Below, piece by piece: positions 1 through 29,758 of a stretch of DNA of 29,758 nucleotides. Origin of the DNA: a virus; IMG/VR virus record IMGVR_UViG_3300021373_000755, positions 1 to 29,758 of that record; one strand, written 5' to 3'. The notes under the pieces are model-generated. The model was not told the origin of the DNA, did not search any database, and was given only the letters and a program-made list of their open reading frames with translations. The translations under genes and the position numbers were made by a program. Positions within the stretch are counted from its first letter, which is position 1. Each line of letters begins with the position of its first letter.

Positions 1-127
1 TCATATACAGTTGAGCACCATTAGTTGCAGATATAATATTTTCTGCAATTATGTGATAATAAGAATAAGTAGAAGTATCAACAAAGTTATCAAATAATAA
101 TTCAGAACTGTTACTTGCAGTAGCACT
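1..127. repeat. 127-bp perfect direct repeat, copy A (continues off the left edge)
   Basis: Bases 1-127 are identical to 976-1102 with a constant offset of 975. After base 127 the copies diverge by scattered substitutions. The repeat lies inside two fibre genes in the same reading frame. Identity at silent positions points to recent duplication or gene conversion. Confidence 0.95.
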
Positions 128-286
128 AGCTAATTTAACTAAACCACCTAAATTTGAAGCATTAGTTGTAGCAAGTGTTGCTGTTTCATTAGGAATAGTA
201 ATTGTCTTGTCTGAACCTAGTGAACCACCATTAGTAAGTACTGTATAGTTACCTGATCCATCATCTATTTTTATTTGTCCTGGCAT
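1..286 (-). CDS. Tail fibre / tip protein, partial (C-terminus off the left edge)
   Basis: Ninety-five residues are visible, from the ATG at 286 to the window edge. The start abuts the stop of the 102-aa gene upstream. The N-terminus (MPGQIKIDDGSGNYTVLTNG) and the following TITIPNETATLAT are typical of phage tail fibre shafts. The last 40 or so residues (SSELLFDNFVDTSTYSYYHI and on) are identical to the middle of the 215-aa protein at 596-1243. The underlying 127 bp are perfectly identical in the two genes. This is probably a second receptor-binding or fibre-tip protein sharing a module with its neighbour. Family membership is inferred from this sharing and from position at the end of the structural operon. 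Confidence 0.7.
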   Translation of the reverse strand, partial: MPGQIKIDDGSGNYTVLTNGGSLGSDKTITIPNETATLATTNASNLGGLVKLASATASNSSELLFDNFVDTSTYSYYHIIAENIISATNGAQLYM

Positions 287-595
287 TTATGCTCCTGGCT
301 TAGGGTTGTTGTCTTTTACTTCTTTTAATGCTGTAAAAAATTCACCTGTGTTATCTAGTGTACCATTGTTTATATCGTGCCATAGCTTATCAAATTGTTC
401 TCCAAGCTGTGGGTAAACTCTAGCAGTTTTATAACCATTAGCTTCTTCATCAAGTTGTCTAGCTAATTCGTTATCAGCCCACATATTTAGTGTTGCTTCT
501 ACTTCTTCAACAGTTAAATCTACTTGTTCTCCATCAACTACTCTATGAGTTGGTGCTTCAAAACTTGCTTTAATTTCTTCTAATGATTGTGCCAT
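287..595 (-). CDS. Conserved phage protein with YPQLGEQFDKLWHDI motif
   Basis: A 102-aa acidic soluble protein. The central run YPQLGEQFDKLWHDINNGTL followed by F-x-AL-x-VKD-x-x-PKP matches a signature I have seen in small proteins beside tail fibre genes in many phages. Its biochemical role is not established to my knowledge, and a fibre-assembly or tail role is only suggested by location. The start at 595 immediately precedes the stop of the upstream fibre gene at 596. No membrane segment or cysteine motif is visible. Confidence 0.75.
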   Translation of the reverse strand: MAQSLEEIKASFEAPTHRVVDGEQVDLTVEEVEATLNMWADNELARQLDEEANGYKTARVYPQLGEQFDKLWHDINNGTLDNTGEFFTALKEVKDNNPKPGA

Positions 596-1243
596 TTACT
601 TTTTCACCCCATAAATATATATGCTTCCACTTGTGATGTTACCAGAACTCATATAAATTCTTGCACCTGTAGCTGCTGTTGTACTATCTAAATATTGTCC
701 TCTATGCCTACTTCTAATATTTCCAGCACTTGTATTATGAACGAAATTAGCTGAAATATAAGTACCATTATTTGTTCCATCACTAGGAAAAAATTCAACA
801 GTTCCATTATGTGCTCTACCTGCTGAATTTTGTAGCTGGTCACCTATCTGTGCAAAGTTTGCAGTGCTGAAATTACTATCAAATCCACTAGATGCAGAGT
901 TTCCTGTTGATTGCCAAGCCATACCATAATATGTTCCATTCAAATCACTACCACTTCCACCACCTTGTCTAAAGGTCATATACAGTTGAGCACCATTAGT
1001 TGCAGATATAATATTTTCTGCAATTATGTGATAATAAGAATAAGTAGAAGTATCAACAAAGTTATCAAATAATAATTCAGAACTGTTACTTGCAGTAGCA
1101 CTTGTTAATTTGACTAAGCTACCACTTACTATTGCACTGACATCTACACCATCTACATTACCATCTTTTAATAAGACACCATCAATGGTTACACCACTTG
1201 CACCTGTATATTCATTGATTGTGTTTACTTGTATTTCACTCAT
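596..1243 (-). CDS. Tail fibre / receptor-binding-like protein
   Basis: A 215-aa protein starting MSEIQVNTINEYTGASGVTI followed by DGVLLKDGNVDG. Openings of this kind are common in fibre-tip proteins of marine phages. The remainder is rich in Ser, Gly, Thr and aromatic residues, with no Cys, as expected for a beta-structured tip. Residues spanning LVKLTSATASNSSELLF to AQLYM repeat almost exactly in the partial gene at 1-286. The start codon overlaps the stop of the 665-aa fibre gene (ATGA, 1240-1243), so translation is probably coupled. The receptor is unknown. Confidence 0.75.
   Translation of the reverse strand: MSEIQVNTINEYTGASGVTIDGVLLKDGNVDGVDVSAIVSGSLVKLTSATASNSSELLFDNFVDTSTYSYYHIIAENIISATNGAQLYMTFRQGGGSGSDLNGTYYGMAWQSTGNSASSGFDSNFSTANFAQIGDQLQNSAGRAHNGTVEFFPSDGTNNGTYISANFVHNTSAGNIRSRHRGQYLDSTTAATGARIYMSSGNITSGSIYIYGVKK
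976..1102. repeat. 127-bp perfect direct repeat, copy B
   Basis: Identical to bases 1-127 and located inside the 215-aa fibre gene. It encodes the shared receptor-tip-like segment on the minus strand. Confidence 0.95.
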
Positions 1244-3237
1244 AGTATTACCATTGTACCAGCATTTGTCACAGTACCTGTTATTGTAATAGGTCCTGCT
1301 AATACTGCACCCTCTGTTGAAGCAACTGTATATGTTGCAGCTTGTGTTTGATTGTGTCTAAAGATTCCACCATCAGCAGTTAGTGCGATACCACCAACTT
1401 CCCAACTAGCTACATCTGTACCACTAATGTCGTAATCTAAACCTGTGCCATCTGTAATAGTTAAGTCTGATGTTCCATCAATAAGTGCGTTAGCTGAACC
1501 AGATGCTATCTGATCTGGGTTAACTTTATATACAGAACCATCTGTAACATCTTCTAAGATTAAGAAGTCATTAGAAGTATCTACTGTAATGCCTGTACCA
1601 TCTGCTAATTGTGATGGATCAATAACTAAATCAACATCTTGTCCTTCTCCTGCACTAGATGTTTTATTTAAACCTGAAGTTGCAGAAGTAGTTACATCTT
1701 CTACATAGTTACCTGTGGTATCTGTGCCTAATGCAACGCTATCTGCTTGTATAGTTGTTGTAATACTTGCTGTATCTCCAGCACTTGTAAAGGTTGCAGA
1801 ACCTGCAACATCTCCTGTAAGTGAAACTGTTACGGCACTAGATAACGCACCTGCTGTAGTAGCTGTGTCTGCATTACCAGTTAAGTTACCAACAACATCT
1901 ACTGTAATAGATGAAGGTAAACCTATTGTTAATGCCTGTCCTGTTGCAGAGGTTACTATCTCATTAGTTGTACCTCCAACTGTAAAAGTCTGTGTATCTA
2001 AATCTACTGTTCCTGTACCACTATCACCAGCGAAGTTTAAGTCATCATCTACAGATACAGAATCTACATACGCAGTAGTAGCTACCTTAGTACTGTTATC
2101 TCCAGCACTTTGTGTAGTAGCTGTTACGCCATCTGCAAGTACAGAAGTAGCAGTAACATTTCCTGTTAAATCTCCTGTAACATTACCTGTTACATTACCA
2201 GTTAGGTTTCCTGTAACATCTCCAGTTACATCTCCTGTGACATTACCTGTAACATTTCCTGTTACATCTCCAGTTAAGTCACCAGTCACATTTCCAGTTA
2301 AGTTACCAGTTACATTTCCAGTTACATTTCCTGTGAGGTTACCAACAACATCTACTGTAATAGAACTTGGTAGTCCTATAGTAAGTGTTTGACCAGTAGC
2401 AGATGTTTCTATCTCGTTAGTAGTACCTTGAATAGTAAATGTCTGGCTATCTAGATCAACAGAACCTGTACCTGTATCGCCACCAAAGTCTAAATCTTCT
2501 GCTGTAACTTGTGCATCAACATAAGCAGTTGTTGCTACTTTAGTAGAGTTATCTCCTACTGATTGTGTGGTAGCTACAACTCCATCAGATAAAACTGATG
2601 TTGCTGATAAGGTAGTTGTTATTGTACTTGGTAATCCTATGGTTAAAGTTTGACCTGATGCACTTGTTTCAATTTCATTTGCTGTACCTGCAATGGTAAA
2701 GTCTTGTGAATCTAAATCAACTGCACCACTTCCACTATCTCCTAAGAAATCTAAGTCTTGTGCTGTTACTTGGCTATCTACATAAGCCTTAACTGATTGT
2801 TGTGTTACACCTTTAGTAGCACTGTCAGATACCATATCATCTTCATCTAAGAATAATGATGTATTGACTGCTGTACCATCTTCGTTAATTATTGTATCTA
2901 CTCTGTCGTTTAAATCTTCTATGTGTTGTTGTAAAGGTGCCATACGAACAGTCTGACCTGATGAGTGTGATAGACCTGAACTAGCTGCTGAACCTGGTAA
3001 GTACCTATTTGGTACAGAGGTTGTAAATTGTTTTGTACCTGTATCAACAGCAGTAACTAATATTACTTCTCTGTTAGTAGCACTATCTGGGTTTATAACT
3101 ATATAAAAAGGAGCAGATAATGTTGTTGGGTAACTATCTGTTACTGAGTTAACACTAAATGTTGTATCTGATGAACCCATAGTTGCAGTCAGAGTTGTTT
3201 CAAAAGCGTTAAATAAATTTGTTTCTTGTGCTGTCAT
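1240..3237 (-). CDS. Long tail fibre protein with tandem G-N/D-x-T repeats
   Basis: A 665-aa modular fibre. Residues 1 to about 120 (MTAQETNLFNAFETTLTATM, ending ...QQHIEDLNDRVDTI) look like a virion-attachment domain of Ig-like strands followed by a short helix. A unit of about 95 aa then recurs three times: AYVDxQVTAxDLDF, GDxGTGxVDLDSQxFTI, TNEIETSATGQTLTIGLPS, TSVLxDGV, GDNSTKVATT. Between the second and third units lies an array of 16 four-residue G(N/D)(V/L)T repeats (2152-2343). The C-terminus (TQAATYTVASTEGAVLAGPI onward) is a common fibre-tip ending. Stop and next start overlap as ATGA. It is probably trimeric, but this is not provable here. Confidence 0.85.
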   Translation of the reverse strand: MTAQETNLFNAFETTLTATMGSSDTTFSVNSVTDSYPTTLSAPFYIVINPDSATNREVILVTAVDTGTKQFTTSVPNRYLPGSAASSGLSHSSGQTVRMAPLQQHIEDLNDRVDTIINEDGTAVNTSLFLDEDDMVSDSATKGVTQQSVKAYVDSQVTAQDLDFLGDSGSGAVDLDSQDFTIAGTANEIETSASGQTLTIGLPSTITTTLSATSVLSDGVVATTQSVGDNSTKVATTAYVDAQVTAEDLDFGGDTGTGSVDLDSQTFTIQGTTNEIETSATGQTLTIGLPSSITVDVVGNLTGNVTGNVTGNLTGNVTGDLTGDVTGNVTGNVTGDVTGDVTGNLTGNVTGNVTGDLTGNVTATSVLADGVTATTQSAGDNSTKVATTAYVDSVSVDDDLNFAGDSGTGTVDLDTQTFTVGGTTNEIVTSATGQALTIGLPSSITVDVVGNLTGNADTATTAGALSSAVTVSLTGDVAGSATFTSAGDTASITTTIQADSVALGTDTTGNYVEDVTTSATSGLNKTSSAGEGQDVDLVIDPSQLADGTGITVDTSNDFLILEDVTDGSVYKVNPDQIASGSANALIDGTSDLTITDGTGLDYDISGTDVASWEVGGIALTADGGIFRHNQTQAATYTVASTEGAVLAGPITITGTVTNAGTMVIL
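2152..2343 (-). repeat. Tandem 12-bp repeat array, 16 units, encoding G(N/D)(V/L)T
   Basis: Sixteen consecutive in-frame 12-bp units inside the long fibre gene. Units differ mostly at third positions and at the N/D and V/L codons. Such arrays can change length by slippage. Confidence 0.9.
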
Positions 3238-3238
3238 T

Positions 3239-5218
3239 CTATCCTAATCTTTTCACACCTAGTAATCCTATACCTAATCCTTCACCACTAGATGAAGTAG
3301 AAATAACCTTACTACCTCTAAATCTTACTAGACAATAAGTTGTTACAGACCCTCTAGGAGAAATTTCTTCTACAGGACTACTAACATTTTCTATTATACC
3401 TCGTAATAAAGTATCTGGTCTGAATATCTCTAATTGGACATTCTGCCCTTCTTTATTTCTTAATGCTTGATAGATTAATTCACCTTGACCATTGATCCGT
3501 AATGCTTTTCTAAATGGTCGTTCTACTTGGTCTGATATGTTTATAGGCATATCTACTACCAAGTCATTGACTAACTGGAAACCTCGTACAGCAAACGACA
3601 ACATCTCTGGTGTTTGTGATGTATCGCTAGTTGTAATAGTTAACTTGACTGACATCCATCTACCTTGTACTAGCTCTAGTACTTCTTCTTCTCCACCTGT
3701 ACCAGAAGCAACAGATATTTGTGGCTCCCAAGTAGGTGAGTCAACATTGTTTATATCAAGAGGTACTGTTGTCGTAGCAAGTTCTACAGTTCCAGAACTA
3801 ACACCATTAGTGTTTAGCTTTGCTCCTACCCACTGTTTCTTTTCAGAAGTATAGAAGTCAGCTAATGAGGAAATAATATAACCTGTTTCCACATAAGTAT
3901 CTGTTTCTTTAAATACGCCAACACCATTAACAACGCTTACAAACTGAGCAGTTGTTGTTCCTGTTAGTGTAATACCTGTAATCTTTGCATCTGCATCTGC
4001 TGTATGTGTAATACTTAAATCTCTTGCAATACCAGCAGTTGGTAAATAATATCTCCATAGATTTGTTTCTGTTGTTGATTCGTGTATTCCCATATACACA
4101 CTATCTCTAGTAACAAACATACTATGTGGACTTTGGTCAACACCATTATCCCACTGTTTGACTAACTGTCTGTTTGTTAATACATATAGGTTATCTGCAA
4201 CTGTTAAGTCTGCTGTAAAGAATCTACCTGTGTTAGATTGGAAACCTTTAGTACCAATAAAAACTAAACCCTCTGATGCAGCTAAGGAGTGTACTTCTTC
4301 AAAAGATATTTTTGTCTGACCTTTAAGTGACCAAGTACCACCATCAATCTTTAGAGAGTATATATTACCATCTGTATGTCCAGCAAGTACAACTGCACCT
4401 GCATCAATGACATCTGTAAACTCGTGTGTTGGTTCAGTAACAATTAAAGCACTTGTTGATTGGAAGTCACCACTAAAGTTTTTAGTAAATGGTGAGGATT
4501 CCCATAAGTATTCTGCTGTCGTTGATTTACCACTAACAAATAATCCACCTTTAGCAAACCATATACCTGTAAAGTAACCTGTAAAAGAAGAACCAAGTGA
4601 TTCATCTGTCCAGGTATCTGTACTTTGTACATAACTAAGTAGTTGTTTATTTGTACCACCATCTCCAGCTACAACAAACAAGTCATTACCAAATGCTGTT
4701 ATGCCGTGTACAGTGTAAGTAATACTTGTTGATGTCATAGCAGTCCAAGTCTCACCTTCATCAGTAGATTGATAAATGTCTGAAGCATCAGATATATACA
4801 TATAACCATTAGTTGTTTGTGCTAAGTAGTTATTGTCAGAGGTAAAGGTAAGTGTTTTCTGTTCTACATCATTAAGTAACTTAACACTATAAGAAGTATC
4901 TTCATCTGCGTGAAAGACATTAATACCTTTGCTATCCCAAAACCTAGAGAAATCAGTTGGTGTACCTTCTCTTCTATGTGCTTTATCTAAACCTTCTCCA
5001 CCTCTAAAGTCAGTTCTTGAATAAATCTGACCAAACTCCTGTTGGAAATCCTCTGGTGTTTCTGATGTCTGTATAGCTTGTGCCTGTAGTGGAGCAGTAT
5101 TTATCTGCATCTGCCTACCAGGACCTACAGCAAACCTTAGAAATAAATCATCTAAGTTAGCTTCAAAACCTTGTGCTTGTGGTTGTGATGTGTTACTGGG
5201 TGATGGTAATACTGCCAT
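3239..5218 (-). CDS. Tail structural protein with Asp-box / beta-propeller-like region
   Basis: A 659-aa protein. Residues 1-100 are a Gln- and Pro-rich head with DLFLRFAVGPGRQMQ, probably the virion contact. Residues of about 105-400 alternate short hydrophobic strands with turns and contain STDEGETW (151-158), a textbook Asp-box (SxDxGxTW) found in BNR-type beta-propellers. The C-terminal third (VELATTTVPLDINNVDSPTW to the end) looks like a beta-sandwich. It sits between the connector-like gene and the fibre, so it may form the tail nozzle or bind a host surface polymer. No catalytic residues can be assigned and the enzymatic possibility is open. Confidence 0.7.
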   Translation of the reverse strand: MAVLPSPSNTSQPQAQGFEANLDDLFLRFAVGPGRQMQINTAPLQAQAIQTSETPEDFQQEFGQIYSRTDFRGGEGLDKAHRREGTPTDFSRFWDSKGINVFHADEDTSYSVKLLNDVEQKTLTFTSDNNYLAQTTNGYMYISDASDIYQSTDEGETWTAMTSTSITYTVHGITAFGNDLFVVAGDGGTNKQLLSYVQSTDTWTDESLGSSFTGYFTGIWFAKGGLFVSGKSTTAEYLWESSPFTKNFSGDFQSTSALIVTEPTHEFTDVIDAGAVVLAGHTDGNIYSLKIDGGTWSLKGQTKISFEEVHSLAASEGLVFIGTKGFQSNTGRFFTADLTVADNLYVLTNRQLVKQWDNGVDQSPHSMFVTRDSVYMGIHESTTETNLWRYYLPTAGIARDLSITHTADADAKITGITLTGTTTAQFVSVVNGVGVFKETDTYVETGYIISSLADFYTSEKKQWVGAKLNTNGVSSGTVELATTTVPLDINNVDSPTWEPQISVASGTGGEEEVLELVQGRWMSVKLTITTSDTSQTPEMLSFAVRGFQLVNDLVVDMPINISDQVERPFRKALRINGQGELIYQALRNKEGQNVQLEIFRPDTLLRGIIENVSSPVEEISPRGSVTTYCLVRFRGSKVISTSSSGEGLGIGLLGVKRLG

Positions 5219-5224
5219 ACGAAC

Positions 5225-6124
5225 CTAGTAATTAATGTTCATTATCGCTACTGGCTGTGCATACAGAGAGCGTAGATTACCTCTTGCTTCATCAATCAAC
5301 AATGACCTTAGTCTTAGTAATGCGTTTCTTAATCTTTCTCCTGATCCAACAGGGTAGTTTTCAGCAGCTAGTTTCTCTGTAATAAATTCTTGTGTTGAAG
5401 CATCTATATCTGTTGCTCCCATAATGTCTGCAACTGCACCTACCATTACGATCTGATGATATGTTTCATCATCTAGTAAACAGTCTGTAGCTAGATCCAC
5501 TGTTTCATCAGTTGGTCTTACAAATCTTCTTTTCACAACAAGATGTACTGTCTTGCCTGTGCTTGTGTTATAAAACTGTACTGCTGTATTTGTACTTGAA
5601 GGTGGGAAGTTTCTAAGTAACTCTATACCAGCAGATGTGTATTGGCTACCAGATGAATTTTGTACATAGGAGCTAAGTACCTCTACTGTTGATGCTGGTA
5701 CTTCTGCATAAGTTGTATTAGAAGTTACATCTGTTGTAGTTACATTCCATAGCGAAGGATATAGTCTTTCTATGTTATCTGATGTTGCATCAAATACAGA
5801 CTTACGAGGGAATGTTGGGTTAATAAAAATATTGTCTTTATCATTGTGTGCTGCTGCTGTCGTACCAGAATAACCTCTTGATACTGATAGCACTCTTGTT
5901 GAAGTGTTTGCACTTGTTACTAACATAAGCTCTAATCCAACCTCTACGATTGCACCATTGCCTAATAGGTTTTCTTCTTCTACGCTGAATAATCCATCTT
6001 CATAGGAAAGCGTATTTTGCGAGTCAGTCATAGCACCATCTAACCTAGAAAACGCTGCTAAGTCATCAGGTTTATTTAGGTAATCTCTATAAATTCTATC
6101 TACGAGTGTGCTTACTGCTGCCAT
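5225..6124 (-). CDS. Head-tail connector / tail adaptor-like structural protein
   Basis: A 299-aa protein beginning MAAVSTLVDRIYRDYLNKPD. Residues 55-100 contain a small beta module (GAIVEVGLELMLVTSANTST, then SVSRGYSGTTAAAHNDKD) of the kind seen in neck or tail-attachment proteins. The C-terminal region (ETYHQIVMVGAVADIMGATD through LLRLRSLLIDEARGNLRSLY) is helical. It follows the capsid gene and precedes the 659-aa tail protein, the usual place for connector genes. The ribosome binding site is GGAGATAT just before the ATG. Assignment rests on position and general composition. Confidence 0.55.
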   Translation of the reverse strand: MAAVSTLVDRIYRDYLNKPDDLAAFSRLDGAMTDSQNTLSYEDGLFSVEEENLLGNGAIVEVGLELMLVTSANTSTRVLSVSRGYSGTTAAAHNDKDNIFINPTFPRKSVFDATSDNIERLYPSLWNVTTTDVTSNTTYAEVPASTVEVLSSYVQNSSGSQYTSAGIELLRNFPPSSTNTAVQFYNTSTGKTVHLVVKRRFVRPTDETVDLATDCLLDDETYHQIVMVGAVADIMGATDIDASTQEFITEKLAAENYPVGSGERLRNALLRLRSLLIDEARGNLRSLYAQPVAIMNINY

Positions 6125-6139
6125 ATATCTCCATATTAC

Positions 6140-6167
6140 TAGAGGGAGAAGTATTTATCTCCCTCTA
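6140..6167 (-). terminator. Perfect 10-bp hairpin between capsid and connector-like genes
   Basis: TAGAGGGAGA (6140-6149) and TCTCCCTCTA (6158-6167) are perfect complements around an 8-nt loop. No U-tract follows on the minus strand. It may act as a weak terminator, processing site or 3' stabiliser that keeps capsid mRNA more abundant than downstream tail mRNA. Confidence 0.6.
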
Positions 6168-6191
6168 ATAAATATACTATCTAACTACTTA

Positions 6192-7130
6192 TTAAGAAGT
6201 AGATAGGTTTGTTATTTTTGCGTGGAACTGTTCTGGACCATATTCTAATCCAATTTCTCCATACACCTGGAACTTATAAGCTGCTCCAGATTGAGCCAAT
6301 GGCTCTACGAAGAAGTGTCCTTTTCCTGGAATATCCAAGAATACAGGCTTACAGAACGCAAGGTCAACAATAACAACATCATCAGCAGGAAGGTGTCTAT
6401 CAAAAACAATTCCAACTTGACCGAAGTCAGTTTCAATTGTAGTGATATTCACTCCACCAATGTTTCTATCCCTTGGTGCAAGAGCTAATGCACTTGAATA
6501 GATTGATGATAGTTTTTGCTTTTGGAAGCTGTTAGCCATAATAACTGGCATCTCAAATGGCGCACCTGAATCTGCCATTTGTTTTAGAGCATCCTCTACC
6601 TTAGCTTGGTCTAAAGCAGCAGCAGCTGCAGCAACTTCGTTTGTAGAGATAGCTTCTAAAAGCCCTCTAGTTTTTCTTTCTGTTGCCATATCTGTGTCTG
6701 CTACATAGGTACCTTGTAAGAAAGAGAACTCAATATCTCTTGCTGCTCTCTTCATAGCCATATCTAATTGGAAAGCCAATTCATCTTGAACTGGTTGATT
6801 TCCTATAATAGATTCGCCACTAAGGTTACCTGTTGCTGCTTGTTTTGTGTAAGAAACGTTAACACCATATTGCATAATTTGTGTAACGTTTGTTACTTCA
6901 CTTCTTGTTCTTTCTGCGTATGTTGGGTCTGCACCTTCTAATGCAACTGTTTGAGCAGCAGCAGCGTTATCTACTGTTTGCCAAGTGAATTGCTTAGAGG
7001 TAACTGATTTTCCACCAGTCATACCACCGATAGCAGAGAGAAAAGGTGTGTCGTTTGGGGTGACATTAAATAACTCACCCACGTAATTAGGAAGATCGTA
7101 TGAATCTCCCAATCCTGATACTGCACCCAT
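6192..7130 (-). CDS. Major capsid protein, SU10-like (DUF5309-type) HK97 fold
   Basis: A 312-aa protein. The N-terminal run NYVGELFNVTPNDTPFLSAI followed by GGMTGGK and a K-x-F-T-W-Q-T strand is characteristic of the SU10 / DUF5309 major capsid family. The middle segment MKRAARDIEFSFLQGTY and the C-terminal GKGHFFVEPLAQSGAAYKFQ also fit capsid-domain strands. It is the building block of the icosahedral shell. It follows the scaffold gene by 12 bp and has a strong ribosome site (AAGGAG). A hairpin follows its stop. The length is normal for the family and no maturation protease gene is visible nearby. Confidence 0.9.
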   Translation of the reverse strand: MGAVSGLGDSYDLPNYVGELFNVTPNDTPFLSAIGGMTGGKSVTSKQFTWQTVDNAAAAQTVALEGADPTYAERTRSEVTNVTQIMQYGVNVSYTKQAATGNLSGESIIGNQPVQDELAFQLDMAMKRAARDIEFSFLQGTYVADTDMATERKTRGLLEAISTNEVAAAAAALDQAKVEDALKQMADSGAPFEMPVIMANSFQKQKLSSIYSSALALAPRDRNIGGVNITTIETDFGQVGIVFDRHLPADDVVIVDLAFCKPVFLDIPGKGHFFVEPLAQSGAAYKFQVYGEIGLEYGPEQFHAKITNLSTS

Positions 7131-7142
7131 TTTAAATCTCCT

Positions 7143-7604
7143 TTACTTATCTTTTAATAGTGCTTTTAATTTGTCGGCTTTGAGAGCAGAACTTGTTTGC
7201 CAGTCGCCATCAGATTGTGCTTGTGCTATCTGATCATCTAGTCCAACAGGTTCTACTGGAACTGATGCCTCTATAACAGTATCTAAATTTTGTTGGCTAC
7301 TTACCACTCTTGCTTTTTGTACAGCTTGTGGATCAGCTTCAGTAGGGGTTTCGGAGCCCCATCCGTAGTTCTCCTGTGCAAACTGTTTAATTGCATCAGC
7401 TTGTAAGTCGCCTTTATACAAGTCTTTTAATGCTTTACCTTGCCCAGAGTCAGGGTCAAAACCTGCATCTTTAATGGCATTACCCATTTGTACAGACTTA
7501 AATTCTTTCTCTACAGCTTCAAGCTCTTTAATACGCTCACGCATTTGCTTGATAGCATTATTATCTTGTCCTTCTTCTACTGTTTCGTTCATCTCGTTTT
7601 CCAT
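7143..7604 (-). CDS. Capsid scaffolding protein
   Basis: A 153-aa, highly charged protein. Residues 14-42 (NNAIKQMRERIKELEAVEKE onward) form a coiled coil. This is followed by AIKDAGFDPDSGQGKALKDL and a G-D-L-x-x-D-A-I-K helix, a pattern I recognise from scaffold proteins of actinobacteriophages. The C-terminus is helical and Lys-rich, suiting transient capsid binding. It lies directly upstream of the capsid gene. The ribosome site GGGAGAGGAG lies just before the ATG, the strongest in the late operon. It is the first gene after the 244-bp regulatory gap. Confidence 0.8.
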   Translation of the reverse strand: MENEMNETVEEGQDNNAIKQMRERIKELEAVEKEFKSVQMGNAIKDAGFDPDSGQGKALKDLYKGDLQADAIKQFAQENYGWGSETPTEADPQAVQKARVVSSQQNLDTVIEASVPVEPVGLDDQIAQAQSDGDWQTSSALKADKLKALLKDK

Positions 7605-7848
7605 TTTTTCTCCTCTCCCAGATTTCTACTAGCTACATTATCCTGGGGTAAATAATGCGATAGGCGACAAGTTATAATTAAAGTACAAATGAGAATTGTC
7701 AGCCACTTCTAGCTGTACCGATACTAGGCGAATTGAAATACGCAGTTTACACGCCAGATATAAACTGGAGGTGCAATGTCAATTTGGTTCGCAGACTTTT
7801 GCTATGCGATACTATATATAGTACTACTATATGTGGGATATACAAGTA
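7605..7848. other. Regulatory gap inside the late operon
   Basis: 244 bp without a late-operon gene. It holds a minus-strand promoter candidate at 7755-7782, a weaker one (CTGACA near 7701 with TTATAA 19 bp downstream on the minus strand), a 14-bp palindrome TACTATATATAGTA at 7810-7823, and a 31-codon plus-strand frame at 7776. Confidence 0.6.
7755..7782 (-). promoter_or_regulatory. Promoter candidate for scaffold-capsid-tail genes
   Basis: On the minus strand a perfect TTGACA (7782-7777) is followed after 16 bp by TATCTG (7760-7755). It would give extra transcription of scaffold and capsid. The -10 is poor, so this is a candidate only. Confidence 0.4.
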
Positions 7849-7871
7849 TTAAAGTTCAGTTAATCCTGTAA
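7776..7871 (+). CDS. Possible 31-aa single-span membrane peptide, antisense to the late operon
   Basis: ATG TCA ATT TGG opens a frame of 31 codons preceded by a GGAGGT ribosome site three bases before the ATG. The product is almost one hydrophobic helix (FADFCYAILYIVLLYVGY). It overlaps the last 23 bp of the 275-aa gene on the other strand. Its ATG shares bases with the TTGACA of the opposing promoter candidate, so the ribosome site may be chance. No plus-strand promoter with good spacing is visible. Confidence 0.25.
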   Translation: MSIWFADFCYAILYIVLLYVGYTSIKVQLIL

Positions 7872-8676
7872 CTCTACGACCTGTTCTTGTAGCACCTGTT
7901 GTTGGTGCAAACTCTGATATTTGTTCTTCTCTAAGTCTTTGTATTTGTTGTAGTTCTTCAGGACTTTGGAATACTGCTGCTTCTGTAAACTCTTCTAAAC
8001 CAAATCTTTCTTCTTCAGCAACACCTTGTTGTGCCTGTAACTCTTGTAACTGTGGTAACTGTAGTTCAGCACTTGTAAAGATTTGTCTAGCTTGTGCTTG
8101 TGTAACACCAGCTCTTTGTAATCTTTGTGCCAAATCACCTGTAATACTAAACCCTGCTCTTGCTGCTTCTCCACCAATCTGTGCAGTAGTTATTCTTCCT
8201 GCAACAATCTCTTCACCTACTGTTGGGTCTAATGCACCAACAAAGATAGCTTCAGGTGTTAAATCTAAACCAAAGTTCTCTCTATAAAAAGACTGTACTT
8301 CTGGTATGTTTTCTTGTATGCCTTGGAATGTAGCATCTACTCTTTGAGCAAATTCTCTAGCAGATACTTCGCCTTCAATAAGACCTGTGAATCTATCTGT
8401 TAGTAAATCTACTGATGTATTTCTTGGAATACCATACTCTTGTAAAGTACCTATGTAACTCTCTTTTAAACCTGTGTATGTTACTTCATCAAACTTAACT
8501 GTTCCATCAGGTCTTTTATTACCTGGAAATGCTATCTCATAAGCAGGACTTCTTCTTACTTCTGCAATAGCTACTTGTGGATCTCCTGTTCTTGCCCACT
8601 CATTAGCAAATAAATCAAGAATATCTGAAGGCATATTTGGATATAAACTTTTAGCAAGTTCTTCATATGTTGCCAT
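7849..8676 (-). CDS. Probable internal virion protein, 275 aa
   Basis: Mostly helical, acidic, without Cys or membrane segments. The N-terminus (MATYEELAKSLYPNMPSDIL) leads into A-x-x-E-V-R-x-S-P. The C-terminal half is rich in Gln and Glu (LQLPQLQELQAQQGVAEEER). It is coupled to the 508-aa gene by TAATG at 8676 and ends the run of large proteins that follows the portal. I do not recognise the family. The block between portal and scaffold suggests a protein carried in the head and perhaps injected with the DNA. Confidence 0.6.
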   Translation of the reverse strand: MATYEELAKSLYPNMPSDILDLFANEWARTGDPQVAIAEVRRSPAYEIAFPGNKRPDGTVKFDEVTYTGLKESYIGTLQEYGIPRNTSVDLLTDRFTGLIEGEVSAREFAQRVDATFQGIQENIPEVQSFYRENFGLDLTPEAIFVGALDPTVGEEIVAGRITTAQIGGEAARAGFSITGDLAQRLQRAGVTQAQARQIFTSAELQLPQLQELQAQQGVAEEERFGLEEFTEAAVFQSPEELQQIQRLREEQISEFAPTTGATRTGRRVTGLTEL

Positions 8677-10202
8677 TATATATTAACTCCTGTCTGGCTT
8701 ACAGTTCCTTGACCAAATGCTTGTTGTAATGCTTGTGTTGCATCTTGTGTAACTTGTGTGACATCTTGTTCTAAGCCCTTCTCTCTAAGTGTAGTTTGTG
8801 CTTTAGCAAAGTCATTACTCTTAACCATTTCTTGCCACCAACCTTGTGTTTCATCTGCTGTCTGACCCCATACAGAAGTTGTTAAGTTTCTCCAAGGTCT
8901 TGCAATATCTTCATAAGTTAATTCTGGATTAGTGTAATTACTAAACGCAGCAAGTCTTGATTGTTTTAGTGATTCTATAAGTTTGTCTTGATAGTCTGGG
9001 TCACTTCGTAACTTACCTGCAATATCAGCTTTTTCATCATCTGTCAAAGCACCTAAAGTAGGTCCTAACCAAGTTGTGTATAGTTCTCCTACTTCTTTTT
9101 CTTTCTCTGTTGTTCTATCAAGACCAGTTAAAGAAACAGTATCTAAATATGTTTGGAATGCACTGTCTTTTATACCTGGTGCATAAGGGTCTGCAAAAAG
9201 TTTTATTTGTTCTGATGTATAAGCATCACTCCATTCTCCACTGACAAATTTAGAAGCCATCCAATTACTAACTGATTGTGGTGCGTTAGACACACCTGCT
9301 GCTTTTAATGAATTAGATACTGCTAATTCTGCATCTGTTTTTAACTGTGCTGCTGTTGTTGGATCAGCATAAAATGTTCTTAACCATTCTCTTTGTGCTT
9401 CATTATTAGTTTGATACCAAGTAGTAGCTTGCCATTCTGCATCAGATACAGTTCTACCTTCTAAAGCAGCTTCTGCAATTAAAGAAAGCATTTCTGGGTC
9501 TTTAATCCAAGGTGCTACTTGTGCTTGTTCACTAACTGTTTCTCTAAAACTAGCAAAAGGATTATCTATTTCTGATGTAAGCTGATCTGTATTACCAAAT
9601 ACAATGGTTGTAGAATCAAATAATTCTTTAGGCATAGTTCTATTAACTGATGGAATTGGTGCTTCTGGAGATACTAAACCTGCTTTAACTAAATCGTTTT
9701 CTACAACTGTATATGCCATATACATTGGGTCACCATCATAAACTTCTCCACCTGCACCAGGTACTTCATATGCTAAATATAATGTTCCATCAACATCCCA
9801 TAGAAAAGCATTTTCAGGAATGTTTAAAAAATCTTTTTGTCCAGAATCTACAAGTTGTGAAAATTGTTCAGAGGCTTGTCCAGGACTAGAAGAAGGCTCA
9901 CTCGTTACTGATAGTGGATCGCCAGGTCCTGCAAAAGAATAGTCTTTTGTATCATAACCTGTATTACCTACACCAACAACACTTTCTCTTTCATTGATTG
10001 GAGTAGAAGCATCTTCACCACCATAGTCACCAGGATAATCTTCTGTTAAAGGTTCTGATTGTGTTGCACCTGCAAAACCTTCTCTACCTTCTATCTCACC
10101 AGCTAACAGTCTTTCGTACTCTGATTTTTCTTCACCAGGTCTTTTTTCTGTGTTAGCTGTTGTTCTTGCTCCATTAGGTCCATAGACTATTACCTGTGCC
10201 AT
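8676..10202 (-). CDS. Probable internal virion protein, 508 aa
   Basis: Residues 1 to about 110 are low-complexity and rich in Gly, Ser, Pro and Glu. Residues 125-160 hold a compact segment (NAFLWDVDGTLYLAYEVPGA). The C-terminal 280 residues are helical with many Trp (AEWQATTWYQTNNEAQREWL; ARPWRNLTTSVWGQTADETQ; GWWQEM). Both ends overlap neighbours as TAATG. The C-terminus ends QTGVNI, a string that also occurs as PTGVNI near the start of the 669-aa protein. I do not recognise the family. A role in the ejected internal core is plausible from length, composition and place. Confidence 0.6.
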   Translation of the reverse strand: MAQVIVYGPNGARTTANTEKRPGEEKSEYERLLAGEIEGREGFAGATQSEPLTEDYPGDYGGEDASTPINERESVVGVGNTGYDTKDYSFAGPGDPLSVTSEPSSSPGQASEQFSQLVDSGQKDFLNIPENAFLWDVDGTLYLAYEVPGAGGEVYDGDPMYMAYTVVENDLVKAGLVSPEAPIPSVNRTMPKELFDSTTIVFGNTDQLTSEIDNPFASFRETVSEQAQVAPWIKDPEMLSLIAEAALEGRTVSDAEWQATTWYQTNNEAQREWLRTFYADPTTAAQLKTDAELAVSNSLKAAGVSNAPQSVSNWMASKFVSGEWSDAYTSEQIKLFADPYAPGIKDSAFQTYLDTVSLTGLDRTTEKEKEVGELYTTWLGPTLGALTDDEKADIAGKLRSDPDYQDKLIESLKQSRLAAFSNYTNPELTYEDIARPWRNLTTSVWGQTADETQGWWQEMVKSNDFAKAQTTLREKGLEQDVTQVTQDATQALQQAFGQGTVSQTGVNI

Positions 10203-12211
10203 TATTGAATCCTTGCTCCTGATCCACCAGCTGATTTAGTTTTTTTAGGTCTTAGTTGTTCAAACATCTTTTCTTCTTGTACTCCAGGTTGTATTTTTTG
10301 TGTCGTTTCCATTGTATCAGTATTTTTAGGAGTTGTTGGCACATATCCAAATCCTGTGGCTAAACCTTTCTCACCAACTCCTTTAGCAATTTCTCCTACT
10401 TTCTTTATAATAATATCAGTAGGCATTACTTTTTCTCCTGTAGTTATTACTTTTTCTATAAACTCATAATCTAAATCATATTGTTCTAATGGAACAGGAG
10501 GTATATTGTACATTGATGTCATAGAGTTAAACATATTTGTTGCTGTTCTTTTAAATATTGTTGGTATTTCATCATATTCTTTGTATGCAATAGCTGCAAT
10601 CATTAATCCTAATACTCCTATTTCCCATACATCTACAGCATCTATAACACCACCTGGTGTCGCTAAGTTTTTTGCTCTGTTTCTTACTACATTATCAAAC
10701 TGATTTTTTACAGTTTCAGATAAAGGTAACTCATTAACAAGTTGTGTATTAGCATTTAGTATGTTATCCACAAATTCATTACCTACTACATTTGTAGGTG
10801 TGTCTATAACTAATTCATCTATTTGATTAACTTTACTTTGATTGTTTACAAAATCTGTTTCTGTTGCATCTTGTACATTTATATTTTTTCCTATACCTAA
10901 TTCATCATTAGGGTCTAGTAATACAACTTCATATTGTGCATTTGTAGGACCAGAAACAAAACCTTCTATTCCTGATTTTCTTAATGCACTAGATATTTGG
11001 TCATCAGTTAAACCCATTCTTTTCAAGTAATTTATAAATCCTTGTGAATTAGAACTGAAAACTTTTTCTCCTCTTTCCACAGAAAACAAACCTTTACCAT
11101 TAAAATCATTTTCCCAACTTAAACCTGTTTCTTGTTCAAATATTTTCCAATCAATTTTTTCTATTTCATTACCAAGATTGGCATTTCCAACAGTACTGAT
11201 AGGACTTTTTAATCCTGTAACTTTTCCTCCTCCTGCTGAAATTAATAAATTATTACTATTGACTTGCACCTTGTAATAGTTACTTATTGCATTTGTTCCA
11301 CCACTTCCACCCATAACTTTAATATCTCTAATACCTAATGGCTCTGTATAAAAACCTGGTATTTGTGAACCTTTACCAATTCTTGGATTGTATTGTATGC
11401 TACTAGCAGGTACTTTTGTACCACTATGTTTTACATAAAATTCCAAATTACCTTCTGTTTTCATAGAGTTTACAAAATTATTTATAAGTTCATTTTGTTT
11501 AGCTAAGTCATCTACTACATTTGTAGGTGTGTCTGTAAAAGTATTTACTCCTGTTTTGTATATATTGTTATCAGGTAATTCATCATAAGTAATTGTATTA
11601 AGACCTATAGAATTGAAAAACTTTTTAATGTTACTTTGAGTTGTTGAAGTTCCTGGTGCACCACCTGGATAAGTATAGCTTTCTAGTCCTATTATTCTTG
11701 TACCTGGCTCTCCTAGCTTTTCGCTAATAGTTCTTTTTACATTAAAATTTTTATTTCCTTCTAACATATTTGTTAGTAATTGTTTCATTGAGTTATATGC
11801 GTTGTCGCTATTTGTTAATTGAACTTTATTTCCACCACCTGTGCTTGTTAGCATTGGATTAATAGGAACATATATTTCTTGTCCAGTTTCTTTTGCAACA
11901 TCTATTAATGCTTGAAGTCTATGATTACCTTCAGGTATTTGTACATTACCTGCTTCATCAATAATAACACCAAATACAACTCCACCTTCATAAGAAGTAT
12001 CATATAAATAACCTTTATTTAAAATTGTTTTTTTAATCTCATTTATTTGTTCTACATTACCTTCTGCTTTTCTATCAAATTGAATAAATTGTTCTAAATC
12101 TTCAACATTTGAATAAGCAATATTTACGCCTGTAGGTGTTGTATTACCACCCATAGTTCCTGATAATTTAAAATCATCTACTACATTTGTAGGTGTGTTA
12201 TCTTCAGCCAT
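10202..12211 (-). CDS. Mosaic polyvalent-type protein: ParB-like module plus possible ADP-ribosyltransferase-like module
   Basis: A 669-aa protein cut into three parts by the hexapeptide TPTNVV at residues 6-11, 228-233 and 471-476. Part 1 contains IPEGNHRLQALIDVAKETG (GNHRL at 95-99) and downstream VPINP, the hallmark of ParB-like domains. Part 2 contains KHSGT (H262), GFYTE (F287, Y288) and QYEVVLLDPN (E428), spaced as in H-Y-E type ADP-ribosyltransferase folds. Part 3 has one hydrophobic helix (about 529-543) and a basic tail. Such fusions resemble phage polyvalent proteins injected with DNA to counter host defences. The ParB call is fairly firm; the transferase call is a motif-level inference needing structure comparison. 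Confidence 0.65.
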   Translation of the reverse strand: MAEDNTPTNVVDDFKLSGTMGGNTTPTGVNIAYSNVEDLEQFIQFDRKAEGNVEQINEIKKTILNKGYLYDTSYEGGVVFGVIIDEAGNVQIPEGNHRLQALIDVAKETGQEIYVPINPMLTSTGGGNKVQLTNSDNAYNSMKQLLTNMLEGNKNFNVKRTISEKLGEPGTRIIGLESYTYPGGAPGTSTTQSNIKKFFNSIGLNTITYDELPDNNIYKTGVNTFTDTPTNVVDDLAKQNELINNFVNSMKTEGNLEFYVKHSGTKVPASSIQYNPRIGKGSQIPGFYTEPLGIRDIKVMGGSGGTNAISNYYKVQVNSNNLLISAGGGKVTGLKSPISTVGNANLGNEIEKIDWKIFEQETGLSWENDFNGKGLFSVERGEKVFSSNSQGFINYLKRMGLTDDQISSALRKSGIEGFVSGPTNAQYEVVLLDPNDELGIGKNINVQDATETDFVNNQSKVNQIDELVIDTPTNVVGNEFVDNILNANTQLVNELPLSETVKNQFDNVVRNRAKNLATPGGVIDAVDVWEIGVLGLMIAAIAYKEYDEIPTIFKRTATNMFNSMTSMYNIPPVPLEQYDLDYEFIEKVITTGEKVMPTDIIIKKVGEIAKGVGEKGLATGFGYVPTTPKNTDTMETTQKIQPGVQEEKMFEQLRPKKTKSAGGSGARIQ
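10783..10803. repeat. Module-boundary repeat, copy 3
   Basis: A 21-bp sequence identical to 11512-11532 and 12178-12198, all in the same codon phase. Encodes the TPTNVV linker before part 3 of the 669-aa protein. Confidence 0.9.
11508..11532. repeat. Module-boundary repeat, copy 2
   Basis: 25 bp identical to 12174-12198; the last 21 bp are also identical to 10783-10803. Encodes TPTNVVDD between parts 1 and 2. Confidence 0.9.
12174..12198. repeat. Module-boundary repeat, copy 1
   Basis: 25 bp identical to 11508-11532, at the extreme 5' end of the 669-aa gene (residues 5-13). Confidence 0.9.
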
Positions 12212-12989
12212 TGTTTACTGCATCCAAGTATTGTTGAAATGCCTGTTCTACAGTTTGTGCGTATTTATTAACCTGTTCTACTGGTGGTTTACCAATATCT
12301 CCTCTTTTAGTTTGTGCCTCTACAACAGCATCTTCAAATCTTCCTGCTCCTGCTGGAACTTGTGAATCAAAACTTGGTCGCATACCACCTGCATTAGCTT
12401 TAGTCATAGCATCTAATATTTGTGCAGCAAAAACATCATTCATATTTCTTTGCTTATCTATGACAGGATCTGTTTGTGGTCCTTCAATTATTTGTGGTGG
12501 TGTAAATGTTTCCATAGGAACTTCCATTGTCATTAATTCTTCACCAATAAGTTTGTTCATAGTAGCTACATAATCTTCTACATTCGTTCCATTAGAATCT
12601 TCTTGTGTCATATCAAGAGTTCCTGTATTCTTTAAATCATCTGCATCACCAGGTCCTGCAAACCAAGCAACAGATACTAAATCCCAAGAACCAAATTTAT
12701 TAAAATACTCTTGTACTTTAAATTTAGCAACAGCATCTTGTGCTGCTTTATCTTTCCAATCAGCACCTTCTAATCCTGCTTGTTTTGACCATTTGTTCCA
12801 GTTAATATCTAATATGCCATATCCACCTAGAGCTTGTACTCGTATAGGTTTACCAGTAGCAAAATCTTCTATAGTGCTAGGTGTATGTTCAGCCATATAA
12901 TTACCTGAACTTTCTTTCATAAGTAATGCTTGTAAATATATATCTATTAGTGCTGGGTTAGTGTTCATTAAATCTCTGTTCTGTTCCAT
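12204..12989 (-). CDS. Virion-associated lytic transglycosylase-like protein
   Basis: A 261-aa protein with an SLT-type lysozyme core. ALLMKESSGNY carries the presumed catalytic Glu (E26), followed by ALGGYGILDINWNKW, the helix AAQDAVAKFKVQEYFNKFGS and SVAWFAGPG. It should cleave peptidoglycan glycan strands, probably locally during DNA entry since it lies among internal virion genes and no holin is nearby. I start it at 12989 because AAGGT lies seven bases upstream and the previous gene ends at 12994. A longer frame from 13055 would add 22 residues resembling a signal peptide but overlaps the previous gene by 62 bp and has no clear ribosome site. It overlaps the next gene by 8 bp. Confidence 0.75.
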   Translation of the reverse strand: MEQNRDLMNTNPALIDIYLQALLMKESSGNYMAEHTPSTIEDFATGKPIRVQALGGYGILDINWNKWSKQAGLEGADWKDKAAQDAVAKFKVQEYFNKFGSWDLVSVAWFAGPGDADDLKNTGTLDMTQEDSNGTNVEDYVATMNKLIGEELMTMEVPMETFTPPQIIEGPQTDPVIDKQRNMNDVFAAQILDAMTKANAGGMRPSFDSQVPAGAGRFEDAVVEAQTKRGDIGKPPVEQVNKYAQTVEQAFQQYLDAVNNG

Positions 12990-12993
12990 AATA

Positions 12994-13989
12994 TTACCTT
13001 GGGCTACCTGTGATACTATTAAGAATGATACTATTAGTTGCTTGAATATCCCCATAATCTTTTAATCTTTCTCTTTCTTCAGCAGTTATCTGTTGAAATT
13101 TGTCAAACAAAGCAGCACTAGGATCAATTTCAGTCAATCCTTTTTCTTTTATCAATTCTGCTTGTGTGTGGTTACCATAATCCATTAAGTTTTCTGGTGT
13201 TGCAACAACATCTTTCTGTGCTTCTTGTAACAACATCACATCTTGATTATAAGACTTTTCTGATTCTGTCATATAGGTATTCGCTAAAAGTTTTAGTTCA
13301 TAAGGCATTGGATCTCTTCCTAATTGTTGTTTAAAAGTATTAGTTATACTTCCAGCAACTGATTGATAATCAGGTGGCAAATAAGGGTCTGGTTGTACAG
13401 GTATAGAAACAGGGTTTTGTATATAGCTTTCTAGTATATTTTCCCATCCACTTTCAGCTTTACCTACGCCAACAGTGTTAGCTTGTGCCATAATATTATA
13501 CATTATCTTACCTTCAACTTCTCTTTGCCATACACCAGGTCTAAAATTTATTCCTGCTTTAGGTCCTAACAGTCCTGCATTAACAAGTTGTACTTGTAAA
13601 TCAATAATTTTATTGGGAGATAAATTAACAAAACCAAAGTTTTCATCACCATCTTGATAGAAGTTATCTTCGTAGTCACCAACAGTTGTCTTTTGTCCTT
13701 TGTAAGTTATTGGTGTTTCTCTATCTACTCCTATAAAAGGGTCACTTTGATAAAGGGATTGAGAAGGGTCAAATCCTACAAATATATTAGTTGGTGTTTC
13801 TTCACTAGGATTTTGCTCTTCAAAAATAGAAACATAAGTACCCCAACCTGCTTGTAATGCTACTGCTTTAGCATCATCTAAAGTTGTAGCTGCATTTATT
13901 GCATTAATCTGATCTTGCGTTGGTTTTATATTACTACCTGTATCATTTGCAATAATTTGAAATATCTGTTCTTTAAATTTTTCTAACAT
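12994..13989 (-). CDS. Probable internal virion protein, 331 aa
   Basis: Residues 1-60 are a small helical unit (MLEKFKEQIFQIIANDTGSN, ending GWGTYVSIFEEQN). The linker EETPTNIF (65-70) follows; it resembles the TPTNVV boundaries in the 669-aa protein two genes downstream. The rest includes NTFKQQLGRDPMPYELKLLA and a Gln/Glu-rich C-terminus. The family is unknown to me. Position between the 1561-aa protein and the transglycosylase suggests a component of the same ejected assembly. Confidence 0.6.
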   Translation of the reverse strand: MLEKFKEQIFQIIANDTGSNIKPTQDQINAINAATTLDDAKAVALQAGWGTYVSIFEEQNPSEETPTNIFVGFDPSQSLYQSDPFIGVDRETPITYKGQKTTVGDYEDNFYQDGDENFGFVNLSPNKIIDLQVQLVNAGLLGPKAGINFRPGVWQREVEGKIMYNIMAQANTVGVGKAESGWENILESYIQNPVSIPVQPDPYLPPDYQSVAGSITNTFKQQLGRDPMPYELKLLANTYMTESEKSYNQDVMLLQEAQKDVVATPENLMDYGNHTQAELIKEKGLTEIDPSAALFDKFQQITAEERERLKDYGDIQATNSIILNSITGSPR

Positions 13990-13992
13990 AAT

Positions 13993-16900
13993 TTATCCAT
14001 TGTTACTCTCATTTAATTGTAGCAACAAATCATCTTCATATTCAGGTTGTAATTCTTTTGCTAACAGTTGGTCAAATATAGGACCAAACTTTTGATTTTG
14101 GCTAATTAAAGTATCTGCGTACTGTCTTAACATTTGTCTTGCACCTGCATAATTCCTTGATGTTTTCCAAATAGTTTCAGAATTTTGTGTTGCTTTTGTG
14201 ATATTAATTAAATTTTGTCTTTGTTCTAGGTATAATTTAATACTTTTTACTTGTTCATTATCTTGCAATTCTGGGTCATTAACCATTTTTTGTAACTGTT
14301 CTATCTGCATATCAGTTGATGGTTGTGTTGGAGAGCCTACTATACCTGGTTGACCATATCCCCAATACTGATCCATAAGTTGTTTCTTGTATTTATCTCT
14401 TATAGTTTTCGCAGCTTCTGTATTATTACCTGCAATACCTACTTCTCTTTCGTATTGGTCCATAGCGACTGCACCTAACAATTTATTTTTAGCAATGGCG
14501 AATTGTTCTGGTGTTCTGTAAACTCTTTTGTTTTGTTCTATGCCTTCACGATATGCTGGATATGAAAACTCTGCATAAGCGACTGGTGGTTCAAGATACC
14601 AAGCAACATAAGGATATTCTTCGTATAAATCTTTGTTCTCTTTATACCAATCATACCCTTCTCCTGTTACAGGGAATTTTTTTATTGATACTGTTTTAGA
14701 TACTGTTAAAGCTAAAGGATTGAATCCAAACTTTTGTAAAAATTTCTGTGTAGCAACTGTATCATCATAATTGTTAGAAATTTTAATACTTCTGTATTCA
14801 TCAGCTAATGTTTCTAAGAAAAATACATTTGCGTTTTTATCAGTAATATCATAAATAGGACTTGAAACTCCTGATGGTCCTAAGAATTGTGAAACAGCTC
14901 TAATTGCAAAAAGACCTTTTGCTTTATCAACAGCTAAATCCATACCTTCTTTAAAACCTTCTTCAGTACTGTCATCAATAAGACCTGCATAAAGCAAGGC
15001 TTCGTAGGTGTCCATTACTGTATTACCAAATACTCCTTGTGCGTTCTCTTCTTTGTTATATACTAACTTTTGAAATTTATCAAACCAAGCAGGTTTTAAA
15101 CCAAGAGCTTTAGTAAGTTCACCTTCAACACTTAGGTCAGGAGCAGCAAAGTCACCAAATATAAGTTTGTTTGCAAAACTTTCTTCTGGAAAATTTTGAA
15201 AGAAGTAAGCTGCTGGTATTCGTAGAGTAGGACCCACACCAGGTAAAACAGTTGCTGCTATGTTAAGGCTTTGTGCATACACTGGTATGTTAACATTTAC
15301 ATTAAGATTATTTTCTGTTTCTCCAAACATCCAATCTTGTACCAATCCTTGTCCAGGATAATTGAACACAACAGAACCATTAGTAGGATTTTCAAAGAAA
15401 AAACCTTTTCCTGTATCAGGAAATTCATCTGTTGGTTGCGTAGAACCAGACCATACTGTTGAAGCTCTTGATGCAATAGCAGGATTTGAACCTAATAGTT
15501 TTGTCCAAGTAGTTAATACTTCTTGATAAGCATTACCGAACGGAAACACCCATCTAGCAACATCCCAAAATCTACGACTCTCTGTAATGTCATACAGTAA
15601 TTCTTTTGTTTTTTGTACAGCTGAACCTTTAGCTAATTGTTCAATTAACTCTGCATCATCAATTCCCTCATCACCAGCAGAAACTATTTTTCTCCATCTC
15701 TCTATTTGTCTTTTATTTATACCAGCATCAGCAGCACCTTTTAAGATTTTATTTTTTACTGCTTCAGAACTAACAGATATGAGTTCTGCTGATTTATTCC
15801 AATAAGTAGATTTAAAAACAGGTATTCGTGACATATTGTTTGTAGGTCTTGTCATAAGCCATTCCATACCAAGATTTACTATTTTATCAGTAAATCCAGA
15901 ATCAAGAGTTATAGGTTTAGTTCTGTGTTTTACATCTATAGTTAAACTATCGCCAAACTTATCAACATATTCTTTAATAGCTTTGTTCATATTTTCTTGA
16001 TTAGTTTTAGCAATCTCTCTTTGTCTTTTTGCACTTAGTTCTCCAGAGTCAAATAATGCTTTTTCAGCTTTAGTTGCAGATCCTCTTGCAATTTGTTTTA
16101 TATCTATTGTTTCACCTGCTGCATTTGTAAATTTACCAGTTGCTAAAAGTTCCCACATTTCAGCTGTAATGTTTCCATCTTTAGATAAATCAGCTGTAAC
16201 AGCTTCGCTCAATGTATCTAAGAATTGTCTAATTACAGTTCTGTCTGTCGTAGTTTGCAATACTTGTAAGACATTCTCTTTGTTAGTGCTAGTAGAAATA
16301 GAAAGCATTGCCTCTCTAAATTCATTACCTTCTGTCAACATATCATCAATAAGTTTTTCAGTAGCTATAGACCTTCTAGCAGATTCAATATCTGTACCTT
16401 GTAATTTTATTTTTGCTATTGCTTGTGTTAATTTACTATCTAAATAATTATTGATTACTCTAAATTGTCCTTCATTCCAATTTTTAGTATTAGGATTTCC
16501 TATACCAGTTTGTTGTATTATGTCTGTTGCTTCTCTTTGTACAACTTCCCAATCTACTTTTTGTCTAATAGTATTACCAGTTAAATTGTCAAAAGCTCTT
16601 GATTCTGCCTCTCCAATACCAGCTTCAAACACACCATTGTTTAACCAACCAGATCTTGCAGCAGATGGTCTAACATCAATTAAACCCATTCTTCCAAGTA
16701 TGCTCATTGGATTAAGGTAATTATCTCTAATACCAAGTACACCATCAGCTAATGCTCTTAACTGTTCTTCTGCAATAACTCGTACAGTCCAAGCAGGTCG
16801 TAACAAAGCAATAGGTTTAAATACTTTACCTACATAATAATCCATTACAGAATCAATACCTTTAGATCCAACTATGTCAGCAGCTTTTAAAAACTGTCCT

Positions 16901-18678
16901 TTCATACTTTTATCTAATGTATTAACTAACTTCACTACTTCTGATACATCAGGTAAGCGTATATCTCTTGTTAATGTTGATTCTAAAATTGGTTGATTTG
17001 CAAATGTATTAAATCCTTTATTAATATCTTCTGTTGACCAACCTAGTTTTGTAAGCTCATCTCCCCACAAAATTTTCATTTCATCTGGTAGATTACTTAA
17101 ATTTGTATATAAAGATTTATTTTTTGTCATATCATCAGATACTTCACCTATATATTTAGTCAGGTTCGTAAATACTGATTGTGATAATGCTTTAGCTCTA
17201 ATCTTTCCATTAGTACTTAATGTTTTAGAAGTTTCAAAACTCTCATCAACTATTTTTCTTAATGAACCCATATCTTCAATAACAGCATTAACAATAATAT
17301 TTCCTCTAAGAAATGGGTCTTTAGTGTTAGTCGCATCTAACTTATCTAGTAATTGTGTAAGTCTTTGGTTTCTATCAAAACCAAGTAGGTTAGATTTTGG
17401 GTCTATGCTTTTTAAGAATTTTGTGTAATTAACTATTAATTGATCTGGGTTGTTAGCCTTTAATTTTGTTTGATAACCAGCACCGAAGTATGTGTCTAAA
17501 AATTGTGGTAATCTACCTACTTTTTGTATTTCTGGAACCATACCTTCTGTTGATGCAACTAACACATTAGAATTTTTCATTAGTAACTCTTTAACTTTTA
17601 AAATTCCTGCTTGACCTTCTTCAGTTATATTTTTTAAATCGTTCATAAATTTAGTTGTATTACTAGCAAGTTGTTCATCAGTCATTATGTATTTGTTTAC
17701 AAATTTAAAATTAGATTGTTCAAGAATAGTTGCTGGTTTATCTTTATTCTTTAATAAAAAATCAGCTATGTTATCTCCAGAAGGACTATTAATAACATCT
17801 TTTACTGTTCGCTTACTAAATGATTTTCTAACATAACCATTTAATAAACCAACACTTGCTGCTGCTTCATCTGATAAAGCTAACATTTTTGTTCCACCTT
17901 TTGCAGCTTTAGCTACTTTACCTACTATAAATGTTGGATCAAATATGTTTGCACCTAAATCAACAATACCTGTCCAAAAATCGTATGCTTTGTCATCTGG
18001 ACCTGCTATAAAATTTAAAGGGGGTAATTGCCAAACAACTCTACCAAATGTAGCCTGTGTTCCTTTACCTCTAGCTTTAAGAGCATCTGCAACTTCTTTA
18101 GGCATATCTACTTTTCTTGACTCTTCTTCAATCAAAGTCCAAATATTTTCACCTTTGCTTTTTAAAACTGTTTGTCTTGCAAATTCAGGACTAGCACCAT
18201 TATCTATAAGCTCTTTATATTGTTGTGTATCCTCTGGGTTAGTGTCGCCAAAAATTGCTGTACCAAAATCTATAACTTCACCTTTTTCTCTTTTAGCATC
18301 CCAAACTTTATAGGGACTTACATCAGCTTTTTGCCAAGGGTTTTCTACTCCCTGTTGTTTTAAAGCTATTGCTCTACCTACTCGTGGGAATGTATCTTCC
18401 CATACTGACCTAAGACCCATAAATGTTTTTTTAGTGTACAACTCCCTAAGACTTGAAACTGTATCTGGATTAATGCCTTGTTGTTTAGCTAAAGAATTTT
18501 TTAATCTTTCAAAAGGTCCTTGTTTATCTCTGCTAAAAAAAACATTAGTTTTTTCAACTAAAGAATCATCAGCATTATTTTTAGATAGTTGAACCATAAC
18601 AGATTCAGGAGTTGCAAAACTTGTTTGATTAATTTTACTTAGCTTTTCAGCTTTATCTTTATCCCAATCGTTGTACAT
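13993..18678 (-). CDS. Giant internal virion / ejection-type protein, 1561 aa
   Basis: The largest gene in the window. It is mainly helical, with low Cys and many Lys and Asn. An amphipathic region at about 210-280 (VVWQLPPLNFIAGPDDKAYD, then FWTGIVDLGANIFDPTF) and another at about 1040-1110 (ARWVFPFGNAYQEVLTTWTK) could contact membrane. A further hydrophobic stretch is AQSLNIAATVLPGVGPTLRI. The latter motifs resemble very large proteins in other podovirus-like phages, which by size and place are likely ejected to form a channel or protect the genome. No peptidoglycan hydrolase or RNA polymerase motif is visible. It starts with TAATG overlap at 18678 and may also serve in place of a tape measure. 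Confidence 0.65.
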   Translation of the reverse strand: MYNDWDKDKAEKLSKINQTSFATPESVMVQLSKNNADDSLVEKTNVFFSRDKQGPFERLKNSLAKQQGINPDTVSSLRELYTKKTFMGLRSVWEDTFPRVGRAIALKQQGVENPWQKADVSPYKVWDAKREKGEVIDFGTAIFGDTNPEDTQQYKELIDNGASPEFARQTVLKSKGENIWTLIEEESRKVDMPKEVADALKARGKGTQATFGRVVWQLPPLNFIAGPDDKAYDFWTGIVDLGANIFDPTFIVGKVAKAAKGGTKMLALSDEAAASVGLLNGYVRKSFSKRTVKDVINSPSGDNIADFLLKNKDKPATILEQSNFKFVNKYIMTDEQLASNTTKFMNDLKNITEEGQAGILKVKELLMKNSNVLVASTEGMVPEIQKVGRLPQFLDTYFGAGYQTKLKANNPDQLIVNYTKFLKSIDPKSNLLGFDRNQRLTQLLDKLDATNTKDPFLRGNIIVNAVIEDMGSLRKIVDESFETSKTLSTNGKIRAKALSQSVFTNLTKYIGEVSDDMTKNKSLYTNLSNLPDEMKILWGDELTKLGWSTEDINKGFNTFANQPILESTLTRDIRLPDVSEVVKLVNTLDKSMKGQFLKAADIVGSKGIDSVMDYYVGKVFKPIALLRPAWTVRVIAEEQLRALADGVLGIRDNYLNPMSILGRMGLIDVRPSAARSGWLNNGVFEAGIGEAESRAFDNLTGNTIRQKVDWEVVQREATDIIQQTGIGNPNTKNWNEGQFRVINNYLDSKLTQAIAKIKLQGTDIESARRSIATEKLIDDMLTEGNEFREAMLSISTSTNKENVLQVLQTTTDRTVIRQFLDTLSEAVTADLSKDGNITAEMWELLATGKFTNAAGETIDIKQIARGSATKAEKALFDSGELSAKRQREIAKTNQENMNKAIKEYVDKFGDSLTIDVKHRTKPITLDSGFTDKIVNLGMEWLMTRPTNNMSRIPVFKSTYWNKSAELISVSSEAVKNKILKGAADAGINKRQIERWRKIVSAGDEGIDDAELIEQLAKGSAVQKTKELLYDITESRRFWDVARWVFPFGNAYQEVLTTWTKLLGSNPAIASRASTVWSGSTQPTDEFPDTGKGFFFENPTNGSVVFNYPGQGLVQDWMFGETENNLNVNVNIPVYAQSLNIAATVLPGVGPTLRIPAAYFFQNFPEESFANKLIFGDFAAPDLSVEGELTKALGLKPAWFDKFQKLVYNKEENAQGVFGNTVMDTYEALLYAGLIDDSTEEGFKEGMDLAVDKAKGLFAIRAVSQFLGPSGVSSPIYDITDKNANVFFLETLADEYRSIKISNNYDDTVATQKFLQKFGFNPLALTVSKTVSIKKFPVTGEGYDWYKENKDLYEEYPYVAWYLEPPVAYAEFSYPAYREGIEQNKRVYRTPEQFAIAKNKLLGAVAMDQYEREVGIAGNNTEAAKTIRDKYKKQLMDQYWGYGQPGIVGSPTQPSTDMQIEQLQKMVNDPELQDNEQVKSIKLYLEQRQNLINITKATQNSETIWKTSRNYAGARQMLRQYADTLISQNQKFGPIFDQLLAKELQPEYEDDLLLQLNESNNG

Positions 18679-19073
18679 TATAAGTACTCTAGTAGGCTGT
18701 CATCTCCAGTTGCTAACCAGCTTTCGTATATAAAAGATTTTACTTCTTCTACTCCAGCTTCTTGTTGTGGTACAGGAGAAACACCAGCTCCAAAAGGTAA
18801 TCCTGCTGTGACAGGTTCGTTGGGTCTTTGTGTTCCAGCAAATACATCCATTTGTGGCATAGGTCGTGTTGGTCGTGGTTGTGCTTGTGTTGTCGTGTCT
18901 TTAGGCATACCAGTAACTTTAGCTTGTTCTTTTAATTGTTGACCTTCACCATAAGTAGTACCAGCTGTTAAACCAGGAATAAGACCTCTAGTGTTATCCT
19001 GCGTATTTCTAGCAGGTGGTGGTACATTAGTATTTCTTTTACTTATACCTTTATTACTCGGTGATCTCGCCAT
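18678..19073 (-). CDS. Pro/Gly-rich small protein of the portal region, 131 aa
   Basis: Starts MARSPSNKGISKRNTNVPPP. The first 100 residues are basic, Pro-, Gly- and Thr-rich and look disordered. The C-terminus (EEVKSFIYESWLATGDDSLL) is an acidic helix. I chose the ATG at 19073 because GAGG lies six bases upstream; an alternative TTG at 19094 would add seven residues. It overlaps the end of the 74-aa gene by 20 bp and couples to the giant gene by TAATG. Function unknown; a head-completion or portal-associated peptide is possible from position. Confidence 0.65.
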   Translation of the reverse strand: MARSPSNKGISKRNTNVPPPARNTQDNTRGLIPGLTAGTTYGEGQQLKEQAKVTGMPKDTTTQAQPRPTRPMPQMDVFAGTQRPNEPVTAGLPFGAGVSPVPQQEAGVEEVKSFIYESWLATGDDSLLEYL

Positions 19074-19278
19074 CTTCATCCTCTTCTTCTTCAAAAAATT
19101 GAAATGCTGAACTTATAACCATATAGCCAAATGGAAATACTAAAGGTGGAAGTTGGTCAATGTACATTTTGCCTCGTGGCTTAAATACATCTTCTTCTAA
19201 AATAATGTCATCACCAAGCTCATCAACATCTACTAGACAAAAATCTACTATTTCTTCAAATTTTTTATTAATTGACAT
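19054..19278 (-). CDS. Acidic small protein downstream of portal, 74 aa
   Basis: Two short hydrophobic patches (PPLVFPFGYMVISSAFQFF) and a very acidic C-terminus (EEEEDEDGEITE). It overlaps the portal stop at 19278 and the following gene by 20 bp. I do not recognise it. The acidic tail could bind a basic partner such as the Pro-rich protein that follows. Confidence 0.6.
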   Translation of the reverse strand: MSINKKFEEIVDFCLVDVDELGDDIILEEDVFKPRGKMYIDQLPPLVFPFGYMVISSAFQFFEEEEDEDGEITE

Positions 19279-21020
19279 TATCCACCTAATCCACCAAGTA
19301 GTTGAGCTATGCCTGGTGGAGGACCTTGTGGTGGCAAAGCACCTCCTCCAAGCAATTCTTGTTCAGCTGTTGGTATCTCTGGCTCTTCTGCTGTAAAGAA
19401 CTTATCTAAGATATTTTGCATATCATCAGGATTTTTCCTTATCTGCACAACAGCCATAGTTGCTTTAGCATCACCCTGTTGGGCTTGTGCTAACAATGTA
19501 TCAAACAATACACTGTCTGCTTTTTCTTTTGTAATTCTATCGTTAACTCTAACAAGGTTATCTAAACCATCTAGGTTTTCTTGTAGTGTTTGTCTATCAA
19601 TAATACCAGCTTGTAGTAACTGTAAACCAGTCACAATCTTCTGTGGTTCATCATATCCAGCCATAGCTCCATAGACTCTTCTTGTCTTGTAAGAACTAAT
19701 ATCTTTTCCTGGATCGTATGTTTCTGAATAAAAAGTATTGTCCATATAACCAGATAGTGATTTAGAATTACCACCATACATTTTTGCATCCCACTCTAAT
19801 CGTTTAGCATCAATCATCTCTATAGCATCAGACATAACTGTGTGATACTCTCTAATCATAAGTGACATAGATGCACCTAACTCTTCAAGTCCTCTACCAG
19901 TAGCAAATGCTAATGGTGACTGTGAATCATCAGTTGTAGGATAAGAACCACCAACACGAAGTTGTCGTTCTATTCTATCTATCTGTTGGAAAATTTGATA
20001 AGGAACATTAGATGCTGGTTTAGATACTTGTGTACCTGGAGCTAGATAGTTAACAGCGAATCTACCTTTACGATATTGTCCTGACTCTATCTCTCCAGAA
20101 ATGTTTGTTTCTGTAAACACGGCATCTTCCATTGCTATTATTGACATCACATTAATCTTTGCCATAGAAGCCATAAGTCCTATGATCTGGTCATACTGTC
20201 CTTGCAATCTATCAAAAGCAAATTTCTTTGCAATAACAAATGCAGGTCCACTATCAAGTGGATTTGGTATGAAGTCAAGAATAGTTGCAGAGGTCATATG
20301 AAAAATGTATGTACCTTCTTCATTGTAATACTCTGCTATTAAGTCGCCCTCACCATTTGAGTTTGCCCAAGAGCCGTTATAAGAATCTGTGTATGCAGAA
20401 GCATAAGCATTACCAACACCAAGAGTGTTTGTTTGATAAGGGTCTTTAGACATAATTTTGTCTGAAAACTTAGGATAAACTTTTGCTAAAGATTCTTTAG
20501 GTACTCTACGAACAATAGCCATTTCTTTTGGTTGTTGGTCTGCACCAAAGTAACCTGGGAAACAGTTGTATGGATCACGAAGTTCTGCACAAGGATATGG
20601 TGTTCCGTTAGCATCTCTCTTCTCTCTAATTACCCATACAGCAAAACCATAACCAGGTAACCATCTACCTACTTGTGGCATTTGTAAATCTAATTTTTGT
20701 ACCTCATCATAGGCATTAACAATTCTGCCAATCTTTTCAGCTTTCATTCTTGCTCTGTCAGAATCTTTACCATTAGGTACATCAACTTTTAAGTTAGGAA
20801 TACGACCAATCTTTTGTGACAAGTGTTCTAGTCCAGACATCATAAGGTTTGGTACAGGTACTTGCCAATCTTGGAAACCTTTAAGGTTATCTCCAAGCAA
20901 TGCTTGAATACCATCTGGTCCACCATTCATAATGGCACGAATACGACCACGAGTAGAGTATGCACTCTGGTTGTCAAAGTGTAATTGTGTTACTTGATAT
21001 TGTATTTCTTCAGGTGTCAT
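19278..21020 (-). CDS. Portal protein
   Basis: A 580-aa protein directly after the terminase. The N-terminus (MTPEEIQYQVTQLHFDNQSA) leads into PVPNLMMSGLEHLSQKIGRI and a wing-like core with ELRDPYNCFPGYF. A long helical region (FDRLQGQYDQIIGLMASMAK) and a stem/crown rich in Gln follow. The C-terminus is Pro- and Gly-rich. Length and architecture match portals of podo- and siphophages. It would form the dodecameric ring at one capsid vertex through which terminase packages DNA. It starts one base after the terminase stop. Confidence 0.85.
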   Translation of the reverse strand: MTPEEIQYQVTQLHFDNQSAYSTRGRIRAIMNGGPDGIQALLGDNLKGFQDWQVPVPNLMMSGLEHLSQKIGRIPNLKVDVPNGKDSDRARMKAEKIGRIVNAYDEVQKLDLQMPQVGRWLPGYGFAVWVIREKRDANGTPYPCAELRDPYNCFPGYFGADQQPKEMAIVRRVPKESLAKVYPKFSDKIMSKDPYQTNTLGVGNAYASAYTDSYNGSWANSNGEGDLIAEYYNEEGTYIFHMTSATILDFIPNPLDSGPAFVIAKKFAFDRLQGQYDQIIGLMASMAKINVMSIIAMEDAVFTETNISGEIESGQYRKGRFAVNYLAPGTQVSKPASNVPYQIFQQIDRIERQLRVGGSYPTTDDSQSPLAFATGRGLEELGASMSLMIREYHTVMSDAIEMIDAKRLEWDAKMYGGNSKSLSGYMDNTFYSETYDPGKDISSYKTRRVYGAMAGYDEPQKIVTGLQLLQAGIIDRQTLQENLDGLDNLVRVNDRITKEKADSVLFDTLLAQAQQGDAKATMAVVQIRKNPDDMQNILDKFFTAEEPEIPTAEQELLGGGALPPQGPPPGIAQLLGGLGG

Positions 21021-21021
21021 T

Positions 21022-22923
21022 CTAACTCCAAGGCGTTTCGTTCATATCAGTTATATCCCATTCTCCAAAACTTGGTTCATAATCTAATCCTACTTCAGCC
21101 AATCTTTCTTTTTGCATTCTTCTTATAACTTTCATTGGAAACCAAGAAGCCATAACAACATCTGACTTATTATTTCTACCAGACTGCTTACTAGCACCAG
21201 TAGAAAAATAAATTAGTTGCCTACGATATATATTACTCTTAGTTTCGCTTTCTGCACTACCATAAGGCAAACTTATTAATTGTTCCTTAAATAATTCTCT
21301 CATACTTCCTACGCCAAAGATAGGGTCAAATTTATTTTTTTGTGTCTGATGTCCTTCTAAGTAGATACCTACTCGTGAACAGTAATCTTTTAAATCTTTA
21401 TCTTGTCGTATCGCTCTCTGAAAACCATTCTCTTCAATAACCCAGTGTGCAAGTCCATACATCTCGTGCCATTTTTTTATGGTTTGTTTAGCTTGTATGA
21501 CACCACCACCTTCTTGGTTTTCTATATCAACCATATAAAGTTTTCCTGAATCAGAATCTATAGCCCATAAGAAACAAGCCTGATAACCTGTAGAAGCTGG
21601 GTCAAGTCCTGCTATCAAATGTGTTCCAGCAGGTACCTGCCCTACAACTCTATTTACATCTCTACAAACATCTATCTCTTCTACATCAAACATTGTTATA
21701 CCATCTACAAATGCTTTGTTAAGATACACCATCTCAAAGATAGCTTTACCACCTGTGGTTTCAGCTGCGTGTAATCTTGACAATAACCATTTGTAACTAC
21801 GCTTTCCTGCCCATAACATACAGTCAGTATGTAACTCAATTTCGTTCTCTGGCAGTACACACTCTGTACTATGTGCCTCTTCTACAATTGTGGTCATCTC
21901 TGGGTTTTCTAAAAGAAAGTTATATAAATCTTCAGGATGCTGTCTTGATCCAATAACAACAATAGCTGTATGTTCCTCTTTACGACTAGATAGTGTGGTT
22001 GTCCACCATTGTCTAGTCTGCTCTCTAGCACTAGGTTGTATAGTTGTTCCGTGGTCCTCAATGTCATCAGCAATAATTAAGTCACAGTCACGAGAAAGAA
22101 TCTTACCACCTTTACCAACAGCAACCATAGTTGGTGATTTAATACCAGTAACTGTTCTTGTAGCAGTAGTAAACTGTCCAGATGTCCAGGACTTACCTGA
22201 TCTATTCTTAGGTTTAAAGGTAGCTCCTGGTCCACAGAAATCCTCTATAAGTTTTTCATTATGTTCTAAGTGGTCAACTACAGCACCTACAGCATTCTTT
22301 GCAATCTCTTCGTTACCACCAACCCACATAATCCTGACATTAGGATTTTTACATATCTGCCATATAGCAAAGTGTGTTAATAAGTCAGTCTTGCCGTGTC
22401 GTGGTGGGCTAAGAATCATCTGTTCTCCACCAGTATCAATAGCACCTAAGATAGATTGAATCCAGCGTTGATGAAAGTCTGCTGTTTCGTACTTATCTCC
22501 TGTTTCTGTTTGGAAGTACCTATCTCTAAAATCTTCAAACTTTTGTAGTGAATCAATAGCCTCTTGTGGGGTTGACCAATCTTCTCGTTGTTCTGCATTT
22601 GTTTTATCTATGCGATAAGCATTGTGCATTTTGTTGACTATATCTTTAGCTACGCCTATAAGTCGTGCTACATCAGATTGTGTAATTGTTTTCTGCTCTA
22701 CTAGACTTGCATAATTTTCTACATAGTCTTTGTAGTGTTCACCACGATTTAATGTTGTTTCGTTTATATCTAGTTTATTAATAGCCTCTAAACGCTCACG
22801 CTCTTTAGCTCGTTTGTACTTAGCTCTATTAGAACATTGAGTAGAACAGTAACGACTATTACCATTCTTGATAGTAAATTTTTTCTCACATCCTGTATTG
22901 CTACATTGCTTACGCTCTGCCAT
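21022..22923 (-). CDS. Terminase large subunit with N-terminal zinc-finger and HTH extension
   Basis: A 633-aa protein. The ATPase has Walker A SPPRHGKT (172-179) and Walker B DLIIADD (281-287). The RNase-H-like nuclease has IAGLDPAST (D441), WVIEENG (E497/E498) and KSDVV (D588). It cuts and pumps phage DNA into the prohead. Residues 1-35 add a Cys4 site (C7, C12, C26, C30), and residues about 75-103 (TITQSDVARLIGVAKDIVNK) look like a helix-turn-helix. This DNA-binding front could replace a separate small terminase, none of which is visible upstream. Start overlaps the 43-aa gene as TAATG. Confidence 0.93.
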   Translation of the reverse strand: MAERKQCSNTGCEKKFTIKNGNSRYCSTQCSNRAKYKRAKERERLEAINKLDINETTLNRGEHYKDYVENYASLVEQKTITQSDVARLIGVAKDIVNKMHNAYRIDKTNAEQREDWSTPQEAIDSLQKFEDFRDRYFQTETGDKYETADFHQRWIQSILGAIDTGGEQMILSPPRHGKTDLLTHFAIWQICKNPNVRIMWVGGNEEIAKNAVGAVVDHLEHNEKLIEDFCGPGATFKPKNRSGKSWTSGQFTTATRTVTGIKSPTMVAVGKGGKILSRDCDLIIADDIEDHGTTIQPSAREQTRQWWTTTLSSRKEEHTAIVVIGSRQHPEDLYNFLLENPEMTTIVEEAHSTECVLPENEIELHTDCMLWAGKRSYKWLLSRLHAAETTGGKAIFEMVYLNKAFVDGITMFDVEEIDVCRDVNRVVGQVPAGTHLIAGLDPASTGYQACFLWAIDSDSGKLYMVDIENQEGGGVIQAKQTIKKWHEMYGLAHWVIEENGFQRAIRQDKDLKDYCSRVGIYLEGHQTQKNKFDPIFGVGSMRELFKEQLISLPYGSAESETKSNIYRRQLIYFSTGASKQSGRNNKSDVVMASWFPMKVIRRMQKERLAEVGLDYEPSFGEWDITDMNETPWS

Positions 22924-23054
22924 TATTTATTCTTAGGAAGTTTTTTTATCTTTCCATTTTCTGTTCTAGCAAACCTATGTGTCTTTGTTTCTCTACTAGG
23001 GATCAAGGTGCCACTATATCTTTTGCCACCCCACATCCAACTTACTTTAGCCAT
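22923..23054 (-). CDS. Small basic protein coupled to terminase, 43 aa
   Basis: Starts MAKVSWMWGGKRYSGTLIPS and ends in a Lys-rich tail. A strong ribosome site (GAGGAG) lies before the ATG, and its stop overlaps the terminase start as TAATG. It shares the strand and spacing of the late operon. Basic charge suggests nucleic acid binding, perhaps in packaging, but the family is unknown to me. Confidence 0.65.
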   Translation of the reverse strand: MAKVSWMWGGKRYSGTLIPSRETKTHRFARTENGKIKKLPKNK

Positions 23055-23063
23055 TCTCTCTCC

Positions 23064-23321
23064 TCACCAAGCTCTACACGACCAATATCGTGCAGTTGTT
23101 TTATCCTTAGCTGTGCTGCATTTGTGTCTAGCACGAAACGAAGCTCTAGCCTCTGGATTATTTTTCCTTATCTTCATATTAGGGTCACCAAACATTATTT
23201 TCTTGACTTTCCCATTTTTCATTACAAAGACTTTAGACTTCTTACGACCATAGCCAGGCTCACCCTTACGAATAGGGCTAGGTGAATTTAACTTCACTTT
23301 CATTCCTCGCCATTCAGCCAT
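23064..23321 (-). CDS. Conserved phage protein with FGDPNMKIR...ARYWSCRAW signature, 85 aa
   Basis: Basic protein whose middle and end (KIMFGDPNMKIRKNNPEARA, SFRARHKC, TTARYWSCRAW) match a signature I have seen in small proteins of many marine phages, where it is usually left without a function. C68 and C82 could form a metal site or disulphide with neighbouring His. Its TGA stop lies inside the ribosome site of the 43-aa gene, so the two are coupled. Placed next to packaging genes. Confidence 0.75.
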   Translation of the reverse strand: MAEWRGMKVKLNSPSPIRKGEPGYGRKKSKVFVMKNGKVKKIMFGDPNMKIRKNNPEARASFRARHKCSTAKDKTTARYWSCRAW

Positions 23322-23386
23322 TACTTCCTCTTCTTAACTTTATTTTTTTTCATCCCTTTTTTAGGGTTGTAACCTTTTTTTGGCAT
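23321..23386 (-). CDS. Very basic micropeptide, first gene of the late operon, 21 aa
   Basis: A 21-codon frame, 11 of whose residues are Lys or Arg (starts MPKKGYNPKKG). AGGAG stands before the ATG and the stop overlaps the next start as TAATG, so it looks translated. It lies 25 nt after the predicted start of the late transcript. It may bind DNA or RNA, or serve only to load ribosomes on the operon. Confidence 0.55.
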   Translation of the reverse strand: MPKKGYNPKKGMKKNKVKKRK

Positions 23387-23395
23387 TGTATCTCC

Positions 23396-23401
23396 TATAC
23401 T
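23396..23401 (+). promoter_or_regulatory. Rightward -10 element for a leaderless zinc-finger gene
   Basis: TATACT ends 10 bases before the ATG at 23411, so the transcript would begin at or near the start codon. There is no ribosome site. No good -35 is seen. Confidence 0.4.
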
Positions 23402-23410
23402 ATATGTTGT

Positions 23411-23617
23411 ATGAGTGATTATATCAAAGGAAAACAATATCCTAATCATAAACCCTCTACTACATATAGTAGTGGAAGAGTCTGCGTTCACAAAGAATGC
23501 CAGACAGTTATTTCAAAATACAATAAATTTAAGTACTGTAATAAACACAAACCTCGCTCTTATCCTAGAATTAAAGGTCGCCAAGCTCCTACTGATTTAC
23601 AAGATCCAGTGGGGTAA
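23411..23617 (+). CDS. Cx4C...CxxH zinc-finger protein, 68 aa
   Basis: Basic protein with CVHKEC, then TVISKYNKFKYCNKHKP (C25, C30, C43, H46). This C-x4-C-x-TVxSxYN-x-x-x-YC-x-x-H arrangement is one I associate with small actinobacterial and actinophage finger proteins. Probably a DNA-binding regulator or adaptor. It is the first rightward gene and probably leaderless. Its 5' end overlaps the leftward late promoter (-10 at 23418-23423), so its transcription and that of the late operon would interfere. A frame starting further left is spurious. Confidence 0.7.
   Translation: MSDYIKGKQYPNHKPSTTYSSGRVCVHKECQTVISKYNKFKYCNKHKPRSYPRIKGRQAPTDLQDPVG
23418..23423 (-). promoter_or_regulatory. Leftward late promoter, -10 element
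   Basis: Minus strand TATAAT (perfect) with a weak TTAGGA 16 bp upstream. Predicted start near 23411 gives a leader of about 25 nt with AGGAG before the 21-aa gene. The two divergent promoters overlap. Confidence 0.5.
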
Positions 23618-23629
23618 AAAAAATTTTTT

Positions 23630-23746
23630 TTATTCTATAACTATATCTACAGTGCAAGTAGGGCATAAACCATTGCTATCTAGCTGATCTTCCCAATGTG
23701 GGTTCCAACACTGCTCACAGTCCACTACAGGTATATCATCATTCAT
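23630..23746 (-). CDS. Zinc-ribbon microprotein, 38 aa
   Basis: Two knuckles, CEQC (C10, C13) and CPTC (C28, C31), separated by 14 residues with Trp and His, and acidic ends. Such spacing is diagnostic of a rubredoxin-like zinc ribbon. It converges with the 68-aa gene; an A8T8 tract (23616-23631) separates their stops. TATAGT (23753-23758 on the minus strand) lies six bases before the ATG and there is no ribosome site, so it is probably leaderless. Confidence 0.6.
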   Translation of the reverse strand: MNDDIPVVDCEQCWNPHWEDQLDSNGLCPTCTVDIVIE

Positions 23747-23763
23747 AAAAAGACTATACCATA

Positions 23764-23783
23764 CCCTAGACTAGGAGCTAGGG
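23764..23783. promoter_or_regulatory. Inverted repeat CCCTAG...CTAGGG
   Basis: Perfect 6-bp arms around an 8-nt centre, just upstream of the -10 of the 38-aa gene. A possible operator. The same arms form the terminator at 26318-26352. Confidence 0.35.
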
Positions 23784-23852
23784 ATTTTGGGTTAATCACA
23801 AACAGGGAAGTGTTTTTGATACTTTATTATAAACCAGATTAGAAAGTAAGTC

Positions 23853-23881
23853 AATAAACAAAACCCCGTATTGCTACAGGG
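23853..23881 (-). terminator. Strong intrinsic terminator of the minus-strand RNA unit
   Basis: On the minus strand CCCTGTA, loop GCAA, TACGGGG, then TTTTGTTTATT. Seven base pairs (one T-G wobble), a GNRA tetraloop and a U-tract. Confidence 0.8.
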
Positions 23882-24059
23882 CTTTGTACACGTACAGTCT
23901 GTCCATTTACTGTAATGAAAAATATAACAATCCACAAAAACATCTCACCTTAAACAATACCTTCAAGTACACCACATACTTAAATTTTGATGAAAAGCCT
24001 TTCTTTCTTATTATAAATTGAAGCATATCCTCATATGCTGCACCTAGTCTTTCTAGGTA
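23853..24059 (-). ncRNA. Putative stand-alone structured small RNA, about 205 nt
   Basis: A promoter with correct spacing (24065-24093) would start transcription near 24059, exactly at the first of several hairpins. In order these are ACCTAG/CTAGGT (24058-24042), AGCATAT/ATATGCT (24039-24022, loop GAGG), an AAGTAT/GTACTT stem, an ACAGT/ACTGT stem and the terminator (23881-23853). The unit lies in a gap free of convincing long genes. A 30-codon frame (23943-23851, hydrophobic start MFLWIVIFFITVNG after AAGG) lies in its 3' half, but its stop falls beyond the U-tract, which argues against it. It could be a regulator, a decoy or a host-targeting RNA. I do not recognise the family. Confidence 0.5.
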
Positions 24060-24064
24060 CTTGC

Positions 24065-24093
24065 ATATTAGTTAAGTTGTGATACTATGACAA
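24065..24093 (-). promoter_or_regulatory. Promoter of the minus-strand small RNA
   Basis: Minus strand TTGTCA (24093-24088), 17-bp spacer, TAATAT (24070-24065). The predicted start lies 6-7 bases further, at the first hairpin. Confidence 0.6.
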
Positions 24094-24173
24094 CAACAAA
24101 CAAAACATTTCTCTAGCTCTAAGGAAAGGAATGTTGGATCAACACTAAAGGGAACGTGGACTAGCTGGACCAT
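24072..24173 (-). CDS. Possible Cys-rich microprotein, 33 aa
   Basis: ATG at 24173 opens MVQLVHVPFSVDPTFLSLEL and ends with CFVCCCH. It has no ribosome site and its 3' end covers the small-RNA promoter. The CxxC-like end fits the theme of the region, and codons such as GTC, CAC and CCC differ from the AT-rich neighbours. Could be a chance frame. Confidence 0.25.
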   Translation of the reverse strand: MVQLVHVPFSVDPTFLSLELEKCFVCCCHSITT

Positions 24174-24183
24174 CTTAACTAGG

Positions 24184-24198
24184 GTAATAGCCTATTAC
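24184..24198. promoter_or_regulatory. Perfect inverted repeat GTAATAG-C-CTATTAC
   Basis: 15-bp near-palindrome in the non-coding region, 10 bp upstream of the possible 33-aa gene. Resembles a dimeric repressor operator. Nearby arms TAGTTAAG (24069-24076) and CTTAACTA (24174-24181), and AACATT/AATGTT, add to the density of inverted repeats here. Confidence 0.35.
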
Positions 24199-24300
24199 TT
24201 CACATATTTATTTGTTACTATTTTTAGTTCATTCTGGTTTTGGGAGGGAGTGACACAGGGTTAGAACCACAATAAAGAAACTACAACTAGAATAAACATT

Positions 24301-24414
24301 ATGAAATGCACAGAGTGTAAACAACCACTCAAACAGATCAGAGATAACACTTATTACTGTATTAGTAGTATTACTAACTGTAGTTTATCTACCAAGACAG
24401 TGCATATTTCTTAG
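24301..24414 (+). CDS. Zinc-ribbon microprotein, 37 aa
   Basis: Starts MKCTECKQPLKQIRDNTYYC. C3, C6, C20 and C27 give CxxC-x13-C-x6-C, a common zinc-ribbon spacing. TAGAAT seven bases before the ATG and the lack of a ribosome site suggest a leaderless transcript. It closely resembles the start of the 38-aa protein at 25764 (MSCTECKKEL). Confidence 0.55.
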   Translation: MKCTECKQPLKQIRDNTYYCISSITNCSLSTKTVHIS

Positions 24415-24476
24415 TAAAAGTTTCCAAGGATTTACTGGTGTGTTACGCTACGCTTAGGCACACAAAAGATTGATAT

Positions 24477-24515
24477 TTGCATTCTTTTATATCTAAGTAC
24501 AGATATCTAATGCAA
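24477..24515. repeat. Interrupted inverted repeat TTGCATT / AATGCAA
   Basis: Outer arms TTGCATT (24477-24483) and AATGCAA (24509-24515) and inner arms ATATCT (24489-24494) and AGATAT (24501-24506) around a 6-nt loop. Candidate RNA hairpin or protein binding site. No U-tract follows on either strand. Confidence 0.55.
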
Positions 24516-24627
24516 CATAATGGATATTATAGGACAAGTATTTTAAGGGTTTATTGCTAAGTTATACAGAAATACAAGCTAATAAAACTATATAGATTAT
24601 TTTTTTTGGTTTATTGGGTGTAGTGGT

Positions 24628-24656
24628 TTGGAATGAGAGAGCGACACTAATATAAT
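24628..24656 (+). promoter_or_regulatory. Main early promoter candidate
   Basis: TTGGAA (24628-24633), 17-bp spacer, perfect TATAAT (24651-24656). It is flanked by TGAGAG (24634-24639) and CTCTCA (24669-24674), and more widely by GTGTAG (24618-24623) and CTACAC (24696-24701), which may be operators. Start near 24663 gives a leader of about 160 nt. Confidence 0.6.
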
Positions 24657-24769
24657 TTTAGAAGATTACTCTCATAACATCCTTCAGGTTATCCTCTACA
24701 CTTCACAACAATAACCAACTAAAAGAAATATAATTAAGATCCCCAGTAAAAGAAATCTAATTAAATAAT

Positions 24770-24796
24770 TTGTATTACTTCTGTAATGTGTATACT
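24770..24796 (+). promoter_or_regulatory. Second early promoter candidate
   Basis: TTGTAT, 15-bp spacer, TATACT (24791-24796). Start near 24803, with AAAGGG before the ATG at 24822. The spacer is short. Confidence 0.4.
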
Positions 24797-24821
24797 AAAG
24801 GTTACAAACATAAAGGGATAA

Positions 24822-25148
24822 ATGGAAAATTTATTAACAACTACAAAAAATGTATATAACTTTAAAAACAAGTTGTATATTACTTGTAATTGTAATGGTT
24901 GGGCAGAACACAACAGAAATAAAAGTTGTGGTCAATGTGTCCGTATACCTAATAAAAATCATTTGTTTTCTAATGTAAAAGAAATCACTAAGAATGATTT
25001 CTTAAAAAGAATACGCAGAAATTCTAAAGCTTATGAAAAAGAATTATTTCTTACTTTATCAAGTTTAGAGTTAACTGGGCAGTTAGCTGTAGAAGGTCAA
25101 AATATTTTGAAAATGTTACAGCTACATAATCCTAATCTGCATATATAA
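24822..25148 (+). CDS. Early protein with CxC...CxxC knuckles, 108 aa
   Basis: Residues 19-41 contain YITCNCNGWAEHNRNKSCGQ and another Cys (C22, C24, C36, C39, with H30), a likely zinc site. The rest is a basic helical region (NDFLKRIRRNSKAYEKELFL). The N-terminal site plus basic helices suggests nucleic acid binding. First gene after the early promoters; ribosome site AAAGGG. I do not recognise the family. Confidence 0.7.
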   Translation: MENLLTTTKNVYNFKNKLYITCNCNGWAEHNRNKSCGQCVRIPNKNHLFSNVKEITKNDFLKRIRRNSKAYEKELFLTLSSLELTGQLAVEGQNILKMLQLHNPNLHI

Positions 25149-25163
25149 AATAAAGGGGAAGTA

Positions 25164-25367
25164 ATGAAAAATGAATCTAACAAGTGTGTAACTTGTAACA
25201 AAAAAATAAAAGGTAATTATTTTTTTATATACTGGGACTACTATCACGATAATAATAAATGTTTAGATTTTCATTATACAAAAGAAGAATATAATGAATT
25301 ATTTGATAGTGAAGAAAATGAAGATAAACAATTTGTTTATTGGTCACAATTAGAAGAAAGCGAGTAA
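25164..25367 (+). CDS. Early acidic protein with CxxC motif, 67 aa
   Basis: Begins MKNESNKCVTCNKKIKGNYF. C8 and C11 with C33 and H37 could form a zinc site; the C-terminus is acidic (ELFDSEENEDKQFVYWSQLE). Good ribosome site (AGGGGAAG). Three bases separate its stop from the next start, so they form one operon. Unknown family. Confidence 0.65.
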   Translation: MKNESNKCVTCNKKIKGNYFFIYWDYYHDNNKCLDFHYTKEEYNELFDSEENEDKQFVYWSQLEESE

Positions 25368-25370
25368 GTA

Positions 25371-25685
25371 ATGGCGATAACAAAAAATGTTAATTGGTGG
25401 GATTTTAGAAACTCATTTAAAGATAGTAGGGCAGATAGTTTCTCATCCGAGGGATTATATGCTTTATATAATTACTTTAATGATTTAAGCGAGGATATTG
25501 GCGAAGATATAGAGCTTGATGTAATAGCCATCTGTTGTGACTTTACTGAGTACGACAGCTTAGAAGAAGCATTAGAGCAATATGACGATATAAATACTTA
25601 TGACCAGTTAGAGCAACATACAAGCATATTAAATATATCAATGTTTTTTGATAATCATAAAGGTATTATTATCCAAGCATTTTAG
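25371..25685 (+). CDS. Conserved acidic phage protein (ELDVIAICCDFTEY), 104 aa
   Basis: Acidic, helical protein. SSEGLYALYNYFNDLSEDIG and IELDVIAICCDFTEYDSLEE, ending IIIQAF, match a small-protein family I recall from diverse phages and mobile elements, usually uncharacterised. Acidic character is compatible with a DNA-mimic anti-defence role, but there is no direct evidence. Weak ribosome site; likely coupled to the 67-aa gene. Confidence 0.7.
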   Translation: MAITKNVNWWDFRNSFKDSRADSFSSEGLYALYNYFNDLSEDIGEDIELDVIAICCDFTEYDSLEEALEQYDDINTYDQLEQHTSILNISMFFDNHKGIIIQAF

Positions 25686-25693
25686 ACAGTTAG

Positions 25694-25721
25694 GCACTCT
25701 ATTTCTTTTGTTGTAGGGTGC
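25694..25721 (+). terminator. Hairpin GCACTCTA...TAGGGTGC after the 104-aa gene
   Basis: Eight base pairs (one T-G) around a 12-nt loop, followed by TTATAGTGTTT. Weak terminator or attenuator. Its left arm overlaps a TTAGGCAC motif, and a second copy stands at 25738-25745. Confidence 0.45.
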
Positions 25722-25763
25722 TTATAGTGTTTAAAAGTTAGGCACTAAAGGGAGGTTAATTAA

Positions 25764-25880
25764 ATGAGTTGTACAGAGTGCAAAAAAGAATTAAATAGTT
25801 ATGAATATTTTTTGAGTAGACATAATATTTGTGATAAGTGCAGGGCTAAAATATGGAAGGAGCACGGGTTAAATGTTTAG
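25764..25880 (+). CDS. Zinc-ribbon microprotein, 38 aa
   Basis: Starts MSCTECKKELNSYEYFLSRH and has CDKC at 23-26. CxxC-x16-CxxC is a zinc ribbon. Ribosome site GGAGG lies nine bases upstream, within a GGTTAATTAA element. The last eight bases overlap the next gene. Similar to the 37-aa protein at 24301. Confidence 0.65.
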   Translation: MSCTECKKELNSYEYFLSRHNICDKCRAKIWKEHGLNV

Positions 25881-26016
25881 TTTAGAAGGGTTAATAATAA
25901 CAATCGGTTTTATAATCGTGTTACGTGTGGCTATTGTAGGCACATTAGATCAAGTAAGAGATTACAGAATGATTAAAGAATATAAAAGACTATTTCCAAA
26001 AGTATGGGGTAAGTAA
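25873..26016 (+). CDS. Small single-span membrane protein, 47 aa
   Basis: Residues 4-26 (LEGLIITIGFIIVLRVAIVG) form a membrane helix with one Arg; the rest is basic and cytoplasmic-looking (VRDYRMIKEYKRLFPKVWGK). It overlaps both neighbours (8 bp before, TAATG after), so it is coupled. It could act on the host membrane early in infection. It contains a TGTAGGCACAT motif encoding IVGT. Confidence 0.6.
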   Translation: MFSLEGLIITIGFIIVLRVAIVGTLDQVRDYRMIKEYKRLFPKVWGK

Positions 26017-26204
26017 TGATAATAGAAACTAAAGAAGAATTTAATAGAATACATAATGAAATTACTACACATAACAACAAGAAAAATATTAAATATTATA
26101 AGGTGTTATGTCGTTTATGTATGTGTATAAATAAAATTAATTTAGCTTATGTAGATGAAATTAATTATTGTTTAGATTGCGATTATATTTTAGGGGGGAA
26201 GTAA
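26016..26204 (+). CDS. Zinc-ribbon protein, 62 aa
   Basis: Thirty residues of charged helix (MIIETKEEFNRIHNEITTHN) precede CRLCMC (C32, C35, C37) and CLDC (C52, C55). CxxC-x16-CxxC is a zinc ribbon. Overlaps both neighbours as TAATG. Unknown target. Confidence 0.65.
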   Translation: MIIETKEEFNRIHNEITTHNNKKNIKYYKVLCRLCMCINKINLAYVDEINYCLDCDYILGGK

Positions 26205-26296
26205 TGCAAAAATGTAAATATTGTAAAAATAAAATAGAATATATAGATGATTTGAATATATGCCATTATTGCTATGTAAATATATATAGTAAATAA
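26204..26296 (+). CDS. Minimal zinc-ribbon peptide, 30 aa
   Basis: Starts MQKCKYCKNKIEYIDDLNIC. CKYC (4-7) and CHYC (20-23) separated by 12 residues leave almost nothing but the metal knuckles. GGGGGGAAG precedes the overlapping TAATG start. Last gene before a strong terminator. Confidence 0.6.
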   Translation: MQKCKYCKNKIEYIDDLNICHYCYVNIYSK

Positions 26297-26317
26297 ATAG
26301 TAACTAACAACAAGATT

Positions 26318-26352
26318 AAGCCCTAGTTTTACCCTTTTAGCTAGGGTTTTTT
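26318..26352 (+). terminator. Intrinsic terminator of the first early operon
   Basis: CCCTAG (26321-26326) and CTAGGG (26341-26346), extended by AAG/TTT wobble and A-T pairs to about nine bp, with a 14-nt loop, then TTTTTTC. Confidence 0.75.
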
Positions 26353-26374
26353 CTATGGATCAGTATAACTAAAG

Positions 26375-26480
26375 TGTAGGCACATACCGACTATGCAGCG
26401 ATATTGTAGGCACATAAAAAATGTAGGTTAATAACTTGCATTGTGTAACATAGTAGTTACAATGTAGGTAGGTTAATTAA
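26375..26480 (+). promoter_or_regulatory. Cluster of TGTAGG motifs upstream of the second early operon
   Basis: TGTAGGCACAT at 26375-26385 and 26405-26415, TGTAGGTTAAT at 26422, ATGTAGGTAGG near 26462 and GGTTAATTAA at 26471-26480, all on one strand. They could be binding sites for a phage regulator or iterons of an origin. Confidence 0.45.
26436..26463 (+). promoter_or_regulatory. Promoter of the second early operon
   Basis: TTGCAT, 16-bp spacer, TACAAT (26458-26463). The start near 26470 leaves a leader of about 23 nt with GAGAGGAAG before the ATG at 26493. Follows the terminator at 26318. Confidence 0.45.
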
Positions 26481-26492
26481 AGAGAGGAAGAT

Positions 26493-26687
26493 ATGAAAAC
26501 ATTAACACTTAAACAAGTAGATAAGAAATATGGAAATCAGTATTTTGATTTGCATAAATTACCTAGTTGGAAAAAAACTAATAGAAATGATGATGACCTT
26601 TATGAAGTTATAGGTATAAGCGAAGTTATTAGAGAAAATTATAACGACATAAATTATTACTACAATAAAGAAAGTGTAGGCAAGTAA
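26493..26687 (+). CDS. Early hypothetical protein, 64 aa
   Basis: Charged, Tyr- and Asn-rich (MKTLTLKQVDKKYGNQYFDL...; NYNDINYYYNKESVGK). No Cys, no membrane segment. Good ribosome site (GAGAGG) downstream of a GGTTAATTAA element. Stop overlaps the next start (TAATG). A TGTAGGCA motif lies in its last codons (SVGK). Unknown family. Confidence 0.6.
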   Translation: MKTLTLKQVDKKYGNQYFDLHKLPSWKKTNRNDDDLYEVIGISEVIRENYNDINYYYNKESVGK

Positions 26688-26866
26688 TGATTGTTAACAA
26701 TAGTGATTTTATGTCATTGGTTTGTGATATAGCTGATGATATTGTAGATAATAAAACAACAGATTTTAATTCTACATACGATCAAATAGAAGATAAATTA
26801 ATAACAACTTTTAATTTAGAAAGATTAGAAGATAATAATTGGTTAATTAAAGAGGAGGAAGAATAA
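26687..26866 (+). CDS. Early acidic hypothetical protein, 59 aa
   Basis: Starts MIVNNSDFMSLVCDIADDIV and ends NWLIKEEEE. Very acidic and helical. Coupled on both sides by TAATG. Its 3' end includes GGTTAATTAAAGAGGAGG, which is also the ribosome site of the next gene. The acidity could suit a DNA mimic or inhibitor, but that is speculation. Confidence 0.6.
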   Translation: MIVNNSDFMSLVCDIADDIVDNKTTDFNSTYDQIEDKLITTFNLERLEDNNWLIKEEEE

Positions 26867-27087
26867 TGTTCGCAGTAACAACTAAAGAATGTATACATTG
26901 TAGGCAGACAGGTACAGTTATGGTAGATAGAAGAGCTTATAGAGAGTTTACTCAAACACCACGACACCTTAGAAGATTGATCCAAGATATATTTCCAGAT
27001 CATAGCAAAGAACAAAGAGAGCAGCTGATGACAGGTGTACACCCAGAATGTTTTGAGGAAATGTTCAGAGGAGAGGGAGAACAATAA
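26866..27087 (+). CDS. Actinophage-type CxxC...HPEC protein, 73 aa
   Basis: CIHC (C9, C12) followed by a Val-rich strand, then LIQDIFPDHSKEQREQLMTG and HPECFEEMF (H59, C62). The order CxxC, strand, LIQDxxPDxSxxxREQLxxGxHxEC closely matches a small-protein family I recall as widespread in actinobacteriophages and of unknown function. C9, C12, H59 and C62 probably bind zinc. Strong GAGGAGG ribosome site. Confidence 0.75.
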   Translation: MFAVTTKECIHCRQTGTVMVDRRAYREFTQTPRHLRRLIQDIFPDHSKEQREQLMTGVHPECFEEMFRGEGEQ

Positions 27088-27095
27088 AGTCAAAT

Positions 27096-27119
27096 AAGTT
27101 TACACGCTATTGTAAACTT
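27096..27119. promoter_or_regulatory. Perfect inverted repeat AAGTTTACA-N6-TGTAAACTT
   Basis: Nine-bp perfect arms in the gap before the 62-aa gene, with TATACT (27125-27130) immediately downstream. Best read as an operator over a promoter; as RNA it would be a weak, AT-rich hairpin. Confidence 0.55.
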
Positions 27120-27147
27120 CTGTTTATACTGTAATGAAAGGTTATTA

Positions 27148-27336
27148 ATGGTAAAAATTGATATGCCACGAGATTGTAGGCAGATAGTCGTAGCTTTTAA
27201 TCGTAGCTTTCGTATCTTCCCTAGCACAAGCGAGGTAGAAAGATATTGTAGGCGAAATAGATTAGAAGTAGTCAGCCAAGAAAATCAAATGGGATCATTC
27301 ATTGTCACTCTTAAAAGAGCAGACAGTACAATATAA
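27148..27336 (+). CDS. Early basic hypothetical protein, 62 aa
   Basis: MVKIDMPRDCRQIVVAFNRS then FRIFPSTSEVERYCRRNRLE and a final strand GSFIVTLKR. Basic, mixed alpha/beta, compatible with nucleic acid binding. AAGG ribosome site. Two TGTAGGC motifs lie in the gene and encode DCRQ and YCRR. Likely controlled by the inverted repeat upstream. Unknown family. Confidence 0.6.
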   Translation: MVKIDMPRDCRQIVVAFNRSFRIFPSTSEVERYCRRNRLEVVSQENQMGSFIVTLKRADSTI

Positions 27337-27362
27337 ACACAACTAAATAACAGAAAGGAATT

Positions 27363-27482
27363 ATGTTTAGTAAATTAATATATAGATACAAGTTCTATAA
27401 ACGAGTACGCTTAGAAGAACAACAACGGAAATCACAGGGATTATCACAGGAATTTTTAGACCAGATCAGAAAGGATATGTAA
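27363..27482 (+). CDS. Basic micropeptide, 39 aa
   Basis: Starts MFSKLIYRYKFYKRVRLEEQ and ends DQIRKDM. Amphipathic, basic helix. AAAGGA ribosome site six bases upstream and TAATG coupling to the HTH gene argue that it is real. Unknown role. Confidence 0.55.
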   Translation: MFSKLIYRYKFYKRVRLEEQQRKSQGLSQEFLDQIRKDM

Positions 27483-27730
27483 TGGATGACTTATTAGAAC
27501 AGGCACAAGAGAACATCAGCGAGAATGTAGACAAGCAAGAGAAAGAGAAACTTTATTTGGTACTGCAAGAGAGCTTGAATGAGCTATCAGGATTAGAAGA
27601 ACTTAATAAAACATACAAAGAGTTAAGAGATAAGGCAATAAAAGACCTATACAATGTAGGCATATCAGCACAGTCATTAGCAACGACTACTGAATTAACT
27701 AGACAAATGATACATAGGATTGTTAAGTAA
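27482..27730 (+). CDS. Helix-turn-helix protein, 82 aa
   Basis: An acidic coiled N-terminal half (MDDLLEQAQENISENVDKQE onward) leads into AIKDLYNVGISAQSLATTTE and LTRQMIHRIVK, a C-terminal helix-turn-helix of the kind found in resolvase tails and small regulators. Probably a dimeric DNA-binding regulator. A TGTAGGCATAT motif encodes NVGI within it. Coupled to the 39-aa gene. Confidence 0.65.
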   Translation: MDDLLEQAQENISENVDKQEKEKLYLVLQESLNELSGLEELNKTYKELRDKAIKDLYNVGISAQSLATTTELTRQMIHRIVK

Positions 27731-27732
27731 AC

Positions 27733-27752
27733 AACCTCTATTGCTAGAGGTT
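27733..27752 (+). terminator. Hairpin AACCTCTA-TTGC-TAGAGGTT
   Basis: Perfect 8-bp stem with a 4-nt loop, right after the HTH gene stop. The 3' flank is not U-rich, so it may be an attenuator or weak terminator. The following ~100 bp contain only a doubtful TTG-started 23-aa frame (27778-27849). Confidence 0.5.
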
Positions 27753-27831
27753 ATCTACTTCAGAAAGGAAATAAACATTGAATAATTTGTTTATCAGTTT
27801 CATTGTAGTAGATATTGTCAGACTTAGTAAC

Positions 27832-27837
27832 TATAAT
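27832..27837 (+). promoter_or_regulatory. -10 element before the Rad52-like gene
   Basis: Perfect TATAAT followed by GTAGG, with AGGAG before the ATG at 27860. No well-spaced -35 is visible. The flanking AATGTAGG repeats that after the promoter at 26458. Confidence 0.35.
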
Positions 27838-27859
27838 GTAGGAAAATAGGAGATAAATA

Positions 27860-28795
27860 ATGAATAAAGAAACACAGAAGAAGTTGATTAAAGACTTCCC
27901 AAAGAATGTAATTAACAAAGCACCACAAGGTAAGTTTGGAGATTACATAAGTCACGGCATTATCACTAAGAGATTAGTTGATGTAGCACCAGACTATAAC
28001 TTCACATACGAAGTGTTGAGAGATAAAGACAACGCTATTGTAGGTGCAAAGTGTAGGTTAGAAATCCCTGGACTAGGTATCAAAGAAGATGTAGGAGATG
28101 TAGATGTACACGCTGTTAAGCGTAACTTAACTGAAAGCGAACTACTTAAACTTGCAGTTTCAGATGGTATTAAGCGTTGTGCTATGAGATTTGGATTAGG
28201 TTTAGACCAACTCTGGAATGGTGGCGTAACAGAAGAAGAACATTACTCTGCACCACAACCAATGGAAAAGACAGGTACTGTTAAAGATCAAGTCATAGAA
28301 AAAGAAGATGAGTTAGCTAAAGCGAAACAAGACTTTGCTAAAGATGTAGCTGATAATCCTAATAACAAGCAAGAGTTAGCAAAGTTTATGGATGCAACTA
28401 TAAAAGACAAAGCTAAAAGAGATAAGCTAAAGCGTAAAGTCTATGATGATGTAGTGTCAAAAGGATTTCCAAAAGATATTAATGAATGGGATGAATCACA
28501 AATAGAAATATATAAAGATGAAGTCTTTAATGCTAATGAAGATAAGTTACCAGACACAACAGAGGCAGAGGAAATTTTAGGTGCAAAGGTTACCTATACT
28601 GGACCTCCAACTGATGAGAACAAAGTATGTCCTAGTTGTACTGATAAAGGTAGCGTTGTAGATAACAGAGATAAGAAATCTGATCCTAAGTTCTCTAAGA
28701 TACCAGACTTTGCTTGTCAGAAAGCACCTTATGGTAGTGGCTGTGGTTGGGCTGCTTGGTCAGGTAACGAATCAATACCAAGCGAATGGATTTAG
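27860..28795 (+). CDS. Rad52-like single-strand annealing protein with C-terminal zinc ribbon
   Basis: A 311-aa protein. Residues 20-120 (GKFGDYISHGIITKRLVDVA through TESELLKLAVSDGIKRCAMR and FGLGLDQLW) match the Rad52/22-like annealing fold, including the A-x-S-D-G-I-K-R-x-x-x-R-F-G-L-G helix. Residues 140-240 are a charged linker. C257, C260, C286 and C295 (CPSC, FACQK, GCGWAAW) form a zinc ribbon like those ending some actinophage recombination proteins. It should pair complementary single strands in phage recombination or replication. Its stop overlaps the next start by 10 bp. Confidence 0.65.
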   Translation: MNKETQKKLIKDFPKNVINKAPQGKFGDYISHGIITKRLVDVAPDYNFTYEVLRDKDNAIVGAKCRLEIPGLGIKEDVGDVDVHAVKRNLTESELLKLAVSDGIKRCAMRFGLGLDQLWNGGVTEEEHYSAPQPMEKTGTVKDQVIEKEDELAKAKQDFAKDVADNPNNKQELAKFMDATIKDKAKRDKLKRKVYDDVVSKGFPKDINEWDESQIEIYKDEVFNANEDKLPDTTEAEEILGAKVTYTGPPTDENKVCPSCTDKGSVVDNRDKKSDPKFSKIPDFACQKAPYGSGCGWAAWSGNESIPSEWI

Positions 28796-29091
28796 AACGA
28801 GCAGGGGAATCTATAAACATAGAGAAACTTAAAGCTAGGTTGCAAAAAAGATTTCCTGATTATAACTTTGATGTACCTGCACCACCAGATACTAAATGCA
28901 AAGCACCATTTTATTGCGAACAGAACGAGATTAAATATTCAGATATGGAGGGCAATCTTTACTGTGGTTATAGGTATAAGCTGACTGATGAGAAGAATCC
29001 ATTTACTTGGGAATGGAAAGTATGTCACGCTTTACTAGAGCCAGTAGATATACAAGCCAAACATAAGGAAGATGAGGTGGAACTATTTTAA
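28786..29091 (+). CDS. Early protein with four spaced Cys, 101 aa
   Basis: N-terminal basic helix (NIEKLKARLQKRFPDYNFDV), then TKCKAPFYC, LYCGYRYK and WKVCHALLEP (C38, C44, C60, C80), a possible metal site. Starts inside the Rad52-like gene, so probably made in concert with it and perhaps assists it. Unknown family. Confidence 0.6.
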   Translation: MDLERAGESINIEKLKARLQKRFPDYNFDVPAPPDTKCKAPFYCEQNEIKYSDMEGNLYCGYRYKLTDEKNPFTWEWKVCHALLEPVDIQAKHKEDEVELF

Positions 29092-29210
29092 AATGTTTAA
29101 GTTGTAATATAGGTGAGCTTGATCTGTTCGGTGAGCCAAGCCACATAGTAAATGGTTATTGCGAAGAATGTAGAAAGGTAATGGAATATGCAAACACAAA
29201 TTATAAATAG
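29085..29210 (+). CDS. Zinc-ribbon microprotein with a non-canonical start, 41 aa
   Basis: The frame reads KCLSCNIGELDLFGEPSHIV then NGYCEECRK (C4, C7, C26, C29 counting from 29085). CxxC-x18-CxxC matches the other ribbons here. No ATG, GTG or TTG lies between the upstream in-frame stop (29073-29075) and the first CxxC. ATT at 29085 has GAGGTGG five bases before it. Alternatives are a -1 frameshift from the 101-aa gene near CTATTTTAA, or a sequencing error. It overlaps the end of the 101-aa gene and the start of the 135-aa gene. Confidence 0.45.
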   Translation: MLKCLSCNIGELDLFGEPSHIVNGYCEECRKVMEYANTNYK

Positions 29211-29595
29211 ACTAAATGAACTTTATCCAAATATGGATAAGCTACAAGAAACAGAAGATCCATTTTGTTCTTATGATGCAATGAATGACACATACATTGT
29301 AGAGATTAAGTCAAGAGATAAGACATATGACAGTTGGATAATAGAGAAGAAGAAATTTGATTCTAATATTATCAAAGCTATTGAGGAGAACAAGTCTTTT
29401 ATTTATCTTACTGAATGCAACGGTAAGGTTATGACTTGGAATATTAATAGAATGATTGCAGCTGAATATGATTTCAAATGGGAGCTTAGAGATATGCCTT
29501 CCACTACAGAGTTTGACAACAATCATATGATAAGTAAAGAAGTAGGGTATCTGTTTGAAGCAGATGCTAAAGTACATACAAAGGAGATATTATGA
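29188..29595 (+). CDS. Probable PD-(D/E)XK-type nuclease, 135 aa
   Basis: DPFCSYDAMNDTYIVEIKSR holds D30, D34, E39 and K41 in the D...ExK pattern of this fold. It is followed by TYDSWIIEKKKFDSNIIKAI and a strand FIYLTECNGKVMTWNI. I recall small phage proteins with this order annotated as PD-(D/E)XK nucleases. Next to a Rad52-like annealing protein it could supply a recombination nuclease. Small size and partial motif leave some doubt. Stop overlaps the next start (ATGA). Confidence 0.55.
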   Translation: MQTQIINRLNELYPNMDKLQETEDPFCSYDAMNDTYIVEIKSRDKTYDSWIIEKKKFDSNIIKAIEENKSFIYLTECNGKVMTWNINRMIAAEYDFKWELRDMPSTTEFDNNHMISKEVGYLFEADAKVHTKEIL

Positions 29596-29758
29596 TAGAC
29601 ACAATGTTAAGCAAAGCAACAGAAGGTATGTTGATTGCAGAGTTACTAAACAGAAAAAATGAGAAAGGTGTTCCATTCTTTATGGGTAAAAGCATATTGT
29701 TAACTAATGGACAACAACAACTACTAGCAATTCTTCCTAACATACAGATACTTACAAC
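29592..29758 (+). CDS. Early protein, partial (C-terminus off the right edge)
   Basis: 55 residues are visible, starting MIDTMLSKATEGMLIAELLN. AAGGAG lies seven bases before the ATG, and the start overlaps the nuclease stop. The visible part is mixed alpha/beta (FFMGKSILLTNGQQQLLAIL). Too little to name. Confidence 0.65.
   Translation, partial: MIDTMLSKATEGMLIAELLNRKNEKGVPFFMGKSILLTNGQQQLLAILPNIQILT

Follow-up and report, generated by a model that had tools for sequence, protein, structure and literature searches.

We found that the early region of an IMG/VR virus record, analysed here over its whole stretch of 29,758 bases (hereafter the window), carries an array of the heptamer TGTAGGC, which is enriched, lies in one orientation, is confined to the early region, has a consensus in its flanks and co-occurs with one early gene cassette. 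We presume, at somewhat less than an even chance, that the array consists of oriented regulator-binding sites controlling early transcription in a stoperator-like manner. This reading is supported because the enrichment is one-oriented, is not due to codon use, is specific to certain variants and comes with flanks common to independent sites, and because a tandem pair is conserved, the array is linked to a cassette, related phages have an alternative site type (GTTTAAAC) and stoperators provide a precedent. All observations also fit a signal acting at the RNA level, except for the pair of copies located 5' of a putative promoter, and such a signal is the strongest rival. Among three papers containing the word, none describes TGTAGGC as a phage motif.

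Genome organization and relatives

The structural genes of the window are on the - strand, with the major head protein gene at 6192-7130 and the terminase large subunit gene at 21022-22923 (both - strand), and the small early genes form a block on the + strand together with the gene of a single-strand annealing protein (SSAP; Rad52/Erf-like; 27860-28795, + strand), the landmark of the early region. Relatives were collected via the SSAP, genes 27148 and 26866, and the 30-bp TGTAGGC pair described below; many matches to the pair pattern came from unrelated contigs of higher GC content and were discarded as chance. Window positions 19000-29758 gave no whole-genome DNA match among deposited phages, no known RNA families were found in the early region, and the host search against bacterial genomes returned a single weak match. 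The best matches of the terminase are Streptomyces phages, and gene 26866 matches Actinomycetia phage DSL-LC01, Rhodococcus phages and Gordonia phages; these two sets of matches weakly indicate an actinobacterial host. The product of 26866-27087 is a 73-aa CxxC...HPEC protein, very conserved and also present in actinobacterial phages. No match to a tyrosine integrase (PF00589) was found in 10 incomplete records, and no L5-type repressor or lysogeny gene was identified. In one relative, a small ORF located 3' of the early genes (L003:12009-12311) resembles a SET-domain protein by eye.

Abundance, strand and position of TGTAGGC

The first-pass annotation placed TGTAGGC at 25935, 26375, 26405, 26675, 26899, 27175, 27247 and 27655, all on the + strand, and expected such a heptamer less than once here. 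Indeed, every coordinate is exact, no reverse complement occurs in the 29,758-base window, and the 8 copies seen stand against 0.08 expected in a 1.8-kb span. When all 7-mers were scanned in spans of this length, no other word of the window was as clustered as TGTAGGC (Poisson tail 6e-14); the next-lowest unrelated 7-mers reached a Poisson tail of ~1e-10, which points to an imperfect null, but TGTAGGC still stands out. The heptamer is absent from 1-25 kb of the window and from the late genes, and the array is limited to ~2-3 kb of the early operon, where the copies are irregularly spaced. Exact copies number 5-8, all in the early region, and G001, the longest array record, has at most one TGTAGGC outside it. 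Two window copies (26375 and 26405) are outside genes and the other six are intragenic, in different reading frames as had been proposed: the VG frame at 25935, 26675 and 27655, and the CR frame at 26899, 27175 and 27247.

Words of the form TTAGGCAC had been grouped with the heptamer as its relatives at 24454, 25690 and 25738. They are present at these positions, together with one more on the - strand (1724-1731), and they are probably a separate phenomenon, because the word at 25690 forms an arm of an RNA hairpin. This hairpin (25689-25724) has a long, nearly perfect stem with the arms TTAGGCACTCTA and TGTAGGGTGCTTA, and L131 retains it (as observed in L018, the same contig).

Leader block, gene junctions and intragenic copies

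The two non-coding copies belong to a tandem block on the + strand, which runs in the order intrinsic terminator (26331-26352; stem 26331-26347 plus a T run), TGTAGGC twice (26375-26381 and 26405-26411), TGTAGGT twice (26422-26428 and 26463-26469), ribosome site and start codon. The terminator is kept in relatives and is the only terminator-like site detected in 25600-27900. A possible promoter, TTGCAT-N16-TACAAT (26436-26463, + strand), is weakly suggested, by conservation in the block alignment only, and was not detected by the consensus promoter scan; the second TGTAGGT overlaps its putative -10. The 30-bp-spaced TGTAGGC pair between the terminator and a variable downstream gene is kept in ~12 relatives, including the divergent L036 (44-52% protein identity), and one tandem unit has been lost in L004, apparently through deletion between the repeats.

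The copy at 26675-26681 (+ strand; GAAAGTGTAGGCAAGTAATG) is located at a gene junction, at the end of ORF 26493-26687 and just 5' of ORF 26687-26866. Across the group, ~10 small genes that are unrelated to one another have the junction element GAAAGTGTAGG[G/T/C]AAGTAATG, or a sequence close to it, in front of them, and the window copy at 26675 is one such case. In the relatives L127, L156, L158, L032, L126, L027 and L036, GAAAGTGTAGG[G/T]AAGTAATG (in L036, GAAAGTGTAGGTTAATCAATG) stands before many unrelated small ORFs, which suggests swapped gene cassettes.

The remaining copies, all on the + strand, are located in the small ORF 25873-26016 (25935-25941, ..AIVGT..; a homologous copy is found in 12 subgroup genomes), in ORF 26866-27087 (26899-26905, CIHCRQTG), twice in ORF 27148-27336 (27175-27181, RDCRQ; 27247-27253, RYCRR) and in ORF 27482-27730 (27655-27661, NVGIS). 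A TGTAGGA variant (27837-27843, + strand) comes right after TATAAT, 5' of the SSAP gene. We also observed a perfect inverted repeat, AAGTTTACA-CGCTAT-TGTAAACTT, at 27097-27119, just 5' of ORF 27148-27336 and also present in L018; it is a possible operator or attenuator.

We infer action on DNA, protein binding and a block of transcription. TGTAGGC would be the core of an asymmetric ~15-bp site, ANAN-TGTAGG[C>T,G]-RNAT, set in one orientation along the + early operon and read by a DNA-binding protein, which may be phage-coded or supplied by the host. At the leader block (26331-26470) and near the SSAP start the site would serve as an operator on initiation, while at junctions and inside genes it would slow or block elongation in an orientation-dependent way, so that the whole early operon could be turned down or silenced together.

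The main alternative, which we consider rather unlikely, is that UGUAGGC in early mRNA is a target of a sequence-specific endoribonuclease, a site for an RNA-binding translational repressor or a start-associated translation sequence. The motif is on the sense strand only and in early genes only, many TGTAGG[G/T/C] sequences at junctions place their AGG ~5-9 nt 5' of the start codon, the A-rich 3' side resembles the RegB sequence GG*AGRAYARAA (PMC3014915), and the one-orientation start-associated sequences of Cluster K offer a precedent (PMC3203893), all of which agree with an RNA-level signal. However, the pair 26375/26405 and the variants at 26463 and 27837 are in DNA that appears to be promoter rather than transcribed, and the strictest form of the motif (C at position 7) is mostly intragenic and not at starts. 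Further, unpairedness at the motif is not out of the ordinary (0.38 vs 0.48 at random positions), and an RNA hairpin context was rejected on this ground.

Recurrence of the motif in related phages

A second alternative to the regulator-site array is ordinary descent, in which the copies would be parts of conserved genes, of junction sequence copied by recombination and of a conserved leader, and would share no function; we regard this as unlikely. Most copies per relative genome indeed occupy homologous places, and the junction element precedes many unrelated ORFs, as descent would have it. At homologous coding places, 9/15 motif codons are invariant vs 83/183 other codons, and the 26899 copy has been lost in several sister lineages, either synonymously (TGCAGG, TGTAGA) or with an amino-acid change (TGTGGG, TGTAAG, TGTATG). 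Coding-position conservation was rejected as functional evidence, being no better than that of other codons and lost where the protein changes. The conservation in related phages that the first-pass annotation had proposed as a check is found at many homologous places, but it proves little about function alone.

Against descent, the relatives have another 10-12 copies at non-homologous places, and the - strand has none. Within the trimmed early regions of 15 array relatives, we counted 88 TGTAGGC copies on the + strand and 0 on the - strand, and after merging of copies with similar flanks 16-18 mutually non-homologous + sites and 0 - sites were left, vs ~2.2 independent sites expected under a second-order Markov model. 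The same early regions gave a mean of 1.5 and a maximum of 8 sites for 419 permutations of the TGTAGGC letters, and an equal amount of sister phage sequence contained 3 + and 4 - TGTAGGC sites. Synonymous-codon shuffling of the early genes of the window predicted 0.61 coding copies, and the 6 seen were reached in 0/4000 shuffles; TGTAGGC was the top-ranked 7-mer by this measure, at a nominal value of 1e-4 that is not decisive alone, since thousands of words were tested. Each array genome tested had 4-6 coding copies vs 0.3-0.8 expected, although these genomes are not mutually independent, and the sister genomes had 0-1. Codon use as the cause of the excess was rejected on the basis of the synonymous shuffling. 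The excess of independent copies, the excess over shuffled codons and the shared flanks across frames and settings support the earlier proposal of selection at the level of DNA or RNA and not of protein.

TAGCCGA is over-represented as well in the early region of the array relatives (8 separate + sites vs 0.4 expected), and at 6613-6635 of L036 it forms part of a hairpin.

Structure of the site

The consensus of the independent sites is A-N-A-N-TGTAGGC-R-N-A-T and is asymmetric. The position next after the heptamer (position 8) is A or G in 18/18 independent sites, position 10 is A in 15/18, position 11 is T in 13/18, position -4 is A in 14/18 and position -2 is A in 12/18. From the TATxAAT-like upstream step that had been described earlier, only the A at -4 and the A at -2 hold up. 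Of all single-base changes to the heptamer, just two, TGTAGGT and TGTAGGG, are likewise raised, and in the divergent L036 TGTAGGT is the commoner form in genes (9 vs 2.0 expected).

This structure bears on a third alternative, that each copy supplies a weak early promoter, one of many, with its -10 end, its discriminator and its start site (xAxAxT-GTAGGC-R). The T at 1, the A at -4 and the purine at 8 fit the -10/+1 spacing, and TATAAT or TACAAT is directly 5' of GTAGG at 26463, at 27837, and in L036 and L127; but TA occupies the first two -10 positions in only ~5/19 sites, no -35 was seen at the coding copies, and the promoter scan gave no excess (12 found vs 13.5 expected), which makes a promoter part very unlikely. 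T7-like phage promoters were tentatively set aside: the late genes have no copies, and no match to a PF00940 polymerase was found, though the control search was equally silent. Of the roles first put forward, a regulator site and an RNA-processing signal remain, while a replication, recombination (chi-like) or packaging site is extremely improbable: the orientation bias and the nearby annealing protein would suit it, but the confinement to ~2-3 kb and the irregular spacing speak against a chi-like or origin site, and a primer site fits the confinement equally poorly.

Cassette accompanying the array

All array genomes spanning the region have the same cassette type 27148/27363/27482, with identities to the window of 91-100% (27148), 97-100% (27363) and 71-100% (27482); the L036 cassette has 44% (27148) and 52% (27482). 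The array tracks this cassette and not the SSAP, because L131 and L019, with an SSAP of 41-43% identity, have the window-type cassette and the array, whereas L009 and L129, with an SSAP of 82-83% identity, have a different cassette and no array. The co-occurrence of array and cassette is partly plain linkage. The 62-aa ORF (27148-27336, + strand) gave a confident small beta-beta-alpha-beta-beta model that matched no known folds, the 39-aa ORF (27363-27482, + strand) is present in 10/11 array genomes and 0/22 others, and the 82-aa ORF (27482-27730, + strand) is predicted to form a long helix with a C-terminal HTH-like tail (mean pLDDT 84), with weak fold and profile matches. This HTH-like protein is only a candidate for binding the TGTAGGC site. 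The site itself, TGTAGGCANAT as a duplex and TGTAGGCACAT in its 30-bp duplex form, is a defined sequence for fishing out the regulator.

Alternative dispersed sites in sister phages

Sister phages sharing gene 26866 and an SSAP (L128, L134, L138, L140, L141, L145, L147, L148, L150, L152, L157 and L017) have no TGTAGGC array and contain 11-31 GTTTAAAC copies per record (~1 expected). The GTTTAAAC sites number 8-21 per locus, have the consensus RGGTTGTTTAAACARGGA and in some cases overlap start codons, and most of their flanks point the same way (66 forward, 19 reverse, 12 ties). The TGTAGGC array and the GTTTAAAC sites never occur together, and some relatives are without either. It is possible, though on the doubtful side, that this is a phage group, probably actinobacterial, with exchangeable dispersed-site systems (TGTAGGC plus cassette; RGGTTGTTTAAACARGGA; neither), each having its own regulator and being mutually exclusive like heteroimmune stoperator groups. 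Dispersed, oriented phage control sites are understood for only a small number of groups, chiefly the mycobacteriophages. If a single uncultured phage group has two alternative types of site, systems of this kind would be more widespread than is currently recognized and exchangeable among close relatives.

Comparison with known systems

Previous studies of mycobacteriophages described asymmetric one-orientation repressor sites, at promoters and along the genome, with a consensus that varies by phage group (PMC9283540, PMC6550527, PMC3029335). Like the stoperators of Cluster A (L5, Bxb1), the TGTAGGC site is short, asymmetric and present in many copies in one orientation along transcription (PMC3029335, PMC6550527, PMC9283540), some sites are in promoter-like or start regions, and the site type varies between related phages. 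The stoperator, however, is a 13-mer such as GGTGGMTGTCAAG, whereas the core here is TGTAGGC, and 20-30 mainly intergenic stoperators are found genome-wide, in contrast to 5-8 sites in the early region, with 6/8 window copies in ORFs. The array is therefore described here only as stoperator-like.

Cluster K mycobacteriophages possess one-orientation start-associated sequences (SAS) (PMC3203893). The likeness is a one-orientation repeat 5' of the start codons of unrelated genes, which the copy at 26675 and the TGTAGG[G/T] junctions of the relatives fit; the SAS (GGGATAGGAGCCC) are almost only at starts, whereas TGTAGGC is mostly elsewhere, and 26675 is the only start copy in the window. T4 RegB cleaves GGAG in early mRNA (GG*AGRAYARAA), within coding sequence too (PMC3014915). 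Like the TGTAGGC sites, its sites are found in early genes on the sense strand, both at ribosome sites and, in some cases, in coding sequence, and have an A-rich 3' flank. Unlike the RegB sites, the TGTAGGC sites have a longer core and are also located in an apparently untranscribed leader block.
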